A DNA stretch of 64,000 nt, taken from NCBI GenBank assembly GCA_026706635.1, contig JAPOYJ010000022.1, positions 1-64,000 on the forward strand, read 5' to 3'. The DNA is from Gemmatimonadota bacterium (lineage in GTDB: Bacteria > Gemmatimonadota > Gemmatimonadetes > Longimicrobiales > Gaopeijiaceae). The translations under genes were made by a program, and so were the position numbers. The notes beneath the pieces are model-generated. The model worked only from the letters and a program-made list of their open reading frames with translations, made no database searches and was not told the DNA's origin. The stretch's first letter is position 1. Each line of letters begins with the position of its first letter. Below are positions 1-64,000 of the stretch, one piece after another.

Positions 1-56
<56 letters not shown>

Positions 57-59
<3 letters not shown>

Positions 60-410
60 CAGCCAGTGGACAAACCTCCCACGGCATTCGAGCAGCGCTG
101 CATCTCCGCTGGCCCGATGCTCTCTGCGTTGCTCCTCGGACCAATAGCGCTGCGGCTATTGGCCCTTGCGGCCCGCAGATGCACCCTGGCGGCATTCGAG
201 GGGCGCTGCATCCATGCTGGACCGCTTCGCTTCTGCGTTGCTTCTTGGGCGAATGGCTCCGCCATGCGCCCCACGAAGCGCCTTGCCAGCCCGGCGCTTC
301 GCCCCTCTCTGTGCTCGCCCGGGCGCATCCACGGACCGCTTCGTCGCGCCTTGCCAGCGGAGCGCTTCGCCGCTCTCGGTGCTCGCGCGAGATTATCCAC
401 GGACTGCTAG
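57..410 (+). repeat. CTAG element copy 1 (tuf-rpsJ), no promoter module
   Basis: Full-length dispersed repeat. The left tip is TAGCAGCCAGTGGACAAA and the right tip ends TTATCCACGGACTGCTAG; the tips are inverted copies of each other with pyrimidine differences. Inside is an inverted repeat CCAATAGC-GCTGC-GGCTATTGG near 142-163. A roughly 60-bp block (CATTCGAG..GCGCTGCATC..GCTGG..CGCTTCG) occurs twice, and the CTCTCGGTGCTCG..CATCCACGGAC block also occurs twice, so the copy has grown by internal duplication. It lacks the TGTAA/TTACA module found in other copies. Open frames through it are repeat sequence, not genes. Confidence 0.85.
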
Positions 411-495
411 AGGAGCCGCGAGGAAGACGATGGCAGCGCTACCAGGAGCCGCGAGCGCGGCGACCGACACGCCCGAAGGGGTGCCGGGCAAGCTG

Positions 496-807
496 ATGAC
501 GAACCGGATTCGCATCCGGCTCAAGGCCTTCGACCACTGGATTGTCGACCAGACGGCGGCCGACATTGTGCGCACGGCGCAGAAGACGGGTGCCACGATC
601 CGAGGCCCGATCCCGCTGCCGACGCGCCGCCAGCGCTGGACGGTTCTGCGTTCTCCCCACATCGACAAGAAGAGCCGGGAGCAGTTCGAGCTCAGGACCC
701 ACAAGCGCCTGATCGACATCGTCAGGTACAGGCGCCCGCAGACGATCGACGCGCTTACCAAGCTCGACCTCCCCGCCGGCGTGGATGTCGAGATCAAGGT
801 GTACTGA
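496..807 (+). CDS. rpsJ: Ribosomal protein S10 (uS10)
   Basis: Small-subunit protein of the 30S head and first gene of the S10 operon; in many bacteria it also acts as NusE in antitermination. From ATG 496 it is 103 residues, the same as the E. coli protein, and carries the family blocks [29 protein letters not shown] and [12 protein letters not shown]. An in-frame ATG at 430 has a better ribosome-binding site (GAGGAAG, 4-5 bases away) and would add a 22-residue Ala/Gly-rich leader absent from the family, so the start is uncertain. The gene sits right behind CTAG-element copy 1. Confidence 0.95.
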
Positions 808-810
808 CAG

Positions 811-1428
811 ATGCCAGGCTTGATTGGCCGCAAGCTCGGGATGACCCGCGTATTCGCCGAGGAAGGCCCCGCGGTGCCGGTGACGGTGCTCACGGCCGGA
901 CCCTGCACGGTGCTCCAGGTCAAGACCGAGGAGACGGACGGATACGAGGCGGTTCAGGTCGGCTTCGGCGGCAAGAAGCTCAAGCGCTCCACTCGTGGCG
1001 AGCTCGGTCATGCGGCCAAGGCGGGGCTGGAGGCCGCCCCGCGCCTGATTCGCGAGTTTGCCCCCGATCCGGGCACCGCCTACGAGCCGGGCCAGGAGCT
1101 GACGGTGGAGCTCTTCGCCGAGGGCGAGAGGGTGAGGGTTACCGGCGTCACGAAGGGGAAGGGATTCCAGGGCGTCGTCAGGCGGCACGGCTTCAGGGGC
1201 CGTCCCTCCTCGCACGGACACCCGATGTCGCGCAACCCCGGCTCGATGGGACCGGGCACCGACCCCTCGCGGGTGATCAAGGGCAAGAAGCTCCCCGGCC
1301 GGATGGGCGGCGCCAGGCGGACGGTCCGGAACCTGAAGGTCGTCAGGGTCGACACGGAGCGGGACCTGCTCTACGTCCAGGGTGGCGTTCCGGGCGCACG
1401 CAACAGCTACGTCCTGGTTCAGGCGTAG
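811..1428 (+). CDS. rplC: Ribosomal protein L3 (uL3)
   Basis: Early-assembling 23S rRNA-binding protein near the peptidyl-transferase centre. 205 residues. The N-terminus MPGLIGRKLGMTRVF, the central GVTKGKGFQGVVRRH..G and the SHGHPMSRNPGSMG loop that reaches toward the active site are all present. Three bases after rpsJ and four bases before the rplD start, in canonical S10-operon order. Confidence 0.97.
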   Translation: MPGLIGRKLGMTRVFAEEGPAVPVTVLTAGPCTVLQVKTEETDGYEAVQVGFGGKKLKRSTRGELGHAAKAGLEAAPRLIREFAPDPGTAYEPGQELTVELFAEGERVRVTGVTKGKGFQGVVRRHGFRGRPSSHGHPMSRNPGSMGPGTDPSRVIKGKKLPGRMGGARRTVRNLKVVRVDTERDLLYVQGGVPGARNSYVLVQA

Positions 1429-1432
1429 CGCA

Positions 1433-2125
1433 GTGTACCAGGCCCCCTACTTCAGGAGCGACGGAAGTGCCGGCGAGTCCGTGACACTCCCGAGCTCCCT
1501 CTTCAACGGCGTGGTGCACGAGGGTGCCGCCCACCAGGCGGTTCGAGCCTACCTGGCCAATCGGCGGGCGGGAACCGTCGCCAGGAAGAACCGCGCCCGG
1601 GTCGCTGGGGGCAGCCGCAAGCCGTGGCGTCAGAAGGGCACCGGCAGGTCCCGGCAGGGTACCATCCGGGCGGTGCAATGGCGCGGCGGAGGCTTGGCCT
1701 TTCCGCCTCGGCCCCGCTCCTGGCGCCAGCGGGTGCCGAAGCGCGTGCGCGCTCTCGCAAGGACTTCCGCCTTCAACAGCCGCGCCTCCGAGGGTCGGGT
1801 TGCTGTAATGGAGCGCTTCGACTTCGAGGTCCCGAGGACGCGCGAGCTCGCGGGCCTGCTCGGGCGGATCGGCATGCCCGGGAAGACCCTGATCCTCACG
1901 AGCGGCGTCAACCGCGAGCTCTACCTCTCGAGCCGCAACCTCGAGGGCGCGAGGGTGCTCCCCTTTGGCGAGGAGTCGCCCTACGACATCGTGTGGTCGG
2001 GAACGGTGATCATCGAGGAGGCCGCGCTGGAGTCGCTGACCGATGCCGCGCCGCTGCGGGAGGGTCCCAGGCGCAGGCCAATTCGGCTGGCTGGCGACGA
2101 CTCGGCGGATGGGGAGGAGGCGTAG
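1433..2125 (+). CDS. rplD: Ribosomal protein L4 (uL4)
   Basis: 50S protein lining the exit tunnel; in proteobacteria it also autoregulates the S10 operon. 230 residues from GTG 1433, four bases after the rplC stop. Family motifs include KNRARVAGGSRKPWRQKGTGRSRQG (the extended tunnel loop, in two overlapping parts) and GGGLAFPPRPR..; the C-terminal half is the globular domain. A more upstream in-frame ATG lies inside rplC and gives no homologous residues. The stop overlaps the rplW start by one base. A short acidic tail (DDSADGEEA) follows the family core. Confidence 0.95.
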   Translation: MYQAPYFRSDGSAGESVTLPSSLFNGVVHEGAAHQAVRAYLANRRAGTVARKNRARVAGGSRKPWRQKGTGRSRQGTIRAVQWRGGGLAFPPRPRSWRQRVPKRVRALARTSAFNSRASEGRVAVMERFDFEVPRTRELAGLLGRIGMPGKTLILTSGVNRELYLSSRNLEGARVLPFGEESPYDIVWSGTVIIEEAALESLTDAAPLREGPRRRPIRLAGDDSADGEEA

Positions 2126-2433
2126 TGCGCGATCCCTACGACGTGATCTTCAGGCCGGTCGTCACCGAGAAGACCACTGGCCAGATGGAGGAGAGCCTGT
2201 ACACCTTCGTGGTGGACGAGCGCGCCAACAAGCACGATATCGCGCGCGCCGTCGCGGCGCTCTGGGACGTGACAGTGACCGACGTGCGCACGATGAGGTA
2301 TCCGGGCAAGGCCAAGCGCTCGCTCCTGGGCCGAATGGTCAAGAACTGGGAGCTGGGTCGTGTGAAATCGTACAAGAAGGCCGTCGTGCAGCTTGCACCC
2401 GGCGACGAAATCGAATTCTACGAGGCGGGTTGA
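2125..2433 (+). CDS. rplW: Ribosomal protein L23 (uL23)
   Basis: 50S protein at the tunnel exit and docking site for trigger factor and SRP. 102 residues from GTG 2125, which overlaps the rplD TAG by one base and follows a GGGGAGGAGG ribosome-binding site. Family features: DVIFRPVVTEKTT at the N-terminus, YTFVVDERANKHDIARAVAALWDV, and the GRMVKNWELGRVKSYKKAVVQL-type C-terminus, cited here in part. Confidence 0.96.
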   Translation: MRDPYDVIFRPVVTEKTTGQMEESLYTFVVDERANKHDIARAVAALWDVTVTDVRTMRYPGKAKRSLLGRMVKNWELGRVKSYKKAVVQLAPGDEIEFYEAG

Positions 2434-2436
2434 CCG

Positions 2437-3276
2437 ATGGCGCTCAAGAAATTCCGGCCCGTGACCCCGGGTGCCCGTTTTCGCACGGTGACCGCGAAGG
2501 ACGCCGTCACGCGCAAGGGGCCCGAGAGGTCGCTGACCGAGCCCAGGAAGCGGTCCTCGGGGCGCAACCATCACGGCCGCATCACCGTGCGCCGACGGGG
2601 TGGAGGCGCCAAGCGCCGGTACCGCAAGGTCGACTTCAAGCGCGACAAGCACGGAGTGGTCGGCAGGGTCGCCGAGATCGAGTACGATCCGAACCGGTCG
2701 GCGCTGATCGCCCTGGTCCACTACGAGGACGGCGAGAAGCGCTATATCCTCTACGTGCGCGGAATGGGGGTTGGCGACCTGGTGTCCTCGGGGCCGGACG
2801 CCGACATCCGTCCCGGCAACGCACTGCCCCTCGGCGCGATTCCGCTGGGAACCACCGTGCACAACGTCGAGATGAAGCCGGGCAAGGGCGGCCAGATGGC
2901 GCGCTCGGCAGGCTCAGGGGTGCAGGTTTTGGCGAAGGAGGGGAAGTACGTTACTCTGCGGCTTCCCTCGACCGAGGTGCGGAGGATCCACGAGCGCTGT
3001 CTGGCCACGGTGGGACAGGTCGGCAACGTTGACCACAGCCTCCAGTCGCTGGGCAAGGCGGGTGCCAGCCGCTGGAGGGGTAGGCGCCCCAAGGTGCGTG
3101 GCGTCGCCATGAACCCGATCGACCACCCACTTGGCGGCGGCGAGGGGAAGGCGTCCGGGGGGCGTCCCCCGGTGACCCCGTGGGGCAAGCCCGAGGGCAG
3201 GAAGACCCGCAAGCGAAAGAACCTGTCCAACAAGTTCATCGTCCGTGGGCGCAAGCGAGGAAAGGCGACGCGCTGA
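2437..3276 (+). CDS. rplB: Ribosomal protein L2 (uL2)
   Basis: One of the most conserved 50S proteins, needed for subunit association and peptidyl-transferase activity. 279 residues, the normal length. Visible features are the N-terminal [12 protein letters not shown], the OB-like and SH3-like domains, and the C-terminal [16 protein letters not shown] stretch with the conserved histidine. Four bases after rplW. Confidence 0.98.
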
Positions 3277-3299
3277 CCGCGGTCATACTGGAAATAGCG

Positions 3300-3590
3300 A
3301 TGCCCAGAAGTGTCAAGAAGGGACCGTACATTGACGAGAAGCTCCTCCGCAGGGTCGAGCAGATGGACGCTCGCCAGGAGAGGACCGTGATCCGCACCTG
3401 GTCCCGGGCCTCGACGATATCGCCCGAGTTCGTTGGGCACACCGTTGCAGTGCACAACGGGAACAAGTTCATCCCCGTGTACATCACCGAGAATATGGTC
3501 GGCCACAAGCTGGGCGAGTTCTCCCCGACGCGCCTATTCCGCGGCCATGGCGGCAAGATGGCCGACAAGCGGTCGCGCGTTGCGCCATAG
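3300..3590 (+). CDS. rpsS: Ribosomal protein S19 (uS19)
   Basis: 30S head protein that contacts tRNA and the A-site finger. 96 residues from ATG 3300; the first residues [12 protein letters not shown] are the family start, so the longer upstream frame was not used. [23 protein letters not shown] and the basic tail are typical. Lies between rplB and rplV. Confidence 0.97.
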
Positions 3591-3602
3591 GAGCTACACG
3601 TC

Positions 3603-3956
3603 ATGGAAGCGCGCGCGGTGGCAAGGGAGATTAGAATGAGTCCCCGGAAGGTTCGCCTGGTTGCCGACCAGATTCGCGGCCGGTCGGTGAGCGACGCCAT
3701 GTCAGCGCTTCGCTTCTCGAAGAGGGCCGCGTCGATTCCGGTCGAGAAGACGCTGCTCTCGGCCGTCGCGAATGTGCGCGAGAAGGCCGACGAGGAGGGC
3801 GAGGCGCTCGACATCGACGAGCTGACGGTGCGGCGGATCTTCGTCGACGGGGGTCCTACCCACCGGCGCTGGCGGGCCGGGGCGATGGGGAGACCCAAGC
3901 CGCGCCGCCGGAGGACCAGTCACATCACCGTGGTAGTGGAAGCGAAGGAAGGCTAG
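3603..3956 (+). CDS. rplV: Ribosomal protein L22 (uL22)
   Basis: 50S protein whose beta-hairpin forms part of the exit-tunnel constriction. 117 residues, with [16 protein letters not shown] near the N-terminus and the hairpin and basic tail [17 protein letters not shown] at the end. Twelve bases after rpsS and six before rpsC. Confidence 0.97.
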
Positions 3957-3961
3957 GCGCG

Positions 3962-4633
3962 ATGGGTCAGAAGACGCACCCGCACGGCTTCAGGCTCGGC
4001 ATCGTGGCCGACTGGCGCTCGCGCTGGTACCCGAGCAAGCCCGGCGAGATGCCGGCCCAGCTGAAGGAGGACCATGTCATTCGGTCCTATCTGCACCGGC
4101 GCCTTCACCACGCCGCGCTCGCCACGGTCGAGATCTCCCGCACCCCTTCCAAGCTGGTCGTCACCCTGCACACCGGGCGCCCTGGCGTCGTGATCGGGAA
4201 GCGGGGCGCCGAGGTCGACAAGCTGCGGGAGGAGCTCTCGGTCCTCACGAGCAGCGAGGTCTCGGTCAATGTGGAGGAGATCAACCGGCCGGAGATGAAC
4301 GCGCGCCTGGTCGCCGACAACGTCGCCCACCAGCTGCGGCAGCGCATCTCCTACCGACGGGCGATGAAGCGGGCCGTCCAGTCGGCGATGCGGGCTGGGG
4401 CGGAGGGGATACGCATCCAGTGCGCAGGCCGCCTCGGCGGGGCCGAGATAGCCCGCCGCGAGGGGTACAACGAGGGCCGTGTGCCGCTCCACACGCTGCG
4501 CGCGGAGATCGACTACGCCTGCGTCGAGGCGCACACCACCTACGGAGTCGTGGGCGTGAAGTGCTGGATCTTCAAGGGCGAGGTGATCGAGGACCGCTTC
4601 GGCCGCACCTACTCCGCCGGCCCTGCCGCATAG
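3962..4633 (+). CDS. rpsC: Ribosomal protein S3 (uS3)
   Basis: 30S head protein at the mRNA entry tunnel. 223 residues, beginning [14 protein letters not shown]. It contains a KH-type fold with [15 protein letters not shown] and the C-terminal [20 protein letters not shown] motif. Canonical position between rplV and rplP. Confidence 0.98.
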
Positions 4634-4643
4634 GAGCGCCAAG

Positions 4644-5060
4644 ATGCTCGCACCGAAGCGGATCCGGCGTCGCAAGACCCACAAGGGAAAGATGCGCGGC
4701 AAGGCGTATCGCGGGAACACGGTCGCCTTCGGCCAATACGGCCTTCAGGCGCTGGAGGCGAGCTGGATCACCAACCGCCAGATCGAGTCGGCTCGTGTCG
4801 CGATCACCCGCCACGTCAGGAGGGGCGGGAAGGTCTGGATCCGCATCTTCCCCGACAAGCCGGTCACGAAGAAGCCTGCCGAAACGCGCATGGGGAAGGG
4901 GAAGGGCAACCCGGAGCAGTGGGTCGCGGTGGTCAAGCCCGGACGCATGATGTTCGAGCTGGAAGGGGTTCCGCTCGAGACGGCGCGCCGTGCCATGCAG
5001 CTTGCCTCCTTCAAGCTGCCGGTGAAGACTCGCTTTGTGGAGCGGGAGAAGCAGCTGTGA
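4644..5060 (+). CDS. rplP: Ribosomal protein L16 (uL16)
   Basis: 50S protein at the A site that helps position tRNA. 138 residues, the normal length. [19 protein letters not shown] is the family N-terminus, and [22 protein letters not shown] is the conserved loop (cited in part). Ten bases after rpsC. Confidence 0.97.
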
Positions 5061-5096
5061 TTTCGACTTGCGGCGTACGCATGGGGGAGCGATAGG

Positions 5097-5306
5097 GTGA
5101 AGGCAGAGGAAGTCAGGGAGCTGGATAGCGCGGAGCTCGTGCACCGGCTCGGAGAGCTCAGGCTGGAGCAGTTCCGTCTGCGCTTTCGGAGCGGAATCAT
5201 GCAGCTCGAGAATCCTAGGCTCCCCAGGGAGGTCCGGCGCGACATTGCGCGTATCAAGACCATTCTGCACGAGCGCGGAGCGGCCGAGCGAGGCGGCGAT
5301 GAGTGA
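5097..5306 (+). CDS. rpmC: Ribosomal protein L29 (uL29)
   Basis: Small two-helix 50S protein near the tunnel exit. 69 residues from GTG 5097. The leucine-rich pattern [32 protein letters not shown] is diagnostic. A 36-base gap separates it from rplP, larger than elsewhere in the operon. Its end overlaps the start of rpsQ. Confidence 0.94.
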
Positions 5307-5571
5307 CGTTTCGGTTACTGAGCGGCGTCGGCGCAAGCTTCGCACTGGCGTGGTCGTCGCCGACCGCGCCGACAAAACGGTGACCGTGATGGTGGAGCGG
5401 CGCTTTGCGCACCCCCTCTACGGCAAGCAGGTCAAGCGCACCAGGAAGTACCATGCGCACGACGAGGACAACGCATTTCAGGTAGGCGACACGGTGTCGA
5501 TCATGGAGACCCGCCCCCTCTCCAAGACGAAGCGGTGGCGCGTGGTCGAACGGGTCGAGCGGACGAGTTGA
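5299..5571 (+). CDS. rpsQ: Ribosomal protein S17 (uS17)
   Basis: Primary 16S rRNA-binding protein with an OB fold. 90 residues from ATG 5299, overlapping the rpmC stop by eight bases, which suggests translational coupling. Motifs: [33 protein letters not shown] and the [21 protein letters not shown]-type end. Confidence 0.96.
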
Positions 5572-5574
5572 ACC

Positions 5575-5943
5575 ATGATTCAGCAAGAGTCGGTCCTGAG
5601 GATCGCCGACAATACGGGCGCGAAGCGAGCGCTCTGCATCCGGGTCCTGGGCGGATCCAGGCGCCGCTACGCCCGCATCGGCGACCGGGTCGTCGTGACG
5701 GTCAAGGAGGCCGTGCCGAATGCGCCGGTCAAGCGCGGCGAGGTTACGGAGGCTGTCGTGGTGCGCACGGCTAAGGAGATGCGCCGCCGCGACGGCACCT
5801 ACATCCGCTTCGATGACAACGCGGCCGTCCTGATAAACCAGCAGCGCGAGCCACGCGGTACCCGCATCTTCGGGCCCGTCGGGCGCGAGCTTCGCGAGAA
5901 GCGCTACATGAGAATCGTCTCTCTGGCTCCCGAGGTGCTCTGA
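5575..5943 (+). CDS. rplN: Ribosomal protein L14 (uL14)
   Basis: 50S protein forming part of an intersubunit bridge and binding ribosome silencing factor. 122 residues, exactly the family length. It begins [20 protein letters not shown] and ends with [22 protein letters not shown]. Three bases after rpsQ; first gene of the spc-type block. Confidence 0.98.
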
Positions 5944-5945
5944 CG

Positions 5946-6284
5946 ATGGCTCACCCAGCGGGCAGGATCGTCAGGGGCGACCGGGTGCGGGTCATCCGGG
6001 GCAACCACCGCGACCTGGAGGGTGCCGTCCTGCGGGTGGACCGCAAGGCTGGCCGGGTGGTGGTCCAGGGTGTCAACATGAGAAAGCGTCACTCGCGGCC
6101 ATCGCAGGCCAACCCGGAGGGAGGGATAATCACCTTCGAGGCCCCGATCCACATTTCGAACGTGATGTTGATCGAGCTTGCGGCGGGCGAGGCTTCGCGG
6201 GTGCGAATGCGGCTGGAGCCCGACGGGCGCAAGGAGCGGATCGCGGTCAGGAACGGCAACCCCATCCCGAGGCCGAGCCGATGA
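5946..6284 (+). CDS. rplX: Ribosomal protein L24 (uL24)
   Basis: Assembly-initiating 50S protein with a KOW motif (RGDRVRVIRGNHRDLEGAVLRVD, cited in part). 112 residues. The conserved VEGVN..K-type stretch appears as VQGVNMRKRHSRPSQ. Its stop overlaps the rplE ATG by four bases. Confidence 0.96.
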   Translation: MAHPAGRIVRGDRVRVIRGNHRDLEGAVLRVDRKAGRVVVQGVNMRKRHSRPSQANPEGGIITFEAPIHISNVMLIELAAGEASRVRMRLEPDGRKERIAVRNGNPIPRPSR

Positions 6285-6949
6285 GCGCCGCCAAGGCGGC
6301 CAGGAAGGCCGTCGCCAATGGCAGCTCCCCCGCAGCCCCCGAGCCGCGCCTCTATGCACACTACCGGGAGGTGGCCCGTCCCGCCCTCCAGGAGCAGTTC
6401 GGCTTCACCAACCCGCACCAGATCCCCCACGTCGTCAAGGTCACGCTGAATGTCGGCGTCGGCGAGGGAAGTAGGGACCGGAAGCTCCTCGAGTCGGTGG
6501 CGGGGGAGCTCGCGGCGATCTCGGGCCAGAAGGCCGTGATCACGCGGGCCCGCAGGTCGATCTCCAACTTCCGTCTGCGCGAGGGGATGCCCGTGGGCGC
6601 CATGGTCACGCTTCGCAGACGCAGAATGTGGGAGTTCCTGGATCGCTTCGTCTCGGTGGCCGTCCCGCGAATTCGCGACTTTAGGGGGCTGAACACCCGC
6701 TCCTTCGACGGCAGGGGCAACTACACGGCGGGCGTCAGGGAGCAGATCGTCTTCCCAGAGGTGGACTACGACAAGGTCAGGAGCATCCACGGGATGGACG
6801 TGACTGTAGTCACCTCCACCGACCGGGACGACCGGGCCTACGCGCTACTCTCGCTGCTGGGCTTTCCCTTCCGGGGCGGAGTGCCCTTGATTGTCGGGGG
6901 CCAGGGCGGGGCGGCGTCGTCCCCGCACGACGGCACGCCATCCTCATAG
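6281..6949 (+). CDS. rplE: Ribosomal protein L5 (uL5)
   Basis: 50S central-protuberance protein that binds 5S rRNA and contacts P-site tRNA. 222 residues, longer than the usual 180 because of an Ala/Ser-rich N-terminal stretch of about 25 residues and a Gly/Ser-rich tail. Core motifs: PHVVKVTLNVGVGEGSRD, SISNFRLREGMPVGAMVTLR and RDFRGLNTRSFDGRGNY. It is followed directly by rpsH; the rpsN gene normally found in between is absent. Confidence 0.96.
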   Translation: MSAAKAARKAVANGSSPAAPEPRLYAHYREVARPALQEQFGFTNPHQIPHVVKVTLNVGVGEGSRDRKLLESVAGELAAISGQKAVITRARRSISNFRLREGMPVGAMVTLRRRRMWEFLDRFVSVAVPRIRDFRGLNTRSFDGRGNYTAGVREQIVFPEVDYDKVRSIHGMDVTVVTSTDRDDRAYALLSLLGFPFRGGVPLIVGGQGGAASSPHDGTPSS

Positions 6950-6973
6950 CCAGGAGTCAGGACTAGCAGCACG

Positions 6974-7366
6974 ATGATGACCGATCCGATCGCGGACATG
7001 CTCACCCGGATACGCAACGCCAGCGGCGCCGGGCACCGCTGGGCCGATATCCCGCTCTCGAAGCTCAAGGTCGAGATCGCGCGTCTGCTCAAGGAGAATG
7101 CCTTCATACACGACTACAAGGTGCTCAGCGACGGCAGGCACGGACTGGTCCGCGTCTACCTCAAGTACTACGAGGGGCGGCCGATCATCCGACGCATCGA
7201 ACGGGTGTCGCGTCCGGGGCGCCGACGCTACGTCGGGGTAGGCGATATTCCCCGCGTGCGGAGCGGTCTCGGCATGGCGATGCTCTCCACGTCGAAGGGC
7301 CTTCTCTCCGACCGGGGCGCGCGCGAGGCGCAGGTCGGCGGCGAACTTCTGGCGATCGTCTGGTAG
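6974..7366 (+). CDS. rpsH: Ribosomal protein S8 (uS8)
   Basis: 16S rRNA-binding protein of the 30S platform; in E. coli it autoregulates the spc operon. 130 residues, beginning [16 protein letters not shown] (either Met could be the start) and ending with the family signature [30 protein letters not shown]. Only 24 bases follow rplE, so rpsN has no room here. That gap contains the sequence CTAGCAG, identical to a CTAG-element tip. Confidence 0.97.
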
Positions 7367-7374
7367 GGGGGACC

Positions 7375-7923
7375 ATGTCGCGTATTGGCAAAGCACCGGT
7401 GCAGGTCCCCGCTGGGGTGACGGTGGTGCTAGACGGTCAGCGCTTTGCCGCCAAGGGGCCGCTGGGCGAGCTGGAGATGAACGTCAAGTCACCCATCTCG
7501 GTGGATTGGGGCGAGGAGAAGGGGCAGACGCTCGTCGTCAGGCGGCCCACCGACCAGAAACACCACCGGGCGCTCCATGGACTCACGAGGGCACTCGTGG
7601 CGAACATGGTCGAGGGCGTGAGCACCGGCTTCAGCAAGACCCTCGAGATCGTGGGAGTGGGGTATCGCGCAAAGACCAGTGGAGGGGGGCTAACCCTCGA
7701 GCTCGGCTTTTCGCATCCCGTCGAGGTTTCGGCCCCGGAGGGGATCGCCTTCGAGGTCCCGAACCAGACGACGGTCGTCGTGAAGGGGCCGGACAAGCAG
7801 CGAGTCGGGCACATCGCAGCCGAGATCAGGGCGCTGCGTCCCCCCGAGCCCTACAAGGGGAAGGGCATCAGGTACCAAGGTGAACACGTCCGGCGTAAGG
7901 CCGGCAAGACGGCCGGGTCATGA
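7375..7923 (+). CDS. rplF: Ribosomal protein L6 (uL6)
   Basis: 50S protein near the factor-binding site, with two tandem similar domains. 182 residues, starting [15 protein letters not shown]; the C-terminal signature [30 protein letters not shown] is present (cited in part). Eight bases after rpsH and overlapping rplR by four bases. Confidence 0.97.
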
Positions 7924-8318
7924 CGAGGATAAATCCGAGCAAGATGAGGAAGAGCCGCCGCCTCCAGCGATGGCGGCGGCATGTGCGCATTCGCAAGAAG
8001 GTCCACGGGACAGCCGATCGGCCGCGCCTGGTGGTCTTCCGATCGCTCCGCAACCTCGAGGGCCAGGTAGTGGACGACGACTCCCACCGCACCCTGGTCG
8101 GCATCTCGACGCTGGCGCCGGAGCTGAGGGAGGGCGCTGCCGCCGACGATGATGGGGGCCGGAAGGTCGCGGTCGCTAGAGCGCTCGGGAGCCTGCTGGC
8201 AGCCCGGGCTCGGGAGCGGGGGGTGGAAGCCGTCGTCTTCGACCGGGGCGGGTACCGCTACCACGGTCGCGTGAGGGCATTCGCCGAGGGTGCGAGGGCG
8301 GGAGGGCTGGTCTTCTGA
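7920..8318 (+). CDS. rplR: Ribosomal protein L18 (uL18)
   Basis: 5S rRNA-binding 50S protein. 132 residues. [27 protein letters not shown] at the N-terminus and the final [24 protein letters not shown]-like block (cited in part) are diagnostic. Starts at an ATG overlapping the rplF stop; its own stop overlaps the rpsE ATG. Confidence 0.97.
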
Positions 8319-8842
8319 TGGCCGCTAGGGATAGAAGGGGCCCGCCAGAGGGTGCCGAGCAGGTCGAGAACCTGATCCACATCAACCGCGTCGCGAAGGT
8401 GGTCAAGGGTGGACGGCGCTTCTCCTTCACGGCGCTGGCGGCGGTGGGCAACCAGTCGGGCCGGGTCGGCATCGCGCTGGCTAAGGCCAACGAGGTCGCC
8501 GAGGCGATTCGCAAGGCCTTCGAGCGGGCGCGACGCGACATGATCGAGGTGCCGGTCGTGCGTGGCACGATTCCGCACGAGATTACCGGGCGGTGGGGTG
8601 CCGGGCGTGTGCTGATGCGGCCTGCGGCCCCCGGTACGGGTGTCATCGCGAGTGGCCAGGTGAGGGCCGTGGTCGAGGCGGCGGGGATAACCGACATCCT
8701 CACGAAGAGTCTCGGCAGCAACAATCCGGTCAACGTCGTGCGGGCCACGATGCAGGGCCTCGAGGAGCTGGTGACGGCGTACGAGGTGGCGATCGAGCGC
8801 GGCATCGCGGTAGAAGAGCTGTGGGTGGGCAAGCGTGGCTAG
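8318..8842 (+). CDS. rpsE: Ribosomal protein S5 (uS5)
   Basis: 30S protein involved in accuracy and mRNA unwinding at the entry channel. 174 residues. Double-stranded RNA-binding-like N-terminal domain with [25 protein letters not shown], then [18 protein letters not shown] and the [20 protein letters not shown] motif. Overlaps rplR by one base and rpmD by eight. Confidence 0.97.
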
Positions 8843-9035
8843 GCGGATCAGGATCACCCAGGTTCGAAGCGGCGTGAAGCGGCTCAAGTCCCAGCGACGC
8901 ACGCTTAGGGCGCTCGGGATCAGACGCCACCAGCAGGCCGTCGTCCACAACGACTCGCCCGCCATCCGCGGCATGGTGGCCAAGGTAGACTACCTGGTCG
9001 AGGTGACCGAGCTCCCCGAGGGGGCGGAGGACTGA
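8835..9035 (+). CDS. rpmD: Ribosomal protein L30 (uL30)
   Basis: Small 50S protein. 66 residues from GTG 8835, within the last codons of rpsE. The family pattern [31 protein letters not shown] and the closing [13 protein letters not shown] are clear. Some lineages lack this gene; here it is intact between rpsE and rplO. Confidence 0.95.
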
Positions 9036-9040
9036 TACCG

Positions 9041-9523
9041 ATGATCGAGCTACACAACCTCCCCAACCCCAACCCCCGTCGCGCGCGCAAGCGTGTGGGC
9101 AGGGGCCCGGGGTCGGGGAAGGGCAAGACGGCAGGACGAGGCCACAAGGGCCAGAAGTCCCGTTCCGGCGGCAGCATCCCGGCCTGGTTCGAGGGCGGGC
9201 AGATGCCGCTGCAGCGCCGAATTCCGAAGCGTGGCTTCAGGAACCGCAACCGGGTCGAGTACCAGGTGGTCAACGTGGCCGATCTCGAGCTGGCTGGTGC
9301 CGAGGTGACGCCGAAGACGCTCAGAGCCGTCGGCCTGATCCGATCGCTACGGCGTCCGGTCAAGATCCTGGGCGACGGGGACGTCGAGTCTGCGCTCAGC
9401 TGCTCGGTGCACGCGGCCTCCGCATCGGCGCGCCGCAAGATCGAGGCAGCGGGCGGCTCCGTGACACTCCTTGATCGTAGCCCCGCCCCTGCCGAGACGG
9501 TGGGCCCGGACGGCGACAGCTAG
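9041..9523 (+). CDS. rplO: Ribosomal protein L15 (uL15)
   Basis: 50S protein with a long Gly/Arg-rich N-terminal arm that runs into 23S rRNA. 160 residues. [42 protein letters not shown] and the C-terminal globular domain match the family. Followed after 21 bases by secY, as is usual. Confidence 0.97.
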
Positions 9524-9544
9524 CAGCGGGGAGTTACGGCGACC

Positions 9545-10858
9545 GTGGCCAATCCAATCCCGACCTTGCTCAGGGTTCCCGAGCTGAAGAGGAAGATCCT
9601 CTTCACGCTCCTAATGATGCTCATCTACCGCCTTGGGTCGCACATCACGGTCCCGGGCATCGATGTAGGCGCGCTCCAGGCCTTCACCGGCCAGATGGAC
9701 CAGACCTTCCTGGGCATCTACGACATGTTCGTGGGGGGCGGGCTCTCCCGCGCGACGATCTTCGCACTCGGCATCATGCCGTACATCTCCGCGAGCATCA
9801 TGTTCCAGCTCCTCTCCGCCGTCTTCCCGACGGTCGAGAAGCTGCAGAAGGAGGGCGAGGAGGGCCGCAAGAAGCTCACCCAGTGGACCCGCTACACGAC
9901 GGTGCTCCTCTGCCTCGTGCAGTCGTACGCGTACGCCTCCTTCCTGCTGAATCTGCCGGGCGCGGTGACGAATCCGGGGTTTGGGTTCGTCGCAACGACG
10001 GTGGTGGTGCTCACGGTCGGTGGAGTCTTCATCATGTGGATGGGCGAGCAGATCACGGAGCGGGGGCTGGGCAACGGGATGTCGCTCATGATCTTCTTCT
10101 CGATCATCCAGGGCTTCCCCGCGGCGGTCGCCCGCACCTGGGAGTCGGTGAGCGGTGGCCAGATCGGGCTCTTCGAGGTCGTGGCGCTCCTCGCGGTCGT
10201 GGTCGGGATCACCGCCGGCGTCGTCGCCATGACGATGGCGGCCCGCAAGATTCCGATTCAGATCCCGCGCAAGGTCGTCGGCCGCGGGCGCATCCGAGAG
10301 GGCCAGAAGAGCTTCATCCCTCTCAAGGTCAACTCGGCCGGCGTCATGCCAATCATCTTTGCCCAGTCCTTCATAGTGGTGCCGGGGACGATCGCGGCCT
10401 TCAGCTCCGTTGGCCTCTTCCAGGATCTGGCGGCGATCTTCCAGCCGGGGAGCCTGGCGTACTCTATCGCCTACGCCGCGCTCATCATCTTCTTCGCCTA
10501 CTTCTACACGGCGATCATCTTCAACCCGGCCGACCTCGCCCAGAATCTGAAGAAGCAGGGCGCCTTCATCCCCGGCGTGAAACCCGGGACGCGCACGGCC
10601 CAGTACATCGACCGCATCCTGACGCGCGTCACTCTTCCGGGTTCGATCTACCTGGCGCTGATCGCGCTGCTGCCCTTCTGGATCTTCGACATCTTCGACA
10701 TCCAGACCTTTCTCTTCGGCGGCACCAGCCTCCTGATCGTGGTGGGCGTCGGGCTCGACACCGTGCAGCAGGCGCAACAGGACCTTCTGCTGCGCCGCTA
10801 CGACGGCTTCATGAAGAAGGGGCGGGTGAAGATGCGGGGTCGCGGCAGGTACATGTAG
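9545..10858 (+). CDS. secY: Protein translocase subunit SecY
   Basis: Channel subunit of the Sec translocon in the inner membrane, which works with SecA (encoded at 23.9 kb). 437 residues from GTG 9545. Ten hydrophobic segments are visible. Signatures include RIPELKRKILFTLL-like MANPIPTLLRVPELKRK, GIMPYISASIMFQLL, the plug/TM2 region, GNGMSLMIFFSI and the TYFYTAIIFNPADLAQNLKKQG-like stretch (YFYTAIIFNPADLAQNLK). Last gene before adk. Confidence 0.98.
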   Translation: MANPIPTLLRVPELKRKILFTLLMMLIYRLGSHITVPGIDVGALQAFTGQMDQTFLGIYDMFVGGGLSRATIFALGIMPYISASIMFQLLSAVFPTVEKLQKEGEEGRKKLTQWTRYTTVLLCLVQSYAYASFLLNLPGAVTNPGFGFVATTVVVLTVGGVFIMWMGEQITERGLGNGMSLMIFFSIIQGFPAAVARTWESVSGGQIGLFEVVALLAVVVGITAGVVAMTMAARKIPIQIPRKVVGRGRIREGQKSFIPLKVNSAGVMPIIFAQSFIVVPGTIAAFSSVGLFQDLAAIFQPGSLAYSIAYAALIIFFAYFYTAIIFNPADLAQNLKKQGAFIPGVKPGTRTAQYIDRILTRVTLPGSIYLALIALLPFWIFDIFDIQTFLFGGTSLLIVVGVGLDTVQQAQQDLLLRRYDGFMKKGRVKMRGRGRYM

Positions 10859-10864
10859 GTACAT

Positions 10865-11551
10865 GTGACGGCAAGCGGTCGGCCCAGTATGCGGAACAAC
10901 GGCGGTGCGGGCCGGGTGGTCGTGCTGCTCGGCCCCCCGGGCGTCGGGAAGGGGACGCAGGGTGTCCGTCTGGCGCGCGAGCGCGACTGGGACCATCTCT
11001 CGACCGGCGACCTGCTGCGCACGTCGGTCGAGCGTGGCACCGCCCTGGGCAAGGAGGCGCGGAGCTACATGGAGGCTGGCGATCTAGTCCCCGACGAGGT
11101 GATCGTCGGTCTCGTGGGCGAGACCCTCGACGCCACGTCCCCCGGTCGGGGAGTGGTCTTCGATGGCTTTCCCCGCACCGTTGCCCAGGCCGAGGCGCTG
11201 GACTACACCCTCGCGAAGGCGGGGCGAGCGGTCGACAGGGTCTGCCTGCTCGAGGCACCCGAGGAGGTGATCGTGAAGCGGATCTCGGGGCGTCGCTCCT
11301 CTCCTGGCGGGCGCGTCTACAACGTGCACTTCGATCCTCCGGAGCGGGAGGGGTTCTGCGACGACACCGGCGAGCCGCTCATCCACCGGGCCGACGACCG
11401 CCCCGAGACGGTCAGGAAGCGTCTGGCCGTCTACCGCAGGGACACGGCGCCACTCGTCGGTCTCTACGAGGAGCGGGGCGTGCTCAGGAGGGTCGACGGC
11501 CAGGGCGGCATACACGACGTGTACGCGGCGCTGCGCGCTGCGGCGGCCTAG
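10865..11551 (+). CDS. adk: Adenylate kinase
   Basis: Converts ATP plus AMP to two ADP in the cytoplasm. 228 residues from GTG 10865, or 220 from ATG 10889. P-loop GPPGVGKGTQ at about residues 23-32, STGDLLR and DGFPRTVAQAEAL in the AMP site. The LID region is the long type (SPGGRVYNVHFDPP) with only one cysteine, so it does not look like a zinc LID. It follows secY by six bases. A CTAG-element copy begins six bases after the stop. Confidence 0.96.
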   Translation: MTASGRPSMRNNGGAGRVVVLLGPPGVGKGTQGVRLARERDWDHLSTGDLLRTSVERGTALGKEARSYMEAGDLVPDEVIVGLVGETLDATSPGRGVVFDGFPRTVAQAEALDYTLAKAGRAVDRVCLLEAPEEVIVKRISGRRSSPGGRVYNVHFDPPEREGFCDDTGEPLIHRADDRPETVRKRLAVYRRDTAPLVGLYEERGVLRRVDGQGGIHDVYAALRAAAA

Positions 11552-11556
11552 CTTAG

Positions 11557-11700
11557 CTAGCAGCCCGTGGACAAGCCTCCCACGGCATTCGCCCGGCGGA
11601 GCATCCCCGCAGGGCCGCTGCGATCGCCCACGCACATTGTAATATGTACCTTACAGTATGTAACTCATGGTTTACAATGCCAGTACCCATAGCGCGAATT
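11557..11700 (+). repeat. CTAG element copy 2 (adk-map), left part with promoter module
   Basis: Left tip CTAGCAGCCCGTGGACAA and the hairpin CCGTGG-N9-CCACGG are intact. The CATTCG..GGCG.AGCATCCCCGC block and the TGTAA/TTACA module (11638-11678) follow. After the CCAGTACCCATAG stretch the similarity stops; the right half of the element is missing. Confidence 0.8.
11638..11678 (+). promoter_or_regulatory. Portable promoter/operator module in front of map
   Basis: Tandem palindromes TGTAA-N8-TTACA, N3, TGTAA-N8-TTACA. The same bases read as a sigma70-type promoter: -35 CTTACA 11650-11655, 17-bp spacer, -10 TACAAT 11673-11678, giving a start near 11685, about 42 bases before the annotated map ATG. 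The same module occurs with exact spacing in five other places in the window. Confidence 0.6.
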
Positions 11701-11702
11701 GT

Positions 11703-11726
11703 GACAGATAGTGGGTACAATCTGTC
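11703..11726 (+). other. Hairpin directly before map, with an embedded -10-like box
   Basis: GACAGAT (11703-11709) and ATCTGTC (11720-11726) form a perfect 7-bp inverted repeat around a 10-base loop and end exactly where the map ATG begins. TACAAT 11716-11721 would be a good -10 box five bases from that ATG, which would make a leaderless mRNA. No good -35 was seen at 16-18 bp. Confidence 0.4.
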
Positions 11727-12605
11727 ATGTGTAACGCTGGTGCCACCGGGACGCCTGCAGTGACCCCCCTCGCCGGGAGCAAGGGGAGGAGAGTCCACAG
11801 AAAGTCCCCGGCCGAGATCCGCGACATTGCGCGCGCCGGGGCGATCATCTCCTCGCTCTTCGCCGAGATCAAGCCACTCGTCAGGCCTGGGGCCGCCACC
11901 GCCGAGCTCGACCGCTTTGTGGACGACTTCGTACGCTCGCACCGGGGTGCCGTTCCCGCCTTCAGGGGGCTATACGGCTTCCCGGCGAGCGCCTGCATCA
12001 GCGTGAACGAGGAGGTCGTGCACGGTATACCCTCCGAGCGAATGCTCCGCGAGGGCGAGATCGTCACCATCGACGTCGGCGTGAGGCGGCGCAGCTGGTG
12101 CGCGGATTCGGCCTACACCTTTCCGGTCGGCGAGGTCGGCAGGGAGGCAGCCCTCCTGATGAAGACCACGTACGGCGCACTCGGCGCGGCGGTCGCCGCC
12201 GCCACGCCGGGAGGGCATGTGGGCGACATCGGCGCGGCGGTGGTTGAATGGGTGCGCCCGACCGGCCACGCGATCTTCCGGGATCTGGTGGGCCACGGGA
12301 TCGGCCGGTCAATTCACGAGGAGCCGCAGGTGCCCAACCTGGGCGAACGGGGCGAGGGCGTGCGTCTGGAGGTGGGAATGGTCCTGGCCATCGAGCCGAT
12401 GCTCGGCACTGGCACCGACGAGATCCGCACGCTGAGCGACGACTGGACGGTGGTGACTGCCGACCATTCGCTCTCGGCCCACTTCGAGCACACCGTCGCG
12501 GTTACCGCGGAAGGGCCGCTCGTGCTGACCGGCGGTGCCATCTGGGGCGATGCGAAGGGGCGGGATGGAGAGCCTTGGCGGACCCGGGACCGAGCGTCCG
12601 GTTGA
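11727..12605 (+). CDS. map: Methionine aminopeptidase type I
   Basis: Removes initiator Met from nascent proteins. 292 residues from ATG 11727. The five metal ligands of the pita-bread fold are visible: Asp in TIDVG, Asp in CADSAYTF, His in LVGHGIG, Glu in AIEPM and Glu in HFEHTVAVT. The start is uncertain. ATG 11727 has no ribosome-binding site and adds about 22 residues. A strong GGGGAGGAG (11782-11790) lies just before the residues VHRKSPAEI where family members normally begin, but that codon is GTC, not GTG. The C-terminus has about 25 extra residues beyond the fold. Confidence 0.93.
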   Translation: MCNAGATGTPAVTPLAGSKGRRVHRKSPAEIRDIARAGAIISSLFAEIKPLVRPGAATAELDRFVDDFVRSHRGAVPAFRGLYGFPASACISVNEEVVHGIPSERMLREGEIVTIDVGVRRRSWCADSAYTFPVGEVGREAALLMKTTYGALGAAVAAATPGGHVGDIGAAVVEWVRPTGHAIFRDLVGHGIGRSIHEEPQVPNLGERGEGVRLEVGMVLAIEPMLGTGTDEIRTLSDDWTVVTADHSLSAHFEHTVAVTAEGPLVLTGGAIWGDAKGRDGEPWRTRDRASG

Positions 12606-12726
12606 CGGGGCCGTACGCGTGGTCGGCGACCTGGAAGTCAGCCTCCTCGCTCCCCTGTCAAGGCGGAATAGAAATGTCCGGCGGTAGACCGGAATAGAAA
12701 TGTCCCCCCTAGGAACCTAGGGCCTG

Positions 12727-12795
12727 ATGGGCCTGTACGACGAACGCAGGCCGGGCAAGCCGCGCTCCATCGAGGACGACAGGATCATGGGGCTG
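12727..12795 (+). pseudogene. IS630-family transposase fragment
   Basis: The frame starting at ATG 12727 reads MGLYDERRPGKPRSIEDDR. This resembles the linker after the helix-turn-helix of IS630-type transposases (a GL.D..RPG.PR.I.D pattern). It then dissolves into low-complexity glycine codons. Only about 20 residues are recognisable, so the family assignment is tentative. Confidence 0.5.
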
Positions 12796-12979
12796 CCGGG
12801 GGGTGGAGTCGGGGCGGGGGGTGCGAAGGGTGGGGGGTTGGGTGGAGGCTGGGATGGTGGGGCCGGGGGATGGGCGGCGCAAGGGCCGCCAGCCCCTCTG
12901 CGAGCGGAGCGAGCCGAGGCGCTGGCGCGGCGGGTCACGCTGCGGGGTTCAGCGCCTTGGCGATGAGCTGGAACAGTGC

Positions 12980-13105
12980 CTTGCGGGCCCGCTGGACTTC
13001 CTGGCGCTCCGAGCCGCCGGGAAGCCGCCGAAGGTCGCTCTGACGGCCGTGATGAGGAAGCTCCTCATCCTTGCCAACGCCCTCGTGCGGCAGGACCGCA
13101 CCTGG
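12980..13105 (+). pseudogene. IS110-family transposase, C-terminal remnant
   Basis: The frame reads ..LRAAGKPPKVALTAVMRKLLIL then ANALVRQDRTW. This is the conserved C-terminal end of IS110/IS1111 (Transposase_20) proteins, where GKP.KVAL.A.MRKLL..LNA..R....W is typical. The N-terminal catalytic part is absent. It marks an old insertion between map and rpmJ. Confidence 0.75.
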
Positions 13106-13443
13106 ACGGAGAGCCCGCCGCGGGGATGCTCCCGCCCGGCGTTCCCAGAGCTCCCCGCCACCGCGACGGTCCACGGATGATCTGGACAGACGGAACGGGG
13201 AACAGGAGGGCGCGCCGCAAGGACGCTGCCGGGCGCAAGGGCGCTACCGGGAATGTCGCCTTTCTGGAGAAACCCGGGGGGCGGTTGACATGGATACTCA
13301 TTTCCCGTTGGACAACGCCCCCCCTTCCCTTTCGTCCGCGGTGGCGCTAGACTTAACAGCTGTGCCGCATTCTTCGCCGGATGGTGTGCGAGCGCCCGGC
13401 GGCGGCCACGGTCGGCCTCAGCCAGAAGGGTCAGTCTAAGAGC

Positions 13444-13560
13444 GTGAAGGTGCGAACGAGCGTGAAGCGCATGTGCGAGTACTGCCGCGTGGTGCGGCGG
13501 CGGGGAGTGGTGCGGATCATCTGCAGCCGCAATCCCCGCCACAAGCAGCGGCAGGGATAG
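13444..13560 (+). CDS. rpmJ: Ribosomal protein L36 (bL36), zinc-ribbon form
   Basis: Smallest 50S protein. 38 residues from GTG 13444 ([20 protein letters not shown] then a basic end). The zinc ligands C11, C14, C27 and H33 are all present, so this is the zinc-dependent form. An in-frame ATG at 13381 would add 21 residues with no family similarity. Twenty bases before rpsM, the normal order. Confidence 0.93.
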
Positions 13561-13579
13561 GGCAAGCACAGGAAGCGCC

Positions 13580-13960
13580 ATGGCCAGAATCGCCGGAATC
13601 GACCTTCCGCGGAGCAAGCGCATCGAGGTGGCGCTCACCTACATCTACGGGGTGGGGCGCTCGACCTCCAGGCAGCTTCTCGCGGCGACCGGGATCAGCC
13701 CACAGCTCCGCACCTACGAGCTCACCGAGGAGGACGCGAGCCGCCTGCGCCGCGAGCTCGAGCAGCGCTACAGGGTGGAGGGCACTCTCCGGACCGAGGT
13801 CTCCATGAACATCAAGCGCCTCATGGACATCGGCTGCTACCGGGGTCTTCGCCACCGTCGCGGCCTCCCGGTGCGCGGCCAGAGGACGCACACCAACGCC
13901 CGCACCAAGAAGGGTCCGCGTCGCGCCATCGCAGGCAAGAAGAAGGCACCGAAGAAGTAG
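13580..13960 (+). CDS. rpsM: Ribosomal protein S13 (uS13)
   Basis: 30S head protein that bridges to the 50S subunit and touches P-site tRNA. 126 residues from ATG 13580, with AGGA seven bases upstream. [24 protein letters not shown], the helix-two-turn-helix, [28 protein letters not shown] and a Lys-rich tail match the family (cited in part). First gene of the alpha block. The next gene is 489 bases away because a CTAG element intervenes. Confidence 0.97.
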
Positions 13961-13995
13961 CTCGACCCGAGAGAATGCCACCGCCCCTCCCAGCC

Positions 13996-14425
13996 CCAGC
14001 AGCCCGTGGACAAACCTCCCACGGCATTCGAGCGGCGCTGCATCTCCGCTGGATCGCTTCGCTCGCTTATCCATACTGTAATCTATGCCTTACAATGTGT
14101 AATCCATGGTTTACAATGCCCGTACCCGGGGCTTCGCTCTGCGTTGCTCCTCGGACCAATAGCGCTGCGGCTATTGGCCCATGCGGCCCGCAGAATGCAC
14201 CCTGGCGGCATTCGAGGGGCGCTGCATCCGTGCTGGATCGCCTTGCTCTGCGTTGCTTCTTGGGCGAATGGCTCCGCCATGCGCCCCGCAAAGCGCCTTG
14301 CCAGCCCGGCGCTTCGCCCCTCTCGGTGCTCGCCCGGGCACATCCACGGACCGCTTCGTCGCGCCTTGCCAGCGGAGCGCTTCGCCGCTCTCGGTGCTCG
14401 CGCGAGGTTATCCACGGACTGCTAC
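13996..14425 (+). repeat. CTAG element copy 3 (rpsM-rpsK), longest copy with promoter module
   Basis: About 430 bp. Left tip CCAGCAGCCCGTGGACAA, right tip TTATCCACGGACTGCTAC. It contains the left hairpin, the promoter/operator module (14077-14117), the CCAATAGC-GCTGC-GGCTATTGG inverted repeat, and the internally duplicated blocks also seen in copy 1. It is close to identical to copy 1 outside the module, which suggests recent spread or gene conversion. It splits rpsM from rpsK within the alpha operon. Confidence 0.85.
14077..14117 (+). promoter_or_regulatory. Portable promoter/operator module in front of rpsK-rpsD-rpoA-rplQ
   Basis: TGTAA 14077, TTACA 14090, TGTAA 14098, TTACA 14111. As a promoter: CTTACA 14089-14094, 17 bp, TACAAT 14112-14117. 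The predicted transcript would start near 14124 and have a leader of about 325 bases through the rest of the element before rpsK. Confidence 0.6.
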
Positions 14426-14449
14426 CCACCGAGAATCGGAGAGTGCCCC

Positions 14450-14842
14450 TTGGCAGCGCCCAAGTCTAGCGGAAGAAGGAAGGCCAGGAAGGTCGTGGCG
14501 GCCGACGCCGTCGCCCACATCAGGGCGACCTTTAACAACACTATGATCACGATAGCCGACGAGGCCGGCAACGTGCTGCTGTGGGGCTCGGCTGGTACTG
14601 CCGGGTTCAAGGGCTCGAAGAAGTCGACGCCCTTCGCCGCGACGGTGGCCGCCGAGCAGGTCGGGCGGGAGGCCGTGGCGATGGGGGTGCGCAGATTGGT
14701 GGTGCGCGTTCAGGGGCCAGGATCGGGGCGCGAGTCGGCGATACAGTCGCTCGCCGCTGCGGGCCTCACGGTGCAGTCCATCCACGATGTCACCCCGCTG
14801 CCGCACAACGGGTGCAGGCCACCCAAGAAGCGGCGGGTCTGA
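14450..14842 (+). CDS. rpsK: Ribosomal protein S11 (uS11)
   Basis: 30S platform protein lining the E-site mRNA path. 130 residues from TTG 14450. GGAGA eight bases upstream decides this start, and upstream in-frame codons are CTAG-element sequence. The core [34 protein letters not shown] and the end [15 protein letters not shown] are typical. The stop overlaps the rpsD ATG by one base. Confidence 0.95.
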
Positions 14843-15477
14843 TGGCCAGATACACCGGTCCCGTCAGCAAGCTCTGCCGCCGAGAGGGGCAGCACCTGCA
14901 CATCAAGGGCGTCAAGTGCGCTACCGGCAAGTGCGGCCTCGATCGTCGCCAGTACCCGCCCGGCCATCAGGGCCCCGCCGGGGCTCGCAGGCGCAAGCAG
15001 TCGGACTACGCGGTCCAGCTGCGCGAGAAGCAGAAGGTGAAGCGCATCTACGGGCTCCAGGAGAAGCAGTTCCGCAATCTGTTCAGGTACGCGGCCAGCC
15101 GCGCCGGAGTCACCGGCGAGAACCTGGTCGTGGCTCTCGAGATTCGGCTCGACAACGTGGTCTTCCGTCTGGGCCTTGCCTCCAGCCGCCGCCAGGCCAG
15201 ACAGCTGGTATCGCATGGGCATGTGCTCGTGAACGGATCGCGCGTCGATGTCGCGAGCTACCGGCTGTCCGCGGGCGACGAAGTCGCTCTGCGGGAGCGC
15301 TCGCGGGATTTGGAGCTGGTGGCCGCGAATCTCGAGTCGCGGCTGCGGCCGCCCCTTCCGGATTGGCTTGCTCTGGACGAGAAGAAGAGGGTCGGTCGGG
15401 TCCTCAGAGTGCCGATGCGCGGCGACATACCGCTCCCGGCCCAGGAACAGCTGATCGTCGAGCTCTACTCCAAGTGA
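14842..15477 (+). CDS. rpsD: Ribosomal protein S4 (uS4)
   Basis: Primary 16S-binding protein that nucleates 30S assembly, and a translational regulator in other bacteria. 211 residues. [16 protein letters not shown].., the S4 RNA-binding domain (RLDNVVFRLGLASSRRQARQLV, cited in part) and the C-terminal RGDIPLPAQEQLIVELYSK are present. Cysteines in KLCRREG and VKCATGKCG suggest the zinc-binding N-terminal variant. Overlaps rpsK by one base. Confidence 0.97.
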   Translation: MARYTGPVSKLCRREGQHLHIKGVKCATGKCGLDRRQYPPGHQGPAGARRRKQSDYAVQLREKQKVKRIYGLQEKQFRNLFRYAASRAGVTGENLVVALEIRLDNVVFRLGLASSRRQARQLVSHGHVLVNGSRVDVASYRLSAGDEVALRERSRDLELVAANLESRLRPPLPDWLALDEKKRVGRVLRVPMRGDIPLPAQEQLIVELYSK

Positions 15478-15496
15478 TACAGGGGGAAAACCGAGG

Positions 15497-16540
15497 GTGA
15501 ACCCAGAGATCGATCTGACAGGCCTGGTCCTCCCCGAAAGGGTCGAGATTGCCGAGGAGTCGGCGGATGGCCGCTCCGCCGACTTCGTGCTCGAGCCTCT
15601 TGAGCGGGGCTATGGCCACACCCTCGGCAACGCCGTCCGCCGGGTGCTGCTGGCATCGCTGCGGGGTGCCGCCGTGCGGGGATTCCGGATCGAAGGGGTG
15701 TTGCACGAGCATCAGGCGATCCCTTCGGTAGTCGAGGATGTGCACCAGGTCATCCAGAATCTGAAGTCGCTGGTGGTGTCGCTCGACGACGATGTTGACG
15801 AGGCGATCCTGGAGCTGCACGCGAGGAAGCGGGGTCCTGTGACCGCTGGCAAGATCCGGGCTCCCGGGGCCGTCACGATCCACAACCCGGATCATCACCT
15901 CTTTACGATCGATGACGACCAAGAGACTCACCTGGAGCTCCACGTCAACAAGGGTCAGGGTTTCGTACTAGCGGAGCAGCAGCCACTGCCGCCTGGCGCG
16001 CCAGTGGACTTCGTGAGGATCGACGCGGTCTACAACCCGGTGCGGACGGCCAACTTCCGGGTGGAAGAGACCCGGGTCGGACAGCGCACCGACTTCGACC
16101 GGCTAACCATCCGGGTCGAGACCGACGGGTCGGTAGCTCCCGAGAGCGCGGTCCGCTACGCCGCGGAGCTGGTGCGGCTGCACCTCAAGTACATGCACTA
16201 CTTCGCCGAGGGTGGTCCGCCGGAGCAGGGCGGCCAGTCGCGGACGCCGGTGCCCGAGGCGACGCTGGCGCTGATGAACAAGCCGATCGAGGATGTCGCC
16301 GAGCTCAGTGTGCGCTCGCGCAATTCGCTCAATAAGGAGTCGATCCACACGCTTGGGGACCTAGTCGTGCTGGAAGAGGCAGAGGTGCTCAGGATCGACA
16401 ACTTCGGCAAGAAGTCAGTCACCGAGCTCCACGAATTCCTGGCCGGGCACGGCCTGAGGCTTGGGATGAAGATGGAGCGCGGAGACGACGGGCGGCTCTT
16501 CTACGTCGACGAGCCGGTGCCCGTCGGACCCGAAGAGTAG
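15497..16540 (+). CDS. rpoA: RNA polymerase alpha subunit
   Basis: Assembles RNA polymerase (N-terminal domain, residues to about 235) and binds UP elements and activators (C-terminal domain, last 80 residues). 347 residues from GTG 15497. Motifs: GYGHTLGNAVRRVLLASL, LRKGPVTAG-like ARKRGPVTAGKI, and the C-terminal LSVRSRNSL..E.IHTLGDLV with two helix-hairpin-helix turns. Placed between rpsD and rplQ as usual. Confidence 0.98.
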   Translation: MNPEIDLTGLVLPERVEIAEESADGRSADFVLEPLERGYGHTLGNAVRRVLLASLRGAAVRGFRIEGVLHEHQAIPSVVEDVHQVIQNLKSLVVSLDDDVDEAILELHARKRGPVTAGKIRAPGAVTIHNPDHHLFTIDDDQETHLELHVNKGQGFVLAEQQPLPPGAPVDFVRIDAVYNPVRTANFRVEETRVGQRTDFDRLTIRVETDGSVAPESAVRYAAELVRLHLKYMHYFAEGGPPEQGGQSRTPVPEATLALMNKPIEDVAELSVRSRNSLNKESIHTLGDLVVLEEAEVLRIDNFGKKSVTELHEFLAGHGLRLGMKMERGDDGRLFYVDEPVPVGPEE

Positions 16541-16561
16541 GAACCAGAGGAGCCTCCGGCA

Positions 16562-16915
16562 ATGCGTCACCGCAAGAAGCGACGAGGCCTCTCGAGGTCC
16601 CGAAGCCACCGACGGGCCATGCTCAGGAACATGGCGACCTCGCTGTTGCGCCACGAGCGCATCACCACGACGACGGCCAAGGCGAAGGAGCTGCGCCCCT
16701 ATGTGGAGCGTCTGATCACGCTCGGGCGAAGGGGCGACCTTCACGCACGTCGCCAGGTGGCGAGGAAGATCGCCGACCGCGAGGTGCAGGCGAAGCTCTT
16801 CGCCGAGATCGGGCCACGGTACATGGAGCGGCCAGGAGGGTACACCAGGATCCTCAAGCTCGGCAACCGCCGGGGCGACGCCGCGGATATGGCGCTCATC
16901 GAGCTTGTGCGGTAG
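16562..16915 (+). CDS. rplQ: Ribosomal protein L17 (bL17)
   Basis: 50S protein near the tunnel exit. 117 residues, [20 protein letters not shown] then [34 protein letters not shown] (cited in part), and the terminal [25 protein letters not shown]. Last gene of the ribosomal block. A weak GC-rich hairpin (about 16956-16979) follows about 40 bases downstream, without a T run. Confidence 0.97.
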
Positions 16916-17016
16916 TATGCCCTACGGTCTGTGGAGGGTATGGCCGCGGGTTGGTAGCTGGGGGGTCCTTTGGGCCTCCGTCAACGGAAAACCGGTAGAG
17001 CACATAGGAAGGCAGA

Positions 17017-17577
17017 ATGACCATTAAGCTGGGAAGCCGCGCGGGAGCCGCGCAAGTCGGCCCTCTCATGATGTTGGGGAGTTTCGTTCTGGTTGCGGGC
17101 TTTCTGTACTGGCTGTCGGTGGCCGCGAAGCCCACCGAGATCATCCCCACCGAGAGGCGGGAGGCCCTCACCGAGAACGTCGTGGCGTTCGCCGCCTTTT
17201 CCGCCCTCCCCACCGATCACCTCGGCGATACGATTGGGCTCCGGGACATCAGGTTGGGTGACGCCTTTGGCAATCATGGGCGCTGGATCAACCTGCAGGA
17301 CGCCAACCGCCACGGCTACATAGTCTACTTCTCCGATCTAGTGCGCATGGACTCCGCCTCCTTCTACCACGAGATCACTGCCGGGACAGTTGTCAACCTC
17401 TCCGGCGTGGTCGTCGAGACGACCGACTCGGTCCTTGACGCATGGGAAGCCGCTGGGAGCTTTGCGACCGAAGTGGACCGGCTGGTGGCCGAGGCGACTC
17501 ACTACCTGAACTTCATCGACGTGGCGCACGTCGAGCCCGGGCAGGTGCCCCAACCCCAGGACGGCCCGACGAACTAG
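17017..17577 (+). CDS. Membrane-anchored protein of unknown function
   Basis: 186 residues, not recognised. One hydrophobic segment (about residues 16-37, GPLMMLGSFVLVAGFLYWLS) looks like an N-terminal anchor with the rest outside the cytoplasm. The body has no cysteine and no motif I can name; it is acidic and ends in Pro/Gln/Asp-rich sequence. It lies 101 bases after rplQ and 34 before a nucleotide-sugar dehydrogenase, so it may belong to the envelope-sugar cluster; that is only inference from position. Confidence 0.6.
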   Translation: MTIKLGSRAGAAQVGPLMMLGSFVLVAGFLYWLSVAAKPTEIIPTERREALTENVVAFAAFSALPTDHLGDTIGLRDIRLGDAFGNHGRWINLQDANRHGYIVYFSDLVRMDSASFYHEITAGTVVNLSGVVVETTDSVLDAWEAAGSFATEVDRLVAEATHYLNFIDVAHVEPGQVPQPQDGPTN

Positions 17578-17611
17578 GACCGGGGGTGACGGCGCGTCGA
17601 CGCTGGCTTCG

Positions 17612-18946
17612 GTGACTCGCCTCGACGAGAGGTTGGAGCGGCTGGAGTGTGGGGAGGCCACCTTCGGCGTCGTCGGACTAGGGTATGTGGGCCTGCCGCT
17701 GGCGGTGGAGGCGGCGCGGAGCGGCATCCGCGTTCTCGGGTTCGATGTCGACGACGGTGTGGTCGATACCGTCGAGGCCGGACGCAGCCATGTGCAGGAC
17801 ATCGACTCTGGCGCGGTGGCGGCGCTGGTCGGGGGCGGCACCCTGGCCGCCACCACCGACCTTTCCCGCCTCGGCGAGTGCGACGCGGTGGCTATCTGTG
17901 TACCTACGCCCCTCTCCAAGACCGGCGACCCCGACATCTCGCATGTGGTGGCCGCCGCCAGGAGCGTGGGTGCCGCGCTCGGAAGGGGCCAGCTCGTCGC
18001 ACTCGAGTCGACGACCTTCCCCGGCACCACCCGCGAGGTTGTTCTTCCCATTCTCGAGGGGGGCGGCATGCAGGTGGGCGAGGACTTCTTCCTCTGTTTC
18101 ACCCCGGAGCGGGTCGACCCCGGCAACGCTCGCTGGAAGACCCGCAACACCCCGAAGATCGTCGGGGGGATCACCGATCGCTGCCGGGAGGTCGCCGTCG
18201 GCTTCTACTCGCGCTTCGTGGAGCGTATGGTGCCGGTATCCTCGGCCGAGGCCGCGGAGCTGACGAAGATACTCGAGAACGCCTTCCGCGCGGTCAACAT
18301 CGCCATGGTAAACGAGATGGCGCTCATCGCCGACCGGCTGCGACTGGACATCTGGGAGGTGATCGCGGCCGCGGACACGAAGCCCTTCGGCTTCATGCGT
18401 TTCAATCCCGGGCCGGGTCTGGGCGGCCACTGCCTGCCGGTTGACCCCCACTACCTGTCGTGGAGGATGCGCGCGCTGGACTACCGCACCCGCTTCATCG
18501 ACATGGCGTCGGAGGTGAACGCCGAGATGCCCGCATTCGTCGCGGGAAAGGTCAGGGAGGCGCTGAACGGCGTGAGCAAGCCGGTGCGGGGCTCGCGGGT
18601 CCTCCTCCTCGGCGTGGCGTACAAGCCGGATGTGGGCGACACCCGGGAGTCACCGGCGATGGACATCCTCGACCATCTTGAGCGAGATGGCGCCGAGGTG
18701 CTCTACCACGACCCGCACGTCCCGGAGTGGCGCACCCGCGATGGCCGTGCCCTCAGGTCTCATCCCCTCGCGGACGAACTCCTTGGCGGGGCCGATGCGG
18801 TGGTGGTCGTCACCGATCACTCCAGCTTCGACGTGGAACGGATATACCGCCTCTCGCAGCTCCTGGTCGACGCCAGGAACATGACCGCAGCGGTCGGCGA
18901 GTCGGAGCGAACGGCCCACCCCCAGCGCTGGATCGTGAAGGGATGA
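17612..18946 (+). CDS. UDP-N-acetylhexosamine 6-dehydrogenase (WecC/WbpA type)
   Basis: Four-electron NAD-dependent oxidation of a UDP-HexNAc to its uronic acid, for surface polysaccharide. 444 residues from GTG 17612. Rossmann GXGXXG (VVGLGYVGLP) near residue 20, catalytic Cys in GPGLGGHCLPVDPHYL at about residue 268, and the C-terminal UDP-binding domain with LLGVAYKPDVGDTRESPA. HCLPVDP favours a HexNAc substrate (WbpA, WecC or TviB-like); which sugar cannot be told. Overlaps the next dehydrogenase by four bases (ATGA). Confidence 0.88.
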   Translation: MTRLDERLERLECGEATFGVVGLGYVGLPLAVEAARSGIRVLGFDVDDGVVDTVEAGRSHVQDIDSGAVAALVGGGTLAATTDLSRLGECDAVAICVPTPLSKTGDPDISHVVAAARSVGAALGRGQLVALESTTFPGTTREVVLPILEGGGMQVGEDFFLCFTPERVDPGNARWKTRNTPKIVGGITDRCREVAVGFYSRFVERMVPVSSAEAAELTKILENAFRAVNIAMVNEMALIADRLRLDIWEVIAAADTKPFGFMRFNPGPGLGGHCLPVDPHYLSWRMRALDYRTRFIDMASEVNAEMPAFVAGKVREALNGVSKPVRGSRVLLLGVAYKPDVGDTRESPAMDILDHLERDGAEVLYHDPHVPEWRTRDGRALRSHPLADELLGGADAVVVVTDHSSFDVERIYRLSQLLVDARNMTAAVGESERTAHPQRWIVKG

Positions 18947-20268
18947 GGATCGCCGTGGTCGGGAGCGGCTATGTAGGCCTGACGACCGGTGCATGCCTTG
19001 CCGAGTCGGGAAACGACGTCATCTGCGTCGACAAGCTGGAGGAGCGGATCGAGCGCCTGAAGGGGAGCGAGCTCCCCTTCTTCGAACCTGGCCTGGACGT
19101 CCTCGTAGCTGACGGCCTTGCAACCGGGCGGCTCGCATTCACGACCGATCTGGAGTACGCCGTCCGCAATTCGCTCGTGATTTTCATCGCGGTGGGTACC
19201 CCGGCCGACGAGGACGGCTCCGCCGACCTGCGATACGTCCTGGCCGCCGCCCGCGAGGTAGGCCGTGCGATCGACGGCAAGCGCATCGTGATCACCAAGA
19301 GCACCGTCCCGGTGGGGACGGCGCGCCGGGTCCGGGAGGCGATCGCGGAGGAGACCGATCACGTGGTTCATGTCTGCTCGAACCCTGAATTCCTGAAGGA
19401 GGGGGCGGCCGTGAACGACTTCAGGAAGCCCGACCGGGTAGTCCTCGGGGTCGATGACGAGGGTGCGGCCAGGGTGCTGCGCGAGCTCTACGCGCCCTTC
19501 GTGCGCACCGGCAACCAGGTGCTGGTGATGGACGCTGCCTCGGCCGAGATCACCAAGTACGCCGCCAACGCGATGCTCGCCACCCGCATCAGCTTCATGA
19601 ACACCATGGCGCAGCTCTGCGAGCGGACCGGCGCCGATGTCGACCAGGTGCGTCTCGGTGTCGGATCGGACCGGCGCATCGGCCAGACCTTCCTCTTCCC
19701 CGGCGTCGGCTACGGAGGCTCCTGCTTCCCGAAGGACGTGCGGGCGCTCGTCGGCACCCTGACGCAGATGGGCCTCGATGCGTCGATCCCCGCTGCCGTC
19801 GAGAGCGTAAACGAAGGGCAGAAGCGCGTGCTGGCCGAGGTGGCGGTCCAGCGCTTCGGCCCCGATCTGGGGGGCCGCACCTTCGCCCTCTGGGGCCTGG
19901 CCTTCAAGCCGGGCACAAGCGACATGCGCGAGGCGCCGAGCCTGGTCACGATCCGCGAGCTCCTTGAGCGCGGGGCCCGGGTGGTGGCCCACGATCCGGT
20001 CGCCCTGCGCGAGGCGCGCCGGGAGCTGGGCGACTCGATCGAATGCCGGGACAGCAACTACGACGCGCTGGAGGGTGCCGACGCGCTCCTCATCCACACC
20101 GAGTGGCAGCCATACCGCCACCCCGACTTCGCGAAGATGCGCTCGATCCTCCGCGAGCCGGTCGTCATTGACGGGCGCAACCTCTACTCGCCCCGCGTCA
20201 TGCGGGAGCACGGGTTCGAGTACCACTCGATCGGCCGACAGGCTGTGGGATGGCCGGGCGGGTCCTGA
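18943..20268 (+). CDS. ugd: UDP-glucose 6-dehydrogenase
   Basis: Oxidises UDP-glucose to UDP-glucuronate with two NAD. 441 residues from ATG 18943, which overlaps the previous stop. N-terminal [40 protein letters not shown], catalytic Cys in [16 protein letters not shown], and C-terminal [16 protein letters not shown]. Its product is the substrate of the decarboxylase encoded next, which overlaps it by 19 bases. Confidence 0.95.
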
Positions 20269-21191
20269 TCACCGGCGTGGCCGGCTTTCTCGGGTCCCAC
20301 CTCGCCGACCGCTTCCTCGCGGACGGCTGGGAGGTCGTTGGGGTGGACAACTTCGTTACGGGCGCACCGCGCAACTTGCGTCACCTTGATCGCGAGAGCC
20401 GCTTCGACCTGGTCGAGCACGATGTCTCGAAGCCCCTCTTCGTCGGCGCTCCCCTCGACAGCGTCCTGCACTTCGCCTCGCCCGCGAGCCCCATCGACTA
20501 CGCCGAGCTCCCGATTCAGACCCTCAAGGTCGGCGGTCTCGGCACGCACAACACGCTCGGACTGGCCCGCCGCCACGGCGCGAGGTACCTCCTGGCCTCG
20601 ACCTCCGAGGTGTATGGCGACCCGCAGGTCAACCCGCAGCCCGAGGAGTACTGGGGCAACGTCAACCCGGTGGGCCCGAGGAGCATGTATGACGAGGCGA
20701 AGCGCTACGCCGAGGCGATGACGGCGGCGTACCGGCGGGCGCACGGGATGGAGACGCGAATCGTGAGGATCTTCAACACCTACGGCCCTCGCATGCGCCC
20801 CGACGACGGTCGAGTCGTATCCAACTTCATCGTCCAGGGTCTGAAGGGAGAGCCGATGACGATCTACGGTGCCGGCACCCAGACGCGCTCCTTCTGCTAT
20901 GTTGACGACCTGGTGGAGGGGATCGTGCGGCTCCTCCACTCCGCCCGGACCGCTCCGACCAACCTGGGCAATCCCGAGGAACGGTCGATGCTCGACCTCG
21001 CCGCCCTGGTCATGGAGGAGACTGGCAGCTCGGCGTCTCCCGTCTTCAGGCCGCTTCCGCCCGACGACCCCACGGTCCGCTGCCCCGACATCGGAGCGGC
21101 ACGCCGCGAGCTGGACTGGACGCCAACGGTCGGCCTGCGCGAAGGCGTCAGAAGGACGATGCCTTATTTTAGGGGGCTCGTGGCTGGATAA
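20250..21191 (+). CDS. UDP-glucuronate decarboxylase (UDP-xylose synthase)
   Basis: Short-chain dehydrogenase fold enzyme turning UDP-glucuronate into UDP-xylose. 313 residues. [16 protein letters not shown] at the NAD site, SASP-like [29 protein letters not shown], the catalytic YDEAK, and [21 protein letters not shown] are the UXS-type signatures. Together with the upstream ugd it makes a UDP-glucose to UDP-xylose path. An epimerase with another substrate is less likely given the SPIDY motif. Confidence 0.88.
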
Positions 21192-21229
21192 GGCTGGTCG
21201 ACAACCCGAAGCAGACCCAGAAGTAGACT

Positions 21230-22189
21230 ATGGACTTCGCTTTTCGATTGCCCTCTGCGGGGACGGTTTGCCTGTCGGCTCCTACGGCGACCGTCTTCGC
21301 CATCCTCGTGGCCGCCGGGTGCGGTGCCGATGCCGGCGAGGAGACCGCGCTGCTCAGGGGAGATCGCGCCTTCGCGCACGGCGACTACGAGGAGGCGCTC
21401 GCCGAGTACCGGCTCTCGATGCTCCGCGACAATCCCGGAGGCGAGGCGGAGATGAGGGCCGCCCACGCCTACGCCGCCCTCGACCGGATTGACGAGGCCA
21501 GCTCCCTCTATCAGCGGGCGGTCCGGGGCGACAGCGCCTACGCCGACCAGGCGATCTCCGATCTGGTCGCCGCGGCAATCCGGGCACAGGCCGGGGGTGA
21601 CAGCTACGGAATGGCCTCCGCGATCGAGGCCGCGCAGAGCCTCCGCCGAGGGATAGTCGTGGAGGAGCTGGCATTGGCGCTCGCCCGCCACTACAGCGAG
21701 ACGGGTCAGGGCGCCCGCGCCCGGCCGCTCTACCTGCGGGCCCTGGGTGCCGACCCCACCGACCCGGAGGTCGTCTTCGAGACGGCTCTCGCGCACGTTG
21801 AGATAGGGGACTGCGAGAGTGCGCTCCACTACCTCGCCACCTTCGGCGAGCTCGCGCCGGATCGATCGTCCGAGGCCAACTGGCACATCGGCTGGTGCTC
21901 GTACGAGCTCTTTCGGGAGCGCCGCAGCCAGGGTCACGTCGAGGAGGCGGTCGAGTTGCTGGAGGCGGTGATCAGGCACGAGGAGCCGCGCACCCACCTG
22001 CCACAGGCCTACTTCGACCGGGCCGACCTGCTCTCTGATATGGGCGAGTGCGCCGCCGCCGTAGAGGCGTACCGCGCCGTGGCAACTCGCTTCGGAGCTG
22101 GCCACGGCGCCCTCGCCCGCCGTGCGCTCAACCGGATGGACTCGATTCGGTTCGGGGTGGGCACCGAAGGGGGAGCCGGGGCGTGCTGA
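21230..22189 (+). CDS. TPR-containing lipoprotein
   Basis: 319 residues. N-terminal hydrophobic stretch ending in LVAAGC looks like a lipobox, placing the protein on an envelope membrane. The rest is helical repeats of TPR type (for example GDRAFAHGDYEEALAEYRLSM, then ARARPLYLRALGADPTDPEV). Function is not known; such proteins usually act as assembly scaffolds. Overlaps the next lipoprotein gene by seven bases, suggesting a two-gene unit. Confidence 0.75.
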   Translation: MDFAFRLPSAGTVCLSAPTATVFAILVAAGCGADAGEETALLRGDRAFAHGDYEEALAEYRLSMLRDNPGGEAEMRAAHAYAALDRIDEASSLYQRAVRGDSAYADQAISDLVAAAIRAQAGGDSYGMASAIEAAQSLRRGIVVEELALALARHYSETGQGARARPLYLRALGADPTDPEVVFETALAHVEIGDCESALHYLATFGELAPDRSSEANWHIGWCSYELFRERRSQGHVEEAVELLEAVIRHEEPRTHLPQAYFDRADLLSDMGECAAAVEAYRAVATRFGAGHGALARRALNRMDSIRFGVGTEGGAGAC

Positions 22190-23055
22190 GGTCGCATACC
22201 GTGCCGGTGTCGCTACTGGCGCTCCTGGTCGCATCGTGCGCCACCACGCCGCCGTACTTCGGGTGGACCGCCGATCAGCTCTACCAGCACGGTGAGCGAG
22301 CGCTGGAGGCCAAGGACTGGGGAGAGGCCCAGCGCACCTTCGAACGTCTGGTGCTCAGTCATCCGGGGTATGGCCAGGCGGTCCAGGCGCGCCACCACCT
22401 GGCCCGCGCCCACTACGAGAGGGGCGAGTACCTCAGCGCGGTGGGGGAGCTGACCCGCATCGTGCAGGTGTACCCGGACGACCCCCGCACTCCGCGCGCC
22501 TGGCTCTGGCTCTGCCGCTCGTACGCCGCCATGTCTCCGCACCCCCAGCGCGACCAGCAGTACACGATGCAGGCGAGGAACACCTGTGGCCAGGTTGCCG
22601 GCGACCTAGTCGGCACGCCGACGGGGGATTCGGCTGCCGTCGTGGCCCGCGAGATGGTCGACAAGCTCGGTCAGCAGGCCCTCGCTGTCGGTCAGTTCTA
22701 CTATCAGCGCAGGATCTACGGCTCGGCGGAGCACGTCTTCCGGCGCCTCCTGGAGGACTACTCGGAGACGACCGCCGCGCCCACCGCCCTAATGCGCCTG
22801 ATCGAGATCTACGAGGACTGGGGATGGGACGACCAGCGGCAGGAGACGAGCGATAGGCTCCTGCGGCAGTACCCGCAGTCGCCTGAAGCTAGGGCTCTGA
22901 CGGAAGTGGCGATGCCGGACTCGGTTGCGCGGGCGGCGAACCGAGGTGCGCTCTTGTGGAGTCTGCGGCGGGTGTGGCGTCTAGCAGCCCGTGGACAGCC
23001 CTCCCACGGCATTCGCCCGGCGCTGCATCGCCGCTGGACCGCTTCGCTTGGCTAG
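22183..23055 (+). CDS. BamD-like TPR lipoprotein with repeat-derived C-terminus
   Basis: 290 residues from GTG 22183. Signal LLALLVASCATTPPYF with a lipobox Cys, then TPR-like helices (GERALEAKDWGEAQRTFERLV, AVQARHHLARAHYERGEYLSAV, cited in part) in the order seen in BamD/YfiO, the outer-membrane beta-barrel assembly lipoprotein. Three or more TPRs are followed by a longer spacer than in classic BamD, so an outer-membrane role is likely but not proven. The last 24 residues (from LAARGQPSHG) are read through the left part of CTAG-element copy 4 up to a TAG at 23053. Confidence 0.75.
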   Translation: MLRSHTVPVSLLALLVASCATTPPYFGWTADQLYQHGERALEAKDWGEAQRTFERLVLSHPGYGQAVQARHHLARAHYERGEYLSAVGELTRIVQVYPDDPRTPRAWLWLCRSYAAMSPHPQRDQQYTMQARNTCGQVAGDLVGTPTGDSAAVVAREMVDKLGQQALAVGQFYYQRRIYGSAEHVFRRLLEDYSETTAAPTALMRLIEIYEDWGWDDQRQETSDRLLRQYPQSPEARALTEVAMPDSVARAANRGALLWSLRRVWRLAARGQPSHGIRPALHRRWTASLG

Positions 23056-23236
23056 CCACAATGTAATGTATGATTTACATTGTGTAATCCATGGTTTACA
23101 ATTACCATACCCGTGGCGTCTCTCTGCGTTGCTCCTCGGACCAATAGCGCTACGGCTATTGGCCCTTCGTCGCGCCTTGCCAGCGGGGCGCTTCGCCGCT
23201 CGCGGTGCTCGTGCGAGATTATCCACGGACTGCTAG
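22981..23236 (+). repeat. CTAG element copy 4 (bamD-like to nadD)
   Basis: 256 bp with both CTAG tips (22981-22984 and 23233-23236). Contains the left hairpin CCGTGG-N9-CCACGG, the promoter/operator module (23062-23102), CCAATAGC-GCTAC-GGCTATTGG, and the right end with TTATCCACGGACTGCTAG. The internally duplicated middle of copies 1 and 3 is absent. Its left end is coding for the upstream lipoprotein and its right end holds the start codon of nadD. Confidence 0.88.
23062..23102 (+). promoter_or_regulatory. Portable promoter/operator module in front of nadD-secA
   Basis: TGTAA 23062, TTACA 23075, TGTAA 23083, TTACA 23096. As a promoter: TTTACA 23074-23079 (5/6 to TTGACA), 17 bp, TACAAT 23097-23102 (5/6 to TATAAT). 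Predicted transcription start near 23109, about 96 bases before the nadD start. Confidence 0.65.
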
Positions 23237-23870
23237 CTCTCGCGTAGGGGTCTTCGGCGGCACCTTCGATCCGCCGCACCTGGGTCACGCCCGAGCCGCC
23301 TCCGAGGTGCTCCGCGTGCTGGCGCTCGACCGGGTCCTCTGGATCCCGTCGCACCTCTCCCCCCACAAGCGGAAGAAAGCGAGCTCGCCGCCCGGCGTCC
23401 GTTGGGAGATGGTGTGCGCCGCACTCCGGGGGGAGCCAGCCTTCGAGGCCACTCGGGCCGAGCTGGACCGCGGGGGCGTTTCCTATACGATCGACACGCT
23501 CCAGCAAATTCAGGCGAGCCACCCGCAATGGGAGCTATTCCTGATCCTGGGCCCGGACCTGATCGACGGCCTTGGGTCGTGGAGGGCACCGGTGGAGATT
23601 GCCTGCATCGCCCAGTTGGTGGCGCTGCGATTCGAGGGACGGGAAGGGCTGGCCGCAGCCGGCGTTGGTGGCGAGAGTGCTTCGGCTCCCGCGCCGTCGC
23701 ATGTTGTCGACCTGGCTCCGTGCGACATCTCCTCCTCCCGAATTCGTCGGCGTGTGGCGCGGGGCAGGCCCGTTTCGCATATGGTGGTGCCCGCCGTCTT
23801 GGCCATTATTCAGAGTAGGAAGCTCTACATGCGCCGCGGGGACGTGCCCCCGGATCCGGAGTCTACCTGA
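23205..23870 (+). CDS. nadD: Nicotinate-nucleotide adenylyltransferase
   Basis: Adenylates nicotinate mononucleotide in NAD synthesis. 221 residues from GTG 23205 (GTG 23211 is also possible). VGVFGGTFDPPHLGHARAA is the nucleotidyltransferase HxGH block, SYTIDTLQQI and the C-terminal DISSSRIRRRVARG complete the family. Every in-frame start codon close enough to the conserved core lies inside CTAG-element copy 4, so residues 1-11 (MLVRDYPRTAS) are repeat-encoded. No ribosome-binding site is evident. Followed by secA after 35 bases. Confidence 0.92.
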   Translation: MLVRDYPRTASSRVGVFGGTFDPPHLGHARAASEVLRVLALDRVLWIPSHLSPHKRKKASSPPGVRWEMVCAALRGEPAFEATRAELDRGGVSYTIDTLQQIQASHPQWELFLILGPDLIDGLGSWRAPVEIACIAQLVALRFEGREGLAAAGVGGESASAPAPSHVVDLAPCDISSSRIRRRVARGRPVSHMVVPAVLAIIQSRKLYMRRGDVPPDPEST

Positions 23871-23905
23871 GGTCGCCCCAGCGGGGGCGGCGACGAGAAA
23901 GCAGC

Positions 23906-27225
<3,320 letters not shown>

Positions 27226-27247
<22 letters not shown>

Positions 27248-27936
27248 GCCAAGCCGCCGAGGCAGGACCGCAGGAGCGTCTCCAGCGCTACGGTCCCGGA
27301 CCCCTTTCCGAACGGGAGCTCCTGGCGCTGGTCATCGGCTCGCAGGGTGCCTCGGCGCTTGCCGACCGGGTGCTCGATCTCTCCGGCGGCCACCTTCGCC
27401 GCCTCGCGCAGGTGGATCCGGGGCGCCTGGTCGGAATTCGCGGGATCGGCCGGGCCGGTGCATCGCGAATCGTGGCGGGAATCGAGCTCGGCAGGCGCGT
27501 GGGGTCGGCGCGTGCCGTCCACGGGGGTCCCGTCACCGGTCCCGGCGACGTCCACGAGATATTCGCGCCGACGCTGGCCGACCTGGCGCACGAGGAGTTC
27601 CACATTCTCCTCCTCAACTCGCAGAATGCCCCCATCTGCCAGCGGCAAGTCACGCGCGGGATCCTCGACGCATCGCTGATCCACCCGCGCGAGGTCTTCC
27701 GGGACGCCATCGTGCTTCGGGCCGCGGCTCTGATCCTGGTTCACAACCACCCGTCCGGGAACCCCGAACCGTCTCCGGAGGACCTTCGCGTCACTCGTCA
27801 GCTCGGCGCGGCTGGCGAGCAGATCGGGATACCGGTCCTAGACCACATCATCGTGGCCGGAGGTGCCTTCGAATCGCTGGCAGGCCGCGGCATGATGGGC
27901 GCAGGCGCAGGCTCCGGGGTGGCCGAGCGGGGGTGA
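27226..27936 (+). CDS. radC: RadC/JAMM-domain protein
   Basis: 236 residues from ATG 27226, overlapping the last 22 bases of secA in another frame. Helix-hairpin-helix (VGIRGIGRAGASRIVAGIELG, cited in part) followed by the MPN/JAMM metalloprotease-like core with the HNHPSGNPEPSPED metal motif. Despite the name, RadC is not established as a DNA repair enzyme and its substrate is unknown. N-terminal LSERELLALVIG is family-typical. Confidence 0.93.
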
Positions 27937-28048
27937 CGGTGATGCAAAACGCGCGCCCATGCGCTAGATTCCCTAGCTTTGCCGCGTCGCGGCCACCGGC
28001 CGGGCCGGACGCCTCGACAAGTCCCACACCCTCCGCCGCGAGAGAGAC

Positions 28049-30904
28049 ATGATCAGACCCGTCCCAACAGCGATCGCATTTGCTTCCCTATTCGTCGTCG
28101 CCGCGGGCGAGCCCGCGCGCGCGGGTGCCCAGGAGCTGGACCACAGCGCCCCGATTCCCGCGGACCCGGAGGTGGTCACGGGGACTCTCGAGAACGGGCT
28201 CACCTACTATATCCACGAGAACGACGAACCCGAGAACCGGACCGAGCTGCGTCTCGTGGTGAACGCGGGGTCGATCCTGGAGGACGAAGACCAGCTCGGG
28301 CTGGCCCACTTCGTCGAGCACATGGCCTTCAACGGGACGGAGAACTTCGAGAAGCAGGCGCTGATCGACTACCTGGAGGGGATAGGGATGCGGTTCGGGC
28401 CGCACATCAACGCGTACACGAGCTTCGACGAGACCGTCTACATGCTGCGCGTACCGATGGACGACCCCGAGATGCTCTCGACCGCCTTCCAGATCCTCGT
28501 CGACTGGGCGGGCGGCGTCCTCTTCGATCCCGAGGAGGTGGACAAGGAGCGCGGCGTCGTGATCGAGGAGTGGCGCGGTCGCCGGGGCGGGCAGGCCCGA
28601 ATCCAGGACCAGCAGATTCCCGTGATCTTCTACGGCTCGCACTACGCCGAACGGCTGCCGATCGGGGACACCGCTATCCTGCAGGGTGCGCCGCCCGAGG
28701 TGCTCCGCCGCTTCTACGACGACTGGTACCGCCCTGACCTGATGGCGATTGTCGCGGTCGGCGACTTCGACGCGGACGAGATGGAGGGGATGATCCGCGA
28801 CCGCTTCAGCGTCCTGGGCGGCCCGGCCGATCCGCGCGCACGCGGCGAGTTCGAGGTGCCCGTCGATCACGAGCCGAAGGTGTCGATCGCCACCGACCCG
28901 GAGATGCCGATCACGCAGGTCTCGGTGCTCTACAAGCAGGAGCGGGCCCCGAGGTCGACGGTGGGCGACTTTCGCCGGGCCCGGGTAAGGGAGCTCTACT
29001 CCAACATGCTGAACGGGCGCCTCGACGAGCTGGCCGTCCAGGCGGATCCCCCCTTCCTGCAGGCTTTCGTGGGCGGGGGCGGTTTCGTGCGGGGCGTCGA
29101 CGTCTCGCAGTTCGGCGCGATTGTCGGCGAGGACGGAATCATGAGGGGGCTGGACGTGCTCCTGACCGAGGCCGAGCGGGTGGCCCGGCACGGCTTCACG
29201 GAGAGCGAGTTGGAGAGGGAGAAGGCGGCCCTCCAGAGGCGCTACGAGAGTCGGCTTGCGGAGGCCGAGAACAGGGTGTCGGCACGGCTCGCCAGCCGCT
29301 ATGTGGATGTCTTCCTGGAGGGTTCCCCCTACCCTAGCGTCGAGACCGAGGTCGAGCTCCTCGCCGCCGTCCTGCCCGGGATCACGCTCGACGATGCGAA
29401 CGCCTTCGCCAGGGAGTGGATAAGGGAGCAGGGCCGGGTGGTGACCATCGCCGCCCCCGAGAGCGAGGGCGCGGAGGTCCCGGACGACGATGCGGTCACG
29501 GGGGCCTTCGCCGAGGTCGCTGCCAGGGACGTCGATCCGTACGAGGCCGAGGAGTTGGCCGACGCGCTCCTGGCGGAGCTCCCGGAGAGTGGCGCAGTCG
29601 TTTCCGAGGAGGTCGTGGAGGAGATCGGCGCGACGATCTGGGAGCTCGACAACGGAGTTAGAGTCGTCCTCAAGCCGACCGACTTCCGGGACGACGAGAT
29701 CCTCTTCCGCGCCACGAGTCCGGGCGGCACCTCGCTCGCTGCCGAGGAGATACTGGGCCACGCGAGGCTCGCGTCCGAGCTGGTGTCGCAGGGCGGCGTC
29801 GGCGACTTCGACCAGATCGCGCTGGACCGGCAGCTCGCTGACAAGCGCGTCAGCGTCTTTTCTAGCATCGGCGGCCTCACCGAGGGCATCCGCGGCTCCG
29901 CGTCGCCCCAGGACCTGGAGACAGCCCTGCAGCTCGTCTACCTCCGCTTTGTGGCGCCACGCAAGGACGAGACGGCCTTCATGGCCTTCCTGGCCCAGGC
30001 CGACATGCTGGCGAACATCGGAGCGCAGCCGCGGGTCGCAATGCAGGACACGATGACGGTGGTCATGGGGCAGGGGCATCCGCGGGCCGGACGGACCTTC
30101 GCCAATCAGTTGGCGGACATGCGGAACGCGGACCTGGATGCGGCGGTCGAGTTCTACCAGGATCGCTTCGCGGACGCCTCGGACTTCACCTTCACCTTCG
30201 TGGGGACCTTCGATATCGAGGAGATCCGCCCCATGGTCGAGATGTACCTGGGCGGACTGCCCGGCGGCGGCCGCGAGGAGATGTGGGTCGACCACGGCGT
30301 CGACCCGCCGACCGGCGTCATCGAGAAGGTTGTTCGGAAGGGACTTGAGCCCCAGAGCCAGACCTCGATCGTCTTCGCCGGCGACGCGGAATACACACGG
30401 GAAGGGGAGTCGGCGATCCGTGCGATGGCGTCCATTCTGCAAATTCGCCTCCGCGAGCTCCTGCGGGAGGATCTGGGCGGAACATACGGTGTGGGTGTAT
30501 CGGGTTCGCTCAACCACCGCCCGGACGAGGAGTACAGGGTCTCGATCCGCTTCGGGTCGGACCCCGCCCGTGCGGACGAGCTCTCCGCGGTGGCCTTCGA
30601 GGAGATCGAGCGCCTCAGGGAGCAGGGACCGGACGAGGAGACGGTCGCAAAGGTGCGCGAGACGCAGCGCCGCACCAAGGAGACCGACCTGCAGCAGAAC
30701 TCCTACTGGCTGCGGGAGCTCTCCTCGCGCGACGAGCGCGGCCTGGATCTCAGCGAGATTCCCTCCTACGAGGAGATTGAAAGCTGGACTGCCGAGCAGG
30801 TGCAGGAGGCGGCCGTGATGTATCTGCGCACCGACCAGTATGTGAAGGTCGTGCTCCTGCCCGAGGAGGAGGACGCCATGGATGGGGAGGGCGCATCCCC
30901 CTGA
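28049..30904 (+). CDS. Secreted M16-family zinc metalloprotease
   Basis: 951 residues. An N-terminal signal peptide (about residues 1-28, ending before QELDHS) sends it out of the cytoplasm. The inverted zinc motif HFVEH lies at about residue 88 with the downstream Glu in RGVVIEEW. Two M16 repeats follow (an active N-half and a second domain around WELDNGVRVVLKPTDFR), the PqqL-type arrangement. Likely a periplasmic peptidase; PqqL in E. coli degrades imported proteins. A TAGATT box at 27965-27970 could be part of its promoter but no clear -35 was seen. Confidence 0.92.
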   Translation: MIRPVPTAIAFASLFVVAAGEPARAGAQELDHSAPIPADPEVVTGTLENGLTYYIHENDEPENRTELRLVVNAGSILEDEDQLGLAHFVEHMAFNGTENFEKQALIDYLEGIGMRFGPHINAYTSFDETVYMLRVPMDDPEMLSTAFQILVDWAGGVLFDPEEVDKERGVVIEEWRGRRGGQARIQDQQIPVIFYGSHYAERLPIGDTAILQGAPPEVLRRFYDDWYRPDLMAIVAVGDFDADEMEGMIRDRFSVLGGPADPRARGEFEVPVDHEPKVSIATDPEMPITQVSVLYKQERAPRSTVGDFRRARVRELYSNMLNGRLDELAVQADPPFLQAFVGGGGFVRGVDVSQFGAIVGEDGIMRGLDVLLTEAERVARHGFTESELEREKAALQRRYESRLAEAENRVSARLASRYVDVFLEGSPYPSVETEVELLAAVLPGITLDDANAFAREWIREQGRVVTIAAPESEGAEVPDDDAVTGAFAEVAARDVDPYEAEELADALLAELPESGAVVSEEVVEEIGATIWELDNGVRVVLKPTDFRDDEILFRATSPGGTSLAAEEILGHARLASELVSQGGVGDFDQIALDRQLADKRVSVFSSIGGLTEGIRGSASPQDLETALQLVYLRFVAPRKDETAFMAFLAQADMLANIGAQPRVAMQDTMTVVMGQGHPRAGRTFANQLADMRNADLDAAVEFYQDRFADASDFTFTFVGTFDIEEIRPMVEMYLGGLPGGGREEMWVDHGVDPPTGVIEKVVRKGLEPQSQTSIVFAGDAEYTREGESAIRAMASILQIRLRELLREDLGGTYGVGVSGSLNHRPDEEYRVSIRFGSDPARADELSAVAFEEIERLREQGPDEETVAKVRETQRRTKETDLQQNSYWLRELSSRDERGLDLSEIPSYEEIESWTAEQVQEAAVMYLRTDQYVKVVLLPEEEDAMDGEGASP

Positions 30905-30916
30905 GCTACCTGACGT

Positions 30917-30997
30917 CTAGCAGCCCGTGGACAACTCTCCCACGGCAGGAGCAGCGCTGCTCTCGGTGCTCGTGCGACTTTACCCACGGACTGCTAG
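30917..30997 (+). repeat. CTAG element copy 5, minimal 81-bp form
   Basis: Shortest copy with both tips. CTAGCAGCCCGTGGACAA at the left, CCCACGGACTGCTAG at the right. It keeps the CCGTGG-N9-CCACGG hairpin, GGAGCAGCGCTGC and CTCTCGGTGCTCGTGCGA, but not the promoter module. It shows the minimum that appears to be inherited as a unit. The right end is coding for the minus-strand gene 30980-32707. Confidence 0.88.
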
Positions 30998-32707
30998 CCC
31001 GAAGCGGCGCTCGGCGGTGGCGGTGCCCCCGCTCGTTGTCGAGACGGCGAGCACTAGGGTGTAGTCGCCGTCGTGCAGGGCGCGCACGTCGATGGCGATC
31101 GCCATCGGGTGGACCTCGCCGCTCGCCAGCTCGCTCCAGGCGACGACCGGTGCCGCGGCCTCGCTCCGTACGCCCAGTGCGCTCATGATCCTGGTCGTCA
31201 CTGTTTCTCGCTCGCTCGAGACGCCGACCGACACCTCGATGCGCTCCTGGTCCCGGAGGCCGTAGACCTCCCAGTACAAGACGATCTCGCGCCCCCACTC
31301 CACCCTGGTGCTGCCTCGCATCGCGGCGAGCGCCTCCTCCCGGGATTCCGGCAGATCGTCGGCCGAAGCCTCGACGAGCAGCGGGTCGGAGAGCCCCAGA
31401 CCGCTGCTGGCCAGCGCTCCGAGCCCCTCCCTCGCCCGGGCGGCAGTGCCCCGCCCGTCGACCGTCTCGATGGCCACCAGGAGCGGAGCGTAGGGGACCT
31501 CGGCCACGAAGGTGGGGTGGCGGGCGCTCTCCAGCGGCCCGGTCGCTCGAAGGGCGCCGCCCGGCCGATCAGTCGCCAGGAAGCGGACCTCCGCAGGATC
31601 GAGCGGTGTCAGGTCGGGGCGTGCGGCGGCGACAACGACCATCCTGGCGCTCTCCCGGAAGCGCCCGAACTGCGCACGCAGCTCGAAGAGGGGGCCGTAG
31701 TCGGTCGGCGTGTACCCCTCGTCGAACTCGCCCGCCTCCAGGTCGTAGCTCAGCGCCTCGAGTCCCGCCCCAATCGGCGAGGTCGGCACGAACTGGTAGC
31801 GGGCGGCACCCTGGCTCACCCAGCTCCGAAAGCCCCTGGAGCTCGTCGACCAGGAGTCCTCGAAGCCGCGTCGGACCACCAATGCCTCGTGGCGGTCCTG
31901 GTGGCGGCTCACCAGCGACCGTTGAAGGCCGTCGACGTCGAGCCGCGTCGTCCGGACCAGCCGCTCGTGCAGCAGCAGCTCGAATCTGCGGGTGACATGT
32001 TCGCTCCACCGGTCGTTCCCGGGGGTCGTGAGCATCGGATCGGCGAGCCACCAGAAGCGTTCGTGGAAGGGGCCGCGTTGGGAGCAGGCGAGCTCCTGGT
32101 AGCGGTGCCGGTCGGCTTCGTGCAGCAGCTCCGATACACCCTCGAGCCGACACGCCACCTCTGGGTCCGCCTCCGCCAGCCCGCTCCGGAAGCGACCTTC
32201 GGCAATCTCCTCCCGCCCGGCTCTGTGATAGGCCATTCCGGCCACCAGCCCACACCACCACTCGACGGCAGCGCACTCCTCGGCCAGGCCGGCGGCGACC
32301 GGATGGCGCCCCAGCCTCGAGAGCGCGTAGACGGCCTGCGCGACCGCAAGGGGGTCGTCGAGACGCCCCCGCGCGACCCGCTCGACATCGGCGGCAAGGT
32401 CGTTGACGACGGCATCGGTCCGGCACCCGATCATCCTGCACCGGCGGTCCTCGTGGTCGCCGTTGAAACAGGTGTTCCCGCGATCGGGCGAGCAGTAGCT
32501 CATTTGGAAGCTCCCCCGGAGCGGACGCTCGTAGTAGACCCGCAGAATCGCATCCAGTCCCGAGGTGGCTGGGTCTGTCAGCGGGACCTCCTGGGCGACG
32601 GTCGCCCTCGCGTGCAGCGCGCAGAGCGTAGAGACGACCCCGAGAAATGACGCCCGGATGGCTGTGGGGATCGACGCCGACACGAGTCCCAAGGGTGCGC
32701 GATACAT
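30980..32707 (-). CDS. Secreted GWxTD-like protein of unknown function
   Basis: 575 residues on the minus strand. Signal peptide at the N-terminus (hydrophobic to about residue 38, ATVAQE). About residues 70-200 are helical, Cys-containing and TPR-like. The segment FHERFWWLADPMLTTPGNDR resembles the GWxTD domain found in Gemmatimonadota and Acidobacteria proteins (inference). The C-terminal half is beta-rich. The last residues LAVRG and the TAA stop come from the tip of CTAG-element copy 5. Divergent from the TonB receptor gene. Confidence 0.7.
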   Translation of the reverse strand: MYRAPLGLVSASIPTAIRASFLGVVSTLCALHARATVAQEVPLTDPATSGLDAILRVYYERPLRGSFQMSYCSPDRGNTCFNGDHEDRRCRMIGCRTDAVVNDLAADVERVARGRLDDPLAVAQAVYALSRLGRHPVAAGLAEECAAVEWWCGLVAGMAYHRAGREEIAEGRFRSGLAEADPEVACRLEGVSELLHEADRHRYQELACSQRGPFHERFWWLADPMLTTPGNDRWSEHVTRRFELLLHERLVRTTRLDVDGLQRSLVSRHQDRHEALVVRRGFEDSWSTSSRGFRSWVSQGAARYQFVPTSPIGAGLEALSYDLEAGEFDEGYTPTDYGPLFELRAQFGRFRESARMVVVAAARPDLTPLDPAEVRFLATDRPGGALRATGPLESARHPTFVAEVPYAPLLVAIETVDGRGTAARAREGLGALASSGLGLSDPLLVEASADDLPESREEALAAMRGSTRVEWGREIVLYWEVYGLRDQERIEVSVGVSSERETVTTRIMSALGVRSEAAAPVVAWSELASGEVHPMAIAIDVRALHDGDYTLVLAVSTTSGGTATAERRFGLAVRG

Positions 32708-33010
32708 CTGGGTAAGCTACCGCGAAGCCCGGTTCCCTTTCAATGAACCGGTGCCGGCATGGTGCCTTCGATCCCGAGCAACGATTCGTGCCAACTCATG
32801 CGTAATGCGCATATGTTCCCTCGCCACTCCTGTGAGGGGGGCTGGTCTTCAGGGCGTATGGGCGCACCGATGAAGAGAGGCTGGTGGGGTACCCAGCGTC
32901 ACCATTGGCGGCTCGACGGCCTGCAGGCTACGATGGATGGGCGTCCCCGCCGCGTCGGCGGGGTTACTTCAAAGTCCTGTTGAACTGGTGGTGGTGACGG
33001 TGCGACAGCT
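32708..33010. other. Intergenic region between divergent envelope genes
   Basis: 303 bases with no gene. A perfect 8-bp stem, 3-base-loop hairpin (CCCCGCCG-CGT-CGGCGGGG, 32945-32963) is followed by TTACTT and lies about 48 bases before the TonB receptor start. It could be an attenuator or a relic of a former terminator. Nothing else recognisable was seen. Confidence 0.5.
32714..32743 (-). promoter_or_regulatory. Possible promoter of the GWxTD-like gene
   Basis: On the minus strand TTGAAA (32743-32738), an 18-bp spacer, and TAGCTT (32719-32714), six bases from the ATG. The -35 matches 5/6 and the -10 only 3/6. If real, the mRNA would be nearly leaderless. Confidence 0.3.
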
Positions 33011-35267
33011 GTGAGAACGCTCCACCGAGCCCGGTTGGCGGACACACTTGCAGTTCTTGTGTTGGGTCTGCTCCTTGGGGCAGCCAGTGGTGGTCACGCC
33101 GTCGGCCAGGAGACTCGCGCAGCCGATTGGTCGCTCAGAATCGCGGACAGGGAGACGGGTGCCCCGCTGGCCGGGGTGCCCGTACTCCTTCCCGGAACAC
33201 GGCGTCGACCAGACGACGGACGAGACGGGGCTGGTCACCGGTCCGAACGTCAGCGGAATGGTGCGGGTACTCGCATCGCCTCTCGGCTATGTCGTTCTCG
33301 ACACGATCGTGATGGCATCCGACGCCGGAGGAATCCTGGAGCTGACGGTCGCTCGCTCGCCCGTCGAATTGTCGGTGTTGGCGGTCGAGGCGGAGCGTGC
33401 CGAGACCGGGTCACGGCAGCTGAGCCGCCTGATCTTCGATCGGGAGGTCCGGGTCGGCGCCATCGGCGTCGCGCGGAAGGACATCGTCGCCGTGCCCGCA
33501 GTCGCCGAAGTCGATCTCTTCCGAAGTCTGCAGTCGTTTGTGGGCGTGACCAGCACTCACGATCTGGGGGCCGAGATCTATGTGAGGGGAGGGAACGCCG
33601 ACCAGGTGGGTGTGCGCCTGGACGGCGCCCCGGTCTTCGCGCCACACCACATGTTCGGCCTGTTCGGCGCATTCAACTCCGACGTCATCGAGTCCGTCGA
33701 TTTCTACAAGGGCTCGCTCCCCGCCCGGCATGGGGGATCGCTTTCGGGTATGATATCGGCCCGACAGCGGACCGGGAAACGGGTGGTTGCGCGGATGAGC
33801 GGCGGCGTGAGCCTTCTCGGCGTCCGCGCAACCGCCGAGGGTTCCCTTCCATGGGTCGACGGAAGCTGGCTCGTCGCGGGCCGACAGGCGTCGGTCGATG
33901 TGGCGAAGCTCTCGGCACCGTATTCGTTCCATGACCTGAATGTGGGGCTTCAGCTCTCTCCCGCGGAGGACCATCGCATTCGATTCTCCGCGTTCAGCTC
34001 GGATGACCTCTGGTGGGGGTACGAGACATCTCTCAACTCGGAGTGGGCGAATCTGGCCTCCTCGCTCTCGTGGTCCTGGATCCGTGACAACGGGGTGACC
34101 GTCGACGCGACCGCATTCCACAGCGGATATCGCGCGGAAACGGCCGTCGGGGCCGGGGCTTCCGCCCCGGCGATCAACAATCGGATCGCGCTCACTGGCG
34201 TGCGCGGCGACGTTGCGATCCCTGGCGACAGCGCCAGCGCCCGGGCCGGGTTCGTCCTAGAAGGCGGTCCGCTCACGCTGCACGGGTCAGGCAAGGGTGC
34301 CTACATGGAGGGCGAGGCCTCCGGCGAGTACCTGCACGCGGGCGTCCACGCAGAGTTCGAGCGGTGGCTGGGTCCGGTGCGACTGGCGCCCGGCGTCCGT
34401 GCCGGAGTCGTGCGGGGCGCTTCCGGCGGATTCGTGGAGCCGCGGATCGCGGCCCGCTACCACGGTCGCGGTTTCGCCGTGAGCGTGAGCCTCGACCGCA
34501 CATCCCAATTCCTCTCGGTGCTGCGCGATGATCGTTATGTCGTACCGGGGGCACCGATGTGGTTTCTGCACGACCGGGGCGCGCCGGCCTCCGTCGCGGA
34601 GGGTGTCAGCGCGTCGATTGAAGGGTGGTGGGGCGAGGAATGGACCGGGAGTGTGACGGGCTGGGCCCGTCGGCTCGTCGATGTACCGAGTTGGCGGCCA
34701 TCGTCGGCGCGAGATCGCTCGGTGGTGGAGTTCGAGAACGGCCACGCGTACGGCTGGGAGGTCTCTCTGCAAAGGCACCTGGGAGCTGTCCGGGGTTGGC
34801 TCTCGTACCAGTACGCCAGGGCGGATCTGACGGACACGGAGGATTACCGCTATCGACCGAGGTGGGATCGGAGGCACGAGATCGACGCGACACTCAGTGT
34901 TCGCCCGAGAGAGGGCCTGAATCTGTCGCTGCGCACGACCGTCGGGACGGGGACACCGCTCTGGCTCCCGGCCGGGGGTTATAAGGGCTGGGTATACAGC
35001 GCGGGAAGGTGGACGGGCGGGGGCTTCGGCGCGGTGTATGAGGGCGGGTGGTACGATGTCTGGTCGAAACAACAGGTGAGATTTCCGCTGTACGCGCGGA
35101 TGGACGTGTCGGTGCGCCGTCGCTACCGATGGGGGGGATTCTCCGTCGAGCCCTACCTATCGGTGGTGAATCTCTTCAACCGGGACAACATCGGAGAAGA
35201 GAACCGGTGGAGGGCTCCCGACCATATTCCGTTCCTCCCCTTCATCGGCTTCGACTTCGAGTTCTGA
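33011..35267 (+). pseudogene. TonB-dependent outer-membrane receptor, frameshifted
   Basis: Reading starts at GTG 33011 with a signal peptide (LAVLVLGLLLGAASGGHAVGQ) and a carboxypeptidase-like regulatory domain (SLRIADRETGAPLAGVPVLLP). Near 33188-33200 the homology jumps to the next frame (PEHGVDQTTDETGLV..) as if one base were extra. The second frame then runs to 35267 with an intact plug (EIYVRGGNADQVGVRLDGAP, FNSDVIESVDFYKGSLPARH) and a beta-barrel ending in the aromatic FIGFDFEF. Apart from this single shift it looks functional, so sequencing or assembly error is possible. Likely ligand unknown. Confidence 0.85.
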
Positions 35268-35271
35268 TCCC

Positions 35272-36123
35272 ATGGACGCCCGCCGCAACCACCTTGCCTG
35301 CGCCCTGGTAGGCCTCGGGTTGGCAACCATGGTCGGGTGCGACGGTATTGTGGAGCCGCCGCGGTGGAGCCACCAGACGGTGATGTATGCCCTGCTGAAC
35401 GCAGACTTCACCGAGCATCCCATCCTGCTCGTGGCCACCGACGTGGCAAGCACTCTTTCCGAGGTCTCGGTCGCCATCCACCGGCGTGCCCCGCGGGCTG
35501 CGGGCGACGAGTGGGAGCTGATTGCGTGGTGGGACAGTGCCCGCGCGGCCGCCGCCGGACGACCGTTTCGGGACTACGAACCCTGCATGAACCGGTTGGG
35601 GCGAATGTCGCTGTACCACGAGCCCCGGGACCACGTCTGCGTCACTCCCGAAGCGGAGCTGGAGCCCGGCGGCGTCTACAGGATCGAGGCCAGGGCCCGG
35701 GACCGGAAGACGGCCACCGGAGTCACCCGTGTCGTGGGAGGATTCGAAATCGAGGACGCAGCATTGTCGGGCGCGGACGACGAGGCCACACTCTCCGCGT
35801 CCTGGACGCCGAGCCTGGCCGCTCACCGCTACATCGTTTCGTTCCGCAGCGACTGCGACGGCAGGTCAGGGTGCGACCCCTGGCACGCGGAGGTCGACAC
35901 GGCCGCTGTCACTACCGGTGTGCCGGAAGTTGCAATCGACAAGGCCCTCGAGGACCCGATGACGTTGGATGTCGTGGCCTTTGACGAGCACCTGCACGCG
36001 TTTCTCACCACCGGCCATAGCGGGATCGCCTTCGATGTCCCGCCCGTCCAGAACGTCGAGGGCGGTTTCGGCGTCGTGGGGTCGCTGCGGTTTCGGGAGC
36101 GCTCGGTGACGAGGAACAGGTAG
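35272..36123 (+). CDS. DUF4249-like lipoprotein, partner of TonB receptor
   Basis: 283 residues. Lipobox in LATMVGCDG. The protein is beta-rich and ends with NVEGGFGVVGS, the motif that closes DUF4249 proteins, which in Bacteroidetes are encoded beside TonB-dependent receptors (known association). It begins four bases after the receptor stop, so the two are probably co-transcribed. It probably sits at the outer membrane and helps the receptor; substrate unknown. Confidence 0.72.
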   Translation: MDARRNHLACALVGLGLATMVGCDGIVEPPRWSHQTVMYALLNADFTEHPILLVATDVASTLSEVSVAIHRRAPRAAGDEWELIAWWDSARAAAAGRPFRDYEPCMNRLGRMSLYHEPRDHVCVTPEAELEPGGVYRIEARARDRKTATGVTRVVGGFEIEDAALSGADDEATLSASWTPSLAAHRYIVSFRSDCDGRSGCDPWHAEVDTAAVTTGVPEVAIDKALEDPMTLDVVAFDEHLHAFLTTGHSGIAFDVPPVQNVEGGFGVVGSLRFRERSVTRNR

Positions 36124-36199
36124 GTCGCGCGCCTGCCGATCCGCCCGGCGGAGCCCCCAAGGAATGGTGCGCCGAGGGGGAGAGGGAGTCCGCGGTTCC

Positions 36200-36508
36200 G
36201 GCTGGGAGGGCGCTGGCGTCCTTCCCCGGTCTCGTCTACAGCAGGGTAGCCAGCCTCGTGCGCACACCTGGTCGGCCCGGATTTCGCTCCGCTCCCCGAT
36301 CGGGAGGGGCTTGCCGATATACCGCCGGGTGGACGTCGGGTGGGGCCGAGATGTCGGATCGTGGGTAATTCGCGCATCGGTGGCCAATCTCTTCTTCACT
36401 CGGAATGCGCTCGGCATCTGGCCTCCACGCGAGCCCGGCGGAGACGAACTGCGAGAGGACGGCATCGCCGCGCCGCTTCCCTTCCTGAAGGCGGAATTTC
36501 GATGGTAG
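36200..36508 (+). pseudogene. C-terminal remnant of a second TonB-dependent receptor
   Basis: From about 36311 the frame reads LPIYRRVDVGWGRDVGSW, then IRASVANLFFTRNALG and PLPFLKAEFRW, ending in an aromatic residue. This matches the last strands of TonB-receptor barrels, as does the intact gene ending at 35267. No plug or signal peptide is present upstream, so it is a truncated relic, perhaps of a duplicated receptor-lipoprotein pair. Confidence 0.6.
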
Positions 36509-36517
36509 CAGTTCCCT

Positions 36518-36558
36518 GATGTAAACCAGCGATTACATAATGACAACCAGAGATTACA
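36518..36558 (-). promoter_or_regulatory. Reversed, degraded copy of the promoter/operator module
   Basis: On the plus strand TGTAA 36520, TTACA 36533, TGACA 36541, TTACA 36554, with the same 8-3-8 spacing as the other six modules. Read on the minus strand it gives TTGTCA, 17 bp, TACATC, pointing away from rsh into the receptor remnant. One half-site and the -10 are mutated, so promoter activity is doubtful. No element tips flank it except a TAGCAG at 36505. Confidence 0.5.
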
Positions 36559-36588
36559 GCCAGTGAGGTGCGGTGGCCCCTTTCTAGC

Positions 36589-36636
36589 CCGAATACGGGT
36601 GAGCCGTACGAGCCGTGCTGGCTCGCCCATATTCGG
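36589..36636 (+). other. Long imperfect hairpin upstream of rsh
   Basis: CCGAATACGGGTGAGCC (36589-36605) pairs with GGCTCGCCCATATTCGG (36620-36636) at 15 of 17 positions around a 14-base loop. It lies 46 bases before the rsh ATG. It could terminate upstream transcription or act as a regulatory stem; there is no T run. Confidence 0.5.
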
Positions 36637-36681
36637 TGATGCAACCCCACATGTGGTGGTGCCAAACCGTACATTGTTACG

Positions 36682-38895
36682 ATGGCGAAGACGGCGGCGA
36701 CGGAACCCAGCGAGAAGATCGGCGCGCTACCCAGGTCCCTGAAGGAGGCGCTGGAGGGGTACGCCCACCGCCTGGACGTCGACGCGATCGCGATGGCGTA
36801 CGAGCTCGCCGCCGAGGCTCACTCCGACCAGCGCCGCGCCTCGGGAGAGCCGTTCATCAACCACGCCGTGGAGGTCGCGGCGATCGTGGCGCGGCTCCAG
36901 CTCGACAACGTCTCGGTGATAGCGGCCCTGCTGCACGACGTGCCCGAGGACACCGTCGTCTCGCTCCAGGGGGTCCGCGAACTCTTCGGCGACGAGGTCG
37001 CGGCGATCGTCAACGGCGTGACCAAGATCGGGCGCGTGCGCTACCGATCGAGCACCGAGCGTCAGGTCGAGAACTACCGCAAGCTGCTGCTGTCGATGGC
37101 CAACGACGCCCGGGTCATCCTCATCAAGCTGGCCGACCGTCTGCACAACATGCGCACCCTGGAGCACCTCTCGGCCAGGAGGCAGGAGGCGATCGCCCGC
37201 GAGACACGCGAGATATACGCCCCGCTAGCGCACCGCCTCGGGATGGCGGCTGTCAAGTGGGAGCTGGAGGACCTGGCCTTCAAGTACCTCGACCGCGAGT
37301 CGTACGGAAGGCTTCGCAAGCTCGTCCGTCAGAGGCGGCGGGCCCGTGAGCGCCACGTCCTCGAGCTGCAGCGCCCGCTGGCCGAGGCTCTGGAGGAGGC
37401 AGGGGTCCAAGCCGAAGTCACGGGACGGCCGAAGCACCTCTGGTCGATCCACCGCAAGATGGTCACCCAGGGGCGCAGCTACGACGAGATATACGATCTG
37501 ATGGCGCTTCGGGTGATCACCGACAGCGTGCAGGACTGCTACGCCGCCCTCGGGGTGATCCACAGCCGCTGGACCCCGATTCAGGAGCGCTTCCACGACT
37601 ACGTGGCGACGCCGAAGTCGAACATGTACCAGTCGATCCACACGACCGTGTACGGTCCTGCCGGAGGCCGCTACGAGGTGCAGATCCGCACCAGGGAGAT
37701 GCACAAGACCGCCGAGTTCGGGATCGCGGCCCACTGGCGCTACAAGTCCGATGGCAGGGAGAGCGGGGTCGACGACGCTCTGACCTGGTTCAGGCAAGTG
37801 CTCGAGTGGCAGAAGGACGCAAGCGATCCAGAGGATTTCATGGCGTTCCTGCGGATGGACCTCTTCCACGGCGAGATATTCGTCTTCACGCCGAAGGGCG
37901 ACGTCAGGCAGCTGCCGGTCGACTCCTCGCCGATCGACTTCGCCTTCTCGGTGCACACCGAGATCGGCCTGCACTGCGCAGGCGCGAAGGTGAACGGGCG
38001 CATCGTACCGCTGTCGCACAAGCTGCTCGGCGGAGACTCGGTCGAGATCCTCACCAGTCCCCGCCAGTGGCCAAGCCGGGACTGGCTCGGCTTCGTCAAG
38101 ACATCGCGCGCTCGCCAGAAGATTCGGCAGTGGGTGCGTCGTCGCGAGTTCGACACGGCGCTAAGGCTAGGGCAGGAGATCTTCGCGCGGGCGCTCCGCA
38201 AGGGACGCCACCCCAGACCGGGCGACAGCGAGTCGGAGCGGGTGGCCCACACCCTCGGATACAAGGGGCGCGACGAGATGCTGGCCGCGCTCGGCCGCGG
38301 CGACATCGGCGCCACCAGGGTGACTAGGGCATTCTACCCGGAGGCCGATCCCTCCGCTGCGCGCAAGCGGTCGCCCTCGGCGCTGGAGCGCATCGCCGAC
38401 AGGATCCGCAAGTCGAACCGCGGAGTGACGATCCAGGGCATAGACAGCATGATGGTCCGCTACTCGAAGTGCTGCCAGCCCGTTCCCGGGGACACGGTCG
38501 TCGGCTACACCACGCGCGGAAGGGGGATATCGATCCACCGCAACGACTGCCCCAACGTCCTGCACCTCGACAAGGACCCGGAGCGCAGGGTCGAGATCGA
38601 GTGGCGGGCGGAGCGCGGGGACCGCTTCTTCGTGCACCTCCAGATGGAGGGTACCGACCGGCGGGGCCTCCTAAGCGACGTCGCCCGCACGATCAGCGAG
38701 ACAGCCACCGACATTCAGCACGCCGACATGCGGAGCCGCGACGGCGGGATGACGGCCGCCTTCGTAGTCGAGGTCCAGAATCTGACTCACCTCAACCGCA
38801 TCGTGCAGGCGGTGAAGCGGGTGAAGGGAGTCGTCTCGGTGGTGCGGCGCGAGAGCTTCCAGGAGAGCGACCTCGCCGACGTCGGGGCGGACTGA
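36682..38895 (+). CDS. Bifunctional (p)ppGpp synthetase/hydrolase (RelA/SpoT homologue)
   Basis: Makes and degrades the stringent-response alarmone. 737 residues. N-terminal HD hydrolase with NHAVEVAAI and LLHDVPEDT (about residues 60-95), synthetase domain with [19 protein letters not shown] and [16 protein letters not shown] (about 245-325), TGS domain near 390-450 ([12 protein letters not shown]), and C-terminal ACT domain. Both active sites look intact. No ribosome-binding site precedes ATG 36682. A TACATT box 36669-36674 seven bases upstream suggests a possible leaderless mRNA. Confidence 0.95.
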
Positions 38896-38915
38896 GGCGG
38901 TACGCTCCCTCTCTC

Positions 38916-40904
38916 ATGCCTGACTTCGAGATCCGCGCCCCCTTCGAACCGCGTGGCGACCAGCCCTCCGCCATCGCCGAGCTGACCGCCGGCCTGGGGG
39001 GCGGCGTCCCCTTCCAGACGCTGCTGGGCGCGACCGGGACCGGCAAGACGCTGACGATGGCCCATGTGATCGCGCGCTCCGGTCGCCCGGCGCTCGTGAT
39101 GTCGCACAACAAGACCCTCGCGGCGCAGCTCTACGGCGAACTCAGGTCGCTGATGCCGGCCAACGCGGTCGAGTACTTCGTCTCGTACTACGACTACTAC
39201 CAGCCCGAGGCGTACATACCGGCCACCGACACCTACATCGAGAAGGACGCCTCGATCAACGAGGACATCGAGCGGCTGCGGCTGCGCGCCACCTCGTCGC
39301 TCATCGAGCGGCGCGACGTGGTCGTGGTTGCGTCGGTCTCGTGCATCTACGGCCTCGGCAATCCCGCCGACTACCGCAGCCTCATGGTGCACCTCGAGGT
39401 GGGCGACAGGGTGCCTCGGCAGGAGTTGCTGCGTTCGCTCGTCGACATCCTCTACAAGCGCAACGACATCGCCTTCGAGAGAGGCGTCTTCCGCGTTCGC
39501 GGCGACACGGTCGAGGTCTTTCCCGCCTACGAGGAGCAGGCGATCCGGGTCGAGCTCTGGGGAGACGAGATCGAGAGGATAACCCGCTTCGACCCGCTGA
39601 CCGGGGGCACGATCGCAGCGCTGGAGCGCACCTCCATCTACCCGGCCTCGCACTACGTGACCCGACGCCGCACGATCGAGGAGATGGCGCCGCTGGTGCG
39701 GGCCGAGATGGAGGCTCAGGTGGCCGACTTCACCGCTTCGGGGAAGCTCCTGGAGGCGCAGCGGATCGAGAGCCGCACCAACTTCGACCTCGAGATGATG
39801 CTCGAGATGGGAACCTGCCCGGGGATCGAGAACTATAGCCGTTATACGAGCGCCCGCGAGCCCGGCGAGCGCCCGGCGTGCCTCCTGGACTTCTTCCCGG
39901 AGGACTACCTCCTCATCGTAGACGAGTCGCATGTGACGATCCCCCAGATCCACGGGATGTACCGGGGCGACCGGTCGCGCAAGCGGACCCTCGTCGAGCA
40001 CGGCTTCCGGCTTCCTTCCGCCGTCGACAACCGCCCCCTCACCTTCGACGAGTGGCGTTCGCTCCTGAATCAGGTCGTCTTCGTCTCGGCGACGCCCGGC
40101 GACTACGAGCTGGAGCTCTCCGAGGGCGTCGTCACGGAGCAGATCATCCGTCCGACGGGGCTGGTCGATCCCGAGGTCGAGGTTCGACCCGTGGAGGGGC
40201 AGGTGGACGACCTCCTCGCCGAGATCCGGATTCGTGCCGAGTGCGACGAGCGGGTGCTGGTGACCACCCTCACCAAGCGGATGGCCGAGGAGCTCTCGGA
40301 GTACCTCCAGTCGGTGGGGGTGCGGGTGCGGTACATGCACGCGGACATCGACACGATCGAGAGGATGGAGATCCTCAGGACGCTGCGCCTGGGGCGGATC
40401 GATGTCCTGGTCGGGATCAACCTGCTTCGAGAGGGGCTGGACCTGCCGGAGGTCTCGCTGGTGGCGATCCTGGATGCCGACAAGGAGGGGTTTCTGCGCA
40501 ACGCCCGCTCCCTCATCCAGACGGTGGGGAGGGCGGCCCGCAACGCGAATGGACGGGCGATCCTCTACGCGGAACGGGTCACCGGGTCGATGCGGGCGTG
40601 CATCGAGGAGACGGAGCGCCGCCGCCGGGTGCAGATCGCCCACAACGAGCGCCACGGCATCGTGCCGCAGACGATCCGGAAGAGCGTCGAGGAGATCGAG
40701 CGCGCCACCCGGGTGGCCGACGCCCGAGAGCGACCCGCGGCCAGGGTGGCGGAGCCCGTCTCGGAGTACGGCGAGGAGATTCCCCCCGAGACCTTCCTGA
40801 AGATCCTGCAGGAGGAGATGGCCAAGGCGGCGGAGGCCCTCGACTTCGAACGGGCAGCCGCCCTTAGGGACCAGATCCTCGACCTCAGGGAGGCGGCGGG
40901 TTGA
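38916..40904 (+). CDS. uvrB: Excinuclease ABC subunit B
   Basis: DNA-damage verification helicase of nucleotide excision repair. 662 residues from ATG 38916; an earlier in-frame ATG lies within rsh. Walker A GATGTGKT at about residue 38, the beta-hairpin [12 protein letters not shown] that probes DNA, helicase motifs with [29 protein letters not shown] (cited in part), and the C-terminal UVR motif ([17 protein letters not shown]). Overlaps tsaE by four bases. Confidence 0.97.
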
Positions 40905-41479
40905 GTGGGCCGCGGAGCGAGCCCGGCGCGCGCGCAGACTCATCCGCTGAATCGCGATCGAGCGGCGGCGCACCCGCCGGATCGATCGATGGCAGCACTC
41001 AACGACGAGTGCCAACAGCGAGCTCGCGGGCGCGCCTGGCCCAGGGGGAGCTCGAGGAGTGGGGCACCCAGGTGGGCAGGCTCGCGCGGCCTCCGGTCTT
41101 CATTGGCCTGCGGGGGCCGCTGGGCGCCGGAAAGTCGGTTCTGGCGCGGGCGGTGGCGCGGGCGATGGGGGTAGTTGGCACGCTCCCCTCTCCGACCTTC
41201 AACCTGCTCTTTCGGTACGATCTTCCCGACGGTCGGAGCGTGGTCCACGCCGATCTCTTCCGGTTGGAGTCGACGGCGGAGCTGTGGGAGCTCGGGTGGC
41301 GCGAGCTCCTGAACGACCCCGGCGCGGTGGCGCTGGTGGAGTGGTGCGAGCGGGCTGGCGACGAGCTGCCCCCGGACCGCTGGGAGGTTGCGCTCCAGCA
41401 CGTGCCGGGAGTCCCTGGAGTGCGCGACATGGAGGCCGTGCGCTTCGGGAAGCCCACGGCGCTTCCGCCGCTCTCGTGA
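40901..41479 (+). CDS. tsaE: tRNA threonylcarbamoyladenosine ATPase TsaE
   Basis: ATPase that cycles the TsaBDE complex making t6A37 in tRNA. 192 residues from TTG 40901. P-loop [16 protein letters not shown] and HADLFRLE are the family signature. The first 40 residues are Ser/Ala-rich and not conserved, so initiation might be further in. tsaB follows with a four-base overlap; tsaC and tsaD are not in the window. Confidence 0.92.
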
Positions 41480-42234
41480 CGCCTCCGGCCGCTGCCCCCG
41501 CGCCTCGCGGCCCGGTTCTCGCCATCGAGACCTCCTGGCGGATCGGGTCGGTGGCGCTTGGCGTCGACGGCGCAGTGGCCGCTCGCCGCCTCCTGACGAC
41601 CCCGCGGGCGCACTCGGCGACGCTGATCGCCGCGATCCGGGAGGTGCTGGAGGAGGAGGCCCTGCACCCCGCCGACCTGGCCGGGATCGCCATCGGGTCC
41701 GGGCCGGGCTCCTTTACCGGTGTCCGTATCGGGGCTGCTGCTGCAAAGGGGTTTGCCGCCACTCTGGAGATTCCGCTCTACCCCACCTCCACCCTGCGGG
41801 CGGCGGCGTGCGCCGAGGAGATCCTCGCAGACGCAGCCGACCTGCCGCCCGAAGTGCGGTGCGGAAGCGGGGAACCCCGGGTCGTGGGGGAGGGGACCCA
41901 ACCGGAGCACAGGTACGTCCTCCTCGACGCGCGGGGCGGGCGCGTGTACGGTGCCGGCTACGACGTAGGCAATGCGGGACGGCCGGTGGAGGTGCGGGCG
42001 CCGCACGGCGGAACGATCCTGGATGTGGTCAACGCACGGCCCGCGGTAGGCACGGTCTTCGTCGGCGACGGTGCGCTGGCCCACGAGTCGCTGCTGCTCG
42101 CGGCCGGCTTCGAGGTGCGCCCGGCTCCGGCTGGGGTGCCCCTTGCCGATGCGGTGTACCTGTGCTGTCCGTGGGAGCCAGTGGATGCGGCCGCCTGGGA
42201 GCCCTCCTACATCAGGCAATGGCGACCCGGCTGA
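41476..42234 (+). CDS. tsaB: tRNA threonylcarbamoyladenosine protein TsaB
   Basis: ASKHA-fold scaffold partner of TsaD in t6A synthesis. 252 residues from GTG 41476. VLAIETSWRIGSVAL at the start, HSATLIAAI, and GSGPGSFTGVRIGAAAAKG are diagnostic. An insert around residues 110-150 makes it a little longer than E. coli TsaB. Translationally coupled to tsaE. Confidence 0.92.
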   Translation: MTPPAAAPAPRGPVLAIETSWRIGSVALGVDGAVAARRLLTTPRAHSATLIAAIREVLEEEALHPADLAGIAIGSGPGSFTGVRIGAAAAKGFAATLEIPLYPTSTLRAAACAEEILADAADLPPEVRCGSGEPRVVGEGTQPEHRYVLLDARGGRVYGAGYDVGNAGRPVEVRAPHGGTILDVVNARPAVGTVFVGDGALAHESLLLAAGFEVRPAPAGVPLADAVYLCCPWEPVDAAAWEPSYIRQWRPG

Positions 42235-42388
42235 TCCGGAGCGTAGACGGCCGCGATCCTACCAGACAATCCTGCCAGACCCCACCCTTGCTCGCCTTCC
42301 GTCGTTCGTGCATTCTCAGGCGACCGGTGGGAACCTCGGTCGAGCACCCGTCGCCCTGGCGGCCGGGTGGTGCCGGAGAAGATCCGCG

Positions 42389-43387
42389 ATGTCGCTTCCC
42401 AAACCCCTGCTCGACGCCCACGGCGGCGGCGTCTTCTTCCTCCACGGCGCCGACGAGCACCGCAAGGTGGCGGCTGCGAAGGAGCTTGTGGAACGCTACG
42501 CGGACCCCGCCACGGCCGACTTCAACGTGGATCGGATCGACGGGGCGGACGCCACCGTCGAGAGGCTGGCGTCGGTGATCGCCACCCCCCCGATGCTCTC
42601 CGAATGGCGGGTCGTGCACCTCAGGGGCGCCGAGGAGATGGCATCTAGCCCGAAGGCCCGGAAGCTCCTGCTGGAGACGGCCCGCAAGCCGCCGCCCGGT
42701 CTGGCGCTGATCGTGCAGGCCACCGTCCCGCGTCGATCCCGAGCCCGGTTCTACACCGATCTGGCAGGGATCGCCACATCCTGCGAATTCAGGCCGGTGC
42801 CGGAGTACGAGGTGCCGGACTGGCTCGTCTCCTGGGCCAGCGAGGAGCTGGGGGCCGAGCTTCGCCTCGATGCGGCGCGGGCGCTGGCAGCCTCGGTTGG
42901 GACGGAGCTGGGGGTCCTCACGCAGGAGCTCCGGAAGCTTGCCGAGATGGCGGGCGTGGGGACCGCGGTCGACCTCGAGGTCGTACGCCGAGGCGGGATG
43001 CGCCTCGCCCGCCAGGACCGGTGGGCGTGGTTCGACCTGGTGGGTGGCCGCGAGATCGGCAAGGCCGTGCGGGCGCTTCCGACGCTGATCGACCAGGGGG
43101 AGACGGCGGTCGGCATCGTCATCGGGCTCTCGGTCCAGATGCTTCGCGTCGGAGTTGCGGTCGAGGGTGGCAAGCGGGCCCTCGAGCGTGCGCTGCCGCC
43201 GTACCAGCGCTTCCTCTCCGGGCGGATCGCGGGCCAGGCGCGCAGGTGGAGGCGCGAGGAGCTGGCGGCCGCCCTTCTCGGCCTCCGCAGGCTGGACCGC
43301 CTCCTCAAGGCCAGCTCGCTCCCCGGCGACCTCCTGATCGAGGAGTGGCTGCTACGCTCAGCGCCGAGGCGGGGGGCCGTGGCGTGA
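42389..43387 (+). CDS. holA: DNA polymerase III delta subunit
   Basis: Clamp-loader wrench subunit. 332 residues from ATG 42389, with GGAG ten bases upstream; a longer frame overlapping tsaB was rejected. FFLHGADEHRK at the N-terminus, QATVPRRSRARFYTDL, and the C-terminal helical domain with ALPTLIDQGETAVGIVIGLSVQMLR (cited in part) match HolA. A 154-base gap follows tsaB with nothing evident in it. The stop overlaps copA. Confidence 0.88.
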   Translation: MSLPKPLLDAHGGGVFFLHGADEHRKVAAAKELVERYADPATADFNVDRIDGADATVERLASVIATPPMLSEWRVVHLRGAEEMASSPKARKLLLETARKPPPGLALIVQATVPRRSRARFYTDLAGIATSCEFRPVPEYEVPDWLVSWASEELGAELRLDAARALAASVGTELGVLTQELRKLAEMAGVGTAVDLEVVRRGGMRLARQDRWAWFDLVGGREIGKAVRALPTLIDQGETAVGIVIGLSVQMLRVGVAVEGGKRALERALPPYQRFLSGRIAGQARRWRREELAAALLGLRRLDRLLKASSLPGDLLIEEWLLRSAPRRGAVA

Positions 43388-45681
43388 CGGCGATCGACTC
43401 TCCGCCGGTGGGGCATCGGGGCGCCCAGGCGGAGCTGGCTCTCGCCGTCACCGGAATGCACTGCGCGTCGTGCGTGCGCAGCATAGAGAGGGCGCTCGAG
43501 GGGGTGGAGGGGGTGTCGGCGGCGAGCGCCAGCCTCGTGGAGGAGGTCGTGCGGGTGCGCTTCGATCCCTCCGGCCTGGCCCCCGGCGCCCTGATCGGGG
43601 CGGTGGAGGCGGCGGGGTACGGTGCGGAGGCGCTTGCCGGCACCGACGCGGCGGCCAAGGCAGAGATCAGGCGGGAGGAACGCCGCGAGACGGAGGAGCG
43701 CGCGCTCGGGCGGCGCCTCTGGATCGGGCTGGGACTGGGCGTGCCGATCGTCCTGATCGGGCATTGGGGGATGATTCCGGGGCTGCCCGCGATGGGCGAG
43801 GGTCTTCGCACCGGGCTCGAGTGGACATCGGGAGTGCTCGCGCTGCCGATCCTGCTGTACTCTGGTTGGGGGTTCCTCCACGGCGCGTGGCTGGCCGCCA
43901 GGCGCGGCGCGGCGGACATGAACACCCTGGTTGCGCTCGGGACCGGAGCGGCCTGGCTCTACTCCACGGTAGCGCTGGCCGCCCCCACCCTCTTCCCCGA
44001 GGGGAGCGCCCGACCCTTCTACGAGACGGTCGCCGTGGTGATCACCCTCGTCCTCCTCGGCCAGGGGATCGAGGCTCGCGCCCGTAGGCGGACCGCCGAG
44101 GCGCTCCGTGCGCTCTTCGATCTCGCCCCCGAGACCGCCGAGCGCCTGGATGGCGGGAAGGTCGAGACGGTGCCGGTGGCCACGATCTCGCCCGGCGAGC
44201 TGGTCCTGGTGAGGCCAGGCGCGCGGGTCCCCCTCGACGGGCGAGTGACGAGCGGCGAGAGCGACCTGAACGAGTCCATGCTGACGGGCGAGAGTGCACC
44301 CGCCCTCAGGGTGCCGGGAGACGAGGTTGTTGGCGGCACGATCAACGGCACGGGAGCGCTCACCGTCGAGGTCACCCGGGTGGGGGCCGACACGCTGCTC
44401 GCTCGCATCGGTGCGATGGTGCGCCGAGCCCAGGCGACCAAACCGCCGATCCAGCGAACGGTCGACGAGGTCGCGCGCTTCTTCGTTCCTTCGGTTGTGT
44501 TCGTCGCCATCGCCACCTTCGGAGTCTGGATGGCCGTGGGACCTGAGCCGCAGCTGAGCTACGCCATGACGACCGCGGTGGCGGTGCTGGTGATCGCGTG
44601 TCCCTGCGCGCTCGGGCTCGCCACGCCGATCTCGGTGATGATCGCGATCGGCAACGCGGCCCGGCGGGGCGTGCTTGTTCGCGATGGCCAGGCCCTTCAG
44701 CGGGCTCGGAAGGTCGACACGGTCGTTCTCGACAAGACCGGCACGCTGACCGTTGGCCGGCCCGAGGTGGTGTTCGCGGAGATCGTGGGTGACGCTCGGG
44801 AGGCCGACTATCTCGCTGCCGCGGCGAGCGTCGAGGCCCGGGCGGAGCACGCCGCGGCTCGCGCCATCGTCGCCTACGCCGAGGAGCGAGGGTTCGAGTG
44901 GCCAGAGGTCGAGCACTTTGCGGCGCACCCGGGGAAGGGTGCCTCGGGTTTCGTCGAGGGCCGCCGCGTGCTCGTGGGATCGCCGTCCTTTGCGGCCGAG
45001 GCGGGGGTGGACACGGTGCCGCTGAGTGCCCAGCTGGCCGCGGTCGCGGCGCAGGGGGCGACCCCGGTGGTGGTAGTCGTCGATGGCCGAGCGGGGGGAC
45101 TACTCGGACTGGCCGACACCCTGCGTCCCGGTGCGCGTGACGCTGTGGCGAGGCTCCGGGGAAGCGGCGTGGATGTGGTCATGCTGACGGGCGACGCCCC
45201 CGCCCCCGCCCGCCGCGTCGCGGAGCAGGCCGGGATCCAGAGTGTCTCGTCGCAGGTGTCTCCCGCCGTCAAGGCCCGTGCGATAGAACGGCTTCAGGGC
45301 GAGGGGCGGATGGTGGCGATGGTGGGCGATGGAATCAACGACGCTCCTGCCCTCGCCATGGCGGATGTGGGGGTCGCGATGGGAAGTGGCACCGAGGTGG
45401 CGCTCCAGACCGGCGATGTCGCGCTCCTGGGCGATTCGCTGCACGGGATCGAGACGCTGATCGGGGTCTCCCGGGCCGCCGGGCGCAACATCGCACAGAA
45501 TCTCGTGGGTGCATTCGCCTACAATGTGCTCGGAATACCGATCGCCGCCGGGGTCTTCTACCCGTCGCTGGGAGTGCTCCTGTCGCCGATGATCGCCGGT
45601 GCCGCCATGGCCTTCAGCTCCGTCACGGTGGTGGCGAACGCGAACCGTCTGCGTGCGCGCGGACCAGACCGCGGCACCTAG
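43384..45681 (+). CDS. copA: Copper-exporting P1B-type ATPase
   Basis: Pumps Cu(I) out of the cytoplasm. 765 residues from GTG 43384, overlapping holA by four bases. One N-terminal heavy-metal-binding domain (GMHCASC at about residue 23), the transmembrane CPC in ACPCALGLATP, phosphorylation site DKTGTLTVG, TGES, and hinge GDGINDAPALA. CPC plus C-terminal NANRLR supports copper rather than zinc. Its TAG stop (45679-45681) is part of the CTAG tip of element copy 7. Confidence 0.93.
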   Translation: MTAIDSPPVGHRGAQAELALAVTGMHCASCVRSIERALEGVEGVSAASASLVEEVVRVRFDPSGLAPGALIGAVEAAGYGAEALAGTDAAAKAEIRREERRETEERALGRRLWIGLGLGVPIVLIGHWGMIPGLPAMGEGLRTGLEWTSGVLALPILLYSGWGFLHGAWLAARRGAADMNTLVALGTGAAWLYSTVALAAPTLFPEGSARPFYETVAVVITLVLLGQGIEARARRRTAEALRALFDLAPETAERLDGGKVETVPVATISPGELVLVRPGARVPLDGRVTSGESDLNESMLTGESAPALRVPGDEVVGGTINGTGALTVEVTRVGADTLLARIGAMVRRAQATKPPIQRTVDEVARFFVPSVVFVAIATFGVWMAVGPEPQLSYAMTTAVAVLVIACPCALGLATPISVMIAIGNAARRGVLVRDGQALQRARKVDTVVLDKTGTLTVGRPEVVFAEIVGDAREADYLAAAASVEARAEHAAARAIVAYAEERGFEWPEVEHFAAHPGKGASGFVEGRRVLVGSPSFAAEAGVDTVPLSAQLAAVAAQGATPVVVVVDGRAGGLLGLADTLRPGARDAVARLRGSGVDVVMLTGDAPAPARRVAEQAGIQSVSSQVSPAVKARAIERLQGEGRMVAMVGDGINDAPALAMADVGVAMGSGTEVALQTGDVALLGDSLHGIETLIGVSRAAGRNIAQNLVGAFAYNVLGIPIAAGVFYPSLGVLLSPMIAGAAMAFSSVTVVANANRLRARGPDRGT

Positions 45682-45766
45682 CAGCCCGTGGGCAAAGCTC
45701 GCACGGCAGGAGCAGCGCTGCATCCCCGCTCTCGGTGCTCGCGCGAGATCATCCGCGGACTGCCAG
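45678..45766 (+). repeat. CTAG element copy 7 (copA-hup), short form
   Basis: 89 bp. Left tip CTAGCAGCCCGTGGGCAA, hairpin CCGTG-CACGG, GGAGCAGCGCTGCATCCCCGC, then CTCTCGGTGCTCGCGCGAG and right tip ATCCGCGGACTGCCAG. No promoter module. Same architecture as the 81-bp copy 5. Confidence 0.85.
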
Positions 45767-45883
45767 GGCGGTCGCGGCTTTCCCAGGCGGTCGTCACCTT
45801 GACGGGTGCGACCGGTGGCCGTTTCTTTCCTGACCTGTTGCGAGCGGTTGGGTCGGGCAGCCCGCCAGCATGAGCGAGGGATC

Positions 45884-46183
45884 ATGACGAAAGCGGATAT
45901 CGTTGAGCAGGTGGCACGGGCGATCGGGCCTGGGGTGACGAAGAGGGAGTGCGCACTGGTGGTCGACGGCTTCCTGAACGCCGTCACGCGGGCCCTCTCC
46001 CAGGGCGACGGTATCGAGATCCGGGGTTTCGGCTCCTTCAAGGTGCGCCGCAGGAGTGCCCGCATGGCCCGCAATCCGCGCACCGGCGAGCCGGTGGAGG
46101 TGCCGGCCCGGGTCGCGCCGGTCTTCAAGCCGTCGAAGCTCATGCGGGCGGAGGTGGCGCGGCTGAGTGCGCAGGATGAGTAG
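45884..46183 (+). CDS. HU/IHF-family nucleoid protein
   Basis: DNA-bending histone-like protein. 99 residues from ATG 45884 with GAGGG just upstream. MTKADIVEQVARAIG, EIRGFGSFKVRRRSARMARN and NPRTGEPVEVPARVAPVFKPSK are the HU/IHF arm and helices. The RMARNPRTGE variant is seen in IHF-like members; HU versus IHF cannot be settled. Stands alone before the moa genes. Confidence 0.92.
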   Translation: MTKADIVEQVARAIGPGVTKRECALVVDGFLNAVTRALSQGDGIEIRGFGSFKVRRRSARMARNPRTGEPVEVPARVAPVFKPSKLMRAEVARLSAQDE

Positions 46184-46207
46184 CCCGCCAGGTGGGCGCG
46201 GTCGGCG

Positions 46208-46483
46208 ATGTCGCTCCTTCGCGGGCCCCCGGGTCGCTTGAAGGTCACGGTCCTCCTCTTCGCCTCCTACCGCGAGCTGGTCGGTGCCGAGAGCCTCACT
46301 GTGTCGCTCCCCCGGTCGACCACCGTCGGTACCCTCCTCGCCGAGCTGCGTCGCCGAGGCGGCGGGTGGGCAAGGCTGCCGACCGCCCCGGCGGTAGCGG
46401 TGAATCGCAGCTACTCGCGCGATGCTACCGAGCTCGCAGATGGGGACGAGGTGGCGCTCATCCCGCCCGTTGCCGGCGGCTAG
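46208..46483 (+). CDS. moaD: Molybdopterin synthase sulfur carrier MoaD
   Basis: Ubiquitin-like protein whose C-terminal GlyGly thiocarboxylate supplies sulfur for molybdopterin. 91 residues from ATG 46208; TTG 46238 would give 81, nearer the family length. VTVLLFASYRELVG, LADGDEVALIPPVAGG with the required terminal Gly-Gly. The TAG stop overlaps the CTAG tip of element copy 8, so the insertion lies exactly behind the functional Gly-Gly. Confidence 0.92.
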   Translation: MSLLRGPPGRLKVTVLLFASYRELVGAESLTVSLPRSTTVGTLLAELRRRGGGWARLPTAPAVAVNRSYSRDATELADGDEVALIPPVAGG

Positions 46484-46600
46484 CAGTCCGTGGACAAGAC
46501 TCCCGCCGCTGGGACCGCTTCGATCGACTGTCCATATTGTAATGTATGATTTACAATATGTAAACTAGGATTTACAATGACCATACCCGTGGCATCGACT
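46480..46600 (+). repeat. CTAG element copy 8 (moaD-moaE), left part with promoter module
   Basis: Left tip CTAGCAGTCCGTGGACAA, then CGCTGGGACCGCTTCG, the promoter/operator module (46538-46578) and CCATACCCGTGG. Similarity then ends and the right tip is missing. Confidence 0.8.
46538..46578 (+). promoter_or_regulatory. Portable promoter/operator module in front of moaE-moaA
   Basis: TGTAA 46538, TTACA 46551, TGTAA 46559, TTACA 46572. Promoter reading: TTTACA 46550-46555, 17 bp, TACAAT 46573-46578; start near 46585, 64 bases before the preferred moaE ATG. Confidence 0.63.
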
Positions 46601-46648
46601 GTGCGGCATCGGGCGGAGGTTGGTGAGCAAAGGGGGGTCCGAGCCGAA

Positions 46649-47107
46649 ATGCCCTGGTGGGAGGTGACCGCCGCTCCGATCGATCCTGCGGTCCTTCGGA
46701 GGCGCGTGGAGGGGCCCGGAAACGGGGCCGTATCCCTCTTCCTGGGCGTGGTGCGCAATGTGAACGAGGGGCGAAGGGTTCGCGCGGTGGAGTATGAGGC
46801 GTACGGCGAGATGGCAAGCGAGGAGCTGGGTCGGATCGTCGCCGAGGCGGCCGCGGTCGCCGGAACCGACCAGGTGGCCGCGGTCCATCGGGTCGGCAGG
46901 CTCGGCGTGGGGGAGGCGAGCATGGCGGTCGCGGTCTCCTCGCCACACCGGGCGGACGCCTTCGCGGGTGCTCGCCACGTCATCGAGGAGATCAAGCGAC
47001 GGCTCCCGATCTGGAAGCGGGAGCACTACGTGGACGGCCGCTCGGAGTGGCTGTCAGGGACCGATCCGACCACGGCCGCTGCCCGTGCCCCCGAGGCCCC
47101 GTCATGA
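46649..47107 (+). CDS. moaE: Molybdopterin synthase catalytic subunit MoaE
   Basis: Uses MoaD thiocarboxylate to sulfurate precursor Z. 152 residues from ATG 46649. GAVSLFLGVVRN, VEYEAYGEMA, VHRVGRLGVGEASMAVAVSSPHR and the catalytic region KRRLPIWKREHYVDG (Lys residues) are family hallmarks. An earlier in-frame ATG at 46577 overlaps the -10 box of the module and would encode repeat sequence, so it was not used. Overlaps moaA by four bases. Confidence 0.93.
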   Translation: MPWWEVTAAPIDPAVLRRRVEGPGNGAVSLFLGVVRNVNEGRRVRAVEYEAYGEMASEELGRIVAEAAAVAGTDQVAAVHRVGRLGVGEASMAVAVSSPHRADAFAGARHVIEEIKRRLPIWKREHYVDGRSEWLSGTDPTTAAARAPEAPS

Positions 47108-48084
47108 TCGACGGCTTCGGGCGGCATGTCGAGTACCTCCGCGTCTCCGTCACCGACAAGTGCAACCTGCGCTGTGTCTACTGCATGCCGGAAGAGGGGA
47201 CCGCGTGGCTCCGCCGCGACGAAATCCTGAGCTACGAAGAGATCGCGGCAGTCGTGGGGGTCATGGCCAGGATGGGGCTTCGACGGGTACGCCTGACCGG
47301 TGGCGAGCCTCTGGTACGCAGGGACCTCGACCGTCTGGCCGCGATGATCGCCGCCGTCGGCGGAATCGACGACATCTCGCTCTCGACCAACGCCGTTCTG
47401 CTCGCTCCGATCGCCGGGCGCCTGCGTCGAGCGGGCGTCGACCGGGTGAACATCTCGCTGGATTCGCTCCGCCCCGAGCGGGCGGATGCGATCGCCCGCC
47501 GTCCGGGGACGCTGCGGCGCGTCATGGAGGGGCTGGACGCGGCGCTCGCCGTCGGCTTCGCTCCGATCAAGGTCAACGTCGTCCTCATGCGCGACTGGAA
47601 CGACGACGAGCTGGCCGACTTCGCCGAGCTCTCGCGGGACCGCCCCCTGCACGTGCGCTTCATCGAGGTAATGCCGACCGAGTCGAATGTGCGCCTGAGC
47701 GCCGACGGCTTTGTCTCCTGCGACGAGGCGCTCGCGCGTCTCTCCGATCTCGACGAGCTGAAGCCGGTCGTGGGCCCCCCCGGCAACGGGCCGGCTACGT
47801 ACTACCGCCTTCCCGGCGCCCTGGGCACCGTGGGGGCGATCACCCCGATGAGCCACAACTACTGCGGGAGCTGCAACCGCATGCGCCTCACCGCCGACGG
47901 GCAGCTGCGCCCCTGTCTCTTCGGTGCCATCCAGACGCCTCTCCGGGAGGCGCTGAGGAGCGGCAGGCCGCTCGTGCCGCTGATTCAGGAGACGCTTCGG
48001 ATAAAGCCGGAGAGGCACCACCTCGTCCGAGGGTCGACGGTCGGATCGGGGGGACTGGTGGCCCTCTCGCAGACCGGCGGCTGA
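47104..48084 (+). CDS. moaA: GTP 3',8-cyclase MoaA
   Basis: Radical SAM enzyme that starts molybdenum cofactor synthesis from GTP. 326 residues from ATG 47104. N-terminal [4Fe-4S] site CNLRCVYC, LTGGEPLVR, and the second cluster ligands in NYCGSCNRMR..GQLRPCLF. The C-terminal GlyGly needed with MoaC is present (SQTGG). moaC is not in the window. Confidence 0.96.
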   Translation: MIDGFGRHVEYLRVSVTDKCNLRCVYCMPEEGTAWLRRDEILSYEEIAAVVGVMARMGLRRVRLTGGEPLVRRDLDRLAAMIAAVGGIDDISLSTNAVLLAPIAGRLRRAGVDRVNISLDSLRPERADAIARRPGTLRRVMEGLDAALAVGFAPIKVNVVLMRDWNDDELADFAELSRDRPLHVRFIEVMPTESNVRLSADGFVSCDEALARLSDLDELKPVVGPPGNGPATYYRLPGALGTVGAITPMSHNYCGSCNRMRLTADGQLRPCLFGAIQTPLREALRSGRPLVPLIQETLRIKPERHHLVRGSTVGSGGLVALSQTGG

Positions 48085-48095
48085 GTGCGGCGTCG

Positions 48096-48141
48096 CTCCT
48101 CTCGGTGCTCGGGCGGGATCATTCCCGGCTGCCGGTCTTTG
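48096..48141 (+). repeat. CTAG element copy 13, eroded right end
   Basis: CTCTCGGTGCTCGGGCGGGATCATTCCCGG then CTGCCGG aligns with the right end of the element (CTCTCGGTGCTCGCGCGAGATTATCCACGGACTGCTAG, shown in parts) with several substitutions. No left tip was found. It lies between moaA and the next gene. Confidence 0.55.
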
Positions 48142-48166
48142 ACTCCAGAGGGATTAGAGCTAGTAT
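48139..48166 (+). promoter_or_regulatory. Possible promoter of the gene at 48246
   Basis: TTGACT 48139-48144 (5/6), 16-bp spacer, TAGTAT 48161-48166 (4/6). It would start transcription near 48173, about 70 bases before the gene. Confidence 0.4.
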
Positions 48167-48245
48167 GGGGTGGGGGTCTGCGCTTCGCTGGATCGGCTGC
48201 GGGCGGGCTGGCCACGCGGTCCTAGCCACTCCAAGGAGGATGGAG

Positions 48246-49193
48246 TTGCAGTCTAGAGTGACTTGGTGCCGTTTGGGTGTAATCGCCACCCTCGTTCTGA
48301 TTGTCGCGGGAAGCGCCTTCGTGTCGCTCGGCAAGGGGCCCGCCGATCGGGCAGTCGCCGGGCCGCACCAACGGTTCGCCGCTGCGGACGTCGACCGCAT
48401 TCAGCTTCATCTGGCGAACGTCGAATCAGCCTTGCGGGCCAGGGACGTTGGCGATCTGAGCCCCGGCCAGCTGGCGCGCCGCGCCACGGCCCTGGACTGG
48501 CTGCGCGAGTACCGGCTGCGTGGGGTGTTTCCTCACAACCATACTCATCCGGGCCAGCGCGTCCCCGTGTTCGTCGACGAGCACGGGACTCATTGCGCGG
48601 TCGGGTATCTGCTAAGGCGGTCTGGAGAAGCCGAGCTCATCGAGCATGTGGTCGCCGCCGACAACAACGTCCGCGTGATGGAGCTCGCGGGCAGCGGGCG
48701 CCTGAGGAGCTGGCTGGAGGAAACGGGGCTGACGCTGGAGGAGGCAGCGTGGATTCAACCCAAGTACGGCCCCCGCCTCCCCGAGGCCAGAGTGGACCTG
48801 ACCCCCACGATCTACGGGGGGATCGCATCCGCGGGCCTGGCACTCTATTCGCGTTTCACCCAGCCGGGACCGAGTGAGTTCCAGGTGGCTGGCGCGCTCG
48901 GCGTGGCCTTCAGCTTGTACCACGTGGGTACGGCGATGTACATCGCGCAGAGTGAATCCAGGGGACGCATCGTCAGAGCAATGGCCATCAACGGCGTCCT
49001 GTCCGTCGTCTCCCTGCATGCGGCCATCAACCGGTTCGTGCGGAGCCGGGACCGGCGGGCCACGCTGCGGGAGGAGGCGCGCAAAGAGGAATTGAAGGAA
49101 GAGTCCCTGGCTGGCCGCCGCCTGCGGGCCTCCCTCCCCGAGCCGGCGTTGGTCCACGGTCGCCTGGGAATTCGATTCCGCGCCGTCCACTGA
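48246..49193 (+). CDS. Membrane protein of unknown function with a GTxCAVGYL domain
   Basis: 315 residues from TTG 48246, chosen because AAGGAGG (48233-48239) is six bases upstream; the ATG at 48240 touches that site and could not use it. One N-terminal hydrophobic segment, then a conserved-looking extracytoplasmic block (VFPHNHTHPGQRVPVFVDE, GTHCAVGYLLRRSGE, WLEETGLTLEEAAWIQPKY), then three C-terminal hydrophobic helices and a charged tail. Similar GT.CAVGYL proteins occur as hypotheticals in several phyla; function unknown. Stands alone. Confidence 0.7.
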   Translation: MQSRVTWCRLGVIATLVLIVAGSAFVSLGKGPADRAVAGPHQRFAAADVDRIQLHLANVESALRARDVGDLSPGQLARRATALDWLREYRLRGVFPHNHTHPGQRVPVFVDEHGTHCAVGYLLRRSGEAELIEHVVAADNNVRVMELAGSGRLRSWLEETGLTLEEAAWIQPKYGPRLPEARVDLTPTIYGGIASAGLALYSRFTQPGPSEFQVAGALGVAFSLYHVGTAMYIAQSESRGRIVRAMAINGVLSVVSLHAAINRFVRSRDRRATLREEARKEELKEESLAGRRLRASLPEPALVHGRLGIRFRAVH

Positions 49194-49337
49194 TTCCGGA
49201 CAGCGCTGGAGCCTCTTCCGTGCTGCTCTGGCCCACTGGCGTGCGGGCTATCGCCCTCGGGTGAACGCCCCGGACGCCCGTCCGCGGCTCGGCCACTGAC
49301 CGGACTTCCCGACTCGCCGGAGCGTCTGGAGAAAGGG

Positions 49338-49524
49338 CCAGCAGCCCCGCGGACAGACCTTCAAGGCAGGAGTAACGCTGCATCCGCGCTGGCCCGTTTC
49401 GCCCGACTCCCCGTACTGTAACGTGTGATTTACATTGTGTAATCCATGGTTTACAATTCCCATACCCATGGTTTGGCGCTTCGCCGCTCTCGGTGCTCGC
49501 GCGAGATTAACCACGCACTGCTAG
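49338..49524 (+). repeat. CTAG element copy 9 (in front of mdh)
   Basis: 187 bp. Left tip CCAGCAGCCCCGCGGACA is mutated and its hairpin is lost. It then has GGAGTAACGCTGCATCCGCGCTGG, the promoter/operator module (49417-49457), CCATACCCATGG, and the right end CGCTCTCGGTGCTCGCGCGAG with tip TTAACCACGCACTGCTAG (shown in parts). Confidence 0.82.
49417..49457 (+). promoter_or_regulatory. Portable promoter/operator module in front of mdh
   Basis: TGTAA 49417, TTACA 49430, TGTAA 49438, TTACA 49451. Promoter reading: TTTACA 49429-49434, 17 bp, TACAAT 49452-49457; start near 49464, about 71 bases before mdh. The flanking element is partly decayed while the module is intact. Confidence 0.65.
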
Positions 49525-49534
49525 GACTTAAGAG

Positions 49535-50461
49535 ATGTCAGCCAAGAAGATCACCGTAGTCGGCGCCGGACATGTCGGGGAAGTCTGCGCACAGCGTCTG
49601 GCCGAGAAGGAGCTAGCCTCGGAGGTGGTGCTGCTCGACATCATCGAGGGCATCCCGCAGGGGAAGGGGCTCGACCAGTGGCAGAGCGCTCCCGTCGAGG
49701 GGTTCGACACGCGCGTCGTCGGCACCAACGACTACGGCCCGGCAGAGGGTTCCGACCTCTTCATCGTGACAGCCGGGATTGCCCGCAAGCCGGGAATGAG
49801 CCGCGACGACCTGCTCCGCACCAATGCCTCCATCGTGAGTTCGGTCGGCGAGGAGATCGCACGCGTGGCGCCCGAATCGATCGTGATAGTCGTCTCGAAT
49901 CCGCTCGACGTGATGGCGTACGTGATGAAGGAGACGACCGGGTTCCCCCGCGAGCGGGTCGTGGGGATGGCTGGCATCCTCGACACTGCGCGCTTCCGTG
50001 CCTTCATTGCGATGGAGCTGGATGTGAGCGTCGAGGACATCCAGGCGATGGTGCTGGGCGGCCACGGCGACACCATGGTACCGCTGGTCTCATTCACCTC
50101 GGTGAGCGGCATCCCGGTATCGCGGCTGATTCCGCCCGGGAGGCTCGACGCCATCATCGAGCGCACCCGAAACGGAGGTGCCGAGATCGTCGCGTGCCTG
50201 AAGACGGGGAGCGCCTACTACGCGCCTTCGGCGGCCGCGGTGCAGATGGCCGGGGCGATCGTCAGGAACAAGCGCCGGATTCTCCCCGCCGCAGCCTACC
50301 TCGAGGGGGAGTACGGGCAGGAGGGGATATACCTGGGCGTCCCCTGCAAGCTCGGCGCGGGGGGGCTGCACGAGGTCCTGGAGCTGGAGCTGGATGAGAG
50401 CGAGGCGGCCGCGCTGGCCAGGAGCGCCGAGCATGTGCGCTCCACGATCGGACGTCTGTAG
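49535..50461 (+). CDS. mdh: Malate dehydrogenase (LDH-like type)
   Basis: NAD-dependent malate/oxaloacetate interconversion in the TCA cycle. 308 residues. ITVVGAGHVGEVCAQRLA at the NAD site, ARKPGMSRDDLLRTN with the Arg residues that select malate, NPLDVMAYV, the catalytic-loop GGHGDTMVPLVS with its His, and the C-terminal helix. It is the LDH-like MDH class found in many non-proteobacteria. Convergent with dcd. Confidence 0.95.
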   Translation: MSAKKITVVGAGHVGEVCAQRLAEKELASEVVLLDIIEGIPQGKGLDQWQSAPVEGFDTRVVGTNDYGPAEGSDLFIVTAGIARKPGMSRDDLLRTNASIVSSVGEEIARVAPESIVIVVSNPLDVMAYVMKETTGFPRERVVGMAGILDTARFRAFIAMELDVSVEDIQAMVLGGHGDTMVPLVSFTSVSGIPVSRLIPPGRLDAIIERTRNGGAEIVACLKTGSAYYAPSAAAVQMAGAIVRNKRRILPAAAYLEGEYGQEGIYLGVPCKLGAGGLHEVLELELDESEAAALARSAEHVRSTIGRL

Positions 50462-50540
50462 CTGCCAGCCCGTGCGGCCCGCAGACGCACCCTCGCGGCA
50501 GGAGGGGCGCTGCGTCCCCGCTGGGCCGCGTAGCTGGCAG
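50461..50540 (+). repeat. CTAG element copy 10, eroded (between mdh and dcd)
   Basis: CTGCCAGCCCGTGCGGCCCGCAGACGCACCC, GGCAGGAGGGGCGCTGCGTCCCCGCTGGGC and TAGCTGGCAGCC (in parts) recall the tips and core block, but the hairpin and right end are degraded. It fills the gap between the convergent genes. No terminator hairpin with T run was seen. Confidence 0.5.
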
Positions 50541-50542
50541 CC

Positions 50543-51097
50543 TCAGGGCTTGGGGAGGGTGACCCCTACCTGGCCCTGGTACTTGCCCTGGCGGTCGGCG
50601 TACGCCACCAGCGGCGGCTCGTCACCCTCCAGAAAGACCAGCTGCGCGATCCCCTCGCCCCCGTAGATCCTGGCCGGAAGCGGGGTCGTGTTGGAGATCT
50701 CCAGCGTCAGGTAGCCCTCCCATGTCGGCTCGAGCGGGGTCACGTTGACGATGATGCCGCAGCGCGCGTAGGTGCTCTTTCCGACGCAGAGGACGAGGAC
50801 CTGGCGCGGGATGCGGAAGCGCTCCACGGTGCGCGCCAGGGCGAAGGAGTTGGGCGGGATGATGCAGCTTTCCCCCTTCACGTCGACGAAGGAGCGTTCG
50901 TCGAAGGCCTTGGGGTCCACGACCAGGTTGTGGACGTTGGTGAAGACCTTGAACTCCGGGGCGACGCGAATGTCGTAGCCGTAGGAGGAGAGGCCGTAGG
51001 AGATGCTCCCGCGCCGGACCTGGCTATCCTCGAAGGGCTCGATCATCCGGTGGCTGGTCGCCATCTCGCGAATCCAGCGGTCGCTCTTTACGGGCAT
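50543..51097 (-). CDS. dcd: dCTP deaminase
   Basis: Deaminates dCTP to dUTP for dTMP synthesis. 184 residues on the minus strand. [65 protein letters not shown] with the catalytic Glu, and the final GKYQGQVG are the Dcd/DUT-fold motifs (cited in part). The mono- versus bifunctional form (dCTP deaminase/dUTPase) cannot be told. Only intact minus-strand housekeeping gene in the window. Confidence 0.95.
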
Positions 51098-51526
51098 GCT
51101 AGGGTATTTCCGATCGATGGGGGGTGTGACGGTGGCACCGACGGGCGCGGCGTGCGGGGTCGGCGGGCGCGAAGATACGGGGATGGGACGACTTGCGCCA
51201 CGACTGTTGACACGGTGAATCCGAATCCGACATTATTAGAGTCTGTATCGCTGCTGTCGGCCCCCGGACCGTGTAGACGCCCGGGGTCGCGGGTCGGTGG
51301 CAACAAGCGGTGCGAACGCAGCATGGCGAAGCAGGGGACTGACCGCCCCTCACCCCCAGCCTAGGCACCCGGGTCGCGCGTCGCTGGGCGGCTTCCATCC
51401 GCCCTTCGGACGCCGGTCGCAGGGGCTCGGTGCGTCCGAGCCCTTCGGCTATTCTGGGGCGCAATGGGCCGGGGTACGGTGGCTGGGCCGGGTGCCCCGT
51501 GGGGCGAACACAAGGGGGGTTGGAAG
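51098..51526. other. Divergent dcd/infC intergenic region with long infC leader
   Basis: 429 bases. It holds the TTGACA promoter above, GC-rich sequence, and a perfect 8-bp hairpin GGGCTCGG-TGCGT-CCGAGCCC (51423-51443) followed by TTCGGCTATTCT. In many bacteria the infC-rpmI-rplT leader is regulated by L20 or attenuation. The hairpin is a candidate element but the match to a known leader was not tested. Confidence 0.5.
51207..51236 (+). promoter_or_regulatory. Likely promoter of infC-rpmI-rplT
   Basis: TTGACA 51207-51212 (6/6), 18-bp spacer, CATTAT 51231-51236 (4/6). Predicted start near 51243 gives a leader of about 285 bases before infC. Confidence 0.5.
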
Positions 51527-52057
51527 ATCGCAGAACGACGCGTCCGCGTGAACGAGCAGATCCGCATCAGCCCGATCCGGTTGATCGGGGAGGGCGGGGG
51601 CCAGATAGGGATTGTCTCTCTGGACGAGGGGCGTGCGCGGGCGGCGGCCGCTGGGCTCGATCTGGTCGAGGTGGCCCCCGACTCGAGACCGCCGGTCGTC
51701 CGCATGATGGACTACGGCAAGTACAAGTACAAGGCGGCGCGCGCCGCGCGCGAGGCTCGGCGCAAGCAGCACACGACTCAGATCAAGGAAGTGAAGTTCC
51801 GCCCCGGAATTGACGACCACGACTACGACTTCAAGTTGCGGCACGCGCGGCGGTTCCTCGAGGAGGGCAACAAGGTGAAGCTCACGATGATGTTCCGAGG
51901 ACGCCAGATAGCGCACCCGGAGCTGGGTCGTCAGGTGCTCCTGCGCGTTACCGGGGACCTCGCCGACTGCGGGAAGGTCGAGCAGTACCCCAACTTCGAG
52001 GGCCGCCAGATGTCGATGGCCCTATCGCCGCTTCGAAGAGCGGTCGCCACCGACTGA
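51527..52057 (+). CDS. infC: Translation initiation factor IF-3, probable AUC start
   Basis: Checks start-codon pairing and keeps subunits apart. From ATC 51527 it is 176 residues, the family length, beginning (M)AERRVRVNEQIRISPIRLIG. AAGGGGGG (51512-51519) sits seven bases before the ATC. The alternative ATG 51464 adds 21 residues unlike the family. In E. coli infC starts with AUU and IF3 represses its own non-standard start (established). YPNFEGRQMSMAL and the KEVKFRPGIDDHDYDFK linker are typical. Confidence 0.9.
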   Translation: MAERRVRVNEQIRISPIRLIGEGGGQIGIVSLDEGRARAAAAGLDLVEVAPDSRPPVVRMMDYGKYKYKAARAAREARRKQHTTQIKEVKFRPGIDDHDYDFKLRHARRFLEEGNKVKLTMMFRGRQIAHPELGRQVLLRVTGDLADCGKVEQYPNFEGRQMSMALSPLRRAVATD

Positions 52058-52105
52058 CGCCTCGCCGCCCTCCCTAACTCTCGACAGCAACTCCGGGGGA
52101 CATCC

Positions 52106-52303
52106 ATGCCGAAGATGAAATCTAGTCGCGGCGCCGCCAAGCGCTTCCGCACAACCGGCGGTGGGAAGCTGGTGCGGATGCGGGCCTACAAGTCGCACAT
52201 CCTGACCAAGAAGAAGCGGAAGCGGAAGCGTCGCCTGCGCTCGTCGACGACCGCTTCGAAGGCGGACGCGGCTAGGGTGCGGCGGATGCTGCCGGGTACG
52301 TAG
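52106..52303 (+). CDS. rpmI: Ribosomal protein L35 (bL35)
   Basis: Small basic 50S protein. 65 residues, [20 protein letters not shown], then [20 protein letters not shown] and the closing RRMLPGT. GGGGG about nine bases before the ATG. In the standard infC-rpmI-rplT operon. Confidence 0.96.
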
Positions 52304-52346
52304 ACGGGACAGGTAGAGCTGAGTTGCAGGGGAGAGGAGCTAGAAA

Positions 52347-52706
52347 ATGCCGCGCTCGACACGGGCCGTTGCGCGCAACAAGCGCAAGAAGAAGGTCCTC
52401 AGGGCCGCCAAGGGATACTTTGGGGGCCGCAAGAACCTCTACCGCGTCGCCAAGGACGCGGTCGAGAAGGGCTGGGAGCACGCCTACCGCGACCGGAGGA
52501 AGAAGAAGCGCAACTTCCGCCGGCTCTGGATCGCGCGCATCAACGCCGCCGCGCGTCAGAACGGCCTCTCGTACTCGCGCCTGATGAACGGGCTGCGGCT
52601 CGCGGGCGTCGAGCTGGACCGGAAGGCGCTCGCCGACCTCGCGGTGCGGAGCCCGGGTGCCTTCTCGACACTCGTCGACCAGGCCAAGTCCGCTCTCAAG
52701 GGGTAG
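52347..52706 (+). CDS. rplT: Ribosomal protein L20 (bL20)
   Basis: Binds 23S rRNA early and, in other bacteria, represses this operon. 119 residues: [60 protein letters not shown] and the C-terminal helical domain (cited in part). The stop TAG is followed at once by an element copy. Confidence 0.97.
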
Positions 52707-52923
52707 CCGCGGGGAGCGCTGCATCCCCGCTGGAACAGCTACACTCGCCCACCCACAGTGTAATGTACGCTTTACATAGTGTAATCCATGGTTTACAATG
52801 CCCGTGCCCTGGGATCCGCTCCGCACTCCTCCTTGGGCCGGTAGCGCTGCTACCAGCCCTTGCGGACCGCCAGCGCATCGCCACTCTCGGTACTCGCGCG
52901 AGACTGTCCACGGACTGCCTGGC
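52707..52923 (+). repeat. CTAG element copy 11 (rplT-pheS)
   Basis: About 217 bp. The left tip is lost. GGGGAGCGCTGCATCCCCGCTGG, the promoter/operator module (52759-52799), the CGGACCAATAGC-type hairpin in altered form (CCGGTAGC-GCT-GCTACCAG), and the right end CTCTCGGTACTCGCGCGAG then TGTCCACGGACTGCCTGG are visible (in parts). The hairpin arms changed together relative to copies 1, 3 and 4. Confidence 0.8.
52759..52799 (+). promoter_or_regulatory. Portable promoter/operator module in front of pheS-pheT
   Basis: TGTAA 52759, TTACA 52772, TGTAA 52780, TTACA 52793. Promoter reading: TTTACA 52771-52776, 17 bp, TACAAT 52794-52799; start near 52806, about 133 bases before pheS. Confidence 0.65.
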
Positions 52924-52938
52924 GCCCGGTAGCGCCCC

Positions 52939-53949
52939 TTGATCGACGAGGCGAGCAGACTCGAGGCCGACGCCCTGGCCGCGATCGCCCAGGCGGAGGA
53001 CCACGCGGAGCTGGAGCGAATTCGGACCCTCTACCTCGGCCGCCGGGACGGGCTGGTCTCGGAGCTGCTTCGCGGCCTGGGGCGCCTGAGCCCCGAGAAT
53101 CGTCCAGCTGCCGGAGCGGCCGCGAATGCGCTGAAGGTCGCGGTGGCAGCGGCGCTGGAGGGGCGCGGTGCCGAGCTCGAGGCGTCGGCCGCCTTGGCTC
53201 GTCCGACCGTGGATCTGACGCTGCCGCCGCGCCGCAGATGGCGGGGCTCGGTCCACCCGGTGAGCCGTGCAATCGCCGACGTCTGGGCAATCTTCCGCAG
53301 CCTTGGCTTCACCCGTGCGCGCGGCCCCGAGGTCGACACCGAGTGGTACAACTTCGTGGCGCTCAACACGCCCCTGGACCACCCCGCCGCCGACGAACAG
53401 GACACCCTCTACCTAGCCTCGGGCATGCTGCTTCGCAGCCACACCTCGCCGGTGCAGATCCGCACGATGGAGGAGTACACCCCCCCGATCCGCATCATCG
53501 CACCCGGCATGGTCTACCGCCGCGACAGCTACGACGCCACCCACACCCCCGCATTCGCGCAGATCGAGGGACTGGTCGTCGACGAGTCGGCCACATTCGT
53601 CGACCTGAAGGCGACGCTGGCCGAATTCGCCCGCCGCTTCTGGGGTCCGGCGGCGCAGGTGCGCTTCCGGCCCTCCTTCTTCCCCTTCACCGAGCCCTCG
53701 GCGGAGGTCGATGTGAAGCGGGTGATTGAGCACTCCGACGGGAGGCGGGAGGAGAAGGACTGGATCGAGATCATGGGGGCCGGGATGGTCGACCCGGCCG
53801 TGCTCGAAAATGTGGGATACGACCCGGAGCGCTACACCGGGTGGGCCTTCGGGATGGGACCGGCGAGGGTGGCGATGCTCAGGCATGGCGTGGCCGACCT
53901 CCGGACCTTCTACGAGAACGACATGCGCTTCCTGGCGCAGTTCGCATGA
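52939..53949 (+). CDS. pheS: Phenylalanyl-tRNA synthetase alpha subunit
   Basis: Catalytic subunit that charges tRNA-Phe. 336 residues from TTG 52939; the ribosome-binding site is weak and the start lies just behind the repeat. N-terminal coiled coil (tRNA-binding arm), then class II motifs: HPVSRAIADVWAIFRSLGF, GMVYRRDSYDATHTPAF, RFRPSFFPFTEPSAEVDV and GMGPARVAMLRHGVADLR. Overlaps pheT by four bases. Confidence 0.96.
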   Translation: MIDEASRLEADALAAIAQAEDHAELERIRTLYLGRRDGLVSELLRGLGRLSPENRPAAGAAANALKVAVAAALEGRGAELEASAALARPTVDLTLPPRRRWRGSVHPVSRAIADVWAIFRSLGFTRARGPEVDTEWYNFVALNTPLDHPAADEQDTLYLASGMLLRSHTSPVQIRTMEEYTPPIRIIAPGMVYRRDSYDATHTPAFAQIEGLVVDESATFVDLKATLAEFARRFWGPAAQVRFRPSFFPFTEPSAEVDVKRVIEHSDGRREEKDWIEIMGAGMVDPAVLENVGYDPERYTGWAFGMGPARVAMLRHGVADLRTFYENDMRFLAQFA

Positions 53950-56360
53950 AGGTCTCGTACCGGTGGGTGCGCGACGTGGCCCCCGGGCTCGAGCTGGCAC
54001 CGGCCGAGGCGGCCCAGCTCCTGGCGGCGCGGGGTGCTCCGGTGGAGGAGGCGATCGACCTGGGCGCTGGCCTCTGCGATCTGGTGGTCGGGAAGGTGCT
54101 CGAGGTGGGGCCGCACCCGGGTGCCGATCGGTTGCTGCTCTGCCAGGTGCTCGGTTCCGAGGGCCCGGTGCCGGTCGTCTGCGGTGCCCCCAACGTGCAG
54201 GCGGGAGCATACTACCCCTTCGCCTCGATCGGCGCAGCGGTCCCCGGTGGCCTGCGTATCGGCAGGAGGAAGATACGGGGAGTCTACAGCGAGGGGATGC
54301 TCTGCTCGGAGCGCGAGCTGGGGCTCGGCGAAGACCACGACGGGGTCATGGCGCTGAGTGGAGAGTTTGCGCCGGGGGAGCCGCTGGCAGCCGCGCTCGG
54401 CCTGGACGACACGCGCCTCGACATCGAGGTGACGCCCAACCGGGGCGACCTGCTCTCGCACATCGGGATAGCCCGGGAGCTGCACCCATCGGGACAGAGC
54501 TCGCTGCGGCTCCCGCCCTTCCCAGGCGATGCCGATCTCGACGGAGTCTCGACCGTCCGCGCCGGCGACAGCTACCAGTCGGCTGGCGTGCGGGTCGCCA
54601 TCGAGGACCCGGAGCTCTGCCCGCGCTACATGGCGGCCGTCCTCCGGGGCGTGGCGGTTGGACCGTCGCCCAGGTGGCTTGCCGACCGGCTCCGGGCGGC
54701 GGGGGCACGGCCAGTCTGCAATGTGGTCGACGCGACCAACTACGTAATGCTCGAGATCGGACAGCCCCTGCACGCATTCGACCTGTCGGCCCTCAGGAGC
54801 GGATCGATCGCGGCGGGACCAGCCCGGCACGGGGAGTCGATAGCCACCCTGGACGGCGAGGTGCGTTCGCTCCACGAGGGCATGCTCGTCATTCGCGACT
54901 CCGAGAGGCCCGTGGCCGTGGGGGGCGTGATTGGCGGAATTGACACGCAGGTCTCGGCCTCCACTGTGGACATCCTGCTGGAGTGCGCTCTCTTCGGCCC
55001 CGCCGGTGTGCGGGCGACGAGGAAGGGGCTCGGGATCTCCACCGACGCAAGCTACCGCTTCGAGCGCGGGGTCGATCCGACGATCACCGAGACCGCCATC
55101 CGGCGGGCGGCGGCGCTGGTGTTGGCGGTGGCGGGGGGCGAGATCGACGGTGGGATCGTGGACGTGAATCCGTCTCCGTGGCTCGCGCCGACCGTGGCTC
55201 TGCGCCCCTCCCGCGTTGGCCGCGTGCTGGGGGTCGGCTTCGCGCCCGCGGAGATCTCGGAGCTGCTGGCGCCACTCGGCTACGGGGTCGAGTCGGGCGG
55301 TGCCGACCAGCTTGACGTCTCGGTCCCGGGTCACCGGAGCTACGACACGCTGCGCGAGGTGGATCTGATCGAGGAGGTGGCGCGCATGCGCGGCTACGAC
55401 ACCTTCCCCGACGAGCTCTCGCGCTTCCTGCCCGGCACCGTGCCCGACCATCCGCTCTTTCGCCTCGAGGACGCGGTCCGGGCGGCGCTCGTCGCCGAGG
55501 GCCTGAGCGAGGCGCAGACGCCCGCCCTTGCCCCGCCCGAGCACGGCGATGTGCCGCTACGAAACCCGATGACGCGCGAGGAGAGCTTCCTGCGCCGCGA
55601 CCGGCTCTCCGGGCTGCTGGGCCACCTTGAGCGCAACCTGGCGCGGGGGGTGCGCGATGTCCGCCTCTTCGAGATCGGTGCTGCCTTCCGAGCGGCCGCC
55701 GGAGAGGGCGCCGCGCCGCGCGAGAGCGCTCGCGTTGCGGTCGCGATGACCGGCCGGACCGCCCCGCTGCACTGGTCGGGCATGGCGGAGGCCTTCGACC
55801 TATTCGACGCCGCCCGGGTGCTGGAGCTGATAGGGCGCGAGGCCTACGACGGCGCTCGGCTGCTGCCGGCACCGATCGGGAGCGCTCCACCGGCCTACCT
55901 GCCGGATCGGTGCCTGGCTCTGGTCGCTGGGGAGGCCGACCCGGTGGGGTGGGGCGGCGAGATCGACCCTGCGCCGCTGAATCTGCCCAGGTGGGCCGGG
56001 GCGGTGGTGGGAGCGGAGGTCGAGCTGCCCGAGTCGCCGTCCGTGCGGCCCGCCGTCGCCGTGCGCGAAGTGCCCGCCCACCCCGCCTCCGAACGCGACT
56101 TCGCCTTTGCGTTCCCCGCCGATGTGCCCGCCAGCGAGGTGATCGACGCAGCCCGCCGAGCGGCCGGGGAGTTGCTGGAGGCGCTCGAAGTCTTCGATCT
56201 TTACGAGGGGAGCGACCTGCCCGAGGGGACCCGGTCGCTCGCGATACGCCTGCGCTTTCGCTCGCTTGAGCGCACCCTTACGGAGCGCGAGGTGAGGGAA
56301 GCCTGTCGGCGGGTCCTCGGCAGGGTGAAGGAGGAGACCGGTGTCGAACCAAGAGGCTGA
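53946..56360 (+). CDS. pheT: Phenylalanyl-tRNA synthetase beta subunit
   Basis: Editing and tRNA-binding subunit. 804 residues from ATG 53946. EMAP-like tRNA-binding domain near residues 40-150 (VGKVLEVGPHPGADRLLLCQV), B3/B4 editing domain near 210-380, B5 domain, core class II-like domain, and C-terminal ferredoxin-fold anticodon-binding domain (HPASERDFAFAF to the end). Its last codons overlap the next gene by 20 bases. Confidence 0.97.
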   Translation: MKVSYRWVRDVAPGLELAPAEAAQLLAARGAPVEEAIDLGAGLCDLVVGKVLEVGPHPGADRLLLCQVLGSEGPVPVVCGAPNVQAGAYYPFASIGAAVPGGLRIGRRKIRGVYSEGMLCSERELGLGEDHDGVMALSGEFAPGEPLAAALGLDDTRLDIEVTPNRGDLLSHIGIARELHPSGQSSLRLPPFPGDADLDGVSTVRAGDSYQSAGVRVAIEDPELCPRYMAAVLRGVAVGPSPRWLADRLRAAGARPVCNVVDATNYVMLEIGQPLHAFDLSALRSGSIAAGPARHGESIATLDGEVRSLHEGMLVIRDSERPVAVGGVIGGIDTQVSASTVDILLECALFGPAGVRATRKGLGISTDASYRFERGVDPTITETAIRRAAALVLAVAGGEIDGGIVDVNPSPWLAPTVALRPSRVGRVLGVGFAPAEISELLAPLGYGVESGGADQLDVSVPGHRSYDTLREVDLIEEVARMRGYDTFPDELSRFLPGTVPDHPLFRLEDAVRAALVAEGLSEAQTPALAPPEHGDVPLRNPMTREESFLRRDRLSGLLGHLERNLARGVRDVRLFEIGAAFRAAAGEGAAPRESARVAVAMTGRTAPLHWSGMAEAFDLFDAARVLELIGREAYDGARLLPAPIGSAPPAYLPDRCLALVAGEADPVGWGGEIDPAPLNLPRWAGAVVGAEVELPESPSVRPAVAVREVPAHPASERDFAFAFPADVPASEVIDAARRAAGELLEALEVFDLYEGSDLPEGTRSLAIRLRFRSLERTLTEREVREACRRVLGRVKEETGVEPRG

Positions 56361-56658
56361 GGAGGCGGGGGGCGGCGTAGGTGCCGAGCTTCAGCTGCTC
56401 GAGGAGGTGATCGAGGACGCCATATCGGCGCTTGGAGAGGCCAGGGAGCGTGCCGAACAGGCTGAGCGCGACGCCTCGCGGAAGGCCAGCATGGTGTCCC
56501 GCCTAGTGGAGGGCGGGGTGTCGCCGGGGGAGCTGGCCCGACGGGTCGAAGAGCTAGAGGACGAGAACAAGGAGCTCCGCCGCCGAATCCTGAAGGGCCG
56601 CGCCAGCACCGACCGGATCATGGCTTCGGTGCGCTTTCTGGGAGAGCGCCTCCGGTGA
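56341..56658 (+). CDS. Small coiled-coil protein of unknown function
   Basis: 105 residues from GTG 56341. Almost entirely charged heptad-like helix (AELQLLEEVIEDAISALGEA, RRVEELEDENKELRRRILKG), ending ASVRFLGERLR. The position right before zapA and its size recall ZapB or SlyX-like coiled coils, but sequence alone does not prove that. Overlaps pheT by 20 bases and zapA by four. Confidence 0.7.
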   Translation: MSNQEAEEAGGGVGAELQLLEEVIEDAISALGEARERAEQAERDASRKASMVSRLVEGGVSPGELARRVEELEDENKELRRRILKGRASTDRIMASVRFLGERLR

Positions 56659-56942
56659 GCCAGTCGGGCACCGGGGGACGCAGGGTCGTCCGCGTCCGGA
56701 TCGCGGGCGAGGAGTACAAGCTTCGCACCGAGGCCGACCACGAGTACACGCTCCGGTGCGCCGAGCTCGTGGACGAACGGATGCGCGAGGCGGACGGGCA
56801 GGCGGACGCGGGCACCAGGGCGGCCGCTGTCATCGCCGCGCTCTCGCTCGCTGCCGACCTGCTGGAGCAGAGGGAGCGCGTGAGCACCGATGCGGAGCGG
56901 CTTGCCGCCCGCCTGAGTAGCGCCCTGGCAGTCCGTGGATAG
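56655..56942 (+). CDS. zapA: Cell-division protein ZapA
   Basis: Binds and bundles FtsZ. 95 residues from GTG 56655. VVRVRIAGEEYKLRTEADHEYTLRCAELVDERM (cited in part) is the ZapA beta-strand/helix start, followed by AALSLAADLLEQ helices. The C-terminal residues LAVRG and the TAG stop come from the tip of reversed CTAG-element copy 12, so the native tail was probably changed. Confidence 0.85.
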   Translation: MSQSGTGGRRVVRVRIAGEEYKLRTEADHEYTLRCAELVDERMREADGQADAGTRAAAVIAALSLAADLLEQRERVSTDAERLAARLSSALAVRG

Positions 56943-56990
56943 TCTCGCGCGAGCACCGAGACCGGCGAAGCGTCCCGCTGGCGGCAGGTC
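56925..56990 (-). repeat. CTAG element copy 12 (zapA-rny), reversed right end
   Basis: On the plus strand CTGGCAGTCCGTGGATAGTC then TCGCGCGAGCACCGAGACCGG and GGCGAAGCG..CCGCTGG, which is the right end of the element read backwards. No second tip or module. It overlaps the end of zapA and stops a few bases before rny. Confidence 0.75.
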
Positions 56991-56996
56991 TGGCTG

Positions 56997-58586
56997 ATGG
57001 AAGCGCTGACCGCCGCCCTCCTCGCTGCCTCGGTCGGAGCAGGGGTAGTCGGCTACCTGCTCGGGCGGGGCCGCGAGAGGGCCCGCCAGCTGAGGGAGAA
57101 GGAGGCCGCCCAGGACGAGGCGTCGCTGATTCGCAAGCGGGCCAAGGAGGAGGCCGAGGGGCTGCGGCGGAGCGCCGAGCTGCAGGCGAAGGAGACGAAG
57201 TTCCGGCTCCGCGAGAGCTGGGAGGAGGAGGAGGGCCGACGCCGCGAGGAGGTCGAGCGGGGCGAACGAAGGCTGCTGAAGCGGACTGAGGCGGCGGACC
57301 GCAAGTCGGACCAGCTGGACCGGCGGCGCGAGTCGCTCGACGAGCAAGCCCGAGCGGCTGAGGCGCGCCTGCAGGAGGTGAAGGGGCGCGAGGAGCAGGT
57401 GGCGCTGCAGGCCCGCGAGACGGAGGCCGCCCACGCAGAGGCCCGCGCCCGCCTAGAGGCGACGGCGGGGATGACCGCCGAAGAGGCCAGGGCGAGCCTC
57501 GTCGAGGAGCTGGAGGACGAGGCGAGGGCGGAGGCGGCAAGCATGCTCCGCGAGATCCGCGACGAGGCCCAGCGCACCGCCGACCGCGAGGCCGGGAGGA
57601 TCGTGGCGATCGCCATTCAGCGGATGGCAGCCGACGAGGCTGCGCAGCTCACGGTCTCGGTGGTGCAGCTGCCCTCGGACGAGATGAAGGGACGGATCAT
57701 CGGGCGCGAGGGGCGCAACATCCGCGCCTTCGAACAGGCGACGGGGATCGATGTGATCATCGACGATACGCCGGAAGCCGTCGTCCTCTCGGGCTACAAC
57801 CCCGTGCGCCGCGAGGTGGCGCGGGTCGCGCTGACCAAGCTCATCGAGGACGGCCGGATCCACCCCGGTCGCATCGAGGAGACGGTGGCGAGGAGCGTGG
57901 AGGAGGTCGACCAGGAGATGCGGGAGGCGGCCGAGGAGGTGCTCTACGAGCTCGGCGTTCACGGCCTCCACCCGGAGATCCTGAAGGTGCTCGGGAATCT
58001 CAAGTTCCGGACATCCTACGGACAGAACCAGCTGGCGCACGCCCGCGAGGTGGCCCTGCTGGCCGGTAACATGGCCGCCGAGATGGGAATGGACGTGAAG
58101 ATGGCCCGTCGTGCGGGGCTGCTGCACGATGTCGGCAAGGGGCTGACCCACGAGCAGGAGCTGAGCCATGTGGAGATCGGCTATCGGCTCTGCAAGCGAC
58201 ACGGCGAGTCGGAGGTGGTGCTGAACGCGATTCGGGCCCACCACGACGAGGAGCCGCACCGGTTCGCGGAGGCGTGGCTGGTGACGGCCGCCGACGCGAT
58301 CAGCGGGGCGCGCCCGGGAGCGCGGCGCGAGATGTTCGAAGGGTACGTGAAGCGCCTCGAGAAGCTGGAGGAGCTGGCAATGGAGCAGCCCGGGGTCGAG
58401 CGCTGCTTCGCGATCCAGGCGGGCCGCGAGCTGCGCGTGATGGTCGAACCGGAGGCCGTGGCGGACGAGGAGATGTCCAGGATCTCCGACACCGTCGCCC
58501 GACGGATCGAGAGCGAGCTGCAGTACCCGGGCCAGATCAAGGTCGTGGTGATTCGGGAGACCCGAGCGGTCGATTTCGCGCACTAG
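56997..58586 (+). CDS. rny: Ribonuclease Y
   Basis: Membrane-anchored endoribonuclease that starts mRNA decay. 529 residues. One N-terminal transmembrane helix (about residues 4-22), a long Glu/Arg-rich coiled coil to about 210, KH domain with GRIIGREGRNIRAFEQATGID near 230, and HD domain with HAREVALLAGNMA and LLHDVGKGLTHE (about 345-390). All hallmark residues are present. Confidence 0.95.
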   Translation: MEALTAALLAASVGAGVVGYLLGRGRERARQLREKEAAQDEASLIRKRAKEEAEGLRRSAELQAKETKFRLRESWEEEEGRRREEVERGERRLLKRTEAADRKSDQLDRRRESLDEQARAAEARLQEVKGREEQVALQARETEAAHAEARARLEATAGMTAEEARASLVEELEDEARAEAASMLREIRDEAQRTADREAGRIVAIAIQRMAADEAAQLTVSVVQLPSDEMKGRIIGREGRNIRAFEQATGIDVIIDDTPEAVVLSGYNPVRREVARVALTKLIEDGRIHPGRIEETVARSVEEVDQEMREAAEEVLYELGVHGLHPEILKVLGNLKFRTSYGQNQLAHAREVALLAGNMAAEMGMDVKMARRAGLLHDVGKGLTHEQELSHVEIGYRLCKRHGESEVVLNAIRAHHDEEPHRFAEAWLVTAADAISGARPGARREMFEGYVKRLEKLEELAMEQPGVERCFAIQAGRELRVMVEPEAVADEEMSRISDTVARRIESELQYPGQIKVVVIRETRAVDFAH

Positions 58587-58610
58587 CGCGCACGGGCGTA
58601 GCTTCTAGCC

Positions 58611-59492
58611 ATGTCCGCGAAGATCATCTCCGGCACCGAGATTGCCCGCGCCGTCCGGGACGAGCTCAACGAGCGGGTCGCCACCCTCGCCAGGAGCGGT
58701 GTGCTTCCCGGACTCGCAACGGTCCTGGTGGGCGACGACTCGGCGAGTCGCCTATATGTGGGGATGAAGAACCGGGCGGCCGCCGAGGCGGGCATTCACT
58801 CGCGCCAGCTCACGCTGCCCGCGACCGCCGACCAGGACGATCTGCTCGAGACGATCGCCGCTCTGAACGCCGACGACGCCATCCACGGCATCCTGGTGCA
58901 GCTCCCGCTCCCCCGGCAGATCGACGCATCGCGGGTGCTCCTGGCCATCGACCCGAACAAGGATGTCGACGGCTTCCACCCGACAAACCTGGGGCGCCTC
59001 GCCACGGGGGATGCCGATGTGCTCGCCCCCTGCACGCCCAAGGGGGTGATGGAGATGCTGGTGCGAAGCGGTGTCGATCCGGCGGGGAAGTGCGCGGTGG
59101 TCGTAGGTCGCTCGAACATAGTCGGCAAGCCGATGGCGCTCCTGCTTCTGAACGCCGACGCCACGATCAGCGTCGCTCACCGCCGCACCGTCGACCTGGG
59201 TGCGCTGACCCACACGGCCGACATCCTCGTGGTGGCGGTGGGGCGTCCGAAGACGATCACGGCGGATATGGTGAAGCCGGGCGCGACGGTCGTGGACGTG
59301 GGCACGAATCGGGTGGTCGACTCCAGCCGGGAGCGAGGCTACCGAGTGGTGGGCGACGTCGACTTCGAGGCGGTCAGCGAGGTGGCCTCGGCGATCACGC
59401 CGGTTCCCGGGGGTGTGGGGCCGATGACGATCGCGATGCTCCTCGCCAACACGGTCGAGTCGGCGCTGCGGGGGGCGAGGAAGAGGTGGTGA
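58611..59492 (+). CDS. folD: Methylenetetrahydrofolate dehydrogenase/cyclohydrolase FolD
   Basis: Bifunctional one-carbon enzyme supplying formyl-THF. 293 residues. YVGMKNRAA holds the catalytic Tyr and Lys, QLPLPRQID, DVDGFHPTNLGRL, and VVVGRSNIVGKPMALLL in the NAD(P) domain. The last codon overlaps xseA by four bases. Confidence 0.97.
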   Translation: MSAKIISGTEIARAVRDELNERVATLARSGVLPGLATVLVGDDSASRLYVGMKNRAAAEAGIHSRQLTLPATADQDDLLETIAALNADDAIHGILVQLPLPRQIDASRVLLAIDPNKDVDGFHPTNLGRLATGDADVLAPCTPKGVMEMLVRSGVDPAGKCAVVVGRSNIVGKPMALLLLNADATISVAHRRTVDLGALTHTADILVVAVGRPKTITADMVKPGATVVDVGTNRVVDSSRERGYRVVGDVDFEAVSEVASAITPVPGGVGPMTIAMLLANTVESALRGARKRW

Positions 59493-60724
59493 GCACGCCT
59501 CGCTTCGGGCTCTTCGCCGATCTCCAGGCGGTGGACGAGGCGCGGGAGCGCGAATTGGGCCCGCTCTCGCCTCCGGCGCCCAGGGTGTGGGAGGTGCGCG
59601 AGGTGAACCGGTCGGCGCGGCGCCTCCTGGAGGAGACGCTTCCCCAGCTCTGGGTAGTCGGCGAGGTCGCCAACTTCCGGCGGCAGCGCTCGGGCCACTG
59701 CTACTTCACCCTCAGGGACGGCTTTGCGCAGCTCCCCTGCGTGATCTTTCGACGCGACGCCGAACGTCTCCCGGCCGACCCCGAGGAGGGGATGCGGGTC
59801 CGCGCCTTCGGGGGACTGACTCTCTACGAGGCACGGGGCGCCTACCAGCTCGTCGCATCCAGAGTGGAGGGCGAGGAGCGGGACGGGATGTGGAAGCTCG
59901 CCTTCGACCGGCTCCTTGCGCGGCTGGAGGCCGAGGGTCTCACCGATCCGGTGCGCAAGCGACCGCTCCCCGCCTTCCCCTCCACGGTCGGCGTAGTCAC
60001 ATCGCCCACCGGCGCCGCGCTTAGGGACATCGTGTCGGTGGCGGCGAGACGGGCGCCCTGGCTGCGGCTGGTGGTGAGCCCGACCTCGGTGCAGGGACGC
60101 CATACGGCCGCCGAGATCGCCGCCGCCATCAGGGCACTCGACGAGCGCGGCGTGGATGTGGTCGTGGTGGCTCGCGGTGGCGGGTCGATCGAGGACCTGT
60201 GGGGCTTCAACGAAGAGGAGGTGGCGCGCGCCGTCGCCTCCTCGGCGGTGCCCGTCGTCTCGGGGGTGGGACACGAGACCGACGTGACGATCTGCGACCT
60301 GGTGGCGGACGTGAGGGCCGCCACCCCGACCGCCGCAGCCGAAGCGGCGACGCCCGACCGCAAATGGCTGGAGGGGCGCCTGGGCGAGCTCGGGCGACGG
60401 CTGGGCGGCGGCCTCGAGGTGTCGGTGCGCTCCTGGAGCGCGCGACTGGATGCGGCCGCTCAGCGCATGGCGCACTCGGCGCGAGCCCGGGCCAAGGAAG
60501 AGGCTAACCGGCTGCGCACGGCCGCGAGCGCCCTGGACGCACTCTCCCCCCTGGCCACGCTGGCCCGAGGCTACGCGCTGCCGCTCGCCCCCGATGGCCG
60601 CCTCCTGCGCTCGGCGGACGACTTCCCCGCGGGGCAGACCTTCACGCTGCGGCTCGCCGACGGATCGGTGCCCGCTGTCGCCACCGCCTCCTCTCCGCCA
60701 GGGGACGCTCAGGGTGCGGCGTGA
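59489..60724 (+). CDS. xseA: Exodeoxyribonuclease VII large subunit
   Basis: Single-strand exonuclease in repair. 411 residues from GTG 59489. N-terminal OB fold (WVVGEVANFRRQRSGHCYFTLRD, cited in part), catalytic region with VGVVTSPTGAALRDIV, VVARGGGSIEDLWGFNEE and GVGHETDVTICDLVADVRAATPTAAAE (cited in part), then a coiled-coil domain. Overlaps xseB. Confidence 0.96.
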   Translation: MSTPRFGLFADLQAVDEARERELGPLSPPAPRVWEVREVNRSARRLLEETLPQLWVVGEVANFRRQRSGHCYFTLRDGFAQLPCVIFRRDAERLPADPEEGMRVRAFGGLTLYEARGAYQLVASRVEGEERDGMWKLAFDRLLARLEAEGLTDPVRKRPLPAFPSTVGVVTSPTGAALRDIVSVAARRAPWLRLVVSPTSVQGRHTAAEIAAAIRALDERGVDVVVVARGGGSIEDLWGFNEEEVARAVASSAVPVVSGVGHETDVTICDLVADVRAATPTAAAEAATPDRKWLEGRLGELGRRLGGGLEVSVRSWSARLDAAAQRMAHSARARAKEEANRLRTAASALDALSPLATLARGYALPLAPDGRLLRSADDFPAGQTFTLRLADGSVPAVATASSPPGDAQGAA

Positions 60725-60971
60725 ACGAGGGCTCGACGCGCGCATGCAGCGGATCGAGGAGATCGTGCGTGCGCTGGAGTCGGATCGACTCGCCCTGGAG
60801 ACCGCTCTCGCCCTCTTCGAAGAGGGTGCCGAGGAGCTCGGACGGGCCCGGGAGCTCCTGGAGCGCGCCGAGCTCCGCATAGAGGAGCTGACTCGGAGGG
60901 CCGACGACGCTGCCCCGGCGGACGTCGTGCGAACCGAGGGTGACGACACCGACGACCCGCTCGACGAATGA
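60714..60971 (+). CDS. xseB: Exodeoxyribonuclease VII small subunit
   Basis: Binds XseA coiled coils. 85 residues from GTG 60714, overlapping xseA by 11 bases; ATG 60744 would trim 10 residues. The family helix LDARMQRIEEIVRALE followed by ALALFEEGAEELGRARELLERAE is clear, with an acidic tail. The earlier start keeps the full first helix. Confidence 0.88.
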   Translation: MRRERGLDARMQRIEEIVRALESDRLALETALALFEEGAEELGRARELLERAELRIEELTRRADDAAPADVVRTEGDDTDDPLDE

Positions 60972-60972
60972 A

Positions 60973-61863
60973 GTGGCCTCCGCTGTGCTGATCGAACCCC
61001 ACCGCGAGGTCGAGTCGGCGCTCCGCCGCTCGATGGACGGGCTGGCCGCGCGAGTCCCTTCGGCGATCGCAGCAGCGGCGCGGGACGGCGTCCTGGGGGG
61101 CGGCAAGCGCCTGCGCCCGCTCATGCTCCTGGCAGCCTACCAGGATCTGGGTGGGGCACCCGTCGCCCCGATCTTCGACCTGGCGGCGGCGGTCGAGCTG
61201 ATCCATGCCTACTCCCTGATGCACGACGACCTGCCCTGCATGGACGACGCGCCGCTCAGACGGGGCAGGCCAACCGCCCACGTCGTGCACGGCACGGTTA
61301 CCACAGCCCGGGCGGGGGTGGCGCTCATTGCCTGGGGGGCCATCTGCGCTCGCGAGGCCTCGCTTGCCCTTGGAGGGTCGGAGGCGGAGGCTCGGCGGAT
61401 CGCGGAAACTCTCCTCGAGGCTGCGGGCGCGGGGGGGATGGTCGGCGGGCAGGCGCTGGATCTGCTCAGCGAGAACGCGGCCCTCTCGGAGCCGGAGCTC
61501 GCGCAGCTCCACAGACTCAAGTCGGGGGCGCTCCTGACGGTTTCACTCGAGATGGGTGGCATGGCGGCGGGGGCCGATGCCCGGCAGCTGGCGGCGCTCG
61601 GTCGCTTCGGGGCAGACCTCGGGCTGGCCTTCCAGATTGCGGACGATGTGCTCGACGCGACCTCCGACACGGCGACGCTCGGCAAGCGCCCCTCCGACAT
61701 GGAGCGCAACAAGTCGACCTACGTGGCTCTCCTGGGTGTGGAAGGTGCGCGGGCTCGCGCCCAGTCGCTCGTGGACAGCGCGTCGGCCCACCTCGAGGAG
61801 GCAGGCATTGCAGCGGCCAGGCTGCGCCGACTCGCGCACTTCGTCGTGTCGCGCCAGAGCTGA
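60973..61863 (+). CDS. ispA: Polyprenyl diphosphate synthase (farnesyl/geranylgeranyl type)
   Basis: Chain-elongating prenyltransferase of isoprenoid synthesis. 296 residues from GTG 60973; GTG 60940 is an alternative inside xseB. GGGKRLRPLMLL, first Asp-rich motif DDLPCMDD, GGQALDLLS, and second motif in FQIADDVLDATSD. The xseB-ispA neighbourhood suggests IspA, but final chain length cannot be read from sequence alone. Confidence 0.9.
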   Translation: MASAVLIEPHREVESALRRSMDGLAARVPSAIAAAARDGVLGGGKRLRPLMLLAAYQDLGGAPVAPIFDLAAAVELIHAYSLMHDDLPCMDDAPLRRGRPTAHVVHGTVTTARAGVALIAWGAICAREASLALGGSEAEARRIAETLLEAAGAGGMVGGQALDLLSENAALSEPELAQLHRLKSGALLTVSLEMGGMAAGADARQLAALGRFGADLGLAFQIADDVLDATSDTATLGKRPSDMERNKSTYVALLGVEGARARAQSLVDSASAHLEEAGIAAARLRRLAHFVVSRQS

Positions 61864-61868
61864 GACCG

Positions 61869-62759
61869 ATGGGAGTGAAGCGCATCGGAGTGATGGGCCG
61901 GGGCGGCGGCACAGGTGACCAGACGCGGACTGCCCTCGGCGAGATCGTTCGGGCCGCTCTGGAGTACGGGGCCTCGGTGGTGGTCGAGGAGAAGCTCGTC
62001 GGCCTGAGCCCGGAGGTAGCTAGGATGGAGGCCGACTGTAGCGACATTGATCTCCTGTTGTCGCTCGGAGGCGACGGCACTCTGCTACGCGCCGCCCGCG
62101 CCGTATTCGGGAGCGACACCCCTCTGCTGGGAGTCAATCTTGGGAGCCTGGGCTTCCTCACCTCGGTTTCGGGGAGTGGTGTGGGAGTCGCCCTGAGGCG
62201 GGTTCTGGCCGGCGAGTCCAGGGTCGAGAAACGGCTGACGCTCGAGGCGTCGGTGCTGGCCCCGGACGGGTCGGTGCGCAGGAGCTACAGATCGCTCAAC
62301 GATGTCGTGGTCCACAGCGGCGGTGCCGCCAACATCCTCCGGCTGAATCTGCAGGTCGGAGTCGGGAAGGGGCTGGAGGAGGTGGGCAGCTTCCACGGCG
62401 ACGGCGTCATCGTGGCCACCCCCACCGGGTCCACCGCCTACTCGCTCTCGGCGGGGGGTCCGATCGTGGTGCCCGAGATGGACTGCTTCCTCGTCACGCC
62501 GATCCTGCCGCATACCCTGGCGGTTCGCCCTCTGGTGTTGCCAGGAAGGGAGGAGATCGCCATTTCGTCGCTCGGCAGCCGCGATGCGCTCTACCTTACG
62601 ACCGATGGACAGGCGGGCGGGCCGATCGAGCCCCGGGAGCGTGTGGTCGTGCGGACGGGCACCTTCAGGGTGCCGCTGGTTCGGCTTCCCGAACACTCCT
62701 TCTTCAGGACGCTGCGGCAGAAGCTCAGCTGGGCGGTGCAGCCTCCCGACGGCCGCTGA
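61869..62759 (+). CDS. nadK: NAD kinase
   Basis: Phosphorylates NAD to NADP. 296 residues. LLSLGGDGTLLRAAR (GGDG motif), LGVNLGSLGFLTS, NDVVVHSGGAANI and the TPTGSTAYSLSAGGPIV loop are the family signatures. Five bases after the prenyl synthase gene. Confidence 0.96.
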   Translation: MGVKRIGVMGRGGGTGDQTRTALGEIVRAALEYGASVVVEEKLVGLSPEVARMEADCSDIDLLLSLGGDGTLLRAARAVFGSDTPLLGVNLGSLGFLTSVSGSGVGVALRRVLAGESRVEKRLTLEASVLAPDGSVRRSYRSLNDVVVHSGGAANILRLNLQVGVGKGLEEVGSFHGDGVIVATPTGSTAYSLSAGGPIVVPEMDCFLVTPILPHTLAVRPLVLPGREEIAISSLGSRDALYLTTDGQAGGPIEPRERVVVRTGTFRVPLVRLPEHSFFRTLRQKLSWAVQPPDGR

Positions 62760-62764
62760 CGGCG

Positions 62765-62803
62765 CCACATACGGACTGCTAGCACAAGCGACGGACGGCA
62801 TTC
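62765..62803 (+). repeat. CTAG element copy 14, remnant before recN
   Basis: CACATACGGACTGCTAGC matches the right tip (CCACGGACTGCTAG), and GGACGGCATTC directly before the recN ATG matches the left-end block CCACGGCATTCG. The pieces are out of order, so this is a scrambled relic. Confidence 0.5.
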
Positions 62804-64000
62804 ATGCTCATCGAGCTGCGGATTCGCAACCTGGCGGTGCTCTCGGAGCTGACGCTGCCGCTGGAGTCCGGGCTGAACGTCGTGACCGGGGAGACGGGAG
62901 CGGGCAAGTCGATCGTGGTCGACGCCCTCAAGGTGCTCCTCGGCGGACGGGCCTCCTCGTCGGTGGTCAGGAGCGGAGCTTCCCGGGCCACCGTGGAGGC
63001 GCTCGCCGAGATCGAGGGGCTGGACGCAGTTGCCGCCCTCCTCTCGGGGCTGGGACTCGAGTCGGAGGACGGCACGCTGATCCTGCGCAGGGAGATTCCG
63101 GCGGTGGGAAGGAGCAGGGGGTGGGTGAATGGAAGCCCGGTCACGGCGGAGACGCTCCGCCGCCTGGGCTCGCTCCTGGTCGACATTCACGGCCAGCACG
63201 AGCATCAGCGTCTCCTGCACACGGACTTTCAGCAACGGGCCCTCGAGTCGTTCGGCGGCTGCCGGGAGCTGGCGGGGAGGGTGGCGGACGCCTTCGGACG
63301 GATAGCGGAGCTGCGCGCCAGAAGGGGGGCACTTAAGGAGCGACGCCTCGAGGTGGAGTCGCGTGCGGGGTCGCTACGCTTCCAACTGGACGAGATCGCA
63401 AAGGCGAGGATCCAGCCAGGCGAGGACGAGGAGCTGCGGCGCGAGGCCAATCGGCTCGCGAACTCGGACCTTCTGGCCCGCGAGGCAAGTCAGGCGCACG
63501 AGGCGCTGGAGGGCGGGGACGATGCCACGACCGACCGCCTCGCCGACGCGGCGGCGCGTCTGGAACGTCTGGCGGCGACCGATCGCTCGCTTGAGCCGCA
63601 GCTGGCCAGTCTGAGGGATGCCTACCATGTGGTCGCGGACGTCGCCGCCGAGCTGGCCCGCTACTTCGATGGAATCGAGCACGACCCCGAGCGGCTGCAC
63701 TCGGTGCGGGCGCGCCAAGCCCTCCTGGAACGGCTGATGCGCAGCTACGGGCCGACGCTGGACGATGTGGTCGCGCACGGCGAGAAACTCCAGGGCGAGC
63801 TGGACGAGCTCGACGCAGCCGACCTGAACTCCCGCCAGGTCGAGCGCGCGCTGGAGAGCGCGAAGGCCGAGTGGGAGATCGTCTCCGAGGATCTGTCGGA
63901 GTGCCGTCGGAGAGCCGCCGAGGGTCTGGCGAGGGAGACTTCGGCGGCGCTGCCCGGGCTGGGGATGAAGGGTGCCCGCTTCGAGGTGTCGCTAGAGGCG
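62804..64000 (+). CDS. recN: DNA repair protein RecN (partial, runs off the end)
   Basis: SMC-like ATPase in double-strand break repair. 399 residues are visible without a stop. MLIELRIRNLAVLSELTLPLE, Walker A GETGAGKSIVVDAL at about residue 32, VDIHGQHEHQRLL (a RecN-specific motif), then a coiled-coil region with LDEIAKARIQPGEDEEL. The rest lies beyond base 64000. Confidence 0.95.
   Translation, partial: MLIELRIRNLAVLSELTLPLESGLNVVTGETGAGKSIVVDALKVLLGGRASSSVVRSGASRATVEALAEIEGLDAVAALLSGLGLESEDGTLILRREIPAVGRSRGWVNGSPVTAETLRRLGSLLVDIHGQHEHQRLLHTDFQQRALESFGGCRELAGRVADAFGRIAELRARRGALKERRLEVESRAGSLRFQLDEIAKARIQPGEDEELRREANRLANSDLLAREASQAHEALEGGDDATTDRLADAAARLERLAATDRSLEPQLASLRDAYHVVADVAAELARYFDGIEHDPERLHSVRARQALLERLMRSYGPTLDDVVAHGEKLQGELDELDAADLNSRQVERALESAKAEWEIVSEDLSECRRRAAEGLARETSAALPGLGMKGARFEVSLEA

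Follow-up and report, generated by a model that had tools for sequence, protein, structure and literature searches.

How does an essential gene begin when the only start codons that its reading frame offers lie within a dispersed repeat? The question is raised by nadD, the gene for nicotinate-nucleotide adenylyltransferase, which is essential for NAD synthesis and which, in the window (the whole stretch of 64,000 nucleotides that was analysed), stands between the gene of a YfiO/BamD-like lipoprotein and secA, the latter named from its sequence. The host genome is a 2.81-Mb draft of 86 contigs, 96% complete, whose nearest named relatives by NadD are the Gemmatimonadota MAGs RHO3_bin_71 and SB0662_bin_23. 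The nadD reading frame (23205..23870, + strand) encodes 221 amino acids from a GTG borne by the repeat, and its product matches the CTP_transf_like family (PF01467, E 6.9e-18) and contains the sequences GGTFDPPHLGH and DISSSRIR. The first-pass annotation had held that GTG 23205 and GTG 23211 are the only in-frame starts near the NadD core, and our scan of the frame agrees with it. From the in-frame stop upstream of GTG 23205, namely TAG 23145-23147, to GGTFDPPHLGH these two are the only ATG, GTG or TTG codons, and none of CTG, ATT, ATC or ATA occurs in frame over the same interval. After them the frame offers no start-type codon before GTG 23307, which falls beyond the motif; a protein begun there would lack the nucleotide-binding motif.

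Both GTG codons had also been placed inside the right end of a repeat, and this is borne out by the alignment of dozens of copies from the same genome, which sets the limits of a 250-bp interspersed element at 22984..23233 (+ strand), with GCAGCCCGTGGACA at the left end and TATCCACGGACTGC at the right end. A pattern search allowing up to three mismatches found 149 left and 130 right tips in the 2.8-Mb genome, and the reversed patterns used as control matched no tip in it. The terminal inverted repeats are short (about 12-14 bp) and conserved at both ends, and the family, high in copy number and dispersed as is typical of MITEs, is present in 23 of 23 congeneric genomes. Its members fall into size classes of about 172-175, 223 and 247-250 bp; the nadD copy is below the limit of about 600 bp usual for MITEs and too short to hold a transposase gene, the longest ORF that crosses it being of 81 aa and terminating in a tip TAG. 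The dinucleotide TA flanks this copy on the left (22982..22983, within CTAG 22981-22984) and on the right (23234..23235, within CTAG 23233-23236), as it does 29 of the 75 elements for which both ends were identified, a count far over expectation for a genome of 68% GC and indicative of target-site duplication. Insertion sites frequently carry CTAG alongside the TA duplication; for a derivation from IS630/Tc1-mariner elements, both would be expected together with a related transposase. On the basis of these sequence features, the repeat at nadD is best explained as a TA-targeting, non-autonomous MITE-like element.

Other copies present further situations. Tips standing far apart were searched for an autonomous parent of the family, and one structure of 1750 bp (locus L169, 1276-3025) came to light. 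It looks less like a parent than like a perfect-tip copy that an IS110-family-like transposase gene (1547-2656) has apparently interrupted, in which case the repeat may serve as a target for another element. At the same locus, the gene at 123-1316 takes its end (the last 14 residues plus the stop) from an element tip read inward, another gene end supplied by the element. A HupE/UreJ-like membrane protein gene is split mid-frame by an element copy at locus L176 (1993-2212), and the window has nested, partly duplicated tips at 271-410 and 14286-14425, immediately ahead of genes for ribosomal proteins judged from their sequence to be S10-like and S11-like. The ends of eight contigs of the draft coincide with element copies, and the repeat is probably a main cause of the assembly breaks.

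To reconstruct the locus before insertion, we joined the two flanks of the element with a single TA. The joined flanks read GTG GCG TCT AGC TCT CGC GTA GGG GTC TTC GGC, or MASSSRVGVFGG in translation, and the GTG with which they open (22974..22976, + strand, now separated from the gene) stands exactly 10 codons before GGTFDP; the element entered after the third codon of nadD. Read in its own frame, the upstream gene closes with RRVWRLALA and a TAG exactly 11 nt before GGTFDP; this TAG is found today at 23245..23247 (+ strand) within the nadD codons GTA GGG. The ancestral nadD was co-directional and overlapping with the upstream gene. Among congeners, nadD was located in 21; in 10 of these, the closest ones included, codon -10 is an ATG, the upstream gene stops at -11 and the junction is free of the element. 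Comparison of nadD 5' ends in relatives free of the insertion was the check originally suggested for the idea that the repeat supplies initiation, and its outcome supports that idea: the 10 congeners start exactly 10 codons before GGTFDP, which is where removal of the element restores a GTG. The empty allele is known here from congeners, among which the NadD of the closest relative is only 53% identical. Since two independent landmarks are restored together and the TA is duplicated, a chance or chimeric origin of this arrangement is very unlikely. In one congener a tip-like sequence, GCAGGCCGTGG, follows the stop of the upstream gene 97 nt before the GGTFDP of nadD, and may be either an eroded element end or a chance match.

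The occupied allele has a different beginning and a different end for the two genes. GTG 23205 (23205..23207, + strand), the likely present start of nadD, lies 29 nt inside the right end of the element and is conserved in element copies, and the second possible start, GTG 23211 (23211..23213, + strand), arises from a C to T change specific to this copy, the consensus being GCG in most copies. Initiation at GTG 23205 would give the N-terminus MLVRDYPRTASSRVGVFGG. The earlier attribution of residues 1-11 to the element tip holds for residues 1-9 and for two thirds of codon 10 and fails for residue 11, the codon of which (AGC) combines the A of the target duplication with native GC. The initiation context of GTG 23205 is weak, with SD-like pairing of -5.0 kcal/mol at a spacing of 15 nt and partial pairing of the codon itself in the predicted fold; elsewhere in the window, genes have initiation signals of no greater strength. 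In several congeners nadD has no upstream start codon except at some 28 codons ahead of the motif, from which it follows that N-terminal extensions of NadD are probably tolerated. On the other side of the junction, the BamD/YfiO-like lipoprotein ORF (22048..23055, + strand, its start codon uncertain; PF13525, E 8.4e-24) draws its last 24 residues and its stop, TAG 23053-23055, from the element and the target-site copy.

We consider it probable, at roughly 0.87, that the element inserted in the stop/start overlap and displaced the native GTG, so that nadD now starts in the element tip. A MITE-like element would have transposed into the overlap between the end of the bamD-like gene and the start of nadD, parting GTG 22974 from its gene by 250 bp containing three in-frame stops and replacing the stop of the upstream gene. 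The left part of the element would then have given a stop in the frame of the upstream gene, and its right tip an in-frame start, for which GTG 23205 is a likelier candidate than GTG 23211. Both genes would have survived, with NadD beginning MLVRDYPRTASSR in place of MASSSR. The insertion, the earlier arrangement of the two genes and the lack of another usable start are evident from the sequence itself. Since nadD is also single-copy with intact motifs, we infer that ribosomes most probably initiate at GTG 23205.

Transcription of the displaced gene would proceed from the upstream operon, from a promoter-like site of the element, or from both. The AT-rich block of the element carries the site TTTACA-17 nt-TACAAT (23074..23102, + strand), which has 10 of 12 sigma70-like matches where 0.1 such sites are expected in shuffles, and which is found in most copies carrying that block. 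No terminator able to halt read-through from the upstream gene was found on that strand. The sequence demands a start codon from the element and no more than that; dependence of nadD on the repeat for its promoter, the weaker part of the original idea, is only one possible arrangement, and nadD may be transcribed from the upstream gene, the element site, or both. The same block, characteristic of the longer element class, contains two TGTAAT-N6-TTTACA palindromes set 21 bp apart (23062..23100); they recur in most long copies and resemble a paired regulator operator (TyrR-box-like), and related TGTAA...TTACA motifs occur in element copies of other congeners. An 8-bp stem-loop, CCAATAGC-GCTACG-GCTATTGG (23141..23162, + strand), lies in the would-be nadD leader, the folding of which shows nothing beyond that of shuffled sequences (z -0.6).

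The capacity to supply a start codon is not confined to the right tip at nadD. In both tips a start codon faces outward, at 29 nt from the end and in the same phase (GTGCTCGCGCGAGATTATCCACGGACTGC at the right, ATGCCGTGGGAGGTTTGTCCACGGGCTGC at the left), and further genes of the genome are left without their native start after an element and have an in-frame start inside it. At least four genes besides nadD appear, from their flanking sequences, to have been re-started from element copies. A native start reappears when the flanks are joined at a creatininase (MDPTIAGAR|GDPAAR), whose orthologues begin at a corresponding part of the protein, at a TlpA-like lipoprotein (MRTIKPNSRRPRYRWPRSRAR|AVAANLAK), at a second lipoprotein (MNARPIAG|WAGALGAVALAGC) and at an AddA/UvrD-like helicase, which has its native GTG at -12 and its element start at -76. 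Some of these loci have imperfect target-site copies, which makes the reconstructions there less secure than that of nadD. Two other congeners have a tip motif some 60 bp ahead of the stretch that matches creatininase, apparently from an insertion independent of the one in the present genome.

It could be argued from such cases that the start codons of the tips have been selected as a built-in donor: with an outward ATG or GTG in phase at both ends, and often a promoter-like block behind, the element would enter gene 5' ends and overlapping pairs without killing the gene, and the donation would aid its spread. The tips of other congeners, with GTG in 11 of 11 right ends and ATG in 10 of 11 left ends, and the approximately five re-started genes of the present genome are in keeping with this proposal, which we nevertheless regard as unlikely. 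The start codons are no more conserved than the neighbouring bases of the tips (CGGTGCTCG, GAATGCCG), as would be expected of a transposase-binding block, and genes that survive random insertion are expected to be in frame anyway. Moreover, a second genome, which consists of a single contig, has few re-started genes: its 40 forward-coding flanks include about two signal-peptide genes without a native start, for which the element offers starts at -65 to -73, and no gene there is clearly re-started from the -29 codon. The survival of those insertions that fell in frame explains the cases more simply than a selected function does.

As to nadD itself, the interpretation that its start was replaced by the element tip has to be weighed against the chance that this copy is broken and not translated, either as a dying gene or as part of a mixed population. 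The sequence does come from a metagenome-assembled genome, which is a population consensus, and NadD departs from its relatives at six of the 52 columns on which they all agree, keeping the other 46. Yet the frame is open over its full length with coding-like codon use, the motifs GGTFDPPHLGH and ISSSxxR-type are intact, and a search with the NadD protein matches one place in the genome, so highly complete, the two other PF01467 matches sitting on other contigs; a decaying copy is hence quite improbable. A second possibility is that translation still begins at the native GTG 22974 by read-through, or at an unconventional native codon. This would profit from the length of the insert, which together with the target-site copy amounts to 252 bp (84 codons) and keeps the native frame, but that frame reads VASSSPWTALPRH and then runs into three stops within the element, and the native codons before the motif (AGC TCT CGC GTA GGG GTC TTC) contain no known start codon, leaving the idea with very little probability. 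Finally, the joining of two unrelated loci through a repeat copy during assembly is scarcely credible, for although the repeat does break the assembly and many draft contigs end in it, the YfiO-like gene and nadD adjoin in relatives too, and once the element and one TA are taken out, the overlapping stop and the start both return to their conserved positions.

The displacement of the nadD start into the element tip would mean that a selfish repeat can enter two important genes where they overlap and that both can still be read, the repeat itself providing the stop of the first and the start of the second. If this were general, the annotation of start codons in repeat-rich genomes would have to allow for element-coded N-termini, and repeat tips would constitute a measurable source of new protein ends. 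Several known systems resemble the present one in part. The palindromic elements of Rickettsia (RPE) are repeats found in frame inside protein-coding genes (reviewed in PMC10969869); they differ in being read through as internal peptide inserts, whereas the element at nadD terminates one gene and begins its neighbour. Correia elements of Neisseria are likewise abundant MITEs near genes, with sigma70-like promoters able to drive their neighbours (PMC10969869), but they are known for promoters and transcript effects rather than for start codons, a comparison made here by description; our literature search for Correia elements with start codons returned nothing direct. MITEAba12 of Acinetobacter is a 113-bp element with outward promoter-like sites, three insertions of which give adjacent genes the first residues MQQS from the element end (PMC6382973). 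It shares with the nadD repeat its short and non-autonomous nature, the outward promoter-like sites and the element-coded N-termini. Gene 5' ends supplied by an element are consequently already known, and MITEAba12 is a published precedent. Its host is unrelated, and the passages considered do not describe loss of the native start by the fused genes (PMC6382973), whereas at nadD an essential gene in a stop/start overlap was hit and the ancestral start can be located. The present case adds a located ancestral start, an essential gene, a stop/start overlap mended at either side, and the recurrence of such events, independently, within a single genome.
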